64,000 nt of DNA from an uncultured Bacteroidota bacterium (GTDB lineage Bacteria; Bacteroidota; Bacteroidia; Bacteroidales; UBA12077): assembly GCA_913055635.1 (NCBI GenBank), contig CAJXLK010000001.1:160626-224625 (forward strand), read 5' to 3'. Under the pieces are notes generated by a model. It saw only the letters and a list, made by a program, of their open reading frames with translations. It did not search any database and was not told where the DNA came from. The position numbers were made by a program, and so were the translations under genes. Numbering within the stretch: position 1 is the first letter of the stretch; the number at the start of each line of letters is the position of its first letter. Positions 1 to 64,000 of this stretch are shown here, in pieces.

Positions 1-230
1 TCTATATTACTTACCAGCCCTCCTTCCCCTACTGTATTGATGTGGGGTTGGATGGATCTCTTGTATGAATCCTCTCCGAAAAATTCGGATGCGGTTTTAT
101 GAATCAAATGGGTCTTTTTTACTTCAAAAATTTTCTCAAAACAGGGATTCAAAGATTTGATCCGGTGGTTTAAATCAAGGATCATGATGGGGAATGGGTA
201 CTTATTGATCTCTCCAAAGAGGGAATACAT
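1..230 (-). CDS. PAS-domain protein, N-terminal part only (runs off left edge)
   Basis: This gene is absent from the ORF track but an open frame runs on the minus strand from an ATG at 230 to the window edge. The visible 76 residues begin MYSLFGEINKYPFPIMILD and read as the start of a PAS fold: the pattern FPIMILDLNHRIKSLNPCFE followed by a helix and TASEFFGED is typical of PAS_4/PAS_9 modules in sensor proteins. The output domain lies outside the window, so kinase, cyclase or transcription-factor function cannot be decided. No in-frame ATG exists upstream before a stop near 290; an in-frame TTG at 236 is possible. No Shine-Dalgarno site is visible. It diverges from the histidine kinase genes to its right. 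Confidence 0.6.
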   Translation of the reverse strand, partial: MYSLFGEINKYPFPIMILDLNHRIKSLNPCFEKIFEVKKTHLIHKTASEFFGEDSYKRSIQPHINTVGEGGLVSNI

Positions 231-799
231 TATCAATATGTTTTGATGTATAGGATGATATCGATTATAGGATGATATCGATGTAGATCATAAAAAACTG
301 TTAATTAAATGGTTAAATTACAAAGTTTGGTTTTACGGGCTACTTGGGGAAAATGTTATGTGACAAAGGTGTGACAGATAGATTTCTGTTGCCTTGTTGT
401 TGACAGAAATTTTTCTCTCAGTGATAATAATGGCAATAAAGATGATTATGTTAATTGTTTATTTGTATCCATCCGAGCAAGTACCCCTTGTGCAGTAAAA
501 AATTTTTTGGGGTGATAATTAAAGTCTGTCTATAAACTATAATATGTGAAAATACGTGACATCTAGCTTTGTATATTATAATCTGATTTTTATATTTGAT
601 CAAAAACGATGAAAGTAGACGTATTGAACATACATCAAAAATGCAAAATTTGTGTTTTTCTATGCCCTGAAAGCCTAGTTTTTTCAGGGATTTTGCCAAT
701 TTTTTAATGTGTTAAAGTAGAATTAAAATTATTAATAAATATGTTTAAAAACCAATTGATTTATATTTAAGTGACTATAAGATTAAAAACAACAGATAA
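231..799. other. AT-rich intergenic region, no gene seen
   Basis: About 570 bases between divergent sensor genes. It holds a perfect 17-bp tandem duplication (listed separately) and a hairpin of ATTTCTGT (382-389) with ACAGAAAT (403-410) followed by a T-rich run, which resembles a weak terminator or a small RNA end. The 82-residue minus-strand ORF at 451-699 has no recognisable features and is not called. Confidence 0.5.
249..282. repeat. 17-bp tandem duplication upstream of PAS gene
   Basis: TATAGGATGATATCGAT occurs twice back to back at 249-265 and 266-282, 19 bases upstream of the start codon of the truncated PAS gene on the minus strand. Each unit contains the palindrome GATATC. It could be a duplicated protein-binding site or a simple replication-slippage product. 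Confidence 0.7.
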
Positions 800-2053
800 A
801 TGGGGCAAATGAAGGAAAAGAAGCATTCGAAAGTAAATATAAGGGAAAATAATACCACCAAACAAGTTAACATTGCTTCCGATCATAAACCAGAGATTGG
901 CAATGAAACAATTGAGAAATGGCAGTCATTGTTAGATTCAACTGCGAAACTGATGAATGTTCCTTCTGCTCTTATCATGAAGCTGAATGAGGAGACCATC
1001 GAAGTTTTTTTAAAAAGCCAGACAAAAGGAAATCCCTATAAAGTTGGAGGTAAAGAAGAACTTGTTTATGGATTATACTGTGAAACGGTTATTGGCAAAC
1101 AACAAAAACTTTTAGTAACCGATGCAACCAAAAGCAAACTCTGGAAGGACAACAATCCTGATGTAAATTTGAATATGATCTCTTATTTAGGGATGCCTTT
1201 AAATTTCCCAGATGGAGAAGTATTTGGTACGGTTTGCGTATTAGACAATAAGGAAAATCATTACAGTGAACTGTACGAAGAATTATTGGATAAGGTCAAA
1301 AAGCATATTGAGACAGATTTAAGCTTGCTCCTGTCCAATCAAGAATTAGAAGAAAAAAACCAACAACTGGAACGATCCAACGAGATAAAATCGAAATTTT
1401 TGTCGCTTATATCTCACGATATTAGGGGATCAGTCTCATCAATGGATAATTTCTTAAAGATAATGCTTTCAAAATTCCATACATATGATAAAAATGAATT
1501 GAAGGAAAAGACAAAAACATTGTCAGTAACGTCCAATTCAATCTATCAGACCCTTCAAAATTTACTTACATGGTCAAAGAATGATTTGCTGGAGTTAAAA
1601 CCCCAAAAGAAACAGGTAGAGCTTATTCCTCTTATAGAGAAGATTTTGGATTTACTGAAACCAAAGATTGAATTAAAAGAATTGGAGGTGAACACGGATT
1701 ACCCTTCTGAGCGGATTCTTGTTTATGCTGATCCCAATATGCTGGAGACTGCATTGCGAAACATTATTTCCAATGCTATAAAGTTTAATGAATCTAATGG
1801 GAAAGTATTCATTGGGGTTTTCGAAATACAAAAAGGAACAGAAATTGAAATTGAGGACACGGGAATTGGCATGGATGAAAATACGATCAACAAATTATTT
1901 GCTTATAATCATTCCAAGGGCGTGGATAATGGAGAAGAAGGAAGTTCAGGTTTGGGACTTCTCTTAAGCAAAGAATTTCTTGATAAAAATGATGCAACAG
2001 TAAAGGTTTCGAGTCAGTTGGGAGAAGGTACCAGGTTTACCATAAGGATTTGA
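800..2053 (+). CDS. GAF-domain sensor histidine kinase (first of a tandem pair)
   Basis: A 417-residue cytoplasmic sensor histidine kinase without membrane segments. Residues about 35-185 form a GAF domain (motifs YCETVIGKQ and DGEVFGTVCVLDNKENHY), a coiled linker follows, then a HisKA dimerisation helix with the likely phosphorylated His206 in SHDIRG, and a HATPase domain at about 290-417 with N box NIISNAIKFN, G1 EDTGIGMDE and G2 GSSGLGLLLSKE. The residue two after the arginine in the H box is Ser where kinases often have Pro (HDIRGSV). It is a close paralog of the next gene, with about 150 bp between them, which suggests local duplication. No response regulator lies beside it, so the partner is unknown. 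The upstream 70 bases have no clear -7 box. An alternative ATG is at 809. Confidence 0.88.
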   Translation: MGQMKEKKHSKVNIRENNTTKQVNIASDHKPEIGNETIEKWQSLLDSTAKLMNVPSALIMKLNEETIEVFLKSQTKGNPYKVGGKEELVYGLYCETVIGKQQKLLVTDATKSKLWKDNNPDVNLNMISYLGMPLNFPDGEVFGTVCVLDNKENHYSELYEELLDKVKKHIETDLSLLLSNQELEEKNQQLERSNEIKSKFLSLISHDIRGSVSSMDNFLKIMLSKFHTYDKNELKEKTKTLSVTSNSIYQTLQNLLTWSKNDLLELKPQKKQVELIPLIEKILDLLKPKIELKELEVNTDYPSERILVYADPNMLETALRNIISNAIKFNESNGKVFIGVFEIQKGTEIEIEDTGIGMDENTINKLFAYNHSKGVDNGEEGSSGLGLLLSKEFLDKNDATVKVSSQLGEGTRFTIRI

Positions 2054-2210
2054 TTTTAATAGATAGAGTGAGCTAAATCACTGGAAATTTTTTGTTTTCC
2101 TTAAAAATTTATAATCTATTTGTAGCTTCATTTCTTAGAAGAATCTATTGTCTTAACTGATGAATTTTCAATGTAAAATCATCATGAGAGAGAACTTCTA
2201 ATAAGTCCTT

Positions 2211-3449
2211 ATGACAGAAAGGAAATTTTCCAAAGTCACCATCAAAGAAACCAACGAAACCCAAAAGGTTCGTATTGGTTCGGATTTGAAGCCAGAAGTC
2301 AGCGATGAGCTGATTGAAAAGTGGCAATCCCTTTTAGACTTGACTGCCAGAATAATTGATGTTCCTTCTGCCTCGATTATTAAACTGCATGAAGATTATG
2401 TCGAGGTGTTTTTAAATAACCAAAATGTCGAGAATCCTTTCTATTCAGGTAAAAAGGTAGAGCTAATTTATGGGGTTTTTTGTGAAACCGTAATTGGTCA
2501 ACAAGATAAGTTATTGATTCCTGATGCCAGAAAGATTCCTATATGGAAAGATAATCTGGAAGTAGACCTGAACATGGTCTCCTATTTGGGGTTTCCCATT
2601 AATTATCCCGACGGGGAAGTGTTTGGTACTGTATGTGTGCATGATAACAAAGAGAACCACTACAGTGAATTCCATAAGGATTTAATGGATAAAATGAGAC
2701 AGCATATAGAGACCGATTTACAGCTTCTTGTTTCAAACCAGCAGTTGAAAAAACTCAATGCCACCAAAGACAAGTTTTTCTCAATTATAAGTCATGACCT
2801 GAAAAACCCTTTCAATTCATTGATTGGCACGAGTAGTTTGCTTATCGACAAAGCCGAACAATATTCACCCGAAAAGGTTCGTCATTTTGCCCAACAGATG
2901 CATGATTCTTCTCAAAACGCATACCATTTACTGGAGAACTTGTTGGAATGGGCAAGAATACAAAGGGGAGAGCTGGAGCCTGATCTGGAAAAAATCAATC
3001 CAAAGGGGGTAATCCATGAAGTAACGCAACAGAGTGAACCCATAGCCAATTCGAAAAACATCAATTTGCAAACAGCTTCTGAAGGAAATCACAGCGTTTT
3101 AGCTGACAGGGAAATGCTAAAGACCACATTGCGCAATCTGGTGACCAACGCTTTGAAATATACCCATCCCGAGGGAACTGTTATAATCAGTTACCAAAAG
3201 AATGAAGAACATCTTCAATTTACCGTATCAGATACGGGCATGGGTATCCCTCCAGAATATCTTGACGGGCTTTTTGAGATAGATTGTAAGCTTTCTCAGG
3301 AAGGAACAGAAAAAGAGAAGGGAACGGGATTGGGGTTGATCCTTTGCAAAGAGTTTGTGGAGAAGCATGGTGGTAAGATTTGGGTGAAAAGCGAGCTAGG
3401 AAAAGGCAGTGATTTTCATTTTACCATCCCACTGGTAAAAACAACTTAG
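2211..3449 (+). CDS. GAF-domain sensor histidine kinase (second of a tandem pair)
   Basis: A 412-residue soluble histidine kinase with the same order as its neighbour: N-terminal strand region (KFSKVTIKETNETQ), GAF domain at about 30-175, HisKA helix with His195 in SHDLKNPFNSL, then a HATPase domain with N box NLVTNALKYT, G1 SDTGMGIPPE, and G2 GTGLGLILCKEF. This copy keeps the usual Pro in the H box and carries the standard ending KHGGKIWVKSELGKGSDFHF. The two proteins align over the whole GAF region, so they probably sense related cues (the ligand is unknown). It is followed by a short GC-rich inverted repeat at its stop codon and by a 34-bp direct repeat. It is an orphan kinase in this window. 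Confidence 0.9.
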   Translation: MTERKFSKVTIKETNETQKVRIGSDLKPEVSDELIEKWQSLLDLTARIIDVPSASIIKLHEDYVEVFLNNQNVENPFYSGKKVELIYGVFCETVIGQQDKLLIPDARKIPIWKDNLEVDLNMVSYLGFPINYPDGEVFGTVCVHDNKENHYSEFHKDLMDKMRQHIETDLQLLVSNQQLKKLNATKDKFFSIISHDLKNPFNSLIGTSSLLIDKAEQYSPEKVRHFAQQMHDSSQNAYHLLENLLEWARIQRGELEPDLEKINPKGVIHEVTQQSEPIANSKNINLQTASEGNHSVLADREMLKTTLRNLVTNALKYTHPEGTVIISYQKNEEHLQFTVSDTGMGIPPEYLDGLFEIDCKLSQEGTEKEKGTGLGLILCKEFVEKHGGKIWVKSELGKGSDFHFTIPLVKTT

Positions 3450-3461
3450 GGTGAGATCACC

Positions 3462-3569
3462 CAAATTTTCTCATCAGGTATTTCTAGGCCATTGATTCTC
3501 TTTGTACAGGGCTTTTGTTTCATCGTAGACCTTTTCAAATTTTCTCATCAGGTATTTCTAGGCCATTGA
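3462..3569. repeat. 34-bp perfect direct repeat downstream of histidine kinase
   Basis: The same 34 bases, starting CAAATTTTCTCATCAGGTAT, occur at 3462-3495 and at 3536-3569, 74 bp apart. Nothing between them looks like a gene. The pair lies between the kinase stop codon and the tRNA-Leu terminator. Confidence 0.85.
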
Positions 3570-3661
3570 ATCAATTCTGTGTACTATTCGGCGGATTGCT
3601 GTAAACAGTAACTTTGAACCACCAATTTTTCGCAATCGGATTTCACCAGTTTGGAAAAAAT

Positions 3662-3694
3662 AAAAAACCCTCTAACTTTATGTGAGTTAGAGGG
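3662..3694 (-). terminator. Intrinsic terminator of tRNA-Leu
   Basis: On the minus strand just after the tRNA, CCCTCTAAC (the 3668-3676 arm on the plus strand) pairs with GTTAGAGGG (3686-3694) around a 9-base loop, and the minus strand then runs into six T. The arrangement also gives T residues on the plus strand, so it could act in both directions. Confidence 0.8.
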
Positions 3695-3703
3695 CTTTTT
3701 CTG

Positions 3704-3788
3704 TGCCCAGGACTGGAATCGAACCAGCACTCTCGCAATGAGAACATGGCCCTCAACCATGCGCGTCTACCAATTCCGCCACCTGGGC
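3704..3788 (-). tRNA. tRNA-Leu (anticodon GAG)
   Basis: An 85-base class II tRNA on the minus strand. The acceptor arm GCCCAGG pairs with CCTGGGC, the D arm contains GGTAGAC, the anticodon stem CATGG/CCATG encloses loop TTGAGGG giving anticodon GAG, a long variable arm follows, and the T arm contains GGTTCGATTCC. CCA is not encoded. The discriminator base is A. Confidence 0.95.
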
Positions 3789-3806
3789 ATCGTTGCTTGC
3801 GGGGTA

Positions 3807-3814
3807 CAAAAATA
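3807..3814 (-). promoter_or_regulatory. Bacteroidota -7 box for tRNA-Leu
   Basis: The minus strand reads TATTTTTG, matching TAnnTTTG, 19 bases before the tRNA 5' end. No convincing -33 element is visible at the usual spacing. Confidence 0.45.
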
Positions 3815-4130
3815 TAAATTTCCTGGAAAAATAAATATAAAATACCCCATTCTTTTGTTTAAAGCTTTCTAAAAGTGCCTTGCTTTATTATGACCCTCAA
3901 TGTCAATAGAAAAGATGAATCCCTTTGCCCCTTTTACTGTTTACACCCCCGTTTGTTTTTATCTATGATCCTGTTGTGGGGGTGGATCATAGCGGGGTGA
4001 CTGATCATTTTGCCCTTTGAGTTGTTATAGAATTATGGAGAAATGCATGGGTCAATATGTTCATTAACGGTTCTTATCCCATATCCAATTCGGAAAGCCT
4101 GTACTTTGTAACACTTTAAAGATTAACGTT
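3815..4130. other. Intergenic region, no gene seen
   Basis: About 315 bases between the tRNA promoter and the DUF6992-like gene. I see no coding frame, RNA fold or repeat worth naming. GTACTTTG at about 4098 resembles a -7 box with one base missing. Confidence 0.4.
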
Positions 4131-4751
4131 ATGAAAACACGATGGCATCAAAAACCGGGTTTGACTGGTTTGTTGATTTTACTCCTGCTTGGCATACAGG
4201 AGGTTCATGCCCAGGAAACCCTGCCTTCTGCAGAAAAATGGGGGCAGGAGTTGGTTGATTTACAACAAAATGGCATGATGGTACTGGGCGCCTGGGCCCT
4301 CGGTAATTTTGCCGTTAGTGGTTATCAGATGACCCGTACCAGCGGCTCTTCTTATTATTTCCATCAGATGAACGTGTTTTGGAATTCGGTGAATGCTGCT
4401 ATAGCAGTGGGCGGATATCTGGGTGCCAGTCAACTGGAAATGCCCATGGGCTCATTTGATCTTTACCAGGAATACAGCAATTTCAGTAAGATTTTATTGT
4501 TGAATACCGGGTTGGATGTGGCTTACGTGATGACAGGTTTGTATCTGAAAGAGCGATCCAACCGGGGAAACAAACACCAAAAAAGGCTAAAAGGCTATGG
4601 CCATTCCCTGATGCTTCAGGGGGCTTTCCTGTTGGCTTTTGATCTGGTATTGGTCTTGCTCAATGAGCATCAGATGGGGCAAATGGCCTTCTCTGAAGAT
4701 CTTCAGCTTGCCCTGGGCCCCGGTGGTTTTCGTTTTGCCTGGCAGTTTTAG
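4131..4751 (+). CDS. Exported or membrane protein, possibly DUF6992 family
   Basis: 206 residues with an N-terminal signal sequence (GLLILLLLGIQEVHAQ, predicted cut after AQ) and then about four hydrophobic helices (around GMMVLGAWALGNFAVSGY, FWNSVNAAIAVGGYLGAS, KILLLNTGLDVAYVMTGLYL and LMLQGAFLLAFDLVLVLL). I associate this layout with the Bacteroidota family DUF6992, but that assignment is from memory and not certain. Function is unknown. It is transcribed alone and convergent with the AlkD-like gene, 109 bp away. Confidence 0.6.
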   Translation: MKTRWHQKPGLTGLLILLLLGIQEVHAQETLPSAEKWGQELVDLQQNGMMVLGAWALGNFAVSGYQMTRTSGSSYYFHQMNVFWNSVNAAIAVGGYLGASQLEMPMGSFDLYQEYSNFSKILLLNTGLDVAYVMTGLYLKERSNRGNKHQKRLKGYGHSLMLQGAFLLAFDLVLVLLNEHQMGQMAFSEDLQLALGPGGFRFAWQF

Positions 4752-4860
4752 GGTGTAAAATGATGGATTTATGGTTGATTGCCTACATCGTTGTTTTACC
4801 GAAACTGTTTGCCTGATTGGATCCCTGGCACGGGCGGTAACCTTGAGATAGCCCTGTCAT

Positions 4861-5547
4861 TCATTTTCCGGCCAATTGTTGGCGGACCTTTTCACTTTCC
4901 AGTTCGCGCAGTGCATGTGAGCCGATCCATCGGGCGGTTTTATGGTCGGAGTTGGCCAGTTCCCGGGAGAGGGCAGATGCTTTTTGGTGCAGGTTTTTAC
5001 TGCGTTTGCCCAGGGCCCGAAGCGCCCAGTTGACTGCTTTTTTTACAAAATTGCGGGGGTCGCAGGCTTCCCTGTGGATGTCGGCAAAAAAAACGGCCAG
5101 TTTTTCATCGGGAGCTTGTTTGTCGTGAACCGCCAGGGATACCATCAAAACGAAGCCGGCCCTTTTCACGAATTCTTCTTTGCGGTGGCTCCACTCACGG
5201 GCTTTTGAATAAGCCCCCGGCCATTTGTCAAACAGGTTGTTGCAGGCCTGATCGCAAAGATCCCATGAATCGATCTCTTCCACCCATTGGTCCATCTGCT
5301 TTTCTCCCAGCTGTTTTGGGTCTTCAATCAGTACAGCCAGGATGCGGGCTTCATGGATTCCGCTTTCCCAAAGTTCCAGGGCAAGGGGATGGTTCTTCCG
5401 GTGTTTCCGGGCAATCTGGCGCAATGTTTTGATGCTGATGCCCAGGGCACTGCAGGTGTTGATCCCGAAGCGGCCCATGCCTGAGCGGTTTTGATTGTTG
5501 GCCAGACCCTTTAGCTGGTTGATTACAGATTCAGCCTCACGGTTCAT
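4861..5547 (-). CDS. AlkD-like DNA alkylation repair protein
   Basis: 228 residues made of HEAT-like helices, the length expected for AlkD DNA glycosylases, which remove N3- and N7-alkylated purines by trapping the lesion from the backbone side. The family signatures are visible: SWDLCDQACN corresponds to the Trp-Asp catalytic segment, KRAGFVLMVSLA to the Arg-containing helix, and FVKKAVNWALRALGKRS to the second conserved Trp helix. The start overlaps the stop of the upstream C69-like gene by four bases (ATGA), so the two are probably translated together. A lasting functional link between repair and peptide hydrolysis is not obvious. Confidence 0.85.
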   Translation of the reverse strand: MNREAESVINQLKGLANNQNRSGMGRFGINTCSALGISIKTLRQIARKHRKNHPLALELWESGIHEARILAVLIEDPKQLGEKQMDQWVEEIDSWDLCDQACNNLFDKWPGAYSKAREWSHRKEEFVKRAGFVLMVSLAVHDKQAPDEKLAVFFADIHREACDPRNFVKKAVNWALRALGKRSKNLHQKASALSRELANSDHKTARWIGSHALRELESEKVRQQLAGK

Positions 5548-7013
5548 GGCTCCTGGTTGAGTTGTTCCCGGGCCAGGTCCAGGGCCCGTTGGCCAAGGCC
5601 TTCAACATTGACCGTGATGAAATGTTTGGCCATCCGCAGGTCCATCCGGTAAAGCCGCATGGCCCCCTGGTCGATTTCCTTTTGTTCGCGGATGATTTTG
5701 TCCTGGAACGCTTCCCAAACTCCCGGGAAAGTATCCCGGTATTTAAGCGGCTGATCATAATACATCCTCGATAAGTGGTGAAAAACCTGATAAGCTTTTT
5801 GTGCATCCGGGGTAGCCGCATCAAAGGGTTTGGGAATTTCTTTCAGGCCAAAATAAAAGGGGATATAGGGGGTGGTATTGGGGCTTCCCAGTCCGAGCCA
5901 GAGCACCCCACCCACGTTGGCGGGTAGTCCGTTGGTAAGCTGGGTGATGCTGGTATAGGCGGTTTGGGAAGAGGCAATGGCTTTTTCTTTTTGTGCCGAG
6001 GAATCTTGTTTCATTGTATCGTAAGGGGTGCCTTCATAGTGATCGCGCAGGGTGGTAATCAGGTTCCGCAGGGTGATCTTTTCCTGAGGCCGGACAAAAA
6101 GCGGATATGCTTCCTGGTCCGGGTTTACTTCGATGGAGGGTGCCAGGATTGAGGTGGCCCGCCAGATCCTTCGGGTTGTTGTGTATTTAGTGGACGAATC
6201 CTCAGCGACGCCTCCGCCGAAGGCTTCCGAAAAGTCGAAAATTTCTTTTTCCGGCTGATAGAGGTTATGGCTTTGGGCGAATTCAACCAACCCTTGTGAA
6301 GCCATAACTTCCGGGTCGTCCGGGTCGATATGGCCGATGCGGAAGGTGTTGGCCTGTACCCAGAAGGCATCGGAAGGGATTTGAACGGCAGCCCAGTGGT
6401 GGCCGGTGGCGGTTTCCATATACCAGAGCTCTTTCTTGTCGGCAATGGCTATCCCCATGGGCCGGGCAATGCCATATCTCTCAAACAGCCGCCCCAGCAC
6501 CTGAACCCCGTTCCTTGCCGAATGGGCCCTTTGAAGGGCAATGGGCAGGATGCCGGCCGGCGCCCCCGACCCAACCAGCGGATCGGCCTCGCGCGCACGC
6601 TCGTTCAAATCCTGATTCAAAGAAACCCAGCCCCCAATGGCTACCTGGTGCTCGTTGAGCCCTACCCCGGGATCCTCCTTGTAGCCGCCATCATGCTCCA
6701 AACTCATCCACCGATGAGTGATGTTGGTCTGGGCAAACGCCAGGCCGTTGGAATAAATGACCCTCTGCCCACTGTCATGCTCTGTCCGGGGATATTGACG
6801 TAAAAAATAGGACCCCCGCTCTTGTTGATCCTCATGGTTGTAAGCTACCATCACCGACCCGTCATCGGTGGCTGAACTTCCCACCAGGACCATAAAAGAC
6901 CCGCCTTCCCGGTTTGAATTAGCATCCTGGCCACTGGCAACATGACCCGCCAATAACAGCAATAACCCTGCCATTAGCCCCTTTATTGGTTCTACACAAA
7001 TATGCCTTGTCAT
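5544..7013 (-). CDS. Exported C69-like dipeptidase with Ser in place of the catalytic Cys
   Basis: I place the start at the ATG at 7013 (489 residues) because it gives a clean signal peptide, MTRHICVEPIKGLMAGLLLL ending ASGQ; the ORF track extends 28 residues further without support. The mature protein reads GGSFMVLVGSSATDDGS, which lines up with the C69 (PepD-type Ntn-hydrolase) pattern CTT-LVGKKAS-DGS, so the N-terminal nucleophile position is Ser (codon TCT). Later landmarks fit C69: YNHEDQ, GVGLNEHQVAIGG, RPMGIAIADKKELWYMET and FWVQANTFRIGHIDPDD. C69 enzymes use a Cys exposed by self-cleavage; other Ntn hydrolases use Ser, so activity is possible but not shown. Expected location is the periplasm. 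Probable two-gene operon with the AlkD-like gene. Confidence 0.8.
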   Translation of the reverse strand: MTRHICVEPIKGLMAGLLLLLAGHVASGQDANSNREGGSFMVLVGSSATDDGSVMVAYNHEDQQERGSYFLRQYPRTEHDSGQRVIYSNGLAFAQTNITHRWMSLEHDGGYKEDPGVGLNEHQVAIGGWVSLNQDLNERAREADPLVGSGAPAGILPIALQRAHSARNGVQVLGRLFERYGIARPMGIAIADKKELWYMETATGHHWAAVQIPSDAFWVQANTFRIGHIDPDDPEVMASQGLVEFAQSHNLYQPEKEIFDFSEAFGGGVAEDSSTKYTTTRRIWRATSILAPSIEVNPDQEAYPLFVRPQEKITLRNLITTLRDHYEGTPYDTMKQDSSAQKEKAIASSQTAYTSITQLTNGLPANVGGVLWLGLGSPNTTPYIPFYFGLKEIPKPFDAATPDAQKAYQVFHHLSRMYYDQPLKYRDTFPGVWEAFQDKIIREQKEIDQGAMRLYRMDLRMAKHFITVNVEGLGQRALDLAREQLNQEP

Positions 7014-7395
7014 AAATTTATATTTTATTGCATCATACAAATCCGAACGGCCGGTGGTTCGAAGATAAATCCACCCCCACACAATAAAAACAGCCATGCC
7101 GGCGTCTTATTTTATCCTTTTCTTCCGGTCGCATCCTTGCGTCTTATCTACAATGATAGTCAAAAATTATGAATAATTGAAATGTGCAGTTCAGCATTTA
7201 TTCATCAAATAATAAAATGATTAGCGAACTCAGGGGTGGATGTTTTCATCGAAATGAGTTACCTATTCATTCAATCATTGGTGAACTCAGGAAGTTGATG
7301 TTATACTTGATGGGTTTGAGTATGCATTATATACTATAATAAAATGATGGGCACGCTCGGGGTATTTTTGTCGTACCTTTGCTCAAATCTTAATT
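7014..7395. other. Intergenic region between divergent genes
   Basis: About 380 bases. Two loosely similar stretches share GAACTCAGG near 7226 and 7283, suggesting decayed repeats, but they are too divergent to call. TACCTTTG at 7374-7381 matches the -7 box and lies 15 bases before the start of the next gene. No -33 element stands out. Confidence 0.4.
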
Positions 7396-7968
7396 ATGCA
7401 CACCATAGAACCGCATTACTCCTGGCGAGTTTACTACTGCGCAGAAACCGACGAACGTTCTCCCTTCTTCGGGCGGGAATACAGCGAGTTTTATTTTACC
7501 CATGCCATTTACGATCATTTTATCCACCCCCAATGGGATGATTTTGGCTCGGAAACCCTCTTTGTTAAAATTATCTATGCCGATTATCAAAGAGGTTTTG
7601 CAATTATTGAAATGTTAGGCGAATGGAACGACTGCCTCTTTAATGACATCATGTTTTTTAAGCGGAATGTGCTGGAAGTGCTGATGGAAAATGGCATCAA
7701 CCAGTTCATTCTGATCGGGGAGAATGTCTTTAACTTTCATTATGCGGATGATTCCTATTATGAAGAGTGGTTCGACGAGTTAGGCGACGGCTGGATTGTG
7801 GGGTTGAATTTCCGCGAACATGTCAAACAGGAGTTTTCCGGGGAAAACCTGGATGAATATATCGTATTTGGCGGAGATCTGGACCATTGGGATAACTGGC
7901 GAAGTTTGACCCCTTTGAAGTTATACCGCCAGATTGGCCATGAGGTGCAGCATCGGTTGAATCCCTAG
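7396..7968 (+). CDS. Conserved-looking hypothetical protein
   Basis: 190 residues, acidic, rich in Trp, Tyr and Phe (for example EEWFDELGDGWIVGLNFREH and DHWDNWRSLTPLKLYRQIGH), with no signal peptide, membrane helix or known catalytic motif. The even composition, intact frame and preceding -7 box support a real cytoplasmic protein. I do not recognise the family. It is a single-gene unit, divergent from the C69-like gene. Confidence 0.65.
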   Translation: MHTIEPHYSWRVYYCAETDERSPFFGREYSEFYFTHAIYDHFIHPQWDDFGSETLFVKIIYADYQRGFAIIEMLGEWNDCLFNDIMFFKRNVLEVLMENGINQFILIGENVFNFHYADDSYYEEWFDELGDGWIVGLNFREHVKQEFSGENLDEYIVFGGDLDHWDNWRSLTPLKLYRQIGHEVQHRLNP

Positions 7969-8509
7969 ATATTTTTCCCCACATCAAATATACCTTATCA
8001 TCAAAATGGCTTTGCCTTATTTGAATGGGGTTAGCCCAGCTCAGATTGCCAAACCACTCCCGGTTCATGCCACCTTGAAATTCTTCACCACTTGAAATTT
8101 TTCATCGCTTCCAATTTTCCACCATTTCCAATTTTCCACCATTTCAAAATTTCCACCCCTTCAAATTCTTTATCGCATCGAGTTTTGCCATGTTTCGATC
8201 TGCCCCCCAGTTCCATTACTTGTTTCACCATTTGGATTCTTTTCTCTGATCTATAAGTCAATTCGTCACATAGCTCTTTTTCGCCACAACAACTCTTTTA
8301 TCGCCTTGATTGTTTCAACCTTCCCATTCATGCATGGTTGCTTTTCGATTCGCCCTGGCCCATCAGGTTGGCTCCATGGGATCAGGGCAGGGGTCTTTCT
8401 AAAAAATTGAGGGCTCCTATGCGTTTGTGCTCAATTATTTATTACTTTAGATGCGCTAAACGAGTTTGATTGCAGGCCCAGCTGATTGTGAACCAGGCTG
8501 ATATTCTTT
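7969..8509. other. Intergenic region with decayed tandem repeats
   Basis: 540 bases without a credible gene. The centre is an array of 17-bp units listed separately. Pyrimidine-rich sequence continues to about 8300 and may be further decayed units. No promoter or terminator is evident. Confidence 0.5.
8075..8176. repeat. Degenerate 17-bp tandem array, six units
   Basis: Six successive 17-bp units fill 8075-8176 exactly: TTGAAATTCTTCACCAC, TTGAAATTTTTCATCGC, TTCCAATTTTCCACCAT (twice), TTCAAAATTTCCACCCC and TTCAAATTCTTTATCGC. The period is not a multiple of three and no frame is open, so it is non-coding. Confidence 0.85.
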
Positions 8510-10300
8510 ATGGAAGCTAAGATCACATTTGATATTATCGTTGTTTTTGTGGTATTGCTCTTCATCCTGATATCTCTCTACAAAGAGATACTGGGTGCGA
8601 CCTTTACCTTTGTGGTGGCTGTCTCAGCCCTGGGTTTTTTTGGCATCCTTACCCCAAAGGAGATCCTTAGTGGTTTTGCCAATGAACAGATCTTCATCAT
8701 CATCTTGCTGTTGCTGATCGGCGATATTGTACGCCGGACCGGTATACTGGAAAATATTTTTGACCGCCTTTTTAAAAAAGCCCAAACCCAGCGTGGCTTT
8801 ATGGCACGGATGATGATGCTGATTGCCGGATTTTCTGCTTTCCTCAATAATACCCCCCTGGTGGCCATTATGATGCCTTATGTCAACACCTGGAGCAAGA
8901 AAAACGGGATATCCCCCTCCAAGTTGTTGATGCCCCTTAGTTTTGCTGCGATACTGGGGGGATGTGCCACCCTGATTGGTACTTCCACCAACCTGATCGT
9001 CAGTGGTATGGCCGCAGACCAAAACATTGTGGAAGATATTGGCGCCCTGAATATCTTTGATTTTTCCATGGTTGGGGCGCCCATGATCTTGATTGGTTTG
9101 GTTTTTCTGTATTTTTTCAGCGATCGGCTTTTACCGGAAAAATCCGATGTGATCTCGGATTTTAGCAAAAATTCGCGCGAATATCTGGTAGAAGCCCAGG
9201 TAAGGCATAATTCACCCCTGGTGGGCAAATCGATTGAAGAGGCTGGTTTGCGCAACCTGAAGGGATTGTTTCTGGTCGAGATCATTCGCGGCGACCATCG
9301 CCTGAAGGCGGTATCGCCCGATGTCATTTTGGAGCAGGATGATATACTGATCTTTGCCGGAGATACCCATACCATTGCCGACATGATCAATTCAAAGAAC
9401 GGGTTGACCCTGCCTTCGGTTGGGATGATGCACCGCAAGAAGAAAACGGAAGTGGTGGAGATTGTGATCTCGCAAAATTCAAGCCTGATTGATAAAACGG
9501 TCAAAGAAGTGCGTTTCCGCGCCCGCTATGACGGGGCTGTGATTGCGGTTCACCGCAACGGGGAAAAGATCACCGGAAAGATCGGCGAGATCGTCTTGAA
9601 ACCCGGCGATGTTTTATTGCTGTTTACCGGGGAAGATTTTTTCAACCGGACCCTGCATACCCGCGATTTTTATTTTATTTCGAAGGTTCGGGATTTTCAG
9701 AAAGTGGAAGGCTACAAGGTGGCCATCATCTTTGGCGGATTGTTTGCCGCGATCATCCTCTCTGCTTTTCATGTGATATCGCTTTTCATGGGGCTGGTGG
9801 TGATCATCATAGCGGCTTTTGTTTTGGGCCTTGCCAATCCGAAGGATTTGCCCAAGGCCATAGACTATGACCTGGCTTTGATCATTGTTTTATCGCTGGC
9901 CCTGGGGATTGCCATGCGCAAATCCGGCGCGGCTGAGTTGGTGGCCGATATGATCATCACCGGCTTTTTGCCGTTCGGAAAGGTGGGGTTGCTGGTGGGC
10001 ATATACCTGATTACTGCCTTTTTGGGGGCCTATATAGGCAACAAGGCGGCTGTGGCCCTGATTTTTCCCATTTCCCTGACCATGGCCAGCAACCTTGATT
10101 TGCCGCCCATGCCCTTTATCCTTGTGGTATCCTTTGCTGCGGCTGCCAACTTCATCACCCCCATCGGTTATCAAACCAACCTGATGGTTTATGGCCCCGG
10201 GGGATATTCATTCAAGGACTTTTTCAGGCTGGGCATGCCCCTGACCGTGCTCTATATGATCGCTACCGTTTCGATACTGAGTTTAATGTATTTTGTATAA
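8510..10300 (+). CDS. SLC13-family anion permease with two RCK_C (TrkA-C) domains
   Basis: 596 residues. Hydrophobic helices fill residues 1-205 and 400-596, and a cytoplasmic section at about 210-390 holds two TrkA-C repeats, each with the pattern of an N-terminal strand then GxxxxxAG-like ending (VGKSIEEAGLRNLKGLFLVE... and IDKTVKEVRFRARYDGAVIA...). The signature SLC13/ArsB segments are FLNNTPLVAIMMPY and, near the end, AAAANFITPIGYQTNLMVYG. In Bacteroidota such permeases beside cysQ are usually assigned to sulfate uptake; the adjacent cysQ (5 bp downstream) supports a sulfate role here, but the substrate is inferred. It uses sodium or proton coupling in related proteins. Confidence 0.85.
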   Translation: MEAKITFDIIVVFVVLLFILISLYKEILGATFTFVVAVSALGFFGILTPKEILSGFANEQIFIIILLLLIGDIVRRTGILENIFDRLFKKAQTQRGFMARMMMLIAGFSAFLNNTPLVAIMMPYVNTWSKKNGISPSKLLMPLSFAAILGGCATLIGTSTNLIVSGMAADQNIVEDIGALNIFDFSMVGAPMILIGLVFLYFFSDRLLPEKSDVISDFSKNSREYLVEAQVRHNSPLVGKSIEEAGLRNLKGLFLVEIIRGDHRLKAVSPDVILEQDDILIFAGDTHTIADMINSKNGLTLPSVGMMHRKKKTEVVEIVISQNSSLIDKTVKEVRFRARYDGAVIAVHRNGEKITGKIGEIVLKPGDVLLLFTGEDFFNRTLHTRDFYFISKVRDFQKVEGYKVAIIFGGLFAAIILSAFHVISLFMGLVVIIIAAFVLGLANPKDLPKAIDYDLALIIVLSLALGIAMRKSGAAELVADMIITGFLPFGKVGLLVGIYLITAFLGAYIGNKAAVALIFPISLTMASNLDLPPMPFILVVSFAAAANFITPIGYQTNLMVYGPGGYSFKDFFRLGMPLTVLYMIATVSILSLMYFV

Positions 10301-10305
10301 ACACG

Positions 10306-11139
10306 ATGAACATGGACAACCAAAAAATGAAAACCCTATTGACCACGGCCGTTCAGGCTGCCCTGGATGCCGGCCGGGCCGTGAATGAAGTCTACCAAAA
10401 CAAGGATTTTGAGGTCGAGACCAAGCAGGATGAAACCCCTTTAACTTTGGCCGATCGTAAATCCCACCAAATCATTGCTGAATACCTTGAGCAAACAGAA
10501 TATCCCGTTTTGAGTGAAGAGGGCAAAGACATACCCTATGCCCAACGCAGCCAGTGGGAATATTTCTGGTTGGTCGATCCCCTGGATGGGACCAAAGAAT
10601 TCATCAAGAAGAATGGCGAATTTACCGTGAACATCGCCCTGATTCATAAAGGAACTCCGGTGATGGGGGTGGTTTTTGCACCCTACGTGCGGGAACTTTA
10701 CTTTGCGGCTTCTCAATTTGGAGCCTACAAGGTTGACAAGTTGGATGAGGGATTGATGGATTTTGACGACCTCAATGAGCTGATGAAAGCCGGACAAATG
10801 CTTCCTTTGGCCGTTGAAAGGGAAAGTTTGGTGGTTGTGGCCAGTCGTTCGCATATGAACGATGAAACCCAGCAATACATTGACGGTTTAATGGAAAAAT
10901 ACGGGGATGCGGAATTTGTCTCCAAGGGCAGTTCCCTGAAGATCTGCATGGTGGCCGAGGGCAGTGCCGATGTCTACCCCCGTTTTGCCCCGACCATGGA
11001 ATGGGATACAGCTGCCGGTCATGCTGTAGCCCTGGCCGCCGGTTATCCCGTTACCACCCGGGACGGGCGAACGCCCCTGGAATACAACAAACAGGAGTTG
11101 ACCAATCCCTACTTCATTGTCAAGAGCGATAAGCTGTAA
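10306..11139 (+). CDS. cysQ: 3'(2'),5'-bisphosphate nucleotidase CysQ
   Basis: 277 residues of the inositol monophosphatase-like, Mg-dependent and Li-sensitive phosphatase fold. It hydrolyses 3'-phosphoadenosine 5'-phosphate (PAP) to AMP, removing the by-product of PAPS use in sulfate assimilation. The three metal-binding motifs are present: LSEEGKD, WLVDPLDGTKEF, and MEWDTAAGHAV. Length is normal. It starts 5 bp after the SLC13 gene and is surely cotranscribed. An internal ATG (MKTLL, residue 8) is a possible alternative start. No cysD, cysN or cysC is present in the window. Confidence 0.92.
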   Translation: MNMDNQKMKTLLTTAVQAALDAGRAVNEVYQNKDFEVETKQDETPLTLADRKSHQIIAEYLEQTEYPVLSEEGKDIPYAQRSQWEYFWLVDPLDGTKEFIKKNGEFTVNIALIHKGTPVMGVVFAPYVRELYFAASQFGAYKVDKLDEGLMDFDDLNELMKAGQMLPLAVERESLVVVASRSHMNDETQQYIDGLMEKYGDAEFVSKGSSLKICMVAEGSADVYPRFAPTMEWDTAAGHAVALAAGYPVTTRDGRTPLEYNKQELTNPYFIVKSDKL

Positions 11140-11150
11140 GGGGGTGATGG

Positions 11151-11963
11151 TCATGCGGCTTTGTTCATGATGATTTGGGGCAGGTCGATCAGGTAGCCGG
11201 CGAAAAGCAGGATGACGACCATCAGGATCCACCGGACGAAATTGTTTCCCTTGGAAATGGCCAGGTTGGAGCCGACCAGTCCGCCCAGGATATTGCCTGC
11301 GGCGGCGATCAGACCGGCCTCGTAGTGGATGTGGTCGTTAAGCATGAATACCGCCAGGGCAAAGGGGCTGTAGAGGAAAACCACCATAATTTTGATGGCA
11401 TTGGCTTTAACCAGGTCGTAACCGGCGTTCAGCACGATGGCCGAAAGCAAAAGGATGCCGACCCCGATGTGAATGAATCCCCCGTATAGACCTATACCCA
11501 GGAATATAAGGATTTGAATGGCATCGGGTTTCTTGTTGATCAGGTGGGCCTGGTCTTCCAGCCAGCGGTTGGGGTTCAGAAAGATAAAAACCAGCATGAT
11601 CAGCAGAACCCCGGCCAGGATCAGCCGAAATACTTCCTCGTTGATGGCCACGGCAATCTGGGCACCCACCACCGAGCCAATCACCACGGGCAGGGCCAGC
11701 TTCAGGCCCTTTTTCAGGTCCAGGAATTTGTTGCGTTTGAAATTCAGTCCTGCAATGAGGGTTTGCAGGACGACACCCAGGCGTATGGTGCCGTTGGCCA
11801 CACCCGCCGGAAGGCCCATCATCATAAACAGGGAGTAGGTGATGACCGTCCCGCTGCCGGCAATGGTGTTGATGAAACCCACCATGAAGCCGGCCCCGAC
11901 CAGCAGGGCCATCATTTGCCAGGAATAAAGGCTCAGGTCTGAGAGAAAGGCCATCTCACCCAT
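11151..11963 (-). CDS. TauE/SafE-family sulfite/sulfonate exporter-like permease
   Basis: 270 residues with about eight hydrophobic helices, matching the DUF81/TauE-SafE family. The first helix pair contains GAGFMVGFINTIAGSGTVIT, the usual family signature, and the mirrored second half contains GIGLYGGFIHIGVGILLL. Members move sulfite, sulfonates or other small organic anions across the inner membrane. The gene converges on cysQ with only 11 bp between stops, so it shares the sulfur neighbourhood; the actual substrate is an inference. Its 5' side abuts the palindromic repeat cluster at 11981. Confidence 0.85.
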   Translation of the reverse strand: MGEMAFLSDLSLYSWQMMALLVGAGFMVGFINTIAGSGTVITYSLFMMMGLPAGVANGTIRLGVVLQTLIAGLNFKRNKFLDLKKGLKLALPVVIGSVVGAQIAVAINEEVFRLILAGVLLIMLVFIFLNPNRWLEDQAHLINKKPDAIQILIFLGIGLYGGFIHIGVGILLLSAIVLNAGYDLVKANAIKIMVVFLYSPFALAVFMLNDHIHYEAGLIAAAGNILGGLVGSNLAISKGNNFVRWILMVVILLFAGYLIDLPQIIMNKAA

Positions 11964-11980
11964 GGCGCGGTTGATTTATA

Positions 11981-12137
11981 AACCCCGCTTAGCGGGGTCA
12001 AAGAAAATTCAAAAGACCCCGCTTAGCGGGGTCTGTCAAGTAAGGGCTGTCAGGTTCGATTTATCGGGTGCAGCTACAATCCGACCCCGCTAAGCGGGGT
12101 CGAAATTCCGCCTTCGAAGCACCCCGCTAAGCGGGGG
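11981..12137. repeat. REP-like palindrome cluster A, four copies
   Basis: Four copies of the palindrome core ACCCCGCT(T/A)AGCGGGGT at 11982-11998, 12015-12033 (full GACCCCGCTTAGCGGGGTC), 12082-12102 and 12121-12137. The third and fourth read with centre GCTAAGC, the opposite orientation. The fourth overlaps the end of pepD and provides its stop codon. Confidence 0.92.
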
Positions 12138-13599
12138 CTTCTTCACCCGGGATGCTCAAGAGAACTTCCAGCAGCAGATCCCAGAACTTCTGGGTGGTCT
12201 CGATGCTGATGGCTTCTTCCGGGGTATGGGCACCCTTGATGGTAGGCCCGACCGATATCATGTCCAGATGGGGATATTTCTGAAGGAAAAGGCCACATTC
12301 GAGGCCGGCGTGGATGGCCTTGACCTCGGGCTCCTGATCGAAAAGCCGCTGGTAGGAGTCGCGGGTGATCTTCATGATCTCTGAATCGGTGTTGGGTTGC
12401 CATCCGGGATATCCGGTGGAATGATCTACTTTGGCGTTGCCCAGCCGGAAAACGCTCTCGACCATACTGGCGATGTCGTCTTTGGCACTGTCTACCGAAC
12501 TCCTCTGACTGGTCGTCACCTGGAAAGCATCGTTATCCTGAAGTTTGATCGCTGCCAGGTTGGTCGATGTTTCCACCAGATCCTCTATTTCCTGGCTCCA
12601 GGCATGAACCCCGTGTGGGCAGCCATACAGGGCATTGACCATGTCGTGCTGGGTGTCTTCATCGATCACATATTCGGGCATATTGGCTTCTTCAAGGGTC
12701 AGCTTCAGCCCGGGTTCGGTTACTTTTAGTTCATTTTTGACCGCGGCTTCAAACGCATTGAAATACTTCTTGATGTTTTCTACATCTTCGCTGTGAATGG
12801 TGATGTGGGCTTCCGCTTCCCGGGGTATGGCATTGTGGGCGCGGCCCCCCTCAAAGCGTGAGATGCGTACATCGTAATGGTCGGTGATGTTCCACAGAAA
12901 ACGGTTGACGATCTTGATGGCGTTGCCCAGGCCTTTGTGGATCTCATCCCCGGAATGACCACCATTCAAACCGGTTACCTGAATGTGGTAGCCCTGGTGT
13001 TCATCGGGTACATTTTCCCGGTCAAAATCAAATATGGCGGTGGTGTCCGTTCCACCGGCACAACCGATGAACAACTCTCCCCAATCTTCTGAATCCAGGT
13101 TGAGCAGAATCTTTCCGTCAAAAAGGCCGCTTTCCAGGGCCTGGGCTCCGGTCAGCCCCGATTCTTCGTCGACCGTGAACAAACATTCCAGGGGCCCGTG
13201 CGATATTTCATCCGAGGCAAGAATGGCCAGCTGAGCCGCCATGCCAATGCCATCATCGGCCCCCAGGGTGGTGCCGTCGGCTTTGACCCAGTCGCCGTCA
13301 ATATAGGGTTGAATCGGATCTTTCTCAAAATCATGCTCGGTGCCTTTGTTCTTCTCTCCGACCATGTCGATGTGACTCTGAAGAACAACCTTCTTGAGAT
13401 GCTGCATGCCCGCAGATGCAGGCTTATCAATAACCATGTTGCCCGCCGAATCTTTCCGGTATTCCAGATCATGCTTCTTGGCAAAGTTTTCCAAAAACTG
13501 CAGAATCTGTTCTTCCTTCTTGGAAGGCCTCGGTACCTGGCAAATCTCTTCGAAATATTCCCATATGGGCTTGGGTTCTAAATGGCTGAGCTTTTTCAT
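12127..13599 (-). CDS. pepD: Aminoacyl-histidine dipeptidase (cytosol nonspecific dipeptidase), M20 family
   Basis: 490 residues, the normal size for PepD, a cytoplasmic di-zinc peptidase that cleaves dipeptides with broad specificity. Metal and catalytic residues are visible: His76 and Asp78 in LQSHIDMVGE, Asp115 in LGADDGIGMA, Glu145-Glu146 in TVDEESGLTG, Asp in LNLDSEDWGELFIG, and the C-terminal His in TIKGAHTPEE. The lid domain lies between. The last codons and the stop (GCC CCC GCT TAG) are part of a REP-like palindrome, so the tail APA was probably acquired when the repeat arrived. A candidate promoter lies 115-145 bp upstream. Confidence 0.93.
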   Translation of the reverse strand: MKKLSHLEPKPIWEYFEEICQVPRPSKKEEQILQFLENFAKKHDLEYRKDSAGNMVIDKPASAGMQHLKKVVLQSHIDMVGEKNKGTEHDFEKDPIQPYIDGDWVKADGTTLGADDGIGMAAQLAILASDEISHGPLECLFTVDEESGLTGAQALESGLFDGKILLNLDSEDWGELFIGCAGGTDTTAIFDFDRENVPDEHQGYHIQVTGLNGGHSGDEIHKGLGNAIKIVNRFLWNITDHYDVRISRFEGGRAHNAIPREAEAHITIHSEDVENIKKYFNAFEAAVKNELKVTEPGLKLTLEEANMPEYVIDEDTQHDMVNALYGCPHGVHAWSQEIEDLVETSTNLAAIKLQDNDAFQVTTSQRSSVDSAKDDIASMVESVFRLGNAKVDHSTGYPGWQPNTDSEIMKITRDSYQRLFDQEPEVKAIHAGLECGLFLQKYPHLDMISVGPTIKGAHTPEEAISIETTQKFWDLLLEVLLSIPGEEAPA

Positions 13600-13908
13600 A
13601 AGATCGTTTTTTTTGTGTTAGGCTTGTTTTTTCCGTGGAAACCATCGATGATTTTCTGTGAACAATCAAAAAATCTCATCCACAGTGCAGATGGTTCCTG
13701 ATTATAAGGCCTTCAAAGATAAAAATGAAAAAGTAAATTTTTCAATAAAGCTGAAAATTCTTTTTTAGATCCTTTATGTTGCATAATGGAAGTAGAAGCG
13801 GGTGGTGCATTTTGTTAAACAGGTCGGAGTCAGAATGAAAACGAAAAATTAATTGTTATATTTACAGTAGCATTGACTAAATCTTCCAAAGATTTGCTAG
13901 CGGTTTGA
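13600..13908. other. Intergenic region upstream of pepD
   Basis: About 310 bases between sucB and pepD (both minus strand). It contains the candidate pepD promoter and otherwise nothing I can name. Confidence 0.4.
13714..13745 (-). promoter_or_regulatory. Candidate pepD promoter
   Basis: Read on the minus strand, TTG (13743-13745), 21 bases, then TATCTTTG (13714-13721) matches the Bacteroidota -33/-7 layout with a slightly long spacer. It predicts a leader of about 105 bases before the pepD ATG. Confidence 0.4.
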
Positions 13909-15609
13909 TCAAGCCAGCCCAAGCAGTTGCTTGTCGGCATTGCCTCCCGGGATAAGTAGATTTTGCGGTTTTTCCACCAGTTCTTTGATTTTCATCAGAA
14001 AGCTGACCGAGTCTTTGCCATCGATGGTGCGGTGGTCGTAGGAGAGGGCGATGTACATCATCGGGCGGATTTCGACTTGACCCTCCACGGCCACCGGTCG
14101 CTCCTGGATGGTGTGCATACCAAGTATAGCCGATTGCGGGGGATTGATGATGGGGGTGGACAGCAATGATCCAAATACCCCGCCGTTGGTGATGCTGAAG
14201 GTACCTCCTTCCATTTCATCGATGGTGATGCGGTTTTTCTGGCCCTTTTCGCCGAAGTGCTTGACTTGTTTTTCCAGGTCGGCCAAGGAGCGATTTTCTG
14301 CATTTCTTATAACCGGAACCATCAGTCCCTTAGGGGTTTGAACGGCAACGCCGATGTCGGCATATTGGGGATAGACCACCTGATCGCCTTCGATCATGGA
14401 ATTGACGTTGGGGTAGGCTTGCAGGGCCTGGGCGGAGGCTTTGATGAAAAATGACATCAGCCCGAGCTTGATGCCGTGTTTTTCCTGGAAGGCTTTTTGG
14501 TGGCGTTTTCTCAGGGCCATCACTTCCGACATGTCCACCTCGTTGAAGGTGGTGAGCATGGCTGTTTCGTTTTTGACCGAAACCAGCCTCTCGCTGAGTT
14601 TTCTTCGCAGGCGGCTCATCTTTTCGCGGTGCACCTGCCGGTTGGGTTCTGAGGAAGGGGGGCCGGGTGAAGCGGGTCCGGAAGAAACGCCTCCCGCCTT
14701 ATGGCCTTTGGATTCAGACGTTTGGGAATCTGGGCCACTGGATTTAGCGTCTCCGGACATAGAGGCCTGGGATGAGCCTGTTCCGGGTGAGCCTGTTCCG
14801 GGTGAAGCTGTTCCGGGTGAAGCTGTTCCGGGTGAAGCTGTTCCGGATGAGGTTGTTCCGGATGAGGTTGTTCCGGGTTCGGTTTTTTCCTTTCCCGGCG
14901 AGGGTTGACCTTGTTGGGCTTTTTCTTTGGTGAGCCCCTGAAGGGCCAGGTTGACATCTTCTTTGGTGATTCGTCTTAACCCCTGGAGTATTTGATCGAC
15001 GGAAACACCGTGTGCTTCCATCATTTTGCGGGCCAAGGGGGTTGCTTTCACCCGTTTGGAGGTTTCTTCTGGCCTGGATGAAGGCGATGAACCACCGGAC
15101 GATGGCTCACCCGATTGCCCCGAGGGGCTGGATTCCTCAGAAGTGGATGCAGCCGCTGGCTTCTCCGAAGACTTCTCCGAAGACTTCTCCGAAGGCTTCT
15201 GCGAAGGCTTATCTGAATCCGGCTTAGAAGCTTCGCCTGAACTGCCGGTGGTCTGTTGGGCCTGCTCCTTTTTTTTCGCCCCTGGAGTTGCTGCACCGGA
15301 GGTTGACCCTGCTTTTTTGCTGCTTGTCTCAGCGGCCGGGGCTTGCGTTGGCGCCTGCGCTTTTTCCGAGGCCCCGGCAGAAGCATCAATCTTGCAGGCC
15401 ACTTCACCTACCTTGATGGAGGCCCCTTCCTGAGCCAGTATCTCAATGGTGCCACTTGCCTCGGCTACCAGGGGAAGCGTGGCTTTATCGGATTCTATTT
15501 CAGCTATTTCCTGGTCTTTTTCTACATAATCGCCGTTTTCCACCAGCCAATCGGCAATTTCTACTTCCGTGATGGATTCGCCCGGACTGGGTATCTTGAC
15601 TTCAACCAT
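13909..15609 (-). CDS. sucB: 2-oxoglutarate dehydrogenase E2 (dihydrolipoyl succinyltransferase)
   Basis: 566 residues, long for this enzyme (about 400 is common) because of two expanded linkers. The lipoyl domain is residues 1-78 with Lys42 in ESDKATLP as the lipoylated lysine. A Ser/Pro/Lys-rich linker (about 80-185) includes four KSSE-type repeats. The E1/E3-binding domain follows ([19 protein letters not shown]). A second linker contains seven GTxSx pentapeptides. The catalytic domain starts near 335 and ends with HRTIDGKD, where His526 and Asp530 are catalytic. The enzyme transfers succinyl groups to CoA in the TCA cycle. It starts 3 bp after the sucA stop, so sucA-sucB form an operon. 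E3 (lpd) is not in the window. Confidence 0.93.
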
Positions 15610-15612
15610 AGC

Positions 15613-18414
15613 TTAGGATTTAATATAATTTTGTTGTTTGACTTGCTTCCTGTGGCTGCCCACTTCACAATCCAGATTGCAGTACTTGTAGTTGCGCTCG
15701 CAGGTACACTTGCGGAAGACCTTTCCAATGATCTCATTTTGTTCTACCTGGTGCAGGCTGTAAAGTCCAACTGCCGGGCTGGCACTGGGCTGTCGGGCCA
15801 CTCCCTGAAGATCTACCTGGCTCATCTGCTCGCGGATGTATTTCCAGGCCCCCATGTTTTCGGGTTCTTCCTGTACCCATAACCACCTGATGGCATTGCT
15901 GTATTTTGAGATCAGGGCCTGTACCTGCTCATGGGGAAACGGATAGAGCTGTTCGATCCGGATCAGGGCAATGTCGGTGGCATTAAAATGTTCCTTGCGC
16001 TCCAACAGATCATAGTATATCTTGCCACTGCAGAAGACCACCCTTTTGACCCGGGGGGTATCTGCATTGGGATCATCGATGACCTCCTGAAATTTATTGC
16101 CGGCCAGTTCTTCCATGGTCGAGACGGCTTTGCTGTGGCGCAGCAGGCTTTTGGGGCTGAAAATAACCAGGGGCACCCGGAAATTATGGTGTACCTGCCT
16201 GCGCAATACATGGTAGAAATTGGCCGGGGTGGTTGGGTTCACCACCTGCATGTTGTTGTTCACGCTCAGGGTCAGAAACCTTTCCATCCGGGCACTTGAA
16301 TGCTCCGGTCCCTGGCCTTCATAGCCATGGGGCAACAGCAGGGTAAGCCCGTTCATCAGCCCCCACTTTTCCTCGGCCGAAGTGATGTACTGGTCAATGA
16401 TCACCTGGGCCATGTTGTTGAAATCGCCAAACTGGGCTTCCCAAATGGTTAGTCCCTGCGGGGTCGCCATGGCGTAGCCGTATTCAAACCCCATTACACC
16501 GAACTCCGAAAGGGGCGAGTTAAAAATGTGAAATTCCGCCTGGTCCTGGCTTACATGCTTGAGGGGAATGTATTTGTGGTCCTTGTCTTCCAGTGTAAGG
16601 CTGGAATGGCGGTGGGAAAACGTGCCCCTTTCGCTGTCCTGACCACTGATGCGCACCGGAAAGCCCTCGTCCACCAAAGATGCATAGGCAAGCAGTTCAG
16701 CCATCCCCCAGTCAAGCCGGTCTTGCTCAACCATCTTTTTGCGTTCATCGATCAGCTTGTGGACTTTTTTAAAAAATTTCATCTCCGCGGGAAGCTGATT
16801 GATCGTGTTGGCCAGTTTCGTAAGCCGCTGCAGACCAATGTTGGTATCGGGAGCTACTGTAAAATCCTTGTATTCAGGTCTAATGTAATCTTCCCAGTCT
16901 TCAGCCAGGAACTGCTTGATGTGCACCTGATTGCTTTCTTTGGCCCGGGCGAGTTGTCCCTCAAGCCATTGATTGTATTGTTGTTCTGCCTGTTTGATTT
17001 GTTCTTTCTGCAAGAGGCCTTCGCGGACCAGGTAATTGCTGTATATATCCCGCGGGTTGGGGTGTTTGCTGATGGCCTTGTAAAGGAGGGGTTGGGTGAA
17101 GCGGGGCTCATCCCCCTCATTGTGGCCATGCTTGCGGTAGCACAGCAGGTCAATGAATACATCGGTATGGAATTGCTGGCGGTATTCCATCGCCAGGCGG
17201 ATGGTAAAGATCAAGGCTTCCACATCATCGCCGTTGACATGAAAGACAGGCGATCGGGTGACTTTCGCCACATCGGTCGAATACGTACTGGATCGGCCTT
17301 CCAGGTAATTGGTGGTGAACCCCACCTGGTTGTTGATTACCAGGTGGATGGTGCCACCCGTCTTATAGCCTGGCAACTCAGACATCTGGATGGTTTCGTA
17401 TACCACCCCCTGCGAGGCAATGGCAGCATCACCGTGAATGAGTATCGGTGCCAGTTTGTTGTAATCGTGCTGATACTTATGGTAGATTTTGGCTTTGGAG
17501 ATGCCCTCTACCACAGGATTTACCGTTTCCAGGTGGGAAGGGTTGGGGGCCAGGTTCAACATCACCGGCTTGCCCGTGTCGGTGTGGATTTGATTGCCGT
17601 AGCCCAGATGGTACTTGACGTCTCCCAGGGCAATGCGCTCATCATAATGTTCACCCAAAAATTCCGAGAAGATATCTTCCACCGGCTTTTCCAATATATT
17701 GGCCAGCACATTGAGCCGCCCGCGGTGCGACATGCCGATGATGAACTCTTCGATCCCCAACTCGGCGCCCCGCTCAATGACGGCATCCAGGGCCGGTATC
17801 AGCGATTCGGCCCCTTCCAGGGAGAAACGCTTTTGTCCGATGAATTTTTTGTGGATGAAGCTTTCAAAGCCGACAGCATGTTTGAGGTGATGGTAAATGT
17901 GGCGGCGTTGTTCCGATGAGAAATCGGGTGTGTTGCGGGTGGATTCCATCTTTTCCTGCAGCCATCCCAGAATATCAGGATTGCGGATGAACATGTATTC
18001 CGCCCCGATTGACCGGGTGTAGGTTTGCTGAAGGTGTTGTAGGATATCCCTCAACGGGGCGGCTCCCAAACCGATCCGGTTACCCGCCTGAAACACCTGA
18101 TCCAGATCTTCCTCAGAAAGCCCGTAGTTTTCAAGATCCAGGGTTGGCCGATATTCCCGCCTGCTTCGCACCGGATTGGTCTTGGTGAAAAGATGCCCCC
18201 GCCGTCGGTATCCCTCGATCAGGTTAATCACCCGAAATTCCTTGTCTAAAACCCCAGAGCCCTGTTCTTCCCCATAATGCTGCTGGGCAAACTCAAAACC
18301 CTTAAAGAAGTTTCGCCATGTCTCCTCCACCGAATCCGGATCCTTGAGATATTGACCGTAAAGTGCTTCAATGGTTTCTATGTCGGTGTTGCCTAAAAAT
18401 TCGAACCGGTTCAT
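15613..18414 (-). CDS. sucA: 2-oxoglutarate dehydrogenase E1
   Basis: 933 residues, full length for the thiamine-diphosphate E1 that decarboxylates 2-oxoglutarate and passes the succinyl group to SucB. Landmarks: N-terminal tail RFEFLGNTDIETIEALYGQY that binds E2, active-site region SHRGRLNVLANIL, cofactor motif ILIHGDAAIASQGVVYE with TGGTIHLVINNQVGFTT, and transketolase-like segment FGDFNNMAQVIIDQYITSAEEKW. The C-terminus carries an unusual extension with four Cys, CTCERNYKYCNLDC, after the normal end of the fold near KVFRK. The frame is continuous there. An AGGAG sits 12 bases before the ATG. First gene of the sucAB operon. Confidence 0.94.
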   Translation of the reverse strand: MNRFEFLGNTDIETIEALYGQYLKDPDSVEETWRNFFKGFEFAQQHYGEEQGSGVLDKEFRVINLIEGYRRRGHLFTKTNPVRSRREYRPTLDLENYGLSEEDLDQVFQAGNRIGLGAAPLRDILQHLQQTYTRSIGAEYMFIRNPDILGWLQEKMESTRNTPDFSSEQRRHIYHHLKHAVGFESFIHKKFIGQKRFSLEGAESLIPALDAVIERGAELGIEEFIIGMSHRGRLNVLANILEKPVEDIFSEFLGEHYDERIALGDVKYHLGYGNQIHTDTGKPVMLNLAPNPSHLETVNPVVEGISKAKIYHKYQHDYNKLAPILIHGDAAIASQGVVYETIQMSELPGYKTGGTIHLVINNQVGFTTNYLEGRSSTYSTDVAKVTRSPVFHVNGDDVEALIFTIRLAMEYRQQFHTDVFIDLLCYRKHGHNEGDEPRFTQPLLYKAISKHPNPRDIYSNYLVREGLLQKEQIKQAEQQYNQWLEGQLARAKESNQVHIKQFLAEDWEDYIRPEYKDFTVAPDTNIGLQRLTKLANTINQLPAEMKFFKKVHKLIDERKKMVEQDRLDWGMAELLAYASLVDEGFPVRISGQDSERGTFSHRHSSLTLEDKDHKYIPLKHVSQDQAEFHIFNSPLSEFGVMGFEYGYAMATPQGLTIWEAQFGDFNNMAQVIIDQYITSAEEKWGLMNGLTLLLPHGYEGQGPEHSSARMERFLTLSVNNNMQVVNPTTPANFYHVLRRQVHHNFRVPLVIFSPKSLLRHSKAVSTMEELAGNKFQEVIDDPNADTPRVKRVVFCSGKIYYDLLERKEHFNATDIALIRIEQLYPFPHEQVQALISKYSNAIRWLWVQEEPENMGAWKYIREQMSQVDLQGVARQPSASPAVGLYSLHQVEQNEIIGKVFRKCTCERNYKYCNLDCEVGSHRKQVKQQNYIKS

Positions 18415-18964
18415 TTGAACTGCTCCTGTTTAAATGATCGACAAAAAGTGGTTTAACTCAAGACCTCGGCTAATTTGATGTTACTTCCCTGTACAATCGC
18501 CTGATGTTGAAGCCGTTGCCTTCAGCGATCCTGATTTCTTTTGCTTAGTGGTCATTCTGCCTTCGGGCTTTCTTCATCCGGGAATCATCAGCATAACGCA
18601 TAAAGCATGTGCTTTAGTAATGACAAAACAGAATGGCCTTTGTTTAATCATCCTTTGGTTTCCAACCCAGGTATAAAGGTATATAGGATATAAGCTTGAA
18701 CAAAATCTAAAAATGAAATGTTTCCCGGTTGAGAGAAAATTGATTGTGGCAACAAATGATTTTGCAGACCGGAGAGGGAGAACCATGCATTGTTGACGTG
18801 TGTAATATCTTGTTGATTGTCAAAGATTTATTAAAGTTTGTTAATCAGGTCGTTTACTCAATCAAGATCTATTAATTATCGGAAACGCTCACGATGGAAC
18901 CCAGATGTTTTATTGATTGTTTTAGGTTCCTGGGTGGGGTTTCATTCAACCAAAAACAACTGTT
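18415..18964. other. Intergenic region between divergent sucA and pnt operons
   Basis: 550 bases that must hold promoters for both operons, but no clear TAnnTTTG box was found for either. A palindrome with arms TAAAGCA/TGCTTTA lies at 18601-18616, inside a larger inverted pair CATTCTG (near 18552) and CAGAATG (near 18630). The 70-residue ORF on the minus strand shows no protein-like pattern. Confidence 0.4.
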
Positions 18965-20080
18965 ATGAAAATCGGTATACTGAAGGAAAACAATGGTGAC
19001 AAGCGGGTGGCTGTTTTGCCAGCCAATGTTGAGACATTGCGCAAGATGCAGGTCACGGTATTGGTTGAGCAGGGGGCCGGTTGGCAAGCCTACATTGCTG
19101 ACCGGTATTATCAGGAAGCCGGGGCTGAGATCAGGCAGGCAGAAAAGATCAGGCAGGAAGCGGATTTGTTGATTCGCATCAATCCCTTCACCCGGGAAGA
19201 GCTTCAGCAACTGGGTGAGGGGAAGGTATTGCTTTCGCTGATCAATCCCCTGAGCAACAAACAAGTTGTTGAGGGAGCGGCCAGGCAGGGGGTGACCACC
19301 ATCAGCCTGGATATGATCCCGCGGAGCACCCGGGCACAGGCGATGGATGTGCTCTCGTCCATGGCTACTACTGCGGGGTATAAGGCAGTTTTGGAGGCAG
19401 CCAACAACCTGCCCAGCTTTTTCCCCATGTTCATGACCGCTGCCGGGACCATTCGACCGGCCAAAGTGCTTGTGTTGGGTGCCGGGGTTGCCGGTTTGCA
19501 GGCGATTGCCACGGCCCGTAAGCTGGGTGGGGTAGTCGAGGCTTTTGATGTCCGCACTGCCGTCAAAGAAGAGGTGGAGAGCCTGGGGGGTAAATTCATT
19601 GAGGTGGAAGGGGCCGCTGATGCCCAGGACAGCAGTGGATACGCCACTGAACAGAGTGATGATTACAAAAGGAAACAGCAGCAGTTGATTCATGATCATG
19701 CCCTTAAATCGGACGTGATCATTACCACCGCCCAGATTCCAGGCAAAAAAGCCCCACTGTTGCTGAAGAAAGAGACGGTAGAGCAAATGCGGGCCGGAAG
19801 TGTGGTTGTTGACCTGGCGGCTGCTTCGGGCGGAAACTGTGAGCTTACCGAAAACAGCCGCATAATCAACCATCAGGGAATCACCATCATCGGTAATTCC
19901 AATTACCCCTCCGAATTGCCGGCCGATGCCAGTAAAATGTTCGGCAACAATTTGGTGAATTTTCTCAAACTGATCATTGATTCACAGGGAAATATGAATT
20001 TGAACTTTGATGATGATATTGTCAAAAATGCCACCATCACCCATAACCATGATATCATCAACGACCGGTTTAAATCATAA
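18965..20080 (+). CDS. pntAA: NAD(P) transhydrogenase alpha subunit, part 1 (NAD-binding domain)
   Basis: 371 residues forming the soluble dI domain of the Re/Si-specific proton-translocating transhydrogenase. It binds NAD(H) on the cytoplasmic face. Visible motifs include MKIGILKENNGDKRVAVLP at the start, the Rossmann glycine motif VLVLGAGVAGLQAIATARKLGG, and the mobile-loop region before EQMRAGSVVVDLAAASGGNCE. Unlike the enterobacterial fused PntA, the alpha chain is split into PntAA and PntAB, as in Rhodospirillum and many Bacteroidota. The stop codon lies at the edge of a palindromic repeat cluster that separates it from pntAB. Confidence 0.93.
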   Translation: MKIGILKENNGDKRVAVLPANVETLRKMQVTVLVEQGAGWQAYIADRYYQEAGAEIRQAEKIRQEADLLIRINPFTREELQQLGEGKVLLSLINPLSNKQVVEGAARQGVTTISLDMIPRSTRAQAMDVLSSMATTAGYKAVLEAANNLPSFFPMFMTAAGTIRPAKVLVLGAGVAGLQAIATARKLGGVVEAFDVRTAVKEEVESLGGKFIEVEGAADAQDSSGYATEQSDDYKRKQQQLIHDHALKSDVIITTAQIPGKKAPLLLKKETVEQMRAGSVVVDLAAASGGNCELTENSRIINHQGITIIGNSNYPSELPADASKMFGNNLVNFLKLIIDSQGNMNLNFDDDIVKNATITHNHDIINDRFKS

Positions 20081-20232
20081 CCCCGCTTAGCGGGGTCTCC
20101 CCGGCCCAACCCCCGCTTGCCCAACCCCCGCTTAGCGGGGTCCGATTTTTTATACCCCCGCTTAGCGGGGTCAGGTTCGGGGTCAGATTTCTTGAACCCC
20201 GCTAAGCGGGGTCGAAAAAAGCGGGGTCGAAA
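20079..20232. repeat. REP-like palindrome cluster B inside the pnt operon
   Basis: Full copies of the CCCCGCTTAGCGGGG palindrome at about 20079-20097, 20123-20142, 20153-20162 and 20194-20214, the last in reverse orientation, plus half copies ACCCCCGCTTG near 20110 and GCGGGGTCGAAAAA near 20221. They fill most of the pntAA-pntAB gap of about 180 bp. Confidence 0.9.
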
Positions 20233-20262
20233 AAATGTCGAATGCCATACAATTTGGAGCTT

Positions 20263-20571
20263 ATGGAAAGCATACTGGAATTTATTTACCTGCACCGTGA
20301 AATCATTTTCATTTTGATTCTTTCGGTCTTTTTGGGCGTTGAAGTCATATCCAACGTCCCTTCCGTGCTGCACACCCCACTGATGTCGGGTGCCAACGCC
20401 ATACACGGGGTGGTTATTATTGGTGCCATTATTGTGATGGGCCATGCCGAAACCACCCTTGCCCTGATACTGGGTTTCGTTGCGGTGGTGCTTGGCACCC
20501 TGAACGTAGTCGGGGGCTTTGTGGTGACCGACAGGATGTTAAGTATGTTTAACAAAAAACAAAAACAATAG
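20263..20571 (+). CDS. pntAB: NAD(P) transhydrogenase alpha subunit, part 2 (membrane)
   Basis: About 102 residues with three to four hydrophobic helices (IIFILILSVFLGVEVISNVP, SGANAIHGVVIIGAIIVMG, TLALILGFVAVVLGTLNVVGGFVVTDRML), the usual size and pattern of PntAB, part of the proton channel dII. I prefer the ATG at 20263 (MESILEF) because it matches the family start; the track start at 20242 lies just beyond the repeat cluster and adds MPYNLEL. The motif VPSVLHTPLMSGANAI is highly typical. It is 9 bp before pntB. Confidence 0.92.
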   Translation: MESILEFIYLHREIIFILILSVFLGVEVISNVPSVLHTPLMSGANAIHGVVIIGAIIVMGHAETTLALILGFVAVVLGTLNVVGGFVVTDRMLSMFNKKQKQ

Positions 20572-20580
20572 CCTTTCAAT

Positions 20581-22038
20581 ATGGATGAAGTGATTAAAGC
20601 CGAGGAATTGTTTTCTTTTACCCTGGGTGAATCCATCCTGGAGATCACCTATATCATTGCTTCGGTTCTGTTTATTGTAGGACTGAAAAAGCTCAGTCAC
20701 CCCGATACGGCGCGTCGCGGTAATATATGGGCTGCAACGGGAATGGCCCTGGCCATTGTTTCAACCCTGGTTTTTCACAAACAGGATGGCGAGCACATCC
20801 ACAATATTGGGTGGATTGTAGCTGCCATTGCAACCGGCACGCTGATCGGGACATTGATTGCCCGGCGGGTTCAGATGACCGCCATGCCCCAGTTGGTCTC
20901 GTTTTTTAATGGAATGGGCGGAGCAGCCGCTGCCCTGATTTCTTTGATGGAATTTCCCCATATCAGCCCGGATCTGATCCGGGCTCATGGGATGTTCAAC
21001 GGCCAGGTACTGGTCATTTTGCTGGGCCTGATGATCGGCAGCGTCTCCTTTTCAGGTTCGATGATCGCTTATGGCAAGCTGGACGGGAAAATTTCTGATA
21101 TCCGTTCGGGTTTGCTGCGCATCGTCAATATGGCTTTGTTGGTTTTGCTGGTGGCTTTCATTGTTTACATTATGAGCCTGGGAGCGGTTGAGCCAGCCAG
21201 TGTGATGCCTTTGCTTTATGCTTTTCTTGCCATTTCCCTTTTATATGGAATTTCTTTTGTGATGCCCATTGGCGGGGCCGATATGCCGGTGGTGATTTCC
21301 CTGCTGAACTCCTTTACAGGGGTGGCAGCTGCCATGGGCGGATTTCTTTACAACAACCAGGTGATGCTTACCGGGGGTATTTTGGTGGGATCGGCCGGTA
21401 CCATCCTGACCATCCTGATGTGTAAGGCGATGAACCGGTCGTTGTCCAATGTCATCCTGGGTGCTTTCGGGGGAAGCAAGGCCGATGATTCCGGTGAAGC
21501 AGGCCAGATCAAGGAGATCGGCATCAGCGATGCCGCCGTCCTGCTCAATTATTCCCCTAAGGTTTTGATTATTCCCGGCTATGGCCTTGCAGTGGCCCAG
21601 GCTCAGATGCTTACCCGGGAGGTGGATCATAAACTGGGGCAAAACGGGGTGGAGGTTCACTATGCCATCCATCCGGTGGCCGGTAGAATGCCCGGGCATA
21701 TGAACGTGCTGCTGGCCGAAGCCGATATCCCTTATGATAAGCTTCTGGAGAGTGAGGAAGCCAATGAACAAATGCAGGATGTTGACCTAGCGGTGGTGAT
21801 CGGTGCCAATGATGTGGTCAATCCCGCCGCGGAAGAGGATCCTTCCAGTCCCATTGCCGGAATGCCCATCCTGCAGGCCTACAAAGCCAAAAACATCATC
21901 GTTATGAAACGGGGAATGGGACTGGGTTACGCCGGGATTGAAAACAAACTCTTTTACAACGATAAAACCCGGATGCTTTTTGGAAATGCCAAGGAGAGCC
22001 TTCAACAGGTGCTCAACGAAATCAAAAATATGGACTGA
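20581..22038 (+). CDS. pntB: NAD(P) transhydrogenase beta subunit
   Basis: 485 residues: eight to nine membrane helices in the first 290 residues, then the NADP(H)-binding dIII domain. The dIII signatures are GYGLAVAQAQ, HPVAGRMPGHMNVLLAEADIPYD, VIGANDVVNPAA and MKRGMGLGYAGIEN. Together with PntAA and PntAB it couples hydride transfer between NADH and NADP+ to proton entry, supplying NADPH. The last codons AAT ATG GAC TGA coincide with the first unit of a 41-bp tandem repeat that continues downstream, so the array seems to have grown from the gene end. Confidence 0.94.
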   Translation: MDEVIKAEELFSFTLGESILEITYIIASVLFIVGLKKLSHPDTARRGNIWAATGMALAIVSTLVFHKQDGEHIHNIGWIVAAIATGTLIGTLIARRVQMTAMPQLVSFFNGMGGAAAALISLMEFPHISPDLIRAHGMFNGQVLVILLGLMIGSVSFSGSMIAYGKLDGKISDIRSGLLRIVNMALLVLLVAFIVYIMSLGAVEPASVMPLLYAFLAISLLYGISFVMPIGGADMPVVISLLNSFTGVAAAMGGFLYNNQVMLTGGILVGSAGTILTILMCKAMNRSLSNVILGAFGGSKADDSGEAGQIKEIGISDAAVLLNYSPKVLIIPGYGLAVAQAQMLTREVDHKLGQNGVEVHYAIHPVAGRMPGHMNVLLAEADIPYDKLLESEEANEQMQDVDLAVVIGANDVVNPAAEEDPSSPIAGMPILQAYKAKNIIVMKRGMGLGYAGIENKLFYNDKTRMLFGNAKESLQQVLNEIKNMD

Positions 22039-22280
22039 CGGGATCCATCACAGATCCAAGAGATTAAAATATGGACTGATGGGGATCCATCACAGATCCA
22101 AGAGATTAAAATATGGACTGATGGGATCCATCACAGATCCAAAAGATTAGAATATGGACTGATGGGATCCATCACAGATCCAAAAGATTAGAATATGGAC
22201 TGACGGTATCCCACGCCTGCTCCAAGATGTAAGAATATGGATTGACGGGGGTGGATCATTGCTCCAAAGGATAAAAGACA
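22028..22280. repeat. 41-bp tandem array beginning in the pntB stop codon
   Basis: Units start at 22028, 22069, 22111, 22152, 22193 and 22235, with a weak seventh start at 22278. Each begins ATATGGA(C/T)TGA. Units 1-4 are nearly identical and carry GGATC-N7-GATCC; units 5 and 6 have diverged. Periods are 41, 42, 41, 41, 42 and 43. Confidence 0.92.
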
Positions 22281-22365
22281 TGGATTGCCATCAGTAGTGT
22301 TGCTGATGTTATCATCTTCGGTTGAGTTTTTTACCGGCAGCCGGACAACGAGGCGGTAAATTCTT

Positions 22366-22373
22366 TAAATTTG
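22366..22373 (+). promoter_or_regulatory. -7 box upstream of sirtuin gene
   Basis: TAAATTTG matches TAnnTTTG exactly, 31 bases before the sirtuin ATG. No -33 TTG at the proper distance was found. Confidence 0.4.
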
Positions 22374-22404
22374 CGGTTGCATGAATGCTTAAAAGGCCCT
22401 GAAG

Positions 22405-23166
22405 ATGAATCAAGAACACATCAAGCAAGCCGCCGAATGGATAGCCCGCTCCTCCTACAATGTTGGTTTTACGGGGGCAGGCATTAGTGTGGAAAGTGGC
22501 ATCCCGCCTTTCCGGGGGGAAAACGGGTTATGGAACAAATATGACCCGGGCATTCTGGATCTGGACTACTTCTACAACAATCCCGAACATGCCTGGAGCG
22601 TGATCAAAACCATTTTTTTTGATTCTTTTGGCAGTGCCGAACCCAACCTGGGCCACAAGAAGCTGGCTGAGCTTGAAGAGATGGGCCTTGTTGAATCGGT
22701 GATCACCCAGAACATCGATAACTTGCATCAGGAAGCCGGAAGCCGCAATGTTTATGAGTTCCACGGCAATTCCAGGAGGCTGGTGTGCCAGAAATGCGGG
22801 CAAACCTACCAGGTGAGCGATAAGATGCTGGAGCATGTTCCCCCGCGATGTGAAAAGTGTGGAGCCGTCCTGAAGCCGGATTTTATTTTTTTCGGTGAAG
22901 GCATTCCGCAGGGGGCCCACCAGAAATCGATCGAAGCCGCTCAAAACAGCGATATTTTTCTGGTGATTGGTACCACCGGCGAGATCATGCCTGCATCGAT
23001 GATTCCGCAATTGGCCAAAGAAAATGGCGTGAAGATCATAGAGATCAATCCCAACCGGAGCCTTTTCACCACATCCATCACCGACATCTTCCTGCAGGGG
23101 AAGGCAACGGAGGTTATGGATGCATTGGTCGGGGAAATACGGAATTTGACAACGACTAAAGCCTAA
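22405..23166 (+). CDS. Sir2-family NAD-dependent protein deacylase
   Basis: 253 residues of the sirtuin fold. NAD-binding motifs GFTGAGISVESGIPPFRG and TQNIDNLHQEAG are intact, the catalytic His is in YEFHGNS, and a zinc ribbon is formed by CQKCGQTY and CEKCGAVL. The later GTTGEIMPAS and EINPNRS segments complete the Rossmann half. It removes acyl groups from lysines using NAD+. In place of the CobB desuccinylase Tyr/Arg pair I cannot assign specificity. The gene is followed 3 bp later by an S4-domain gene, so they are likely cotranscribed. The name cobB or npdA could apply, but the subclass is not settled. Confidence 0.93.
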   Translation: MNQEHIKQAAEWIARSSYNVGFTGAGISVESGIPPFRGENGLWNKYDPGILDLDYFYNNPEHAWSVIKTIFFDSFGSAEPNLGHKKLAELEEMGLVESVITQNIDNLHQEAGSRNVYEFHGNSRRLVCQKCGQTYQVSDKMLEHVPPRCEKCGAVLKPDFIFFGEGIPQGAHQKSIEAAQNSDIFLVIGTTGEIMPASMIPQLAKENGVKIIEINPNRSLFTTSITDIFLQGKATEVMDALVGEIRNLTTTKA

Positions 23167-23169
23167 ACC

Positions 23170-23379
23170 ATGGAATTTGAACTGCCTGCTGGTAGCGAAT
23201 ACATTGAACTGATCAAATTGCTGAAGGCAACCGACATAGCCCCGTCCGGGGCCCAGGCCAAGCAGATGGTTGAGCAAGGCCATGTGCTGGTCAATGGAGC
23301 CCAGGAGTCCCGTAAACGGGCTAAATTGAGGCGCGGCACCGAAGTGCAGGTTTTTGACACGTTCATCACCATTCAATGA
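23170..23379 (+). CDS. Small S4-domain RNA-binding protein (YbcJ-like)
   Basis: 69 residues that are essentially one S4 RNA-binding fold: EYIELIKLLKATDIAPSGAQ, then AKQMVEQGHVLVNGAQESRKRAKLRRGTEV. The size and pattern match the YbcJ/YaaA-type S4 proteins, which bind structured RNA; targets are not known. It starts 3 bp after the sirtuin stop. Downstream is a repeat-filled gap. Confidence 0.85.
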   Translation: MEFELPAGSEYIELIKLLKATDIAPSGAQAKQMVEQGHVLVNGAQESRKRAKLRRGTEVQVFDTFITIQ

Positions 23380-23455
23380 CCGGGCCCGGCCGTGGCTTCC
23401 CTGCGGCCTATATTTCCTGATGGCTGCAAGCTCTTCGATAGGCAGTGTGGCCGCC

Positions 23456-23687
23456 GGGCTTGAGTTTGTTTTATTTTACCCTTAACTGCCTAATTCTGTC
23501 TCATGTCCTGGCTAAACCGCAGGGCTTCAGTTGAATGTATTCCATCCTTAGCTGACCCATCCGATCCGATGTTTTGGTTAAACCGCAGAGCTTGATTTGG
23601 ACCTATTTTACCCTGGGCTGACTGATTCTATCTGCTGTTCGGTCTGAACCACAGGGCTTCAGTTTATTGGACTGTCCCCCCATCCAT
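23456..23687. repeat. Degenerate 66-bp tandem array, 3.5 units
   Basis: Three units of exactly 66 bp (23456-23521, 23522-23587, 23588-23653) and a partial fourth. Each starts G(G/A)GCTT(G/C)A and ends with a version of TAAACCGCA. The gap 23380-23762 holds no gene; all frames across the units contain stops. The middle parts have drifted much more than the junctions. Confidence 0.85.
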
Positions 23688-23762
23688 TACCATTACTGGG
23701 AATTTTCCGGGAAAAATTTAAGTGATCATAGTTGCGAAAGGAATGCAAAGTTGTCGCAGTGG

Positions 23763-24524
23763 TTAGGTGCCCCTGTTTATTTCGTACAGAAGCTGCCTGA
23801 TTTGTTGAACCATTTGCTGGTAATGAGATCCTTCCCAGTAGACCTTGCCGCATTGGCGGCATCGATAAAACCGATCATAATATTTTTTGGTTCCTTCCAG
23901 CAGGAAAGGGGCAACCTGTTGTTTGTCAACCTGCTCAATGGTTCCGTTGCATTCCATACAGCGCGAGAAGAGGCGAATCTGATCTTTCAGGTCGAATCGC
24001 TGAATGACCTCGCGCAGCTGCTGGCCGGGGTTATCTGAGCGGAGCCAGTACCCATGCTGGACGGTTGAATATTTCAAAATCCCTATATCCCGTGTGAGGA
24101 TGATGCGGTTTTGCTGGCCCGACATTTCAACGATGGTGTGGTCTTCATAGCGGTTGTCATATAAAGTGTCAAAGCCGCACAATCGAAGGTAGCGGGCCAG
24201 CTTGCCCAGGTGGACATCCAAAACAAACCGGGTTTGCCTCAACGGCCTGTCTTTTAATTTTGATAGGGAAGATATATCCAGCGATTCAAATTTTGGATAC
24301 ACCGATATCCGGTCTCCGTGTTTGATACGATCCTTAAATGCGGCGGATATTCCGTTGACCAGAATCAAGTCCACTTCTGTATGGGGTACACCAAACGATT
24401 CAATCACATCTTTAACCGAGGGATTGTTATAAAAATAAATTTCCAGTTCCTTCTTTCTCCGGTCAGCTGCCAGAAAATCGTTCAATTCTTCGTAGAAGCG
24501 GATGGTTGCTTTTTTTTCAGCCAT
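23763..24524 (-). CDS. Ubiquitin-like/Mut7-C RNase domain protein
   Basis: 253 residues. Residues about 5-82 look like a MoaD/ThiS-type ubiquitin fold (IRFYEELNDFL... VDLILVNGISAAF... DRISVYPKFESL) without the terminal Gly-Gly used for sulfur transfer. Residues about 95-245 match the Mut7-C PIN-like nuclease domain: FVLDVHLGKLARYLRLCGFDT and IILTRDIGIL provide the acidic residues, and a zinc ribbon is made by CMECNGT and CRQCGKVYW. The predicted role is an RNase, possibly in RNA decay or in conflict systems; substrate is unknown. Single gene, divergent from the methylmalonyl operon. Confidence 0.87.
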   Translation of the reverse strand: MAEKKATIRFYEELNDFLAADRRKKELEIYFYNNPSVKDVIESFGVPHTEVDLILVNGISAAFKDRIKHGDRISVYPKFESLDISSLSKLKDRPLRQTRFVLDVHLGKLARYLRLCGFDTLYDNRYEDHTIVEMSGQQNRIILTRDIGILKYSTVQHGYWLRSDNPGQQLREVIQRFDLKDQIRLFSRCMECNGTIEQVDKQQVAPFLLEGTKKYYDRFYRCRQCGKVYWEGSHYQQMVQQIRQLLYEINRGT

Positions 24525-24683
24525 AGCTTAAATATTTTCTGTCCGAACTATTGGATTGCCACCGGGCCTGCGTGGGACAATGATCGATCAACCTGCCTAT
24601 CTTCTGCGGCACATATGTTAAATAACAACCTGATAAAGGTTATTTTTTGAGGGATATCATTTCTCAAATTTGATGAATATAGG

Positions 24684-24691
24684 TAGTTTTG
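24684..24691 (+). promoter_or_regulatory. -7 box of the methylmalonyl-CoA operon
   Basis: TAGTTTTG matches TAnnTTTG and lies 20 bases before the mce ATG. A TTTG at 24669 is too close to be the -33 element, so only the -7 part is supported. Confidence 0.5.
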
Positions 24692-24711
24692 CATAAAAAA
24701 TCAACCGATCT

Positions 24712-25137
24712 ATGAATCCATCACATATTGAGCACATTGGAATAGCAGTCAGAAACCTGGATGATTCGATCCAGTTTTATGAAAAGGTGTTGGGGCTTCA
24801 ATGCTACAACATCGAGGAAGTAAAAGATCAGAAGGTACGCACGGCCTTTTTTCAGGTGGGCGACACCAAGATCGAGTTGCTGGAGAGCACCGAAGAGGAT
24901 GGCCCCATCAGCAAGTACATTGAGAAGAAAGGGGAGGGGGTTCATCACATAGCCTTTGCTGTTGAAAATATTGAAGAGAAGTTGCGGATTGCTCAAGACA
25001 ACGGGGTAAGGCTGATAGACAAGGAGCCCCGCAAGGGGGCTGAAGGCCTGGACATTGCCTTCCTTCATCCCAAATCCACCCATGGGGTGTTAACGGAACT
25101 TTGTGAGGATAAAACCAAACGCCGAATCAATTCATAA
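24712..25137 (+). CDS. mce: Methylmalonyl-CoA epimerase
   Basis: 141 residues of the vicinal oxygen chelate fold, two beta-alpha-beta-beta-beta halves. It interconverts (R)- and (S)-methylmalonyl-CoA. Metal ligands are visible: His in [13 protein letters not shown], Glu in TKIELLES, His in [15 protein letters not shown] and Glu in VLTELCE. It is the first gene of a five-gene operon, 8 bp ahead of the carboxyltransferase gene. Confidence 0.94.
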
Positions 25138-25145
25138 ACTGTACG

Positions 25146-26705
25146 ATGAGCAAACAAGACAAAATAAAAAAGCTGATTGATTCCAGAGCCGAAGCCAAGA
25201 TGGGCGGCGGCGAGAAAAGGATCAAGGCCCAGCATGACAAAGGCAAACTCACTGCCCGCGAGCGGATTGAGATTCTCCTGGATGAGGGGAGTTTTGAGGA
25301 GTTTGACATGTTCGTCACCCACCGGTCCACCAATTTTGGGATGGACAAGAAGAAGATCCTGGGCGACGGGGTAGTCACCGGCACCGGCACCGTAGACGGG
25401 CGGGTGGTTTACGTTTTTTCCCAGGATTTCACTGTTTTTGGCGGTTCGCTTTCTGAGATGTTTGCCCAGAAGATCACCAAGGTGATGGACATGGCCATGA
25501 AGGTAGGGGCCCCTGTGATTGGCATCAATGACAGCGGGGGAGCCCGTATCCAGGAAGGAGTAACCAGTTTGGCCGGTTATGCTGAGATTTTTGAGCGCAA
25601 CATCCTTGCCTCGGGTGTCATTCCTCAAATATCGGCTGTTTTTGGACCCTGTGCCGGCGGTGCCGTTTATTCGCCGTCGCTGACCGATTTTGTGATGATG
25701 ACCGAGGAAACGAGTTACATGTTTGTCACCGGCCCCAAGGTGGTCAAGACCGTCACCGGTGAAGAGATCTCCGTCTCTGATCTGGGCGGGGCTGATGTGC
25801 ACGCTTCCAAGTCGGGGGTTTCTCACTTTAAGGCCGAAGACGAAGAGGAGGGGCTGCTGTTAATCCGCAAATTACTCAGCTATTTGCCCGCCAACAACCT
25901 GGAAGAGCCCCCGCTGACTGAAAATGATGATCCCATTGATCGCCTGGATGACAAGCTTAATGAGATCATTCCGGAGAATCCCAACGAGCCCTACGATGTC
26001 AAAGAAATTCTCCACAGTCTGGTGGATTATGAAGAGTTTTTGGAGATTCACCGCCATTATGCCAAGAACATTGTCATTGGTTTTGGGCGGTTCGACGGGA
26101 TGCCGGTAGGCATTGTGGCCAATCAGCCCAATTACCTGGCGGGTGTCCTCGACATTGATGCTTCCCGCAAGGCGGCCCGCTTCGTTCGCTTCTGCGATGC
26201 CTTTAATATTCCGCTGGTTACCCTGGTGGATGTTCCGGGTTTCCTTCCGGGCAGCAATCAAGAATATGGCGGTATCATCAATCACGGGGCCAAATTGATG
26301 TTTGCCTACGGGGAGGCGACGGTTCCCAAGATCACCATTACCCTGCGCAAGTCATACGGTGGGGCCCATGATGTAATGAGCAGCAAGCAGTTGCGTGGAG
26401 ACATGAATTATGCCTGGCCCACGGCTGAAATTGCCGTGATGGGGGCCCGCGGTGCTGTTGAAGTACTCTATGGCAAAGATTTGAAGGAGATAGAAGATGA
26501 GGAGGAAAAAGAAAAATTCATTCAGGAGAAGGAGGAAGAATACCGCGAGTACTTTGCCAATCCCTACCAGGCAGCGAGTCTGGGTTATATTGATGACATC
26601 ATTGAACCCAGGAATTCCCGCTTTAGGATTATCCGGGCCCTGCAGACCCTTGGAACCAAAAAGGATGTGAACCCGGCCAAGAAACATTCGAATTTGCCAT
26701 TGTAA
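25146..26705 (+). CDS. mmdA: Methylmalonyl-CoA decarboxylase carboxyltransferase subunit (MmdA)
   Basis: 519 residues of the acyl-CoA carboxyltransferase family, with N- and C-terminal crotonase-like halves. Motifs include [50 protein letters not shown] and, in the second half, [19 protein letters not shown]. It moves the carboxyl group of methylmalonyl-CoA to biotin. The family is shared with propionyl-CoA carboxylase beta, but the company of OadG-, biotin- and OadB-type genes and the absence of a biotin carboxylase gene favour the sodium-pumping decarboxylase. Confidence 0.92.
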
Positions 26706-26724
26706 CATTTAAGATGCATACATT

Positions 26725-27108
26725 ATGATTTGGTGGATTAGCGACATCAATTTTGACATCACCCAGATATACGGCCAGGGCGTAACCATTGCCGTGGTAG
26801 GCTATGTGATCGTCTTTATGGCCCTGGTATTGTCATTCGCCTTGTTTTCAAATGTTCCCCGAATCCTCTACTACCGCACCCGAAAGGAGATGAAGAAGAA
26901 GCGGAAACAGGAACAAAAGCAGGTAGACGATGAGGTGCAAATGCCGGCCGAAGTGACGGCAGCCATCGCAACAGCCCTTTATTTACATTATAACGAACTC
27001 CATGATCCTGAAAGCAATATCATTACCATTCAACGGGTTAGAAAACGCTATTCACCCTGGAGTTCCAAAATTTACGGATTAAGAAAGTGGCCTCATAAAA
27101 CCTTCTAA
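26725..27108 (+). CDS. OadG-family membrane subunit of the decarboxylase
   Basis: 127 residues: one membrane helix (TIAVVGYVIVFMALVLSFALF) followed by a basic, charged segment RKEMKKKRKQEQKQ and then a short conserved tail that begins PAEVTAAIATALYLHYNELH and ends SSKIYGLRKWPHK. This is the pattern of the gamma/delta subunits that anchor the carboxyltransferase to the membrane pump. The gene lies between mmdA and the biotin carrier, the standard position. Confidence 0.88.
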   Translation: MIWWISDINFDITQIYGQGVTIAVVGYVIVFMALVLSFALFSNVPRILYYRTRKEMKKKRKQEQKQVDDEVQMPAEVTAAIATALYLHYNELHDPESNIITIQRVRKRYSPWSSKIYGLRKWPHKTF

Positions 27109-27122
27109 CAAGCCGATCAACA

Positions 27123-27551
27123 ATGAAAAAGTTTAAGTTTAAAATACGCGGTAATACCTACGAGGTTGAAATTAAGGATTTTGAAGACAATATTGCTCAG
27201 ATCGAAGTCAACGGTACCCAATATGAAGTAGAGGTTGAACAGAAAGAATCAGCCCGTTCGAAAACCCCGAAACTGGTCCGTTCACAGGTACAGACCAAAC
27301 GCAGCGACAGCAAGATCAAGAAAACCGTCAGCAGCAAGGTTAGTTCCGTTAAAGCCCCCTTACCGGGCAATATTTTCAAGATCCTGGTGCAAGTGGGCGA
27401 TGAAGTTAAAAAAGGTGATAAGATCATGATCATGGAAGCCATGAAGATGGAGAACAATGTACTGGCTGATAAAGACGGGAAAATAAAAAGCATTAAGGTG
27501 AAAGAAGGCGATTCAGTCCTTCAGAATGACGTTTTGGCTGAAATCGAATAA
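27123..27551 (+). CDS. mmdC: Biotin carrier subunit of methylmalonyl-CoA decarboxylase
   Basis: 142 residues: an N-terminal segment of about 45 residues, a basic Ser/Lys-rich linker, and a biotinyl domain at about 75-142. The biotin attachment site is Lys108 in MEAMKMEN, preceded by APLPGNIFKILVQVGD. It shuttles carboxyl groups between MmdA and the membrane subunit MmdB. The track start of the following ORF overlaps this gene, but the real mmdB start is downstream, leaving 25 bp between them. Confidence 0.93.
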   Translation: MKKFKFKIRGNTYEVEIKDFEDNIAQIEVNGTQYEVEVEQKESARSKTPKLVRSQVQTKRSDSKIKKTVSSKVSSVKAPLPGNIFKILVQVGDEVKKGDKIMIMEAMKMENNVLADKDGKIKSIKVKEGDSVLQNDVLAEIE

Positions 27552-27576
27552 TTCATCTCAAACCAACCATTTTATC

Positions 27577-29109
27577 ATGAAGAAGCTAAGCATCATCTTA
27601 TCCTCAATCCTGTTGATTTTGCTGTTCGTGGTTCCTTCTGCCACCGGGCAGGATGAAAATTCCACAGTAGATCAAACCATTGAAACCCTTACCCGGGGCA
27701 AATGGATGAATCGGTTTTCCGGGTATAAGATCAGCAAGGAGAGTGATGAGACGCGCGCAAGATATAAGGGCATCCAGTTTAATGAGGATGGCACCTGCTA
27801 TTTGGATTCGACCAAGAAGAAGTATTATGGACACTGGAAAGTGACCGGGGAAGGCGAGTTTGTGGTAGATTTTGACAACCCAGAACTTTCTGACCGGCAG
27901 GGTCGCCTCAAGAATAAGGAACGCCTTGTATTTGGAGATCAGACCCTCAAGCAATATTCCAAACCCATGGCGGGTTTGCTGAATTTTTATGAGTATACCG
28001 GATTTGGCAATGTCACCTCCGGCCACCTGATCATGTTGGTGGTGGGGTTGTTTTTCATTTTTCTGGCCATCCGGTTTGAGTACGAGCCGCTGTTGCTGGT
28101 TCCCATCGGGGTAGGCATCATCATCGGCAACATACCGTTTTTCCAGGCCGCAGGCTTCAACCTGCAACTGGGCTTGTATGAAGAAGGCAGTGTGTTGAAC
28201 TACCTGTATTTTGGTGTTCGTCAAGGCATATATCCGCCCCTGATCTTTTTGGGGATTGGGGCCATGACCGATTTCAGTTCGCTGATATCCAACCCGCGGT
28301 TGATGTTACTGGGGGCGGCGGCCCAAATCGGCATTTTCCTAACTTTTCTCGGGGCCCTGGCTTTGGGCTACACCCCGGCTGAAGCCGGTGCCATCGGTAT
28401 TATTGGCGGGGCCGACGGGCCTACGGCTATTTTCCTGTCTTCGAAACTGGCCCCCCATTTGATTGGTCCCATTGCCATCGCTGCTTATTCCTATATGGCA
28501 CTGGTACCGGTGATCCAGCCCCCTTTTATGCGCCTGCTTACCAGCAAGCGCGAACGTAAGATGGTCATGAAATCCCCGCGGTCGGTCTCCAAGCTGGAGA
28601 AGATTCTTTTTCCCATCATCGGATTGTTGCTGACCGCTTATATATCGCCCAGTGCATTGCCGTTGCTGGGTATGCTGTTCTTCGGCAACATCCTCAAGGA
28701 ATCGGGTGTTACCCGGCGGCTGGCTGAAACGGCCAGAAGTTCGTTGATTGATATTGTCACCATCTTATTGGGATTGACCGTTGGCGCTTCCACCCAGGCC
28801 GATGTCTTTTTGACCCCCAAATCACTGATGATCTTCGGCCTTGGCGCTTTGTCATTTATGATCGCCACTGTGGGCGGATTGCTCTTCGCCAAACTGATGA
28901 ATGTCTTCCTGCGCGATGAAAATAAGATCAACCCCCTTATCGGGGCATCGGGGGTTTCTGCTGTACCCGACAGCGCCCGCGTTGTCCAGCATGAAGGCTT
29001 GCTGAACAACCCCAACAACCACTTGCTGATGCATGCCATGGCTCCCAACGTATCGGGAGTCATTGGTTCAGCTGTGGCAGCAGGTCTTCTGATCAGTTTC
29101 CTGATGTAA
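27577..29109 (+). CDS. mmdB: Sodium-pumping decarboxylase beta subunit with extra N-terminal exported domain
   Basis: I start this gene at the ATG at 27577 (510 residues), where MKKLSIILSSILLILLFVVP begins a signal-like helix; the track start overlaps mmdC. Residues about 25-125 form a small beta-rich domain (GKWMNRFSGYKISKES, KKYYGHWKVTGEGEFVVDF) resembling a lipocalin-like module, which standard OadB/MmdB proteins lack. The remaining 385 residues are a normal beta subunit: helices from LIMLVVGLFFIFLAI, the sodium-binding GIIGGADGPTAIFLSSK, and GASGVSAVPDSARVV near the end. It decarboxylates carboxybiotin and exports Na+. Last gene of the operon, followed by a strong terminator. Confidence 0.93.
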   Translation: MKKLSIILSSILLILLFVVPSATGQDENSTVDQTIETLTRGKWMNRFSGYKISKESDETRARYKGIQFNEDGTCYLDSTKKKYYGHWKVTGEGEFVVDFDNPELSDRQGRLKNKERLVFGDQTLKQYSKPMAGLLNFYEYTGFGNVTSGHLIMLVVGLFFIFLAIRFEYEPLLLVPIGVGIIIGNIPFFQAAGFNLQLGLYEEGSVLNYLYFGVRQGIYPPLIFLGIGAMTDFSSLISNPRLMLLGAAAQIGIFLTFLGALALGYTPAEAGAIGIIGGADGPTAIFLSSKLAPHLIGPIAIAAYSYMALVPVIQPPFMRLLTSKRERKMVMKSPRSVSKLEKILFPIIGLLLTAYISPSALPLLGMLFFGNILKESGVTRRLAETARSSLIDIVTILLGLTVGASTQADVFLTPKSLMIFGLGALSFMIATVGGLLFAKLMNVFLRDENKINPLIGASGVSAVPDSARVVQHEGLLNNPNNHLLMHAMAPNVSGVIGSAVAAGLLISFLM

Positions 29110-29136
29110 CCCCTAACAAACCTTATCGATTTATCA

Positions 29137-29178
29137 AACTCCGGGTGATGGTCAACTTTTCTCCCGGAGTTTTTTTAT
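29137..29178 (+). terminator. Intrinsic terminator of the mmd operon
   Basis: AACTCCGGG (29137-29145) pairs with CCCGGAGTT (29163-29171) and is followed by a run of T. It lies 28 bp after the mmdB stop. Confidence 0.9.
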
Positions 29179-29279
29179 GGGTGGCCTCGGATTCTGAGCA
29201 TTAAATTCCAACTTTTTTCAAGATCTTACGTAATTTGATGAACAGGCAATGATGTTTGACTAAGCCGGCTTGTTTTTGT

Positions 29280-30269
29280 ATGAAACGCATGCTTTTCATT
29301 GTGATCGGGGTCGTGATGGTTAAGCTGGGTCTGGCTCAGGATCCCCAGTTTACCCAGTTCTATTCCAGTCCGTTGTATTTGGCGCCTTCGTTTGCCGGCA
29401 GCACCAAAGGCAAGCGTATTGTCAGCAATTACCGCAACCAGTGGCCTGCCCTTCAAAAAGCTTTTGTCACCTATGCCTTTTCATATGACCATTATTTTCC
29501 CAACCTGAACAGCGGCATGGGGGTTTTGTTTTTACGTGAACAGGCCGGTACGGGGAACCTATCCACCACCAACCTGGGGTTGGTTTATTCTTATCATGTC
29601 AAGCTAAACCATGAATGGCGGTTTATTCCCGGGTTAGAACTCCAATATACCCAAAACGGGCTTGATTTTCATGAGCTGACCTTTGGCGATCAACTGATCA
29701 GCGGCCATTCAACCTCGCGTGAAACACCCCCCCGCGATTATGTTAAAGATTTCGATGCCACTGCCTCTGCCTTGTTCTATTCAAAAGAATTATGGGTTGG
29801 CCTGACCGCCCATCACTTGCTCCGGCCCAATGAATCGCTCTCGGGCAAAAAAAGCCTCCTGCCCATGCGCTTTTCCCTTTTCGGGGGCATGAAAATCCCG
29901 ATCAATACCCGATACAACCGCCAAAACAGGGAAAACCTCTCGCCCGCTTTTCACTTTAAAAAACAGGGCGAATATTCCCAGCTGGACCTGGGCCTTTACT
30001 GGCATTATAACCCTTTTATGCTGGGTCTATGGTATCGCGGCATTCCCCTGGTTAAAGATATCCCCAGCAACGATGCCTTTGCCGTTTTGGTGGGCTACCA
30101 AATCGATCAGTTTACCGTGGGTTACAGTTATGACATGACCATCTCTCATCTGGCGGGGCTCACTCAAGGGGCTCATGAAATATCGCTGATCTTCAACTTT
30201 GGCAAGTATGAACCTCCCCGCGAAAAGTATACCCCTACGCCATGCCCGGGGTTGTATCAGGATTTTTAA
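29280..30269 (+). CDS. PorP/SprF-family type IX secretion outer-membrane protein
   Basis: I start at ATG 29280 (329 residues), giving signal peptide MKRMLFIVIGVVMVKLGLAQ. The mature protein opens DPQFTQFYSSPLYLAPSFAG, the hallmark of the PorP/SprF family, and continues as alternating beta strands of an outer-membrane barrel, ending AHEISLIFNFGKY. Family members are needed for surface adhesins, gliding or type IX secretion and often pair with a secreted partner; no such partner is adjacent. It lies downstream of the mmd terminator, so it has its own promoter. Confidence 0.93.
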   Translation: MKRMLFIVIGVVMVKLGLAQDPQFTQFYSSPLYLAPSFAGSTKGKRIVSNYRNQWPALQKAFVTYAFSYDHYFPNLNSGMGVLFLREQAGTGNLSTTNLGLVYSYHVKLNHEWRFIPGLELQYTQNGLDFHELTFGDQLISGHSTSRETPPRDYVKDFDATASALFYSKELWVGLTAHHLLRPNESLSGKKSLLPMRFSLFGGMKIPINTRYNRQNRENLSPAFHFKKQGEYSQLDLGLYWHYNPFMLGLWYRGIPLVKDIPSNDAFAVLVGYQIDQFTVGYSYDMTISHLAGLTQGAHEISLIFNFGKYEPPREKYTPTPCPGLYQDF

Positions 30270-30301
30270 CATTCTTTCACAAAAAAAACAAAAGGTTCAT
30301 T

Positions 30302-30331
30302 TTTGTAAAGCCCGTTATTAAGTTATATTTG
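30302..30331 (+). promoter_or_regulatory. Promoter of the ompH-like gene
   Basis: TTTG (30302-30305), 18 bases, then TATATTTG (30324-30331), an exact Bacteroidota -33/-7 pair. The gene's ATG follows 24 bases after the -7 box. Confidence 0.75.
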
Positions 30332-30354
30332 CCGTGATTAAAAAAAACAATAAA

Positions 30355-30993
30355 ATGAAAAGATTAAATTTAATCATTCATATCGTTGTCATCGTGGCTG
30401 TTGCTGCCTTATTTGTTTTTGAATTTACCTCATGGGGGCCTCAGGCACCCACTGCTGAAAAAGACTCAGCCCAGGCCCAGGGTGAACAACCTGAAACCGC
30501 TTCCATGCAGGGCGATTTGAGGGTAGCCTATGTCAATATCGACACCCTGTTGGCTGGCTACCAGATGTATCAGGATAAGCGGGACGAATTTGCCCAGGAG
30601 CAGTCGAGTACCCAGGCAGAGTTGAAAAGCCGCTCGCAGGAATTGAAAGAAAAATTTCAGGACCTGCGCGAGAAACTTAATAAAGGTCTGATTACCCGGG
30701 CAAAAGCCAAAATGATGCAGCAAGACCTGGGCCAGCAGGAACAAAAATTATATCAGCTTCGAAGCCAAATGAGTTCCAAACTGGCCGAAAAGGAACAGGT
30801 CATCTACCGTCAGGTGCTCAATAGTGTCATGGACTACCTGGATGATTACGCCGACAAGCATAACTACCATTTCATTTTAAGCTATTCTTTTGGCGGCCCC
30901 ATCCTCTATAAAGAGAAAAAGTTGAATATCACATCCACTGTTTTAAAAGGGTTAAATCAACAGTATAATAAGAAAGAATCCAACAACCAGTAG
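30355..30993 (+). CDS. OmpH/Skp-family periplasmic chaperone
   Basis: About 212 residues from ATG 30355; the track start (30334) adds MIKKNNK, which lies immediately after the -7 box and is less likely. It has one N-terminal membrane helix (IIHIVVIVAVAALFVFEF), a low-complexity spacer, then DLRVAYVNIDTLLAGYQMYQ, the OmpH signature, followed by a long coiled coil (ELKSRSQELKEKFQDLREKLNKG) and a C-terminal AYVN-partner segment NYHFILSYSFGGPILY. Skp-like proteins form trimers that hold unfolded outer-membrane proteins. It is preceded by an own promoter and followed by a terminator. Confidence 0.9.
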   Translation: MKRLNLIIHIVVIVAVAALFVFEFTSWGPQAPTAEKDSAQAQGEQPETASMQGDLRVAYVNIDTLLAGYQMYQDKRDEFAQEQSSTQAELKSRSQELKEKFQDLREKLNKGLITRAKAKMMQQDLGQQEQKLYQLRSQMSSKLAEKEQVIYRQVLNSVMDYLDDYADKHNYHFILSYSFGGPILYKEKKLNITSTVLKGLNQQYNKKESNNQ

Positions 30994-31017
30994 CCATCCG
31001 TGAACTTCAGATATTGT

Positions 31018-31056
31018 AAAGGGGAAGCAACCAAGCGTCGGTTCTTCCCCTTTTTT
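31018..31056 (+). terminator. Intrinsic terminator of the ompH-like gene
   Basis: AAAGGGGAAG pairs with CTTCCCC, with AACC/GGTT extending the stem beyond a one-base bulge, followed by six T. It lies about 25 bp after the stop. Confidence 0.85.
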
Positions 31057-31325
31057 ATTGTCCTTATCAGCGCTCAACTTTTGATTATGGCATTGAAGTA
31101 GAGATAGTTAATCGAGGTTAAACGCTAAATGTTGGTTGGTTTTGATGAATTTGTTTTATCCAATCAGCGATGGCAATTCAAGGTTCATATATATTTTTTG
31201 GTTGATAAATAGCTTACACTTGTAATGGTTAACCATCGTCTAGAATATGGTCTGAATCGATTGGAATAATCAACACAATGCATCCATTGATCTTCATGGA
31301 GGATTTCACACCATCTTGATTGTTG

Positions 31326-32045
31326 TCATTTGGGGTTTTCTGCATTCAGGGTATAATCGGCGTGTGTGACATAGGGATGTCCGCGTGCTGATTCAGTCCG
31401 GGCGTAAATGGTAAGTTGTTTATTTTTGATCTGATATCCCGGTGAGAGGCTAAAGGTTAAGCGGCCAGTCCCGGCTGAACCAGGGATCTGTTTTTTTACT
31501 GTTTCCTCATTAACCTGGATGTGTCGGTAGAATTGCACTTTGCTCGAGCCGTCGGATAGGTATACCTTGAGGATTACCTGGTTGTCTTCCGGGCGGTTGA
31601 GTTGTTTAAACGCAATCTCCGGGTATCCTTTCACCAGGGTTCCGCTGGTGGTATATTCCCGCAGCCCTTCTACCGGTTCCCCATTCCTGTAAGGCACTTC
31701 AGCCTCCAACGACTGATCGCGCCGGTAAAATTTGCGGGTACCATCGATCTGCCCATTCTTGTAAGGGGTAACCTGGTACTTTTGCCCGCTTCGGTAATAC
31801 CAGATGGTTTTGGATTTGTTTCCATCTGAATAGTGAATCTTAGAATGCAACTTGCCACTGGGATAATAATTTTTGGCAATGCCATTGGCTTTGCCATTTT
31901 CAATCGGCAGCTCTGATTTGAGGGTCCCGTCATCGTAATAACTTTTCTTGACGGATGAAGGTTTTTGATCGCTGTTTTGGGAGGAATTTGTCTGGCATCC
32001 GTTCAACAGCATCAGGGCGGCGATAAGGAGTAAAACGATTCTCAT
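31326..32045 (-). CDS. MORN-repeat-like (YwqK-type) lipoprotein
   Basis: I start at ATG 32045 (239 residues): MRIVLLLIAALMLLNGCQTN is a lipoprotein signal with Cys following LLNG. The body contains about four repeats of the form DGTLKSELPIENGKANGIAKNYYPSGKLH, each with YxNGxxxGxxxxY/FxxxxG, the MORN-like variant seen in YwqK-type proteins. The last 90 residues are beta-rich (RLTFSLSPGYQIKNKQLTIYAR). Databases sometimes call such genes antitoxins, but nothing here suggests a toxin pair. Function is unknown; it is expected at the outer membrane. Confidence 0.82.
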   Translation of the reverse strand: MRIVLLLIAALMLLNGCQTNSSQNSDQKPSSVKKSYYDDGTLKSELPIENGKANGIAKNYYPSGKLHSKIHYSDGNKSKTIWYYRSGQKYQVTPYKNGQIDGTRKFYRRDQSLEAEVPYRNGEPVEGLREYTTSGTLVKGYPEIAFKQLNRPEDNQVILKVYLSDGSSKVQFYRHIQVNEETVKKQIPGSAGTGRLTFSLSPGYQIKNKQLTIYARTESARGHPYVTHADYTLNAENPK

Positions 32046-32350
32046 AAACGGTGTTTTCCCCAAATTTAGTAAACCCCCCGGTAATTTTTATCCCTTTTGC
32101 GGATTTTTTTATGGTGAATTGTTAAAAAACGGGTATTTTAGACAGGCGGCTTTTAAAAACCAGGCATTGGTTTTGACCAATAAGGAAGCCTTTATGGTTG
32201 AGATTTCAGGGGTGGGGAGACAAGATGGGTTGATGCATTTAACGCACTGGTGTGAATTTTTTCACCGGGAACGCTTTGTCATTCGAAGAGGGATGAAGGG
32301 AGTTGATTGCTTGGAGCCAGCTGATTTTCATAATAAAAAAGACATATAAC

Positions 32351-33643
32351 ATGGATACACGCTTTTCAATTGAGAGGAATCAAGCGGAAGAGATGGATCA
32401 GCAGGATCCGCTTTCCGGTTACCGGGACCATTTTTATATTCCTGACCGGACATTGTATATGGATGGGAACTCCTTGGGTTTACTCTCAAAGGAGTCGGAG
32501 TATAGCCTTAAGCGGTTGCTCAATGAATGGCGGGATTTGGGCATTAAAGGGTGGCTTAAGGGCAAGCGGCCCTGGTTTTACTATGCTGAGCAGCTGGCCG
32601 AAGAAGCGGCGCCCCTGGTAGGGGCCCGCCCGGATGAGTTGATCCTGACCGGGACGACCACGGTCAACATCCATTCGCTGGTAAGTACATTTTATTGGCC
32701 TGACCGGGGGCGGAGCAGGATTCTGGCCGACGAGCTGAACTTTCCCACCGATCTGTATGCCCTGAAGGGACAAATCCGCCTGAAAGGACGGGATCCCGAA
32801 CAAGAGCTGATTTTAGTGCCCTCGTATGACGGTTATAACCTGGACGAAGATGAGATTGTCCGCCACATGAGCGATGAAATATCCGTGGCCTTGCTGCCCA
32901 GTGTGCTATTCCGCAGCGGTCAATTGCTGGACATGGAATATCTCACCCGTGAGGCCCACAAAAGGGGTATTGTCATTGGCTTTGACTGCAGCCATTCGGC
33001 TGGTGCTGTTCCCCATGAGCTTTCCCAATGGGGGGTGGATTTTGCCGTTTTCTGCAGCTATAAATATCTGAACGGGGGCCCCGGCAGCAGTGCTTTTCTG
33101 TACCTGAACCAGCGTCATTTTGACAAGCAGCCGTTTTTAACCGGATGGTTCGGCAATAAGAAAGAAACCCAATTCGATATGTCGTTGGATTTTGATCCGG
33201 CTGCCAGCGCCGGGGGGTGGCAAATATCTTCTCCCGGTATTCTGGGAAGCGGCCCCATTGAGGGCAGCCTGCAGCTGATCAATGAGGCCGGTATGGCCTC
33301 GATCCGCTCCAAGTCCCAGCAGATGACGGAATATTTGATCTATTTGATCGATCAACGTTTATCGGCCGAACCTTATCGTTTTAAGGTGGTTTCACCGCGG
33401 GATGCGGGGCGCAGAAGCGGGCACATTGCCATTACCCGTGATCAGGAAGCCTTCCGTATTAACGAGGCCCTCAAGAGCAAAGGTGTCGTGCCCGACTTCC
33501 GGCCGCCCAGCCTCATCCGCATTGCCCCCTCACCCCTGTACAATACCTATCAGGAAATATGGCAGGTGGTGCAATACCTGAAAGAAATCATCGACCATCA
33601 GGAGTACGGGCATTTTTCTGCCGAAAGGGGCGCGGTGTCTTAG
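32351..33643 (+). CDS. kynU: Kynureninase
   Basis: I choose ATG 32351 (430 residues, MDTRFSIERN), matching the normal length; the track start adds 16 unlikely residues. It is a fold-type I PLP enzyme that cleaves kynurenine to anthranilate and alanine. Visible motifs: DGNSLGLLSK near the start, LTGTTTVNIHSL, GFDCSHSAGAVPHEL for PLP-ring contacts, and the Schiff-base lysine in FCSYKYLNGGPGS. No other kynurenine-pathway gene is close by, so the role (tryptophan breakdown or NAD supply) cannot be inferred from context. Confidence 0.94.
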   Translation: MDTRFSIERNQAEEMDQQDPLSGYRDHFYIPDRTLYMDGNSLGLLSKESEYSLKRLLNEWRDLGIKGWLKGKRPWFYYAEQLAEEAAPLVGARPDELILTGTTTVNIHSLVSTFYWPDRGRSRILADELNFPTDLYALKGQIRLKGRDPEQELILVPSYDGYNLDEDEIVRHMSDEISVALLPSVLFRSGQLLDMEYLTREAHKRGIVIGFDCSHSAGAVPHELSQWGVDFAVFCSYKYLNGGPGSSAFLYLNQRHFDKQPFLTGWFGNKKETQFDMSLDFDPAASAGGWQISSPGILGSGPIEGSLQLINEAGMASIRSKSQQMTEYLIYLIDQRLSAEPYRFKVVSPRDAGRRSGHIAITRDQEAFRINEALKSKGVVPDFRPPSLIRIAPSPLYNTYQEIWQVVQYLKEIIDHQEYGHFSAERGAVS

Positions 33644-33671
33644 GGATGAATCACCCTTGACTCAACCCCCA

Positions 33672-34127
33672 TCAGGAGATTGTGATCGAGCGGCGCATTT
33701 GCTGCTCACTTTTAGGAAGGGTGATCGATAAGATCCCTTTTTCGTAATGCGCCTGGATGTTCGCCGGGTCTACCTGATCCGATAAACGGAAACTTCTGCA
33801 GAACCCGCGCATACCAAATTCATCGCGCAAAACCTTACGATGGGATTGCTTTTGCTGGCGGTCTTTTGGAGCTTCATCCTTTACTGAAACCGTAAGCAAG
33901 TCTTTATCGATTTCAAGGTCAAAGTCTGACTTTTCATAACCGGGTACGGCCAAATCAATCCTGTAATTTTTTGGGGTTTCCACGATGTTGGCAGGTGGAA
34001 GGGCTGCGTAACGGCCCTCACGGGTTGTTTCTTCCTGGAATAAGCGGTCCAGTAAATCCGATAAGGCGGTATTGTAGGACCGTTTTTCCCGGGTTGGGTT
34101 TGCGGTGTAAGTGCTTAAACGTGTCAT
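33672..34127 (-). CDS. Small heat-shock protein, Hsp20/alpha-crystallin family
   Basis: 151 residues. The alpha-crystallin domain runs from about 45 to 140: YRIDLAVPGYEKSDFDLEIDK and the closing GILSITLPKSE. A short N-terminal arm and a C-terminal tail (RRSITIS, with an I-x-I type motif) support oligomer assembly. It binds unfolding proteins during heat or oxidative stress. It converges on kynU, 28 bp away. Upstream is a 350-bp gap with no obvious heat-shock (CIRCE) element. Confidence 0.92.
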   Translation of the reverse strand: MTRLSTYTANPTREKRSYNTALSDLLDRLFQEETTREGRYAALPPANIVETPKNYRIDLAVPGYEKSDFDLEIDKDLLTVSVKDEAPKDRQQKQSHRKVLRDEFGMRGFCRSFRLSDQVDPANIQAHYEKGILSITLPKSEQQMRRSITIS

Positions 34128-34479
34128 GGCTTCTATTTTTAATTGTTTTAATTTGGATTAAATTAATATATTAATTCGGTTAGGATATAGATCAAATCCA
34201 ATGCCAAAATCAAAGAAGGATTGGGCAGGGTGGAGGTTGGTGGTTGATTGTCAGGATGATGCTCTGTACCGGACGGGGTGTTTTCCTGGAGGGCAGGATT
34301 CTTCCGGATAAAGACTGCCTGAAAGGCCTGTGTGGTGTTCCAGTGCATTTTGGCCTTTTGAATGAGGCCATGAAATCATGACAATTTGGCTTCAATTGAC
34401 CCCGAACGGTTGACAAGATGACATATACGCCAATGAATCAATTACCGATTCTTCTTGCTAATTTTGCAAAAAAAGACCG
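34128..34479. other. Intergenic region between divergent hsp20 and trmD
   Basis: About 350 bases. The only element supported is TAATTTTG at 34459-34466, a -7 box 13 bases before the trmD ATG. No gene, repeat or CIRCE sequence was seen. Confidence 0.45.
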
Positions 34480-35193
34480 ATGCGGATTGATATATTGACC
34501 GGATTGCCGGATTTGTTCAAAGGTCCACTGGATCAGTCCATTATACAGCGGGCCCGTGAGCGGGAGTTGGTAGAGATATACCTTCACAATTTAAGGGACT
34601 ACAGCACCGATAAGCACCGAAGCATTGATGACTATGCCTTTGGTGGGGGTGCGGGGATGGTCATGTCGATTGAACCCATTGACCGGGCCATTAGCCACCT
34701 TACGGGACAGCGCCATTATGATGAGATCCTTTACACTGCCCCTGAAGGCGAAAAGTATCACCAAAAAATGGCCAATTATTTCTCGACCCTTCAAAACATC
34801 ATCATCCTGTGTGGCCATTACAAAGGAGTGGATCAACGGGTACGCGAGCATTTGATCACCCGTGAAATATCCATTGGTGATTACGTGATGACCGGTGGAG
34901 AGCTGGCGGCAGCGGTTATCGTTGATACGACCGTGCGGTTGCTGCCCGGGGTGATCAACGACGAAACATCCGCCCTGACCGATTCCTTTCAGGATGACCT
35001 GCTGGCTCCCCCGGTTTATACCCGCCCGGCCGAATACAAAGGCTGGAAAGTGCCTGATGTTTTGCGCTCGGGAAATTTTCATGAAATAGAAAAATGGCGC
35101 GAACAACAATCCCTGGAACGCACCCGCAAGCACAGACCCGACTTGCTGGGTGATTCTGACCATCCTGGTGCATCCGGTGAATCAACGCCCTAG
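34480..35193 (+). CDS. trmD: tRNA (guanine-N1-)-methyltransferase
   Basis: 237 residues of the SPOUT trefoil-knot family. It methylates G37 next to the anticodon of tRNAs reading GNN-type codons, which prevents frameshifting. Motifs: [35 protein letters not shown], the AdoMet knot [13 protein letters not shown] and the catalytic region [21 protein letters not shown]. Usually the gene is in an operon with rpsP, rimM and rplS; here it stands alone. An imperfect hairpin CCCT-GAGAA/TTCTCAGGG overlaps the stop codon without a T run. Confidence 0.95.
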
Positions 35194-35510
35194 AGAAGTT
35201 TTAACTTTGATTTCTCAGGGCAGAGGCATCAACAAATCGGGGCTTCATTTTGCCTGTATGGTTAAAAAGACCAAATGTTGCGGTATGAGTACTTAATATG
35301 CTTCAGCACATGGCCATGCCACATTCCATGTATCTCAATTTACCCGAAACTTGCAGCGATCGTTCACGTATAATTCATCACTAAGAGGAATCATGGGCTG
35401 GTCCACGTACCCAATCCATTGCGCTGTTATTCAGGGTCCTGTCTCCGGAAAGGCGGTTATATTGTGACCGGGTGCCATTTGAAGGATCAGCTCTGCGTTT
35501 TCAATGAAGT
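35194..35510. other. Intergenic region, no gene seen
   Basis: About 315 bases between trmD and the cyclase gene, beginning with a hairpin that overlaps the trmD stop. No promoter box of the TAnnTTTG type and no repeat was found. Confidence 0.4.
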
Positions 35511-37007
35511 ATGTCGACACCCACACAGCAAATGCATCAAACCATCTTACTGATCGATGAATCGGGCCAAAACAGGGAACAGGTCGAATCCATCGGAAAA
35601 AGGCCTGGAGAATCATGGCAGGTGGTATCGGCTGGTGAACGGGAGTTCTCGCAAAAAGCCCGCAATCTCATACCCGATTACGTTTTGATCGATGCATCCT
35701 CCTATACCCCGGATCTGATTGAAGAACTTGAAAGGCTCGAGAAAGACCGCATCATCCATCATACCCCGGTTTTGTTTCTTTTTGATCCCCGGCAGAAGGA
35801 GTCGATCTGCAACCTGCTGGAATACCGTACGGCCCATTTTCTGTTGAAACCCGTTGATCCCGATGAGCTTTACCTGCGCCTGCAGGCCGCCAAAAAGTGG
35901 TATCATTACATCAAACAACTTAACCGGACCAATGAACGTTTGAGCAACTTATCTGAGGTGGCCCGCAATACCTCCAATGCCGTGGTTATCTTTCAAACCG
36001 ACGGATCCATTGAGTGGGCCAACGAGGGCTTTGAACGGATGTATGGTTACACCCCTGAAGCTTACCGGCAATTGCATGACCATATTATTTTTTCCGCCCA
36101 AAGCGATCACCTCCAGGTGGTGTTGGATCATTTCAGGGGAGGCGGCGAGTCATTTAGCCTGGATCATCAAATCATTACCCGCAGTGGCCAACATAAATGG
36201 ATTCAAACCACCCTGACGCCCATCCGCAATGTGTACGGTTACCTGGACAAGATGGTGGCCATCGAATCTGATGTGACCGAATTGAGGAAAGAAAAAGAAA
36301 AATCGGATAACCTGCTGCTTAATATCCTGCCTTTTGAAATTGCCGAGCAACTTAAAAAGAAAGGTGCTGCCAAATCCCGCAAATATAGAAGCGCAACGGT
36401 CATGTTTGCCGACTTCGCCAATTTTACCGGCCTTACGGAAGTCATGTCGGTGCACGATTTAATCAATGAATTGAACCGTTACGTTCAGAAATTTGATGAA
36501 CTCATTGACCACCATTTTGTGGAGAAGATTAAAACCATTGGCGATGCCTATATGTGTGCCGGGGGGTTGCCCCTGAAGAATTATAGCCACCCGTTTGATG
36601 TGGTGCTGGCGGCCTTGGAGATCCGGGATTATGTAAGACAAAAAGCCGTTGAAAAACAGCGAAAAGGCGAGCATATATGGCAACTGCGCATAGGCATTCA
36701 TACCGGGGAAGTGATGGCCGGGGTGATCGGTAGCAAACGTTTTGCCTATGATATCTGGGGCCGTACCGTTAACATTGCCAATGAGATGGAGGAGATGAGT
36801 GAGGTGGGGGCCATTAATGTTTCGGGTTCGACCGTGGAATACATTCAGGATTATTTTGAGCTGACCTATCGGGGGGAAATTAGGATGAAAAACACCGGCG
36901 AGCCCCTTCAAATGTATTTTGTGAACCGGTTGAAGCCTGAATTTTCAAAAGATTCGGGAGGTATTTATCCCAATCAAAAATTCCAAAAGGTTTTGGCCAA
37001 ATATTAA
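35511..37007 (+). CDS. Receiver-PAS-class III adenylate/guanylate cyclase
   Basis: 498 residues with three modules. Residues about 10-115 resemble a response-regulator receiver (ILLIDESGQ acidic pair, VLIDA as phospho-acceptor, HFLLKP lysine). Residues about 145-265 form a PAS domain with a PAC tail (TDGSIEWANEGFERMYGYTPE). Residues about 285-480 are the catalytic domain: metal Asp in MFADFANFTG and in TIGDAYM. The Lys of EKIKTIGDAYM and the Asp of YDIWGRTVNIAN are the adenylate-type purine-specificity residues, so cAMP is the more likely product than cGMP. No membrane segment. It is probably a phosphorelay- or ligand-controlled second-messenger enzyme. Confidence 0.9.
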   Translation: MSTPTQQMHQTILLIDESGQNREQVESIGKRPGESWQVVSAGEREFSQKARNLIPDYVLIDASSYTPDLIEELERLEKDRIIHHTPVLFLFDPRQKESICNLLEYRTAHFLLKPVDPDELYLRLQAAKKWYHYIKQLNRTNERLSNLSEVARNTSNAVVIFQTDGSIEWANEGFERMYGYTPEAYRQLHDHIIFSAQSDHLQVVLDHFRGGGESFSLDHQIITRSGQHKWIQTTLTPIRNVYGYLDKMVAIESDVTELRKEKEKSDNLLLNILPFEIAEQLKKKGAAKSRKYRSATVMFADFANFTGLTEVMSVHDLINELNRYVQKFDELIDHHFVEKIKTIGDAYMCAGGLPLKNYSHPFDVVLAALEIRDYVRQKAVEKQRKGEHIWQLRIGIHTGEVMAGVIGSKRFAYDIWGRTVNIANEMEEMSEVGAINVSGSTVEYIQDYFELTYRGEIRMKNTGEPLQMYFVNRLKPEFSKDSGGIYPNQKFQKVLAKY

Positions 37008-37116
37008 CCTTTCCGGGCTATAACCCTCCGGGCCGAATACTTTGTCTTTTCCCCTGCCTGCAACCAGCACCACGAGCCGGGGGGCATTCTTAGTTGGAGG
37101 GCAAACACAAAAAATG

Positions 37117-37611
37117 CTATTGGTCTGAATCCCTTAGGTTTACTTCTGTAAAGCCATGGGGGAGGAATTGTTCCACATTTTCGGCCACAATGATCTTTTC
37201 ACTGCCAAACAGGATGATTTCAATGGGGGTTTGGTATCTCCTTTCACTTTCCAGGAGCACTTGCAGGCATGCCCCACATGGGGGAAACGGTTTTTTGATG
37301 GGCTCTTCACCATTGTTCGCTGCAATGGCCAGGGCAATCACGGGGGTTTGAGGATAGCGGGCATTGGCATAGAAAACAGCGGTTCGCTCGGCGCAAAGGC
37401 CTGAGGGGAAGGCCGAATTTTCCTGATTGCTGGCATGGACGATTTGCTGATTCTCCAGGCGAACCGCTGCCCCTACGAAAAAATTGCTGTAGGGAGCATA
37501 GGCCGTTGAAGCCGCTTTCCTGGCTTCATCAATGAGCTGGCTTTGCTGGCTGGTGAGTTCCTGCCGGGAGGGATATTCATAAACCGTTGAGGTGAGTTCC
37601 TTTTTCTTCAT
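37117..37611 (-). CDS. cdd: Cytidine deaminase
   Basis: 164 residues of the small tetrameric type. Zinc ligands and the proton-shuttling Glu are in LCAERTAVFYA, and PPCGACLQVL gives the other two Cys. It converts cytidine and deoxycytidine to uridine forms for pyrimidine salvage. The N-terminus carries about 30 extra residues ahead of QQSQLIDEARKAASTAYAPYS, a slightly extended version. It converges on the cyclase gene and diverges from the glucosaminidase gene. Confidence 0.94.
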   Translation of the reverse strand: MKKKELTSTVYEYPSRQELTSQQSQLIDEARKAASTAYAPYSNFFVGAAVRLENQQIVHASNQENSAFPSGLCAERTAVFYANARYPQTPVIALAIAANNGEEPIKKPFPPCGACLQVLLESERRYQTPIEIILFGSEKIIVAENVEQFLPHGFTEVNLRDSDQ

Positions 37612-37642
37612 ATTCCCCGTATATTTGGAAACAGATTTGCAT

Positions 37643-37671
37643 TGTCCCTCAAAGATAAAACTTTATATTTG
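37643..37671 (+). promoter_or_regulatory. Promoter of the glucosaminidase gene
   Basis: TTG (37643-37645), 18 bases, then TATATTTG (37664-37671). The next gene's ATG lies 19 bases after the -7 box, giving a short leader. Confidence 0.65.
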
Positions 37672-37690
37672 ATCCAAACAATTACACCCC

Positions 37691-38671
37691 ATGAATTTCC
37701 GGTATTTATTGGCTTTTTTGCTGCTTTTTGCATCTTGTTCCACCACCCAGAAATCTTTCACACCCGGTCATACCGAAGAAAGTAAGGCCTATGTTCAACA
37801 ATATAAGGATTTGGCCGTTCGCGAAATGCAGCGAACCGGTATACCGGCCAGCATTACACTTGCCCAGGGCATACTGGAGTCCGATTATGGCCGCAGCCGG
37901 CTGGCCCGCCAGGCCAATAACCATTTTGGCATCAAATGCCATGATAGCTGGAGCGGGAAAAGGATCTACCATGACGACGACCGGCGGGATGAATGTTTCA
38001 GACAGTATTCAAGTGTTTATCAATCCTACCGCGATCATTCCCGCTTTTTAAAAGGTTCTCAGCGGTATGCGTTTTTATTCCGTTATGAGCGTACGGCATA
38101 CAAGAAATGGGCAAGGGGATTAAAGAAAGCCGGATATGCCACAAGCCCTACTTATGCTTCCCGCCTGATTGAGTTGATTGAACGTTATGGGTTGCACCGT
38201 TTCGATAAAAACCCACGGTTGGCCTCTGCTAATGCTGCTATGAATGTTTCCACCGGAAGGAGTTCGCTTGGCGATGTGGATAATTTTACCTTTTCCCCTG
38301 GCAAACATCGCATTAGAACGCGCAACCGCATTGATTATATAGTGGTTAAAGAAGGCGATACGTTCAAAAGCCTGAACAAAGAGCTGAACCTTATACCCGG
38401 AGAGTTGAAGAAATACAATGAATTGAGCGATACTGCCTCTTTATATCCCGGGCGGATATTGTACCTTCAGCCAAAGCGAAATAAGGCTGCCAGGGGCTTT
38501 GAAACTCATAAGGTGAAAAAGGGCGATACCATGTATTCCATTTCTCAAAAATATGGCATAGAGCTCGAAGAGCTTTATGAACGCAACCGGATGGACCCCT
38601 CGGAGGAACCCCAACGCGGCGATAAAATTTGGTTGCGGGGGAAAAAACCCCGGGAAAAGGCCTCCCAATAA
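37691..38671 (+). CDS. Glucosaminidase-domain lipoprotein with two LysM modules
   Basis: 326 residues. The start MNFRYLLAFLLLFASCSTTQ is a lipoprotein signal with a lipobox at FASC. Residues about 30-165 form a GH73/FlgJ-like peptidoglycan hydrolase with catalytic Glu in QGILESDYGRSRLARQANNH. Two LysM modules follow: one at about 205-260 (YIVVKEGDTFKSLNKELN) and one at about 275-320 (THKVKKGDTMYSISQKYGI). It is expected to cleave glycan strands of the cell wall, anchored by LysM binding, for growth or envelope remodelling. Confidence 0.92.
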   Translation: MNFRYLLAFLLLFASCSTTQKSFTPGHTEESKAYVQQYKDLAVREMQRTGIPASITLAQGILESDYGRSRLARQANNHFGIKCHDSWSGKRIYHDDDRRDECFRQYSSVYQSYRDHSRFLKGSQRYAFLFRYERTAYKKWARGLKKAGYATSPTYASRLIELIERYGLHRFDKNPRLASANAAMNVSTGRSSLGDVDNFTFSPGKHRIRTRNRIDYIVVKEGDTFKSLNKELNLIPGELKKYNELSDTASLYPGRILYLQPKRNKAARGFETHKVKKGDTMYSISQKYGIELEELYERNRMDPSEEPQRGDKIWLRGKKPREKASQ

Positions 38672-38864
38672 ACCTATTTACCAGTTATTACCCGCACAGC
38701 CGCCTTTGACAGGATGTGATCATTGTTATAGATTGTTTTCCCTGTCCTCTCTGGGATTAATCGTTCTACCAACCTTCTTTAGCAGGATCTGATTGCTGGT
38801 AGCCCGTTTTTTGCAGAACCATTCATTGATGCCACCAGCGGGGGGAGGCAGTCTGCCGCCATTT

Positions 38865-39833
38865 TTACTGGCAGTGGTAGGCTGTGATCTCGCGGAAGCC
38901 TTTCAGGAATTCTTCCGTCGCCATTTTCTTCTTTCCTGCCTGCTGTATCTCTTTGAGGTGAATGAACCCGTCCCAGGCAGCTACCTTCAAATAGCTTTTA
39001 TGATCGCTGTGCAGGCTTCCAGCCGGGTAATCGTGGGTTTTATATTCGGGCAGGCCATGGTAAACCTTCAGTGGGAAGGTCTCCGAGTTAGACAATCGGG
39101 TCCAGGCAGCCGGGTAGGGGCTTAGCCCACGAATAAAATTGTAAATGACCTGTGTGGATTGATTCCAGTTAATTTGACAATCGGCTTTATGGATTTTAGG
39201 GGCTTTTTTGGGCGGGGCATGGGAAGCGGCCAGCTCATTTTGATCGATGGCTTGATAATTGCCTGTTCGAATGGCTTCCACGGTTTCCACGACCAGTTCG
39301 CCCCCCAGTTCCATCAGCCTGTCGTGCAGGCTACCGGCGCTGTCATGGGGTTCAATGGGGGTTTTTTTCCATTTAATGACCTTCCCGGTATCGACTTTGG
39401 GATCGAGGAAGAAGGTGGTTACCCCGGTCTGGCTTTCTCCCTGCATGATGGCATGGTTGATGGGGGCTGCCCCACGGTAATCTGGCAGCAGCGATGCATG
39501 CAGGTTGAAGGTGCCGTAATGGGGAATGGTAAATATGCGCGGGGGGAGGATCTTAAAAGCCACCACCACCTGGAGCGATGGGTTGAGTTCCTCCAGTTCA
39601 CGGGCAAAAGAGGGGTCGTCAAGGTGATTGGGTTGTAGAAGCCGCAACCCCCGCTGGCGGGCAAATGCCTTTACGGGCGATTCCTTTAATTTTTGTCCCC
39701 GGCCGGCCGGCTTGTCCGGATTGGTGACAACCCCCACTACATTATAGCCCTGTTCAATCAACTGTCTTAGGCTCTCCACGGCAAAATCCGGTGTGCCCAT
39801 GAATATGATGCGGAATGATTCGTCGGATATCAT
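38865..39833 (-). CDS. fmt: Methionyl-tRNA formyltransferase
   Basis: 322 residues from ATG 39833 (MISDESFRIIFMGTPDFAV); the track start adds nine residues. It formylates the initiator Met-tRNA. The catalytic N-H-D set is visible in FNLHASLLPDYRGAAP and DPKVDTGKVI, and the flexible loop GRGQKLKESPVKAFA is present. The C-terminal OB-like domain is at about 205-315. A -7 box TAATTTTG lies on the minus strand at 39858-39865, 25 bases upstream. Confidence 0.95.
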   Translation of the reverse strand: MISDESFRIIFMGTPDFAVESLRQLIEQGYNVVGVVTNPDKPAGRGQKLKESPVKAFARQRGLRLLQPNHLDDPSFARELEELNPSLQVVVAFKILPPRIFTIPHYGTFNLHASLLPDYRGAAPINHAIMQGESQTGVTTFFLDPKVDTGKVIKWKKTPIEPHDSAGSLHDRLMELGGELVVETVEAIRTGNYQAIDQNELAASHAPPKKAPKIHKADCQINWNQSTQVIYNFIRGLSPYPAAWTRLSNSETFPLKVYHGLPEYKTHDYPAGSLHSDHKSYLKVAAWDGFIHLKEIQQAGKKKMATEEFLKGFREITAYHCQ

Positions 39834-40072
39834 AAAAGCAGGATTTGATGTACCCGGCAAAATTAGCCAATAAAATTCAAATTGTTAATTTTACAGGTTT
39901 GATATCAGGGGGGCAACCATATGGGTTTGAATGGAAACAGGGACTTTGTCCGTTTTCTGGACTGGTTGTTGGCCATCAAAGCAATAGTTGCCTGACCTTG
40001 GACAGATATTATATAATACCTCTGTTGGTTGGTCGACAGGCACAATGTCGACACCTATGAGGCTCGAGCAGT

Positions 40073-40936
40073 ATGATGAAAAGATTCAGCATAAACCCAT
40101 TCGGTATGAAACGATTTAACTGGACCATTTTTATAAGTTTTAACCTGTTTTTCACTTTTTTACTGATGGCCTTATCCGGCATCATTCTCTATTTTAAGCC
40201 TGAAGGAACCATAGCCCGGTGGCTGGACTGGGATATTCTTTGGCTTGATAAGTCAGGCTGGGAATCATTACACACGGTTTTTTCTTTTTTATTCATGGCT
40301 TTTGCGCTCTTCCATATATTAAAGATTCATTTATTTAATCTGCGGGTTTATTTTTTAAAGTTCAGGTCCCGCGACAAAGCCCGTGAGTTATATTTATCCT
40401 TGATGATCACCGTCTTATTTACTGTGGGGACGGTGATGATGCTGCCCCCGTTTCACTCGATTTATCAGGGCGGCAATCATCTTTCAGCGCTGTGGAAGAA
40501 CCGGGTAGAAGTGGCCGATCAGGGGGTATCCCCGCGGATATCCCTGGAAAAAGCGGCAGCTGGAATGGGGATGAATGGTGAAGCACTGGCAGGCTGGATT
40601 GACCGGCAGGAGGATCTGGAGGATCTCTCGCCGGAGGCTTCGCTTATGGCCAATGCCAGGGGCAATGATGTGACCCCCTATGGGCTTTATCAGCGGTTGA
40701 AGCGGGAGGCCGTCGGCAGGGATCGTAGTCAACGCCTCTATGGGTCTATTACCCTGGAAGAGCTGGGCCTGATTTTGGAGGTGCCTTCCTCCCGGATACA
40801 GGCTTTTTTACGCCACCAATATGATTTGCACGAGGTGGCCCCCAGCTCCGATCTCCTGGAGCTTTCCAGAAGAGCCGATCAAAAGCCCGCGGAATTGAAA
40901 AAAGCTATTGTGGAAGGCTTGAGCGGCAGATCCTGA
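40073..40936 (+). CDS. DUF4405-like membrane protein with C-terminal cytoplasmic domain
   Basis: 287 residues. Three hydrophobic helices in the first 130 residues (IFISFNLFFTFLLMALSGIIL, LHTVFSFLFMAFALFHILKIHLF, LSLMITVLFTVGTVMMLP) carry His residues at helix ends, as in the DUF4405/cytochrome b-like fold, so heme binding is possible but not established. The second half (about 150-287) is soluble, with helix-loop-helix units such as SITLEELGLILEVPSSRIQAFL that could be small helical repeats. It has no obvious redox partner gene. Start could also be at the internal MKRFS or MKRFN. Confidence 0.7.
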   Translation: MMKRFSINPFGMKRFNWTIFISFNLFFTFLLMALSGIILYFKPEGTIARWLDWDILWLDKSGWESLHTVFSFLFMAFALFHILKIHLFNLRVYFLKFRSRDKARELYLSLMITVLFTVGTVMMLPPFHSIYQGGNHLSALWKNRVEVADQGVSPRISLEKAAAGMGMNGEALAGWIDRQEDLEDLSPEASLMANARGNDVTPYGLYQRLKREAVGRDRSQRLYGSITLEELGLILEVPSSRIQAFLRHQYDLHEVAPSSDLLELSRRADQKPAELKKAIVEGLSGRS

Positions 40937-40971
40937 CCCCAACAACGCAAAAAGCCAGTTTTTATCTGCCT

Positions 40972-41007
40972 GCGGGTCCACCCTTTTTCGGAGGGGTGCC
41001 CGCTTTT
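40972..41007 (+). terminator. Likely terminator after the DUF4405-like gene
   Basis: GCGGGTCCACCC (40972-40983) pairs imperfectly with GGGGTGCCCGC (40993-41003), followed by TTTT. A second small hairpin GGGTTTACCC with five T follows. The gap is convergent with ribBA. Confidence 0.5.
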
Positions 41008-41042
41008 AACCGTCTGAGGGTTTACCCTTTTTCTGTTGAGTC

Positions 41043-42365
41043 TCAGCTATTGTCGTGGGAAGAACGGGAAGAAGGGTTGAGGGATTCTTCTTCCTCCTTT
41101 TGGCGCCGCATCTTTTCAATGTCTTCTTTGGGGTTCACCAGTTCAAGGCTATGGCCCATCTTGAGTTTTTTGGTTTCCAGGTAGAACCGATTGTGCTTGT
41201 TGGGGGTGACTTCCAGGGGGATGTTTTCGACGACTTCCAGACCATAGCCTTCCAGGCCCTTTCTTTTGACCGGGTTGTTGGTCAGCAACCTGATTTTACC
41301 CAGGCCCAGCTCGCTAAGGATGTTGGCGCCTACGCCATAATCCCTTTCATCTTCTTCAAAACCCAGGTCCAGGTTGGCCTCAACCGTGTCCCTTCCCTGT
41401 TCCTGCAGTTTGTAGGCCTTTATTTTGTTGAAAAGCCCAATCCCGCGACCTTCCTGATTCATGTACACCAATACGCCCCGTCCTTCCTGATCAATCATTG
41501 TCATGGCTTTATGCAGCTGGGGACCACAGTCACAACGTTTGGAACCAAAGATATCGCCGGTCACACAGGATGAATGAACCCGCACCAGCACCGGGTCATC
41601 CTTGGTCCATGTGCCCTTAACCAGGGCAATATGCTCCACCCCATTGGATTTCTGTTTGAAGGGGATCAGTTCAAAGTCACCGTATTCGGTGGGCAGCTTC
41701 ACCCTTACCCCGCGTTCAATGAGGCTCTCCTGTCGTATGCGGTAAGCAATCAGATCTTCGATGGAAACGATCTTGAGGTCGAATTGATCGGCAATTTCAA
41801 AAAGCTCCGGCAAGCGGGCCATGCTTCCATCATCATTCATGATCTCGACCAGGGCGCCCCCGGGCCTTAATCCGGCCAGGCGGGTGAAGTCGACCACCGC
41901 TTCGGTATGGCCGGCCCTTCTTAATACCCCTTTTTGCTTGGCTTTTAGCGGGAAAACATGGCCGGGACGACCCAAATCTTCCGGGGCCGTATCCGGATCA
42001 ACCAACGATTTGATGGTCTTGGCCCGATCTGAGGCGGAGATGCCGGTGGTACACCCATGCCCGATCAAGTCAACCGAGACAGTGAAGGGGGTCTCATGCA
42101 GGGAAGTATTCTTGCCCACCATCAGCTCCAAATCCAATTCTTCACATCGGGATTCAGGTAATGGCGCACATATCAGCCCCCTTCCATATTTGGCCATGAA
42201 GTTGACAATCTCAGGGGTGATCTTTTCTCCGGCTACGATGAAATCTCCTTCATTTTCCCGGTCTTCATCGTCTACCACAATCACTACCTGCCCGGCTTGG
42301 ATGTCTTCAATGGCTTCTTCTATGCTGTTGAGTTGATGCTCGAGTTGTTGCCGCTGATTCGCCAT
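41043..42365 (-). CDS. ribBA: Bifunctional DHBP synthase/GTP cyclohydrolase II
   Basis: 440 residues. Residues about 1-220 are the 3,4-dihydroxy-2-butanone-4-phosphate synthase half ([34 protein letters not shown]). The rest is GTP cyclohydrolase II with zinc site [17 protein letters not shown] and active-site NQEGRGIGL. Together they supply both precursors of riboflavin. A polar tail of about 35 residues, [20 protein letters not shown], follows the second domain. The 122-bp leader shows no FMN riboswitch. The other rib genes are not in the window. Confidence 0.95.
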
Positions 42366-42487
42366 AAAGCACGAAGTATAATGGAATATTTCTATTTCTG
42401 TTATGTTGCAAAAGTATATAAACTGACAAAAATAGCCTAATGAATGTTTATAAACTGATTAAATTGCCCCACGAATGGTTTTCTAAA

Positions 42488-44473
42488 TTATGATTGCTCA
42501 TTTTTACCGGCGGTGCCTTTTTTTGGGCCGATCCGCCCCAGGAGTTTCCTGATAAATTTCAGGTAGGTTTCCGGGCTCAGGATCACTGAGTCATTGGTTG
42601 CTTTGTAGGTCAAAAAGATGCCGATGGGCAGAAAGATAAGCGAAGACAGCCACATGCCCAGGTAGGCCGGGAGAATGCCTTTTTCGACAAAATTTTCGCC
42701 GGTGATCGATAGGATATAATATATGATGAACATCACCACCGAGATAACCAAGGGGGTGCCCAGGCCTCCCTTTCGGATGATCGAACCCAGGGGGGCTCCG
42801 ATAAAGAAAAAGATAAGACAGGCAAAAGCGAGGGTGAATTTTTTGTGCCAGTGGATCTGGTGTTTGTAGATGTTTTTTTCCCGGTTTTCAAAGATTCGCC
42901 GTGAATTGGAGATGGATTTGTTGTTGCGCCGGGCATTGTCCAGGGCATTTCGTAATATGGCCAGTTTGGCATCGGCCGGGAGGGTATCATACAGTCTTTT
43001 CATATTAAACTGTTCAGGTTGGCCAACTGTTGAATCACGGTGGTATGCTGGGGTGTCTTTCCGATGTTTGAGGGTACCGCTCGGATGTTTGAGGAGGATT
43101 CTGGGGCTTAGGAAGGAATCTTTTGGGTATTCGAGCGGGATATTTGGTTTTTCGGGGCCACCGGATCCATAAGGCCAGAGAGAATATGTGGCCATTGTCT
43201 GGGGGTTGACCCGGCCGGGATAATCGCCCTGGATGGTTGGGTTTGCGGAATCTATCATGAGGGGAGCGGGCAGCTCGGTATAAACCCCTTTACCACGGGC
43301 CTTTTGTTGTTTAACACTGCCGGCCCGGCCTTTTAGGGTGTTTCCCTCCCGGTTAGCCGCCCCCTGGTTAGGCACCCCGCTCGCTTTGGGTGCTTTGTTC
43401 GGGGATTCCAGGTTCCCGGATGTGTTTTTGTCTGAATCAGACTGCCGGGAACTTGGGGACTTCGATGTCGGATGGCCCGATTGCCGCTCTGCGGATGGGG
43501 TGTTTCCCTGGGAGGGCTTATTTTTTGCCCCCTGGTTTGGCGAATCCGGCCGACCCCCGCGACGCTGGCTCAGAGAAAAGTTCTTCTCAAGCTTGTCGGC
43601 CAGCTCATTGGCTTTGGCATCGTACACTTTCCGCAGGGAATCGACGTTGTGTTGGAGCTGATTGATCTTCAGCATCTGATAATTGTCCTTGAAGAGTTGT
43701 TCATCGGTTCGGGTGAAATTGAAACCCGACAGGTCCAGCAACAAGGTTTCCTTATCGAATTTTCTGACCTGGTGGGGATATTGTTTGGGCTCGTTCCGCG
43801 AACGCTTGTCGCTTTCTTCCATCTCTTTGTATGTTTGCCCGTTATAGAGTTCCACCAGCAAACGGGTCTCATCATTGGTCATCCGGATGTAACCCGAATC
43901 GGCCATGGTCACTTCAGCATTGCCCTTCTCCTTGCTATGTTGGTAGATCATGATTTCTTCCAACAGGTTGGTTTGATGGTTCTTTTTGCCTACTTTGATG
44001 CTGTAACCTTCAATATCATTGTAAAAAATTCCTTCCCGGATTTGGAATTCCTGCCTTTGCCGTTTGATGTCGTATAGCAAAGACCCTGCTTTCAGGTTGG
44101 CATAGGGAATGACATGGTTGGAATAGAAAAAGGCGGCGATGCTCAACATGGAAATTACAATGATCAAAGGCCGCATGAACTGCTGGAGAGATATACCGGA
44201 GGATTTTATGGCAGTGAGTTCGAGGTTTTCCCCCAGATTGCCAAAGGTCATGATGGAAGACAGCAATACCGCAAGAGGCAGGGCCAGGGGAACCAGGGTG
44301 GCGGAAGCATAGATCAACAACTCCAGGATAATGTCGAAATCCAACCCTTTGCCTACCAAATCGTCAATGCGTTTCCAGAGAAACTGCATGATCAATATGA
44401 ACAGGGCAACAAAAAAAGTAGCAACAAGGGGTTTGGAAAATTCCTTGAGCAATAATTTATGTAGTCGTTTCAA
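42488..44473 (-). CDS. LptF/LptG-family LPS-export permease with a large low-complexity insert
   Basis: 661 residues, against about 350-480 usual for the family. Three helices at about 12-120 (LFILIMQFLWKRIDDLVGKGL, LIYASATLVPLALPLAVLLS, FSNHVIPY) and three near the end (FTLAFACLIFFFIGAPLGSIIRKGG, VISVVMFIIYYILSITGENFV, GMWLSSLIFLPIGIFLTY) frame the periplasmic jellyroll. The insert at about 310-490 is rich in Ser, Gly, Asn, Pro and Lys and probably disordered. LptF/LptG form the transmembrane part of the Lpt ABC system that lifts lipopolysaccharide from the inner membrane. Whether this is F or G cannot be decided; no partner is nearby. Confidence 0.85.
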   Translation of the reverse strand: MKRLHKLLLKEFSKPLVATFFVALFILIMQFLWKRIDDLVGKGLDFDIILELLIYASATLVPLALPLAVLLSSIMTFGNLGENLELTAIKSSGISLQQFMRPLIIVISMLSIAAFFYSNHVIPYANLKAGSLLYDIKRQRQEFQIREGIFYNDIEGYSIKVGKKNHQTNLLEEIMIYQHSKEKGNAEVTMADSGYIRMTNDETRLLVELYNGQTYKEMEESDKRSRNEPKQYPHQVRKFDKETLLLDLSGFNFTRTDEQLFKDNYQMLKINQLQHNVDSLRKVYDAKANELADKLEKNFSLSQRRGGRPDSPNQGAKNKPSQGNTPSAERQSGHPTSKSPSSRQSDSDKNTSGNLESPNKAPKASGVPNQGAANREGNTLKGRAGSVKQQKARGKGVYTELPAPLMIDSANPTIQGDYPGRVNPQTMATYSLWPYGSGGPEKPNIPLEYPKDSFLSPRILLKHPSGTLKHRKDTPAYHRDSTVGQPEQFNMKRLYDTLPADAKLAILRNALDNARRNNKSISNSRRIFENREKNIYKHQIHWHKKFTLAFACLIFFFIGAPLGSIIRKGGLGTPLVISVVMFIIYYILSITGENFVEKGILPAYLGMWLSSLIFLPIGIFLTYKATNDSVILSPETYLKFIRKLLGRIGPKKGTAGKNEQS

Positions 44474-44608
44474 TCGCTTCTCCTATCATTTATTCCTCTA
44501 AAAACGCACACAAAAATAAGTTATTTTTAAGGGATCCGGCAAGGGAAGGGGGAAAAATCAATACCCCCCGGGGCCAGCTTCACCTTGGATATGCGGGTGT
44601 CTCAAACA

Positions 44609-44989
44609 TCAGGAAACCCCCAGGGCCAGCTTCAGGTTGGATATCTGGGTGTCCCAGAGTTCGATGGCATCATCTTTTTCCTCACTATGGACAAAATCTG
44701 TGATGATCAGGGCCACATCCCCGGTAAGTTCATCTTTGGCAATCTTAAATTCAAAAAAACTCTGGTTGTCTGGCTCATCAATCCATTGAAACCGGATATA
44801 CTGATTCTTCTTCCGATTCAGTAATCTGGCCTGTTGCTCGGATTCGGTCCATTTAAACTTGAATACATCATCTTCTACATAGATGTCGTCGGCAAACCAT
44901 TCTGCCAGTCCTCCGGGCGTACTTAATCGGGAAAATAAAATACCGGGTGATACATTTACCGAATATTCGAGTTCTAATTTTTCTTTCAT
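44609..44989 (-). CDS. START-like domain protein (SRPBCC superfamily)
   Basis: 126 residues. The pattern LEYSVNVSPGILFSRLSTPGGLAEWFADDIYVEDD is a helix-grip START-like fold common in Bacteroidota, with the closing long helix EKDDAIELWDTQISNLKLALG. It has no signal peptide. Ligand and function are not known. It sits upstream of lptF/G on the same strand with a 135-bp gap. Confidence 0.8.
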   Translation of the reverse strand: MKEKLELEYSVNVSPGILFSRLSTPGGLAEWFADDIYVEDDVFKFKWTESEQQARLLNRKKNQYIRFQWIDEPDNQSFFEFKIAKDELTGDVALIITDFVHSEEKDDAIELWDTQISNLKLALGVS

Positions 44990-45202
44990 GCTTTGGCCTG
45001 AGGTTTATGAATTGTCTTTCAGAAAAAAATAGTTATTAAACATGGCGTTCAAAATGATCGACCTTTTTCTTTTGGCAGTGGGGGATGTTTTTATAGTTTC
45101 CTCATATTGGGATCATAATAGAGGCTCTGTATTCCGTTTGGTTCACCGCTCATGCAATTTATAAAAATCCATTAAAATTTTATAATTATTTCTATAAAAT
45201 AT

Positions 45203-45210
45203 TATATTTG
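45203..45210 (+). promoter_or_regulatory. -7 box of the tRNA gene
   Basis: TATATTTG, an exact TAnnTTTG, 15 bases before the tRNA 5' end. The upstream stretch is very AT-rich and no single -33 element stands out. Confidence 0.6.
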
Positions 45211-45225
45211 CACACCTGAAACAAC

Positions 45226-45299
45226 GGCGAGATAGCTCAGGTGGTTAGAGCGCAGCATTCATAATGCTGAGGTCGTGAGTTCGATCCTCACTCTCGCTA
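45226..45299 (+). tRNA. tRNA with anticodon CAT (elongator Met, or Ile2)
   Basis: A 74-base tRNA. Acceptor GGCGAGA pairs with TCTCGCT (first pair G-T), D arm GCTCAGGTGGTTAGAGC, anticodon stem CAGCA/TGCTG with loop containing CAT, and T arm GTGAGTTCGATCCTCAC. CCA is not encoded. The anticodon loop alone cannot separate elongator Met from the lysidine-modified Ile2; the body looks more like elongator Met of this phylum. Confidence 0.93.
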
Positions 45300-45302
45300 C
45301 GT

Positions 45303-45336
45303 AAAAAAACCCGCTGGCTCACCGGCGGGTTTTTTT
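45303..45336 (+). terminator. Intrinsic terminator after the tRNA
   Basis: ACCCGC (from 45309) pairs with GCGGGT (to 45330) and is followed by a run of T, directly after the tRNA. A run of A precedes the left arm, so it can work in both directions and may also serve the minus-strand giant gene. Confidence 0.85.
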
Positions 45337-45422
45337 AGCTTACCACTTCCCATCAATGGAGTTACCGGCGATTGGTTAAAGTCTCTCAAGATAGTTTTTT
45401 AGATTTCCACTTCCCATCGGTG

Positions 45423-48400
45423 TTATTTTTCTGAATCAAGGGTTTTATTGACCTTTTTCATGTGCCTGCGGAATTTACTGAAACTGCTTTTGGTAGAGAG
45501 GATGTACTGATAAACTGTATTCATCAGGCCTTCGTTGATGTTGCGTTTACGTTTGGGGACTTCTTTAATGGCATGAATGAATTTTTGATTGGAGGAAGTG
45601 GTACGCATCATGCCGCGGAAGTAATAGAAGAAGTAGTGGGTATTTTCGTCGGGGGTGAGGTAAATGTAGAGTTTATCACCAAATTTTTGCTTCACGATTT
45701 CGATAAATCCGTCCATTTTTTTGTGGACAGGTTGGCCGTTGATCAGGGCGAGTTTGATGTTATCGCGGGCGATGAAGGAATTGGTTTCGGTGTTCCATCT
45801 AAAGCGGAGGTTAGAGAACAGCAGGGTTTGCCTCAGGGGTTCGGGTATGGGTTTGTCGGCAGCGGCCAGGGAGTCGTGGGCGGTGGTGGTTTTGAAATAT
45901 TGATTGGCAGCTTGATGACCGGCTATTCGGTAGAGGTTTTCCCGGTAGGTTTCGGATTGGGGTTGATAGGAAGGCAGGTTGCTGCGGTTGTTCAGGTCGC
46001 GGGCCATGGAATCGAGGGCGCCGGAGCTGAAGAGGAAGTCAACGGGCATGGTCACATTCATAGACACCTTATTTTTGGCCAAATCGTGTTTCAGGTTTCC
46101 GGTAGGCTGAATGGTAAGTTTTCCGTAATCCACCCCGGGGTTCATTTTTCCCTGGGCCAGGTATGAACAGCTTTTTCTTTGCAGGCGGATCAGGGGGCTC
46201 AGGCTGTCGTTGCCGTTCAGGCGGGCCCGTGGGGCTATTTCGTAGGCTTGTTGGTTGGGATTAAAATCGACCCGGCCGTGGGCCCCGATGATTTGGTCGT
46301 CGCTGGGATCCTTACGTGGGGTCAGGAACGAGGAATAGACATGGGTGGAGTCAATGGTCAGGTAGCTGCCGGTGAAGAGTTTGTTGCCTTTGGGGTCGTT
46401 ATTTTTTCGGGCCACCGGGATGGTTACATTGGCCGGGTTAATGACCGATTCAAACTGAACATACCGGGGGCTGATGGGCGAACATTGATGGCGTATCCGC
46501 GCATTGCCTGAAAAATGCAGCAGCCTGCGGGTGGCATTCAGGTGGACTTCCCCGGCATATCTGAAATAAGGACTTAGCTGGAAACTGTCTTTGCGGGCGA
46601 TCTGGCCCTGAGCAGTGGTATGGAGGGAATCATTGACCCCTATTTGGCTGAAATGGACGATTTGTTCGGGTTGTTGGGGTGATTTGTAGCGATAGTTGCC
46701 GCTTCCCTGGTAATCATAGCGGCTGTTGACCTTGAGTTGAGCGTCAAATATTGTATGGCTCATTTGACTGGTATCTCCGGCAATCAGTTCGGCATTGCGC
46801 AGGGTGTCCATCCTGGCCTGTTTTCTGATTCGAAGGGTTTGCTGGTCGGGAAATATCCGGGCATCGGCCACGTTCATGTATTGCACTTCTTTGGTTATCA
46901 GCGATGTATCGGCAAGTCGGAAAATGGCTTTCGGCGAGGTGAACCGCAGGGAATCCTGGCCTTTATGGGTGGACAGGAACAGGGCTCCATCGTAGTCAGC
47001 TTCTTTGAGGCTGTCCAGAACGCCGCCGGTGGTGGTTTCGGGGGTTGATTCCATCTCCAGGCGGTCTTGCTCCATTTGCCATACGAAGGCATCCAGGTAA
47101 GCCTGGTAAAGGTTCTGGGGGAAGGCGGTCCGGGTAAAACGTCCTACGCTGCTGAAGCGGGCCGTCCCGTAGTTGTAATCCACATGCGCATTGAGGGTAT
47201 CGGCCCGGAAGGCCACGGCATTGCGGTTGAGCGTGCGGAGCCTGAAGTTGGCCGTGTCCGCATCAAAGGAGTGTGCTTCCCAGGCAAAATGGTCCGATTC
47301 AAGGGTGGCCTTTTTCATATCCATCATCCCCTTTCCAGTTAATCCGGTGGGCGATAGGTTAAGATAGCCTTCCATGTTTGATTTGCCCCCGTACATGGAG
47401 AATGGTTGAGCAGCCTGCCATATGTGCATGTTGTCGCGGTGCGGATACCATTTGATCCGGGATTTTTTCGTCTTGACCCGGGGATATTCAATGCCCGTTG
47501 TTTTTTGAGCAATATGGAAACCGTTGGTATGGACGCTGGTCGAATCGGGAAAAAACAATACGCTGTCGGTGCGGGCTTGTGCCGTGAGATAGTTCAGCCT
47601 GCCCTGGCCCCTTAACCCCTGATTGCTCATATCGATTTGGCGGTGGTAGGTACCCTTGCCTTCATATAAGGGCATGCCTTTGTCGCTGGTGGTCTTGGTG
47701 AAGCCCAGGGAATTGTCAGGGCGCAATTCCAAAGTATCTTCAAAGGGTGGAAAGATATCAGCCGAGTGAAAATTGCCGGCAAACTTCATGCTGGCTGGAT
47801 TAAAATTATCCAGACTGTCCATGGTGAAGGGGTAAAGCTCAAAGTAGAAGTTTTTGCGTTTGTAAGGGCCGTTGAACAGATGGTCGTAATAGACGTAGGA
47901 CTTTTCCTTTGCTTCAAAGTAGGGGTATTTGGGAAATTTCATCTTGCCCGATTTGTTGTTGGGGTGGTCAATATGCAAAATCCCCTTCAGGTCGCTTACG
48001 GTGTTTTCTACGTGGGCCAGGATTTTTTGGCCGAACTGGTTTTTTTCATCGGTTTGGTATTTCAGCTGCAGGGAATCGATTTGTTTCATATGGATGGTGA
48101 AGTCCCGGTAATCGAAGCTCAGGCTGTCGCCGAAAAAGGTGAACAGCCCGGCTTCGACCACCCCGTCGAAGGTAAAGTTGCGGTTTTTCTTCATGGTGAT
48201 GCCCTGATGGTCGGGATAAAGCACCACGTTTTGGGAATCACTGACAAAGGTTTTGCCCACCCCGTTGATGTGCATTTTCATGGATGAAAGGTTGAGTATG
48301 GCATTGTGTTCAGAAGCAGAGGTGGTCGAGGAGTTGATTCGAAGCACGTCGTAATCAATTTTTCCGATGCGCGATTGGATATAATCGAACAGCTTGTCGT

Positions 48401-49940
48401 TAATGGTCACCGTGTCGGCTTCCAAATCGTAGAAGATGAACCCGTCCTGGGCCAGGTACATCAGCCGCTGACGTACCTGGAAAGGGGGAAGCCTGAGGTA
48501 GCTGGCAAATGCACCGGCGTCAAACTTCCGGTGGTCAACTTTGTTGTGGTAGTTGCGAATGGCAATCAGCGGATGCACCCGGTCGCGCATCCCGATTTGC
48601 CTCCATCTCTCGAGGGTAAAGTAATTCATTGAGGTGAAAGTGGCCTGGCCCATGGAAGCGTTGCGGCTGTGGGTGAAGTAAATCTTATCTTTTTTGGTAT
48701 TCCACAGCAGGCGGTCAAAATTCATGGAAACCTGGTGATAGGTATTGTAATAGACGCTTTTGGAGAGGATGTTGTCATTGGGCAGCAATTCAATTTCCTG
48801 GCGACTCACGTCATAATGGAATGAAAGGCCGGTATGATAGATCGAGTCGTTTTTCAGGTGGATGGTCACCTCAGCCTTCCGCGAGAGGGCCTGTTTTTGG
48901 TCAAACATGAAAATCTGCGAACGCACCGTCATAAAGTCTTCGCCATGGCGGTGGATCTTAAGGGTGGCCTCCTGGCCTTTACCGCCGCTTCCCCTGAACT
49001 GGGCCCCCATCATTTTGAATCCCCCCTTATAATCCATGTTTTCATAAATGTTGGAGATTTGAAAGATCTTTTTGTAAGAGCGAAAGAGGGGATAGGTTGC
49101 ATCTTTTGTTTTTCTCACCGATTGAAGCTTATCGTGCAGCTGGCCCCGCACCGGCTGGTCAAAATAGAGGTTGTTGATGTACTTGACCGAGTCGGCCTTG
49201 TATTCGGCCCGGGTCAGGTCAATCTCGTAGCCATTGAGTTGGGCCCGCATCTGGTTTCTGGAGTAGCCCACCCGTTGCCAGGTTACTTCTCCACCGTGGC
49301 CTTCCCAATGCCGGCGAAAAGGGTAATAGGTGCCGGAGGTCTGATGAATTTGAATGCTGTCGTCGCGGTGGCGGCATTTCAAAAGGGTCTGGGGATAAAT
49401 GATTTTGAGGGTGGTATCGTAAGTAAAACGATAATCGCGACTGGGGGCATACCAGTTGCGTATCCTGGAGAGATAAAGGCCCCTGGACTGGATGAAGCCC
49501 AGGGTGAACTCAAAGTATTCATCGATCTCTTTGATTTGATGCGCTCCCTGGTGGAAAAGGTGGTTGAAACCTTTCATCCAGGTCTCAAAATGCAGGGAAT
49601 CGAAACGGGTGCCTTGCATGGTGCGCATCAAACGGATCATCGTGGTAAAATGGGGCTGGCGGTTGGCATTTTGCTGGAGCAAGGCATTGGAAATGCGAAC
49701 GATGCTGTCTCTTTTGGCGGGTTTGTATTGACCGGTTTCCCATTCGCTGACAAAAGCCTCCAGGTTTTGGGCCTGCTCATCGCTGATGCGGTTTTCAAGG
49801 TAATCGTTCAGGGTTTGAATGTATTCGGCTGAATCCCTCGGGAAGGAGTCGATGACCTGCCCGCGGGATAAGACCGGGGCAAGAAGCAAGAAAACAAGCA
49901 ACAGGTGTTGGAATCGCAAAAGGCGGGCTTTCCGTTTCAT
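45423..49940 (-). CDS. Giant exported beta-rich protein of unknown function
   Basis: I start at ATG 49940 (1,505 residues), where MKRKARLLRFQHLLLVFLLLAP...SRGQ forms a signal peptide; the track start adds 26 residues. The first 200 residues are helical (NDYLENRISDEQAQNLEAFV), and the remainder is a long series of short beta strands with recurring elements such as LNLSPTGLTGKGMMDMKKATLES and LRGQGRLNYLTAQARTDSVLF, resembling beta-taco/AsmA- or OstA-like scaffolds. The C-terminus is very basic (KSSFSKFRRHMKKVNKTLDSEK). No transmembrane helix is seen after the signal, so it is expected in the periplasm or outer membrane. I do not recognise a named family. It shares strand with prmA and tpiA, 125 bp downstream of prmA. 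Confidence 0.85.
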   Translation of the reverse strand: MKRKARLLRFQHLLLVFLLLAPVLSRGQVIDSFPRDSAEYIQTLNDYLENRISDEQAQNLEAFVSEWETGQYKPAKRDSIVRISNALLQQNANRQPHFTTMIRLMRTMQGTRFDSLHFETWMKGFNHLFHQGAHQIKEIDEYFEFTLGFIQSRGLYLSRIRNWYAPSRDYRFTYDTTLKIIYPQTLLKCRHRDDSIQIHQTSGTYYPFRRHWEGHGGEVTWQRVGYSRNQMRAQLNGYEIDLTRAEYKADSVKYINNLYFDQPVRGQLHDKLQSVRKTKDATYPLFRSYKKIFQISNIYENMDYKGGFKMMGAQFRGSGGKGQEATLKIHRHGEDFMTVRSQIFMFDQKQALSRKAEVTIHLKNDSIYHTGLSFHYDVSRQEIELLPNDNILSKSVYYNTYHQVSMNFDRLLWNTKKDKIYFTHSRNASMGQATFTSMNYFTLERWRQIGMRDRVHPLIAIRNYHNKVDHRKFDAGAFASYLRLPPFQVRQRLMYLAQDGFIFYDLEADTVTINDKLFDYIQSRIGKIDYDVLRINSSTTSASEHNAILNLSSMKMHINGVGKTFVSDSQNVVLYPDHQGITMKKNRNFTFDGVVEAGLFTFFGDSLSFDYRDFTIHMKQIDSLQLKYQTDEKNQFGQKILAHVENTVSDLKGILHIDHPNNKSGKMKFPKYPYFEAKEKSYVYYDHLFNGPYKRKNFYFELYPFTMDSLDNFNPASMKFAGNFHSADIFPPFEDTLELRPDNSLGFTKTTSDKGMPLYEGKGTYHRQIDMSNQGLRGQGRLNYLTAQARTDSVLFFPDSTSVHTNGFHIAQKTTGIEYPRVKTKKSRIKWYPHRDNMHIWQAAQPFSMYGGKSNMEGYLNLSPTGLTGKGMMDMKKATLESDHFAWEAHSFDADTANFRLRTLNRNAVAFRADTLNAHVDYNYGTARFSSVGRFTRTAFPQNLYQAYLDAFVWQMEQDRLEMESTPETTTGGVLDSLKEADYDGALFLSTHKGQDSLRFTSPKAIFRLADTSLITKEVQYMNVADARIFPDQQTLRIRKQARMDTLRNAELIAGDTSQMSHTIFDAQLKVNSRYDYQGSGNYRYKSPQQPEQIVHFSQIGVNDSLHTTAQGQIARKDSFQLSPYFRYAGEVHLNATRRLLHFSGNARIRHQCSPISPRYVQFESVINPANVTIPVARKNNDPKGNKLFTGSYLTIDSTHVYSSFLTPRKDPSDDQIIGAHGRVDFNPNQQAYEIAPRARLNGNDSLSPLIRLQRKSCSYLAQGKMNPGVDYGKLTIQPTGNLKHDLAKNKVSMNVTMPVDFLFSSGALDSMARDLNNRSNLPSYQPQSETYRENLYRIAGHQAANQYFKTTTAHDSLAAADKPIPEPLRQTLLFSNLRFRWNTETNSFIARDNIKLALINGQPVHKKMDGFIEIVKQKFGDKLYIYLTPDENTHYFFYYFRGMMRTTSSNQKFIHAIKEVPKRKRNINEGLMNTVYQYILSTKSSFSKFRRHMKKVNKTLDSEK

Positions 49941-50065
49941 AGAGAAGCTATACTTTGGATGCACTGCATTTTTAGGTTGGATCAAAAACATGAACCCGTT
50001 GAAATATCCTGCCGGCATTTATTTTGATGCTTCATATCGGGTTGGTTCATGGGACGAAGGTTCAA

Positions 50066-50935
50066 TCAATGCTTATCAGAATTTTCTTCTGATTCTTTTT
50101 CATACACCAGGGCTACCCATTCCTCCATATTTTTTTGACCGGTATAGTGTAACCGTTGGCCCCGGGCTGCTTCCCTGACTTTTTCAATGTCCTGCTGATA
50201 AATGCCGCTGAGGATGAGTTGCCCGCCGGGATTCAAAGCCCGGGTGTAATCGGGCATATCCTGCAAGAGGATGTTCAGGTTGATGTTGGCCAGGATCAGA
50301 TCAAATCCTTTCTCCTTGAGGCTGTTGATGGTGCCCTGAATAACAGTGATGTTGTCGCCTCGGTTGATCCGCACATTTTCCAGGGCATTCTGGTAGGCCC
50401 ATTCGTTGTTGTCAACGGCCCAGACTTTTAGGGCCCCCTTTTGGGAAGCAACGATGGAGAGGATGGCTGTACCGGAGCCTATATCCAGCACATTCAACCC
50501 CTTCAGATCCAGCTCTAACAGCCATTCGATCATGAGATGGGTGGTGGGGTGATGGCCTGTGCCAAACGACATTTTCGGATCAATGACCACCTCATAGGGA
50601 TACTGCCCGGAAGGTTCATGGAACGAGGCCCGTATCAGACACTGGCCGGCCACCACGACCGGCTGGAAATTTTTTTCCCATTCGCTGTTCCAGTTTTTAT
50701 CACCAATAACCTGGTACTGCCATTCCATGGTATTTGGAAACATTGCGTTGATGGGCAGCTCGTTGATGGCAGCCACGTCAAAGTAAGACTCCGGTATATA
50801 GGCTTTCAAACCACTGGCCGTATCCATAAAACTCTGGTAGCCCACCTCTGAAAGCTGGGCTACCAGAATATCTGCGATGTTTTGGCGCTGTTGTTTATCC
50901 GCATGGATGATACAATGGAGCTCTACTGTTCTCAT
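50066..50935 (-). CDS. prmA: Ribosomal protein L11 methyltransferase
   Basis: 289 residues. The N-terminal half is the substrate-recognition domain, the C-terminal half an AdoMet Rossmann fold with MSFGTGHHPTTHLMIEWL, VLDIGSGTAILSIVASQKG and LANINLNILLQ as motif IV. It trimethylates L11. The start is 5 bp downstream of the tpiA stop, so it is cotranscribed with tpiA, the ABC permease and the DoxX gene. Length is normal. Confidence 0.93.
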   Translation of the reverse strand: MRTVELHCIIHADKQQRQNIADILVAQLSEVGYQSFMDTASGLKAYIPESYFDVAAINELPINAMFPNTMEWQYQVIGDKNWNSEWEKNFQPVVVAGQCLIRASFHEPSGQYPYEVVIDPKMSFGTGHHPTTHLMIEWLLELDLKGLNVLDIGSGTAILSIVASQKGALKVWAVDNNEWAYQNALENVRINRGDNITVIQGTINSLKEKGFDLILANINLNILLQDMPDYTRALNPGGQLILSGIYQQDIEKVREAARGQRLHYTGQKNMEEWVALVYEKESEENSDKH

Positions 50936-50940
50936 CGGAT

Positions 50941-51702
50941 TTATAATGTGAAGGATTGGCTGATTTGTATAAAATCGCGTGATTTGAGTGAAGCCCCGCC
51001 AATGAGCCCCCCGTCAATGTCGGGCTGGGCAAAGAGATCTTCGGCATTCGATGGTTTACAACTTCCCCCGTATAGAATCGCCGTATTGTTGGCGGCTTTG
51101 CTGGAGTAGTTCTCTTCTATTTTTTCACGGATGAAGCGGTGCATCTGCTGGGCCTGGTCCGGTGTGGCTGTTTTGCCCGTACCAATGGCCCATACTGGTT
51201 CATAGGCAATGATGATCCGGCCAAAATCTTCAGCACTCAATTGAAAAACCGACTTTTCCAGTTGTTCGGCCACCACTGAAAAATACTGGTCGGCTTCCCT
51301 TTGTTCAAGCTTTTCGCCAACACAAACAATCGGGAACAGATCATTCCGTAGGGCTTGTTCGATTTTTTGATACACCACCTGGTCGGTTTCCTGGTAATAG
51401 CTCCTGCGTTCACTGTGACCGATGATCACATATTGTGCCCCGGTCGAACGAACCATCTCTGCAGAAACTTCACCGGTAAAAGCTCCTTTCTCTTCAGTGG
51501 CACAGTTCTGGGCTGCCAGTTTAAGCCGGGTGTCAGCGATCGTACGCCCGATATCGGCCAGGTGAATGAATGGAGGGGCCACAATCACATTGACCGGTTC
51601 GGGGATTTCCCCCTGAAGGGCTTTGATCGACTCGGCCAGTTCCCTGCCTTGTTGCAGGTCATTGTTCATTTTCCAGTTTCCGGCGACTATTTTTGGTCTC
51701 AT
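50941..51702 (-). CDS. tpiA: Triosephosphate isomerase
   Basis: 253 residues of the TIM barrel. Catalytic Lys11 is in AGNWKMN, His in IIGHSERR, Glu in AYEPVWAIGTG, and the phosphate-binding loop is LYGGSCKPSNA with DGGLIGGASL. It interconverts glyceraldehyde-3-phosphate and dihydroxyacetone phosphate in glycolysis. Gene order DoxX-(permease)-tpiA recalls the BT_3928 neighbourhood of Bacteroides, but with an ABC permease in between. Confidence 0.96.
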   Translation of the reverse strand: MRPKIVAGNWKMNNDLQQGRELAESIKALQGEIPEPVNVIVAPPFIHLADIGRTIADTRLKLAAQNCATEEKGAFTGEVSAEMVRSTGAQYVIIGHSERRSYYQETDQVVYQKIEQALRNDLFPIVCVGEKLEQREADQYFSVVAEQLEKSVFQLSAEDFGRIIIAYEPVWAIGTGKTATPDQAQQMHRFIREKIEENYSSKAANNTAILYGGSCKPSNAEDLFAQPDIDGGLIGGASLKSRDFIQISQSFTL

Positions 51703-51789
51703 AAGGATATTGTTTTGGTGATTGAACTGCTAAAATAAGAAATATTGAGCACAAAACATGGGGGGGGTGGCGGGAAACCGGGCGGGTTT

Positions 51790-52866
51790 TCAGCCCAGCC
51801 GCACCCTGGGGTCTAGCAGGGCATAGGTCAGGTCAACCAGCACGTTGATGATGATAAACATCACTGAGATGGTCAATACGACCCCCATGACCACCGGCAG
51901 GTCATACTTGTTGAGGGCATCAACAATGACGTATCCCAGGCCTTTCCATCCGAAAATGTATTCGACAAAGACAATGCCAGCCATGAGGCTGGCAAACCAG
52001 CCGGAGATGGCCGTTATGACGGGATTAAGGGAATTGCGCAGGGCGTGGCGAAAAAGGACCCTGGGAAAAGCCAGTCCTTTGGCATGGGCCGTACGGATGT
52101 AATCCCGCGAGAGGACATCGAGCATCGAGTTGCGGGAGAGCTGAATGACGATGGCCAGTGGCCGGATGCCCAGGGTTAGGGCCGGAAGAATCAGGTTCTT
52201 TAACCTCAGGTGCACCCCCCTCCCGAAATCGTCCACTTCATAAAGGTTGCCCGTTAGATTGAGGCCGGTGACATCGCCCAGCTTGAAGGCAAAAAACCAT
52301 CCGATCAGAATGGCGGCAAAAAACGAAGGCAAAGACATGCCAAAGGCCGAAAAGAAGATGCTAAGCCGGTCAAAAAGGGTATCCTTGTATATGGCCGCCA
52401 GGATCCCCAGGAATATGCCCACCAGGGATGCAAAAATGATGGAGGAAAAGGCCAGAATAAAAGTGTTGGGAAGGGTTTGTCCAATGATCCCGGCCACTTG
52501 CTTCCTGCTTTGGTAGGATCGGCGCAAATAGGGTGACTTGAGGATCAGCGAGTTGTTTTTGCCCTTGATCAGCCTGGTGTAGGGAGCATATTTGTCCGGA
52601 TCCAGGTAGAAGTAGTCGGAAGGCTCGTGGGAATGATAACTTACCGGCGACAGGTCATTCAGGTATTTAAGGTATTGGAGGCCCTTGGAACGATTCAGCC
52701 CCAGGTCTTTGCGTATGGCCTGTATCGAGGCCACGTCCGACCGCTGGCCCATCAGCATACGGGCCGGATCGCCCGGCAATACATTGAAAAGCACGAAAAC
52801 CAGCGTGGCAACCCCCCAAAGGATGAGTATGGCGTAAAGGATTCTTTTGATGAAATATTGGGCCAC
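51790..52866 (-). CDS. ABC transporter permease, DppB/OppB type
   Basis: 358 residues with six helices. The N-terminal FIKRILYAILILWGVATLVFVLFNVLPGDPARMLMG is the family signature, a periplasmic loop of about 60 residues lies between helices 1 and 2, and the EAA loop contains DYIRTAHAKGLAFPRVLFRHALRNSLNPV. It forms half of the membrane channel of a peptide or nickel importer. The partner permease, ATPases and binding protein are not in the window. It lies 20 bp after the DoxX gene stop and 87 bp before tpiA. Confidence 0.9.
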   Translation of the reverse strand: MAQYFIKRILYAILILWGVATLVFVLFNVLPGDPARMLMGQRSDVASIQAIRKDLGLNRSKGLQYLKYLNDLSPVSYHSHEPSDYFYLDPDKYAPYTRLIKGKNNSLILKSPYLRRSYQSRKQVAGIIGQTLPNTFILAFSSIIFASLVGIFLGILAAIYKDTLFDRLSIFFSAFGMSLPSFFAAILIGWFFAFKLGDVTGLNLTGNLYEVDDFGRGVHLRLKNLILPALTLGIRPLAIVIQLSRNSMLDVLSRDYIRTAHAKGLAFPRVLFRHALRNSLNPVITAISGWFASLMAGIVFVEYIFGWKGLGYVIVDALNKYDLPVVMGVVLTISVMFIIINVLVDLTYALLDPRVRLG

Positions 52867-52886
52867 CGTTACCAGTTTTTAGGTTG

Positions 52887-54077
52887 TTATGACGGAAGTT
52901 CTTCCCGCTCATTGCCGGTTTGGCCGGGTTGGGATTTTTTCTCCCTGCCTTTGATATCCATTTCCCGGAGAAAATCTGTTTTGATCTCTTCCGGCGAGGG
53001 CACATCATTGTTGTGCCATTTGCCCATCACGACCCCCTCTTTGATGAGCATTAAACCAGGATTTGCACGGATAATGGTTTTTAGGGTGATCTCATCGGTA
53101 TGGTAAAAGGGAAAGCGCACCCCGGTCTTTTCTTTAAACCGCATGATGTCTTCCTTCAGGGAAGAGGTCAGTGCAATAAAGCTGCAATGGTTGTTTTCAC
53201 GGCAGAAACCACTCAGCCGCCGGATCTCTTCCATCTCTGAGCGATCGGCTTTTTTTAGATCATAGGAGATGAACAAGAAGGTATAGTCCTGCTTGTCCAG
53301 TACAATATCGGTGATGTCGCTGCCATCAAGGGTGGTGATGGAGAAGCCGCTGATAGGGGGGGTATACCCCTCGCTTATCTTGACGTTTTTGGTCTCAACC
53401 CACTGCCAGGTGGAATCGGGCAGGCTGTCCATGGTGAATTCACGTATTTCTCCTTCCTTTTTATATTTTAATATGGTTTTATATTCAGGTTGGGGGGCGT
53501 CTTCGGGGATCTTCATCTTTTCAGGGATATTGGCACCCACCTCATAGGGGCGGAAGTCAATGATGGGCAGATGGAAGTAGCTGTAAAGGGTGAAAGCCAG
53601 GATGATCACTACGGTGCTGACGGTGAGCCCCAGTTCCTGAACCCGGCTGTATGGTGTTTGAAAATGATGGCGCTGCAGGAAAATGAAGACGACAAAAACC
53701 ATGATCACTGCATTCTTCCAAAATGTTTGCCAGTTGGTCATTACAATGGCATCCCCAAAACACCCGCAGTCATGCACCGGATTTTCAAAAGCCAGGTAAA
53801 GGGTCAGCAAGGTGAAAAATCCCATGAAGATCAGCACAACCCACGAGGTGATGCGGGTTCTGATGTTTAATATCAGCACCGCCCCCAGTACAAATTCAAA
53901 CGTGCTCAAAAGTATGCCCAGCGGCAGGGCCATTGGATCCAGAAACTCCAGTCCGAAAGCGGTAAAATAATCGTTGAACTTGTAGGCCGAACCAAGCGGA
54001 TCGATCCCCTTTACAAATCCGGAAAAAATCAATACCGCACCTACTATAAACCGGCTGATCGTGCGCAGGGTCTTCAT
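52887..54077 (-). CDS. DoxX-type membrane protein with thioredoxin-like tail (BT_3928 family)
   Basis: I start at ATG 54077 (396 residues, MKTLRTISRFIVGAVLIFSGF); the track start adds 24 residues. Residues about 1-145 form four helices of the DoxX/MauE type (FSGFVKGIDPLGSAYKF, LPLGILLSTFEFVLGAVLILN, LIFMGFFTLLTLYLAFENPVHDCGCFG). After another helix, the soluble tail (about 185-396) looks thioredoxin-like (YTFLFISYDLKKADRSEMEE) without an obvious CxxC. The DCGC motif in the loop is typical. The name follows Bacteroides BT_3928. Proposed role is redox or quinone-linked, but unproven. Confidence 0.85.
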   Translation of the reverse strand: MKTLRTISRFIVGAVLIFSGFVKGIDPLGSAYKFNDYFTAFGLEFLDPMALPLGILLSTFEFVLGAVLILNIRTRITSWVVLIFMGFFTLLTLYLAFENPVHDCGCFGDAIVMTNWQTFWKNAVIMVFVVFIFLQRHHFQTPYSRVQELGLTVSTVVIILAFTLYSYFHLPIIDFRPYEVGANIPEKMKIPEDAPQPEYKTILKYKKEGEIREFTMDSLPDSTWQWVETKNVKISEGYTPPISGFSITTLDGSDITDIVLDKQDYTFLFISYDLKKADRSEMEEIRRLSGFCRENNHCSFIALTSSLKEDIMRFKEKTGVRFPFYHTDEITLKTIIRANPGLMLIKEGVVMGKWHNNDVPSPEEIKTDFLREMDIKGREKKSQPGQTGNEREELPS

Positions 54078-54268
54078 CCAATATGCTTTTTGTGATTTTG
54101 GATCCTCAAATATATAAAATCTGGCTTCTAAAAACGCGATGCATGTCAATAAAGAATGGCCCTTTTGATATGAGGTGTTTTTTGCAAGAAAGATGATGCT
54201 TCCGGGAAGGATATGGCTTTAGGGTAAGGTATTTTTTTCTGAGAAAGATTCCCCGGAGGAGGTTTTTA

Positions 54269-54298
54269 TTGGTGCTGTCACAGAAAATACTATTTTTG
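54269..54298 (+). promoter_or_regulatory. Candidate prfC promoter
   Basis: TTG (54269-54271), 19 bases, then TATTTTTG (54291-54298), the Bacteroidota -33/-7 layout. It leaves a long leader before prfC. Confidence 0.55.
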
Positions 54299-54341
54299 CA
54301 CCTTTGAAAAATCAACCCGGGCTAATGAAAGATCAATCGGC

Positions 54342-54419
54342 ATGAAAGATTATAACGCGGGTATGCCTTTTCATTTCAGATTTTCTGTGATAATCACAGA
54401 TTGGGGATTGGAAAATTAA
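54342..54419 (+). CDS. Possible leader peptide upstream of prfC
   Basis: An ATG at 54342 opens a 25-residue frame, [20 protein letters not shown] and five more residues, ending TAA at 54417-54419, 13 bases before the prfC ATG. The frame is too short for the ORF track. It lies within the predicted leader and spans the palindrome at 54384-54400. It could be a regulatory leader peptide or chance. Confidence 0.25.
54384..54400. promoter_or_regulatory. Perfect 17-nt palindrome upstream of prfC
   Basis: TCTGTGATAATCACAGA has 8-bp arms around a single central A, 32 bases before the prfC start. It contains TGTGA and TCACA half-sites three bases apart, closer than a CRP-type site. It could be an operator or a leader hairpin. 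Confidence 0.5.
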
Positions 54420-54432
54420 TTTTGAGGACCAT

Positions 54433-56013
54433 ATGAGTTTTGAGGGAGAAATAGACCGAAGAAGAACTTTTGCCATCGTGAGCCATCCTGATGCAGGAAA
54501 GACAACCTTAACCGAGAAATTCCTGCTTTTCGGGGGTGCCATTAATGTGGCGGGGGCCGTTAAATCGAACAAGATCAAAAAGACGGCCACCTCGGATTTT
54601 ATGGAGATTGAGCGGCAGCGGGGCATATCGGTGGCTACCTCTGTGATGGGATTTGAGTACCAGGGAAAGAAGGTCAATATATTGGATACCCCGGGTCACC
54701 AGGATTTTGCAGAAGACACCTACCGGACCCTCACGGCCGTGGACAGTGTGATCATTGTTATAGACGGGGCCAAAGGGGTGGAGCCTCAAACCAAAAAACT
54801 GATGAATGTATGCCGCATGCGCAACACTCCGGTGATTGTGTTCATCAATAAACTTGACCGGCCTGCCCAGGATCCTTTTGACCTGTTGGATGAAATTGAG
54901 CAGCAACTCGAGATCAAGGTTAGGCCACTGTCCTGGCCGATAGGCAGTGGCCCGCAATTCAAGGGCGTATATGACCTCTACGGGGAAAAGCTTAACCTGT
55001 TCAGCGGCCAGAGCAAGCAAACCGTTGAAGAATCGGTTGAGTTCAGAGATCTCAACGACCAGCAGCTGGAGGAATACCTGGGAACCAGCCCTGCCGACAC
55101 CCTGCGCGAGGAAGTGGAACTGATCCAGGGGGTTTACAATGACTTTGATCAGCAGCAGTATATTCAGGGAGAGCTGGCTCCGGTATTTTTTGGCAGCGCC
55201 CTGAATAATTTCGGTGTACAGGAATTGCTGGAGCGGTTTTTGGAAATTTCTCCTTCCCCACAACCCACAGAAGCCCACGAAAGGATCGTTTCCCCCAGGG
55301 AAGATCAATTTAAGGGTTTTGTCTTTAAGATTCATGCCAACATGGATCCCAACCACCGCGACCGGATTGCCTTTGTAAAAGTATGTTCCGGCATTTTTCG
55401 GCGCAATACCCCATACCTCCATGTCCAGGCTGGCAAAAAAATGAAATTTCCCGGGCCTACTTCTTTTATGGCCGCCAAAAAGTCGGTGGTCGATGAGCTT
55501 TATCCCGGGGATATTGTGGGTTTACATGATACCGGCAATTTCAAGATCGGCGATACCCTCAGCGAAGGCGAGAAGATCCATTTTAAAGGCCTGCCCAGCT
55601 TTTCGCCGGAGATGTTCCGTTATATAGAGAATTCCGATCCCATGCGCTATAAACAACTGGACAAAGGCATTGATCAACTCATGGATGAAGGGGTCGCCCA
55701 GCTCTTTAAAAGCAAGACCAACGGGCGTAAAATCATCGGAACGGTTGGTCAGCTGCAGCTTGATGTCATTCAGTTCCGCCTTAAACACGAATATGGCGCT
55801 TCCTGCCGTTATGAAAACCTGCCCATGTACAAAGCTTGCTGGATTGAAAGCCATGACGAACAGGAACTCCAGGAATTCCGAAAAAGAAAAGAACAGGCCA
55901 TGGCCTACGACAAACACGGACGGGAGGTTTTTCTGGCTGAATCACCCCATGCCCTGCGCATGGCCCAGGAAAAATACCCCAACCTGACCTTCCACTTCTC
56001 TTCTGAGTTTTAA
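54433..56013 (+). CDS. prfC: Peptide chain release factor 3
   Basis: 526 residues, full length for RF3, the GTPase that recycles RF1 and RF2 from the ribosome after termination. The G domain is intact: [13 protein letters not shown] (G1), the switch region [21 protein letters not shown] (G3) and FINKLDRP (G4). The second and third domains follow, with [17 protein letters not shown] and [20 protein letters not shown], which separates RF3 from EF-G and LepA. It is a monocistronic gene. Confidence 0.95.
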
Positions 56014-56274
56014 AGGCAGAGAACGGTAGCATTGACCGGGATGCATCCTGGTGATTTCAATTTTCACAGGATTTTGATGAGCTGTTCAAATTAACGCAAA
56101 AGGGAATAGGCTTTGGCTTAAGTTTTTTTTGCTCAATTCTTTCAGCTTATGGGAATGGGGATTAAATTAAGGTCCTTATTAAAAGAGAGTTGAAGTAGGA
56201 AAGGACTATGTTAAACTTTTTCTCCTTCCGCTTGTCACAAGATTGGTTTTTTTAATGAAAAAAAGGAATTTGTT

Positions 56275-58764
56275 TTGAAGATGATAAGAGTTTTGGCTCA
56301 GGTGTTGATTGTTGTATTGTTTTTTCACACTTCAGTAAATGCTCAACAGGACAATAAGGTATTAAAGGCAATAAAGAACGGTAAGCCGCCTAAGATTGAC
56401 GGCAAATTGAACGATACCATCTGGAAGAAGGCGGTAACAGCCACCGATTTTTATCAGTACCGGCCCTATAATGGGGATGACCCCTCTTTTCCTACCGAAG
56501 TGAAGGTCATCTATGATGACCGTGCCATTTACATTGGTGCTGTCATGTATGATCCCAGTCCGGACAGCATATACCGGGAGCTGGGCAATCGTGATTTTCG
56601 TGGCATCAGGGGCGGTCATGGCGTAGGCAGTTTAAATGCCGACATGTTCAGTGTGTTGCTCAATCCTTTCAACGACGGGGTCAACATGTTGGAATTCACT
56701 GTTTCGGCATCCAATGTCCAGAGCGACATCAAGCACATTGGCCGTCATACAGATGCAGCCTGGGATGCAGTATGGTGCAGCGACACCCGTATTACCGACA
56801 AGGGATGGGTGGCCGAGCTGCAGATTCCTTATTCGGCCCTGCGATTTCCTTCTCAGGTTAAGGAAAACTGGGGGCTTCATTTGTTTCGACATGTCCGTCG
56901 TTACCGGGAGTGGGACACCTGGAATTATATGGACGTAGAGCAACAGGGCATCGTCAACCAGGACGGTGAGATGAGCGGCATCCACGATATTAACCCCCCG
57001 GTACGCTTGTCATTAACCCCTTATTTATCTACTTATGTGGAAAATCAACCGGATGAACAAGCCTGGGTGGGCAACATCCGGGGGGGGATGGACCTCAAAT
57101 ATGGCATCAGCGAGAGTTTCACCCTGGATATGACCCTGATACCTGACTTTGGGCAGGTCGAAACCGAAGACCGGGTGCTGAACCTTTCCCCCTATGAAGT
57201 GCATTATCAGGAGAAACGCCCTTTTTTCACCGAAGGAACAGAATTGTTCAATAAAGGTGGGGTATTTTATTCACGCAGAATTGGCGGAGAGCCTACCAAC
57301 ATGGATAAAGTGGATGAGGCCCTTGACTCGACTCAGGTGGTCAAGGAAAATCCTTCTGAGACACGCATGATCAATGCCACCAAGGTTTCCGGGCGAACCG
57401 ACAATGGCCTGGGAATCGGTTTTTTAAATGCCCTTACTTCTGAGGCAACGGCTACCCTGCGCGATACCATTACAGGTGAGAAAAGCAAGGTGCGTACCCA
57501 GCCCTTTACCAATTATAACATGGTGGTACTCGACCAAAGCCTGCGCAACAATTCCTATGTGAGCCTGGTCAATACCAACGTCCATTATTTTAAAGGCAAT
57601 TATACGGCCAATGTCACGGCCACTGAATTTAAACTGGCCAATCAGGACAACAGCTATCAAATATCGGGCAGCGGGGCCATTACCCAGAAATATACCAGTA
57701 CCAATCAGTTTGGTCATGCCTACGACATTGAGCTAAGCCGTACCCAGGGCAATTTTCGCTTTGAACTGGGTCATAACGTAGAAACCGATACCTACGATCC
57801 CAATGACCTGGGGTATGACCGGCGCAACAACCAGTTCCGGCAAAACCTGGAACTGAGCTACAATATCTATGAACCGTTTGGCCCTTTTTTGAGCTGGTAC
57901 AACAACATCGACCTGGAGTATTCCCAGCTTTACCAGCCCAGAAAATACCAGGGCATGGAGGCGCGTCTGTTTTCAAACTTTAATTTCAGGAATCATTCTG
58001 AGTTTGGCATTTTTATCAACTGGCAGCCTGAATCCAACGATTTTTTTGAACCCCGTGTCGAAGGGTGGGACTGGAAATACAAAAATCCGCGCCATACTTT
58101 TTACCATTTTTGGTATGGCACCAACAGCGCCAAAGACTTTAGCCTACATGTGGAGGGTTCCTATAATAAAGCGGCCAGGTATAACAAACACAGCTACAGT
58201 GTAGGGTTGTCGCCCAACATTCGTTTCAGTGATCAATTTTCGCTGAACTACAATGTCAACTACAACGAATCCTATAACGATATGGGGTATGTGGAAGATT
58301 TCACCGATGAGCAGGGGAATGTGCGGGTGAATTTTGGCGAGCGCGACATCAAGACCATCACCCATACCCTGCGCAGCAGCTATAAATTTACCAGCCGGGA
58401 TTTGTTGAATTTGCGTATACGTCATTACTGGCGAACGGTCAACTATTCCAATTTTTATCCCTTGCAGCAGGAGGGGTATCTCGGATCAGCCCTGGGATAT
58501 GATGAATACGGGAATTCGCAGAACATGAGCTATAATGCCCTGACCGTTTACCTGCGCTACCTGTGGCACTTTTCCCCCGGCAGCGAGTTGTCGGTGGTCT
58601 ACAAGAACAATATTTTTACTTCCACCGAAGACATACCGGATGATTACCTGACCAATCTTGACCGCACCCTCCAGGCCGACCAGATCAACAGCTTTTCGGT
58701 GAAATTCATCTATTACCTTGACTACCGGTACCTGAAGAAAGGCTTCGATATGTTTGCCAATTGA
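56275..58764 (+). CDS. DUF5916-family exported protein with CBM9-like N-terminal domain
   Basis: 829 residues. Signal peptide MIRVLAQVLIVVLFFHTSVNAQ (start at 56275 or three bases later in the same frame). Residues about 35-215 match the carbohydrate-binding CBM9-like fold (KPPKIDGKLNDTIWKKA, FPTEVKVIYDDRAIYIGAVMYDP). The rest, opening with PPVRLSLTPYLSTYVENQ, is a DUF5916 beta-barrel with strand-rich repeats (YFKGNYTANVTATEFKLANQD) that ends at the membrane-type C-terminus. Family members are outer-membrane proteins of unknown role, sometimes with a hydrolase-linked CBM9 domain. It stands alone upstream of the repeat cluster. Confidence 0.88.
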   Translation: MKMIRVLAQVLIVVLFFHTSVNAQQDNKVLKAIKNGKPPKIDGKLNDTIWKKAVTATDFYQYRPYNGDDPSFPTEVKVIYDDRAIYIGAVMYDPSPDSIYRELGNRDFRGIRGGHGVGSLNADMFSVLLNPFNDGVNMLEFTVSASNVQSDIKHIGRHTDAAWDAVWCSDTRITDKGWVAELQIPYSALRFPSQVKENWGLHLFRHVRRYREWDTWNYMDVEQQGIVNQDGEMSGIHDINPPVRLSLTPYLSTYVENQPDEQAWVGNIRGGMDLKYGISESFTLDMTLIPDFGQVETEDRVLNLSPYEVHYQEKRPFFTEGTELFNKGGVFYSRRIGGEPTNMDKVDEALDSTQVVKENPSETRMINATKVSGRTDNGLGIGFLNALTSEATATLRDTITGEKSKVRTQPFTNYNMVVLDQSLRNNSYVSLVNTNVHYFKGNYTANVTATEFKLANQDNSYQISGSGAITQKYTSTNQFGHAYDIELSRTQGNFRFELGHNVETDTYDPNDLGYDRRNNQFRQNLELSYNIYEPFGPFLSWYNNIDLEYSQLYQPRKYQGMEARLFSNFNFRNHSEFGIFINWQPESNDFFEPRVEGWDWKYKNPRHTFYHFWYGTNSAKDFSLHVEGSYNKAARYNKHSYSVGLSPNIRFSDQFSLNYNVNYNESYNDMGYVEDFTDEQGNVRVNFGERDIKTITHTLRSSYKFTSRDLLNLRIRHYWRTVNYSNFYPLQQEGYLGSALGYDEYGNSQNMSYNALTVYLRYLWHFSPGSELSVVYKNNIFTSTEDIPDDYLTNLDRTLQADQINSFSVKFIYYLDYRYLKKGFDMFAN

Positions 58765-58774
58765 TCATGCCCCG

Positions 58775-58819
58775 GTCATGACCCCGCTTGTCATGACCCC
58801 GCTTGTCATGACCCCGCTT
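58775..58819. repeat. 15-bp tandem triplet built from a half palindrome
   Basis: GTCATGACCCCGCTT occurs three times in a row (58775-58789, 58790-58804, 58805-58819). The last runs into a complete REP-like palindrome at about 58810-58828. Each unit is a half site with a new GTCATG added. Confidence 0.9.
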
Positions 58820-59037
58820 AGCGGGGTCTGTTTGACACCCCGCTTAATAACACCCCGCTTAGCGGGGTCTGTTTGTTAGAAACGTCGTAACACCCCGCTT
58901 AGCGGGGTCTGTTTGTTAGAAGCCTCATAACACCCCGCTTAGCGGGGTCTGTTTGTTAGAAGCCTCGCGGATTATCGGGCTTTGCCGTCATCTCTGGCTG
59001 ATGCCTTGAGGCTTTCGGACTCCCCTTAGCGGGGGAC
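58820..59037. repeat. REP-like palindrome cluster C with a 40-bp tandem array
   Basis: After a truncated half site (ACACCCCGCTTAATAAC), three 40-bp units (58851-58890, 58891-58930, 58931-58970) each start CACCCCGCTTAGCGGGGTCT and continue GTTTGTTAGAA with few changes. A worn copy, CTCCCCTTAGCGGGGGACT, is at 59019-59037. Gap between the DUF5916 and murB stops is 300 bp and holds no gene. Confidence 0.92.
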
Positions 59038-59064
59038 TAGAGGAGATTCAGCAAGAAGGTTCAA

Positions 59065-60087
59065 CTAAAGGATATTTACTTCATAATCCAGGTCTATGCC
59101 GAAGTGGTCCCTCACTGCTTTCCTGATCCGGGTGGCCAGCTCATAGATTTGCCGGCCGGTGGCATTGCCATAGTTAACCAGCACCAGGGCCTGGTTGGGA
59201 TGGACTCCCGCATCTCCCTCGCGGTAACCTTTCCAGCCTAGTTGATCAATCAACCAGCCGGCGGGTATTTTGTAGTGTTTTTTGTTGAGTTTGTAGGAAG
59301 GTAAATCCGGATGGTTTGAGACCAGCTTCCTGTATTTGTTTTGATCCACCACCGGATTCTTAAAAAAACTGCCCGCACTGCCTGTTTCATCCGGTTCGGG
59401 CAGCTTTTGGCGGCGGATGTCAATCACCGCCTGGCGGATGTTGGTCAGGTTAACCGCTCCTTTTTGCCGTACCGTCACGTTTAGGGTTCCATAATTTAAA
59501 TTGTACCGGGGCTTTTTGGAGAGGAGGAACACCACATGGGTGATCACCCGTTTTCCCCTGAGTTGTTTTTTAAAGATGCTTTGGCGATAATCAAATTCAC
59601 AGTCCGCGTTGGAATAGGTCAGAGGCATCAGGCTGTGGCGGTTTAATGTGTGCACCATCTTGATGGTGTCTTTGACCTCGGCTCCATAAGCCCCGATATT
59701 TTGTATGGGCGATGCTCCCACCTGCCCGGGGATGTAGGAGAGGTTTTCCAACCCTGCCCAACCTTGCCTGACACAATAGCCCACCAGTTCATCCCAGTTT
59801 TCGCCAGCCCCCACGCGAATCACAACCGATTGCTCATTTTCTTCCAGTATTTCCAGGCCCCGGATGTTGTTGTGCAAAACAAGGCCTTGATAATCTTGGG
59901 TGAACAGTATGTTGCTGCCCCCACCCATTATCAGAGCCGGGACTTCGCTACATACCGGGTTGCTTAAGAGCTGTTTCAGCTCATCTTCGCCCGAAAAGGC
60001 GGCGAAATAACGGGCTGTGGCCTCAATCCCAAAGGAGGTATATGGTTTCAATGATACATATTCCTTTACTGGTGGTATGTTTGACAT
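59065..60087 (-). CDS. murB: UDP-N-acetylenolpyruvoylglucosamine reductase
   Basis: 340 residues from ATG 60087 (MSNIPPVKEYVSLKPYTSFG), preferred over the track start. It reduces the enolpyruvyl group with NADPH and FAD to give UDP-MurNAc for peptidoglycan. FAD-binding motifs PYTSFGIEATARYFA and ALIMGGGSNILFTQDYQGLV are present, along with SYIPGQVGASPIQNIGAYGAE. The catalytic Ser is in GSAGSFFKNPVV and the Glu near the C-terminus in LDYEVNIL. It is the type I form with the Tyr loop. Stop lies beside REP cluster C. Confidence 0.94.
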   Translation of the reverse strand: MSNIPPVKEYVSLKPYTSFGIEATARYFAAFSGEDELKQLLSNPVCSEVPALIMGGGSNILFTQDYQGLVLHNNIRGLEILEENEQSVVIRVGAGENWDELVGYCVRQGWAGLENLSYIPGQVGASPIQNIGAYGAEVKDTIKMVHTLNRHSLMPLTYSNADCEFDYRQSIFKKQLRGKRVITHVVFLLSKKPRYNLNYGTLNVTVRQKGAVNLTNIRQAVIDIRRQKLPEPDETGSAGSFFKNPVVDQNKYRKLVSNHPDLPSYKLNKKHYKIPAGWLIDQLGWKGYREGDAGVHPNQALVLVNYGNATGRQIYELATRIRKAVRDHFGIDLDYEVNIL

Positions 60088-60365
60088 ATTCAGCGAAGTT
60101 AAATTTTTAATATTGGGCATTCCTTGTTGGTTCCACCTGGTGCCGATCAAGGATCAAATCACAATTCTGCACAGATAAGGCCACGGCAGGGGGTTGGCGG
60201 GTATAATTTATTATTCCGGGCTTTGCCTCCGGTATGCTTTTGCTGTCTTTTCGGACTGTACAATGGAAATCCATTCTTAGCTTTTCGTGTTTTGTGAGCG
60301 TTATGCATATTCTGTCTTTCCGGGCCCCCATGGTCGGGTATCTTTTCTTCTCCTGCCGGTCCTTA

Positions 60366-60911
60366 TCATCGGTATGCATTACACCGGACCGTTTGCCGGA
60401 AAGATTTACGCTGTTTTGACCTGGAAGTTTCGCTGTTGGGGTAACCCAGGCTGATCAGCAAAGGTATTCTTTTACCGGCAGGAACCTTCAGCAGTTTTTT
60501 GGCCTTTTTTTCGTTGAGCCAGCCAATCATGCAGGATCCCAGGCCCTCTTCTGTGGCCTGCAGGCAGATGTGTTCAGCAGCTATGCCGATGTCGATCAGG
60601 GGATAGTGTTTTCGTTTGATCTTGCTTCCCAGGGCAGAAGTGATGTTGGCCGGTTCCATAACCAGGGCAATGATCACAGGGGCCTGGGCTGCAAATTTGT
60701 TCATGTTGAGGGTTTGAGCCCTCGCCGTGCGGGCAACCTGGTCCTTCAGTTCCGGCTCATCCACCACGATAAATGTCCAGGGCTGGGCATTGCAAGCTGA
60801 TGGGGCCAGGCGCCCGGCTTCCAGGCAACGCTCCAGTTTCTCCTTTTCAATGTCCTCCTGGCGATAGCTTCTTACACTAACCCTATTTTGTATGCTTTTA
60901 AGAATTTCCAT
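60366..60911 (-). CDS. Nitroreductase-family flavoprotein
   Basis: 181 residues of the FMN-dependent nitroreductase fold. Landmarks are IQNRVSVRSYRQEDI near the start, LAPSACNAQPWTFIVVDEP, and CLQATEEGLGSCMIGWLNEKK in the second half, giving the typical FMN contacts. Substrate is unknown (quinones, nitro compounds or others). It has a polar C-terminal tail RSKQRKSFRQTVRC. It is on the same strand as murB but separated by 280 bp. Confidence 0.9.
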   Translation of the reverse strand: MEILKSIQNRVSVRSYRQEDIEKEKLERCLEAGRLAPSACNAQPWTFIVVDEPELKDQVARTARAQTLNMNKFAAQAPVIIALVMEPANITSALGSKIKRKHYPLIDIGIAAEHICLQATEEGLGSCMIGWLNEKKAKKLLKVPAGKRIPLLISLGYPNSETSRSKQRKSFRQTVRCNAYR

Positions 60912-61255
60912 ATGGGCCTGTTTTGTCTTATTTGATCCGTGCGAAATTAATCATTATGAAGATATTCTGAAACATCCCGGACTTTATTGTGGGCAGACAT
61001 TGGTGAATATTTGATTTTATGCCGTCCGCATCATTTCAATAATTCGAAGATGAATCCCGGTGAACCAGGCCCATCAACCCACCCTGAGAATTTAACCAAA
61101 TAAATCATATTTTTTTGGACTTTTTCAGATAAATTTAATAACTTGCGACTGAAAACATTCATGCCTTTCTTTTTTAGTTCGATGCGAAAAAGGTGATGCC
61201 TTTCAAAATCAATCAAAAATAATTTTTCCATTTATTCATTTGAACCTGTGAACAG
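60912..61255. other. Intergenic region between divergent genes
   Basis: About 345 bases. The 66-residue minus-strand ORF at 61031-61231 has no protein-like pattern and is not called. I found no clear promoter box or repeat. Confidence 0.35.
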
Positions 61256-61645
61256 ATGTACACGGTCCGTGTTTGGATAGAGCGCCCCATCGATCAGGTA
61301 TGGGATTATTTCACCACCCCTGATAACTGGATGGGGTGGTATGGAAAATCCAGAGGCCCGGGCAGTGATCAGGAAACAAGTAAGGGTCCTATATACTGGT
61401 TGCTGGGCGAGCAGGCTGTGATTGAGCGCATATTGAAAGGAAGAGAAATCAGAGTAACCGGTACCCGGAGCGATACCAATTTTCGTTTTCAGAAAGCCGG
61501 CCCCCATACCACCATCGTAGAGGTGGTGCAAAAAGAATCCCTGGCCACCGGTAATTCCAACACCCCTCTGATCATTAATAAAACCGTTTGGGAGCAAAAG
61601 CTTTCCATCCTTAAACGCAAGATTGAATGTGAGAAGGTCTTTTAA
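61256..61645 (+). CDS. SRPBCC-family protein
   Basis: 129 residues. The N-terminal RVWIERPIDQVWDYFTTPDNWMGWY is the helix-grip START/AHSA1 signature, with a shortened beta sheet and a final helix (VWEQKLSILKRKIECEKVF). No signal peptide. The ligand is unknown. It is a second, unrelated START-like protein in this window, besides the gene at 44.6 kb. Confidence 0.78.
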   Translation: MYTVRVWIERPIDQVWDYFTTPDNWMGWYGKSRGPGSDQETSKGPIYWLLGEQAVIERILKGREIRVTGTRSDTNFRFQKAGPHTTIVEVVQKESLATGNSNTPLIINKTVWEQKLSILKRKIECEKVF

Positions 61646-61882
61646 ATGAGCTCTAACTCCTTTTTTTGCTGTTAATCAGATACTTGCTGCTTTTTCGATC
61701 CCATCCTTCAATGATTATTTTTCCCCGGCCCATTCTTTTTCCGTGCATAGGTCCAATAAAAGATGCAGCCCCAGGATAGAGGTTCTGTTGATTGAAAACA
61801 ATTCAGCGGGATATTGGGCTCCATAGATGGCTGTGTAATATTCAGATGAATTGTTGATTAAATCTGAAGGTACCGGGCAGGT

Positions 61883-63223
61883 TTAATTTTGGCCCCTGAT
61901 TTTAAGATCAAGCCAGCTCTCCAATACATCATGGATACTGTCGCGCATATAACCGGGAAAGTTTCCGATGTGGGTGGCGTGGTTTCCGCCGGGATTGACC
62001 AGCTTTACCGCCCCGGTCTTTCCGGAGGGCTCAAATGCCATTGCTGTCCACGGATCATTTTCCCCATAGAGGTACATCATATGGTCGCCGTTTTCCTTCA
62101 GCCAGGTTTGGATGTCGCTCATGGCAGAGGCATCGAAGGATACATCAACCCGGTCCGGTAACCCGTAGGTGAAGTCGAAGGCGCTGGTATCACTTAAGTG
62201 CTTTTTAAAGGGGGCCACGTCTAACTCATAGACGCCTGTCTGGGTATAGGCCTGATAGAAAAAGGCCTGATTGGCTTCCACGAATTTTTTTTCAAACAGC
62301 TCTGGCCGGGCAGCTTTTAACAGGTGAATCATTTTTATATGCGGGGCAGCTTTTTCTTGGGGAATCTTTGTACAGTTGGCCCGGCTGAATTGCCAGAAAG
62401 CCACCTGGTAATCCAGGACAATCAGCTCATATGCCCTTTCCAAGCCCATGGGATATTCATAGTTCTTTTCCCGGGCATATTCGCGGAAAAAGGGCAGATA
62501 ACGGTTTCGATGGCGGAGCAAATCTATCTGGAAATTTTGAATTCTTTTCCGACAGTTGGCCCATCCCAGCTGATCGATGTAGTGATCCATCCGGGGGTCT
62601 TCTGTCGAAAAACACAGCGGGGCTACATAAGCTACTGTGGCATCCACATCATCCGGATAGAAACGTTTATGAAACATCACGGTCTGGCCGCCTTTGCTGA
62701 CCCCGGTGCTGATCCATTTTCCGGGGTATAGTTCCTGCAGGGTACGGATGATCCTATGGTGGTCTGTGGCAGCCTGCCAGATGGTCAGGTGTTCCCAGGA
62801 AGCCGGCTGGGGTATGGATTGGCCAAAGAAACGGTGTTCAATAACCACATGATTGGCATTGAGTGAATGGGCCAACTCGTTGCGCTTTGGGGGATGGAGC
62901 CCGTAGCCCTGCAGTTGAACGACTACGGGGCGGTCATATCCTACATGGCGAATGATCACACGCTGGGTGAATGAGTCGTTTTTCGTATGATGGTGGTCCA
63001 CGGGCTGCCTGAAATCAAGCTCTACAGTATCTGTTTGCCCGTCTTTCGGCGGCATTTGTTCAAGAAAGGCATCTATTGGACGTTCCTGCCGGCAGGATTG
63101 GGTGAGAAAAGCTGCTGCCAACAGCAAGAGCAACCAGCATGACCTTTTCGCGTTGCGCAGGGGCAAGACTGTATTTTTTCTACCGGGGAACCACCGTTTT
63201 GGGGGATTTAAATGAATCGACAT
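61883..63223 (-). CDS. PS-10-type serine peptidase (S37-like) lipoprotein
   Basis: 446 residues. A hydrophobic segment LLLLLAAAFLTQSC ends in a lipobox Cys after an unusually long, basic lead (47 residues to the Cys), so a nearer non-ATG start is possible. The body is an alpha/beta hydrolase: GxSxG nucleophile elbow in ISTGVSKGGQT, oxyanion region HVVIEHRFFGQS, and the Asp/His pair likely in LYGENDPWTAM and GGNHATHIG. It resembles PS-10/S37 and S28 aminopeptidases that remove N-terminal tripeptides or prolyl peptides. It probably feeds on environmental peptides at the cell surface. Confidence 0.85.
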   Translation of the reverse strand: MSIHLNPPKRWFPGRKNTVLPLRNAKRSCWLLLLLAAAFLTQSCRQERPIDAFLEQMPPKDGQTDTVELDFRQPVDHHHTKNDSFTQRVIIRHVGYDRPVVVQLQGYGLHPPKRNELAHSLNANHVVIEHRFFGQSIPQPASWEHLTIWQAATDHHRIIRTLQELYPGKWISTGVSKGGQTVMFHKRFYPDDVDATVAYVAPLCFSTEDPRMDHYIDQLGWANCRKRIQNFQIDLLRHRNRYLPFFREYAREKNYEYPMGLERAYELIVLDYQVAFWQFSRANCTKIPQEKAAPHIKMIHLLKAARPELFEKKFVEANQAFFYQAYTQTGVYELDVAPFKKHLSDTSAFDFTYGLPDRVDVSFDASAMSDIQTWLKENGDHMMYLYGENDPWTAMAFEPSGKTGAVKLVNPGGNHATHIGNFPGYMRDSIHDVLESWLDLKIRGQN

Positions 63224-63418
63224 AATGCTGTTTTAATGGGACCAAAAAACTTTTATTCATAGGTCTTGAAACCTTGCAATATATTACAACTATCATTTTG
63301 GATATGTGGGGATTTTTTAGCTGCGTCTTATTCAAAAGTTGCAGACAGGTATCGGGTTGAGGAATCGGGGTCGGCATGGGAGGATAAGGGAGATCCCGCT
63401 GAATCATGGAGAGTTAAC

Positions 63419-63492
63419 TTACCCCGTTCGTAAACGGGATAAGTTCTGTTCTATTTGCTAAGCGGGGTCATTTACCCCCGCTAAGCGGGGTA
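63419..63492. repeat. REP-like palindrome cluster D
   Basis: TACCCCCGCTAAGCGGGGTA (63473-63492) is a full palindrome six bases before the mscS-like stop. A half site GCTAAGCGGGGTCA lies at about 63457-63470, and a separate CCCGTTCGTAAACGGG inverted repeat at 63422-63437. Confidence 0.9.
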
Positions 63493-63497
63493 TGGAG

Positions 63498-64000
63498 TTA
63501 TTGGCTATCCCCGTTGAGTTGTTTTTCAATCTGTAGTTTGAGGGGATTGATTTTCTCTCCCCAGTAGACGGTGGTGTGGGGGAAGGGGATCTCAATGCCG
63601 TTTTGGTCAAAGGCATATTTTAGGCGTTTTTTGTATTCCCTCCCCACGGTCCATTGCTGGATGGGTTTGGTTTTAATGCGGGCTTTGATGATCACTGCAC
63701 TGTCTGCAAACTGATCCACTCCAAAGACCTCCAGGGGCTCGACGATCAGATCCCTGTAATCGGGATCGTTGGCCAGATCTTCTCCAACCTGTTTCATGAT
63801 CGAAATCACCTGTTCGGGATCCTCCTTGTAGGCGACCCCAATATCAAAGACCATCGCCGACCATTCCATGGTCATGTTCGAGATGGTGTTGATTTTGCCG
63901 TTTTGAAAGATGTGGGTGGTGCCAGAGAAGTCGCGTAGGGTGGTTGTCCGCAGCTCGATGTCCTCTACAAGCCCTCCGGTGCCATTGATGATGGCCACAT
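63498..64000 (-). CDS. MscS-family mechanosensitive channel, C-terminal part (runs off right edge)
   Basis: The frame is open across the right edge; the track's ATG at 63998 is only the first Met seen. The visible 167 residues are the cytoplasmic vestibule: GTGGLVEDIELRTTTLRDFSGTTHIFQNG is the conserved beta domain of MscS, followed by the alpha/beta C-terminal domain (VAYKEDPEQVISIMKQVGED). The pore helix lies outside the window. It opens under turgor to release solutes during osmotic downshock. The stop abuts REP cluster D. Confidence 0.92.
   Translation of the reverse strand, partial: VAIINGTGGLVEDIELRTTTLRDFSGTTHIFQNGKINTISNMTMEWSAMVFDIGVAYKEDPEQVISIMKQVGEDLANDPDYRDLIVEPLEVFGVDQFADSAVIIKARIKTKPIQQWTVGREYKKRLKYAFDQNGIEIPFPHTTVYWGEKINPLKLQIEKQLNGDSQ

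Follow-up and report, generated by a model that had tools for sequence, protein, structure and literature searches.

A lineage-specific, tagless REP-type palindrome family linked to a single RAYT gene in an uncultured Bacteroidales bacterium

A 15-letter palindrome, CCCCGCTWAGCGGGG, recurs at four loci of the window (the whole 64,000-nucleotide stretch analyzed here) and throughout the genome to which it belongs, that of an uncultured Bacteroidales bacterium (G000; 4.08-Mb assembly in 77 contigs). The family is a lineage-specific, tagless REP-type repeat and not a canonical GTAG-tagged REP. Its dispersal in trans by the single RAYT of G000, an HUH/Y1 enzyme of subclass 2.6 (group 5), is the most likely explanation, to which we give a probability of about 0.8. 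This reading draws on the number of copies, their position and lineage specificity, the empty orthologous sites, the linkage and synteny of the RAYT gene, its catalytic residues, and related hairpins beside other RAYTs; from these, mobilization of the palindromes by the RAYT is inferred. A first-pass annotation of the window had proposed a REP/BIME family moved by RAYT transposases. Its REP reading stands in substance, given the copy number, the position, and the RAYT, but the repeats carry no GTAG or CGTC tag, and inverted BIME pairs are a minority.

Palindrome copies in the window and the genome

The four loci (positions 11981-12137, 20079-20232, 58810-59037, and 63457-63492) hold 13 exact copies and one copy with two mismatches, in both orientations as first annotated. 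The shuffle expectation was 0.18, and no shuffle reached 14 copies. Nine of the exact copies read CTTAG on the plus strand (T form), and four read CTAAG (A form). The coexistence of half and full forms, also noted in the first pass, was borne out by half copies (ACCCCGCTT and AAGCGGGGT) beside full ones.

At the first locus, exact matches in the T form (CCCCGCTTAGCGGGG on the plus strand) lie at 11983..11997 and 12017..12031, and two minus-strand copies follow at 12085..12099 (A form on plus, T form on minus) and 12122..12136 (T form on minus). The TAG of the latter is the stop codon of a pepD-like gene (12127-13599), whose orthologues stop near the same point on codons of their own. The second locus opens with a plus-strand T form at 20081..20095, immediately 3' of the TAA stop of pntA (20078-20080), and contains exact T forms at 20126..20140 and 20156..20170 (plus strand) and an A form at 20197..20211 (minus strand). 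It also contains two plus-strand 15-bp tandems, one of spacer and left half-palindrome (GCCCAACCCCCGCTT, twice; 20104..20133) and one of right half-palindrome and spacer (AAGCGGGGTCGAAAA, twice; 20204..20233). At the third locus, all on the plus strand, a 15-bp tandem of left half-palindrome and spacer (ACCCCGCTTGTCATG; 58781..58819) leads into the first full copy, an exact T form at 58812..58826. Three exact T forms at 58853..58867, 58893..58907, and 58933..58947 belong to 40-bp tandem units, and the degenerate copy (CTCCCCTTAGCGGGG; two mismatches) lies at 59020..59034. The fourth locus consists of a right half-palindrome (GCTAAGCGGGGT; 63457..63468, no strand assigned) and an exact copy in the A form on plus (63476..63490, minus strand).

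The genome-wide count that the first-pass annotation had recommended gave 540 exact copies in G000 and none of the reversed control, which exceeds the 100 copies of a short palindrome per genome expected of REPs in the broad sense. Relatives have nearly none: among 38 relatives, CCCCGCTWAGCGGGG was found only in the congener G002 (2 copies), and four of 394 further genomes sampled from the same class carried one copy each.

As a single strand, each copy forms a GC-rich hairpin of 6 to 8 bp with the triloop TTA or TAA. The RNA hairpin has a folding energy of -14.9 kcal/mol, and the T and A forms are equally stable as RNA. In the flank table, only A at position -1 and TC at +1 and +2 are conserved, both of which extend the palindrome. 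The table shows neither the conserved unpaired GT[AG]G or CGTC foot of the GTAG/CGTC-tagged REP superfamilies nor the T-run 3' of the hairpin (the U-tract of an intrinsic terminator). In E. coli, a GTAG-like foot guides cleavage. A search of the window against Rfam returned tRNAs only.

Position and orientation relative to genes

Positions were scored in 1.25 Mb of G000, taken in stretches, with a coding fraction of 0.81 according to a simple codon-usage caller. Part of the first sample was picked at known copies, which biases the densities there; position and orientation were repeated in a separate 400-kb sample. Of the 186 copies in the 1.25 Mb, 173 were intergenic, another 10 fell within the final 40 bp of a gene, and 3 lay at gene 5' ends, where the gene calls are probably overextended. 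Extragenic location, as in REPs in the broad sense, thus applies to 183 of 186 copies when the last 40 bp of genes are included. The initial statement that no copy lies in a gene body is correct in substance; the copy at 12122..12136 overlaps a gene end. Measured against stop codons, as the first pass had advised, clusters lie at a median distance of 23 bp, versus 113 bp to start codons, with 1 to 9 copies per site. The further claim that every site adjoins a gene 3' end or fills an operon gap was too strong, since divergent genes flank 9 of the 50 clusters.

At the copy nearest the stop, the coding strand carries the T form in 32 instances and the A form in 4 (P = 2e-6), including 9:1 in the separately drawn 400-kb sample. 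A replication-strand cause was tested: the bias holds on both sides of the GC skew (21:3 for genes with the skew and 10:2 for genes against it), which makes replication direction an unlikely cause. The orientation bias is real, and because the T and A forms fold alike as RNA, it suggests insertion polarity or a loop-reading factor rather than stability alone. At two loci elsewhere (L023, before position 3190, and L024, near 1533-1700), arrays start immediately after complete intrinsic terminators, each with a GC hairpin and a T-run, which argues against the palindromes themselves being terminators.

Array structure

Neighboring copies are mostly spaced 28 to 31 bp apart, start to start. Among 129 neighbor pairs, 100 are direct and 29 inverted (24 T>A and 5 A>T), and inverted pairs are therefore not the main unit, as they are in REPINs and BIMEs. 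Spacers are more similar within an array (0.78) than between arrays (0.51). Their length stays at 15 to 16 bp although their sequences differ from array to array. Half-sites at array edges fall on their own side (left-left, 11; right-right, 13) rather than on the opposite side (1 and 4), as slippage at a hairpin would produce. Arrays seem to grow via local tandem duplication of a unit made up of the palindrome and about 15 bp. Since spacers differ between arrays, the dispersing unit appears to be about 19 bp at most, hardly beyond the palindrome itself; this is very short for transposition and counts against the RAYT reading.

The RAYT gene of G000

The Y1-type gene whose presence the first pass had asked about exists, with palindromes in its upstream gap. 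A profile search with Pfam Y1_Tnp recovered no more than a sub-threshold fragment, which lies at the end of contig C51, and a protein query located the remainder at the start of C64, the two contigs overlapping by 77 bp. The pieces (C51:1-227 and C64:1-435) make up the sole RAYT gene found in G000. The split inside the gene suggests an assembly-graph break, possibly due to strain variation, and the protein described here is a reconstruction across that break. The joined product has 194 amino acids, with HFH at residues 52 to 54 and the tyrosine Y127 in YIHQNP. It matches the NCBIfam model for REP-associated tyrosine transposase (REP_Tyr_transpos) with an E value of 6e-19 and a score of 68.3, below the curated cutoff of 80; its Pfam score of 22.8 is just below the cutoff of 23. 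The E. coli TnpA-REP structure 4er8 aligns with an E value of 1.5e-4, tyrosine on tyrosine. Among 80 aligned RAYTs, HFH is present in all and the tyrosine in 79.

Three palindromes lie 268 to 330 bp upstream of the gene and four more one gene downstream, which provides the RAYT linkage within one genome seen for REPs in the broad sense. The closest relatives of the G000 RAYT come from Bacteroidales MAGs. Its motifs are NHFH (published consensus, NH[LIV]H), YIHQNP, and WEYSSF. According to PMC6006769, subclass 2.6, which equals RAYT group 5, is found mainly in Bacteroidetes, has the motifs NHxH, YIH[QN]NP, and SS, and is flanked by "atypical" structures lacking GT[AG]G. The G000 protein agrees in its motifs, its occurrence in Bacteroidetes, and its repeats without GT[AG]G, and is assigned to TnpA-REP subclass 2.6 (RAYT group 5) by motif, without the profile of those authors.

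Sister species and empty sites

The gene order around the RAYT is common to G000, G002, and G003, with a gene upstream that we take to be TPM-domain-like and an unclassified conserved gene downstream, and the three RAYTs form one well-supported clade. The repeat beside it differs in each species. In G003 it is AGCGCTTAGCGC-T-GCGCTAAGCGCT, the core of which occurs 155 times in G003, never in G000, and twice each in G001 and G002. In G002, arrays of CCCCTTAGCGGT are present, with 70 copies by pattern count in that genome and 0 in the others. All three repeats keep CTTAGCG. The same RAYT locus with three repeat expansions in three sister species amounts to a natural experiment on the joint change of a domesticated transposase and its target, and the comparison suggests a concrete candidate recognition motif, GC-TTA-GC. 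In G002 (C17:27281-28987; L062/L080), the 12-bp CCCCTTAGCGGT units run head to tail, at least six per side, around the RAYT together with the gene downstream of it; contig C17 ends within the second array.

Gap lengths, counted from orthologous sequences, differ at sites that are occupied in G000. Between pntA (18965-20080) and the next pnt gene, G000 has 182 bp with four palindromes, G002 has 51 bp without palindromes, and G001 has 7 bp, and the DUF5916-murB gap measures 300 bp in G000 versus 19 bp in G002. Copies were therefore either gained in the G000 lineage or lost in the others, and in view of the copy numbers, gain in the G000 lineage is the simpler reading.

Hairpins beside other RAYTs and origin of the short form

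The flanks of 80 RAYT genes from other genomes, including G002 and G003, were searched for the heptamer GCTWAGC. It occurs 63 times in the 62.7 kb within 400 bp of a RAYT and 6 times in 237.6 kb farther off, an enrichment of about 40-fold. Bulged hairpins are frequent there, formed by two GCTTAGC (or GCTAAGC) heptamers 18 bp apart and laid out as outer stem, TTA, inner stem, triloop, inner stem, TTA, and outer stem. An example from Mariniphaga (L083), CCCGC-TTA-GCCGTT-CCA-AACGGC-TTA-GCGGG, has an outer stem nearly that of the window palindrome. Written by its repeats it is CCCC[GCTTAGC]CGTTCCAAACG[GCTTAGC]GGGT, and removal of one GCTTAGC with the interval leaves CCCCGCTTAGCGGGT, which is the window palindrome except for the last stem base. 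G000 itself retains the bulged form twice (C1:18332 and C1:18425), with outer stem CCCGC/GCGGG, and the 18-bp-spaced form has 0 to 7 copies per genome in relatives. Judging by these forms, the most likely source of the short palindrome is a bulged RAYT-flanking hairpin that underwent deletion between its two direct GCTTAGC repeats. A wider scheme, which we offer tentatively and which may well not hold as a whole, is that group-5 RAYTs read a GC-TTA-GC tip and not a GTAG foot, and that one deletion created a 15-bp minimal palindrome which then spread explosively in this lineage, strand specifically after stops.

Proposed mechanism and alternative explanations

The RAYT would recognize the conserved GC-TTA-GC tip of the hairpin in single-stranded DNA and would cleave and rejoin strands, seeding copies at new intergenic sites. 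Seeded copies may then multiply locally by slippage as tandem units of the palindrome and about 15 bp. Gene-breaking insertions would be lost through selection, leaving survivors just 3' of stops, in operon gaps, and behind terminators. Besides the shortness of the dispersed unit, the RAYT scores below the curated cutoffs, the reconstruction of the gene over two contigs, and the missing GTAG-like foot weigh against this mechanism.

The proximity of clusters to stops, the coding-strand excess of the T form irrespective of GC skew, and the strong RNA hairpin would also be expected if the palindromes were selected mRNA 3'-end elements, either stabilizing hairpins or binding sites, with the RAYT incidental. 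We regard this as unlikely: sister-species orthologues lack palindromes at the compared sites, the repeat differs from species to species, T and A forms fold with equal stability, some arrays stand between divergent genes or behind a terminator that is already complete, and the number of copies per site varies from 1 to 9. A slightly poorer prospect is the passive spread of a self-complementary seed by slippage, template switching, or gene conversion, with no transposase involved. The 15-bp half-unit duplications on their own side of array edges and the tandem units with array-specific spacers fit such local processes, which nevertheless do not account for how copies reached many unlinked gaps, for the core found beside RAYTs of other Bacteroidota genomes, or for the three different repeats at a syntenic RAYT locus.

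Intrinsic terminators that are alike by chance or convergence would account for GC-rich hairpins close to gene ends, and yet the hairpins have no T-run, the identical sequence occurs at unrelated loci and is absent from relatives, and copies form tandems and also occur within the pnt operon; this explanation is very improbable. A CRISPR-like or other defense array, suggested by short palindromic repeats with near-constant spacers of 15 to 16 bp, is hardly conceivable in view of 57 small clusters in 1.25 Mb and spacers that are far too short and are duplicated within arrays instead of unique. Both were rejected, the latter on spacer length and duplication and the former on the missing T-run, and hairpins of this family should not be labeled terminators or CRISPRs in annotation.

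Relation to known systems

The G000 family comes closest to the atypical REPs of subclass 2.6 (PMC6006769), with which it shares the RAYT motifs, the occurrence in Bacteroidetes, the flanking tagless hairpins, and further genomic copies. Unlike the flanking repeats of the relatives examined here, which are often bulged hairpins, it lacks the inner hairpin and has reached 540 copies as a 15-bp palindrome. In GTAG families, REPs lie near 3' ends and some furnish TAG stops (PMC3733652). Like these REPs and the BIMEs and REPINs of E. coli and Pseudomonas (PMC3733652 and PMC3116915), the palindromes are short, extragenic, clustered, and near 3' ends, sometimes supply a TAG stop, and are linked to a single-copy RAYT; they differ in having no GTAG/CGTC tag, in the predominance of direct neighbors (100 of 129) over the usual inverted dimers, and in a dispersed unit of about 19 bp or less. 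The subterminal hairpins of IS200/IS605 elements are likewise acted on as single-stranded DNA by an HUH/Y1 enzyme, but the G000 RAYT is single copy, lies at a locus shared by three sister species, and shows no IS-type movement.

In the literature that we found, repeats of subclass 2.6 (group 5) have so far been described only as "atypical," with no motif derived automatically. Our search on Bacteroidetes palindromic repeats and on the taxon of the motif found no description of the CCCCGCTWAGCGGGG repeat and no defined core for subclass 2.6 repeats, some of which may be listed in the supplementary tables of PMC6006769. The literature searched likewise held no report of the stripped 15-bp form, its expansion to 540 copies, or the turnover among three repeats at a single syntenic RAYT.

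Additional hairpins in Bacteroidota RAYT loci

In the Mariniphaga MAG, a complete bulged REP (L083:3357-3381) lies in frame inside the RAYT gene (3001-3618), between the HUH and Tyr motifs, where it encodes ..TYPLSRSKRLSGY... A REP within a RAYT gene is reported as unique to subclass 2.4 in PMC6006769. Many other Bacteroidota RAYTs are flanked by a second class of hairpins, in which the tip CGGTTnnnAACCG is conserved and the outer stem is specific to the species (L081, L082, L099, L103, L105, L107, L108, L112, and L146); the tip occurs 27 times near RAYTs and 0 times far from them. On the RAYT tree, both tip classes are clustered, and neither forms a single clade.
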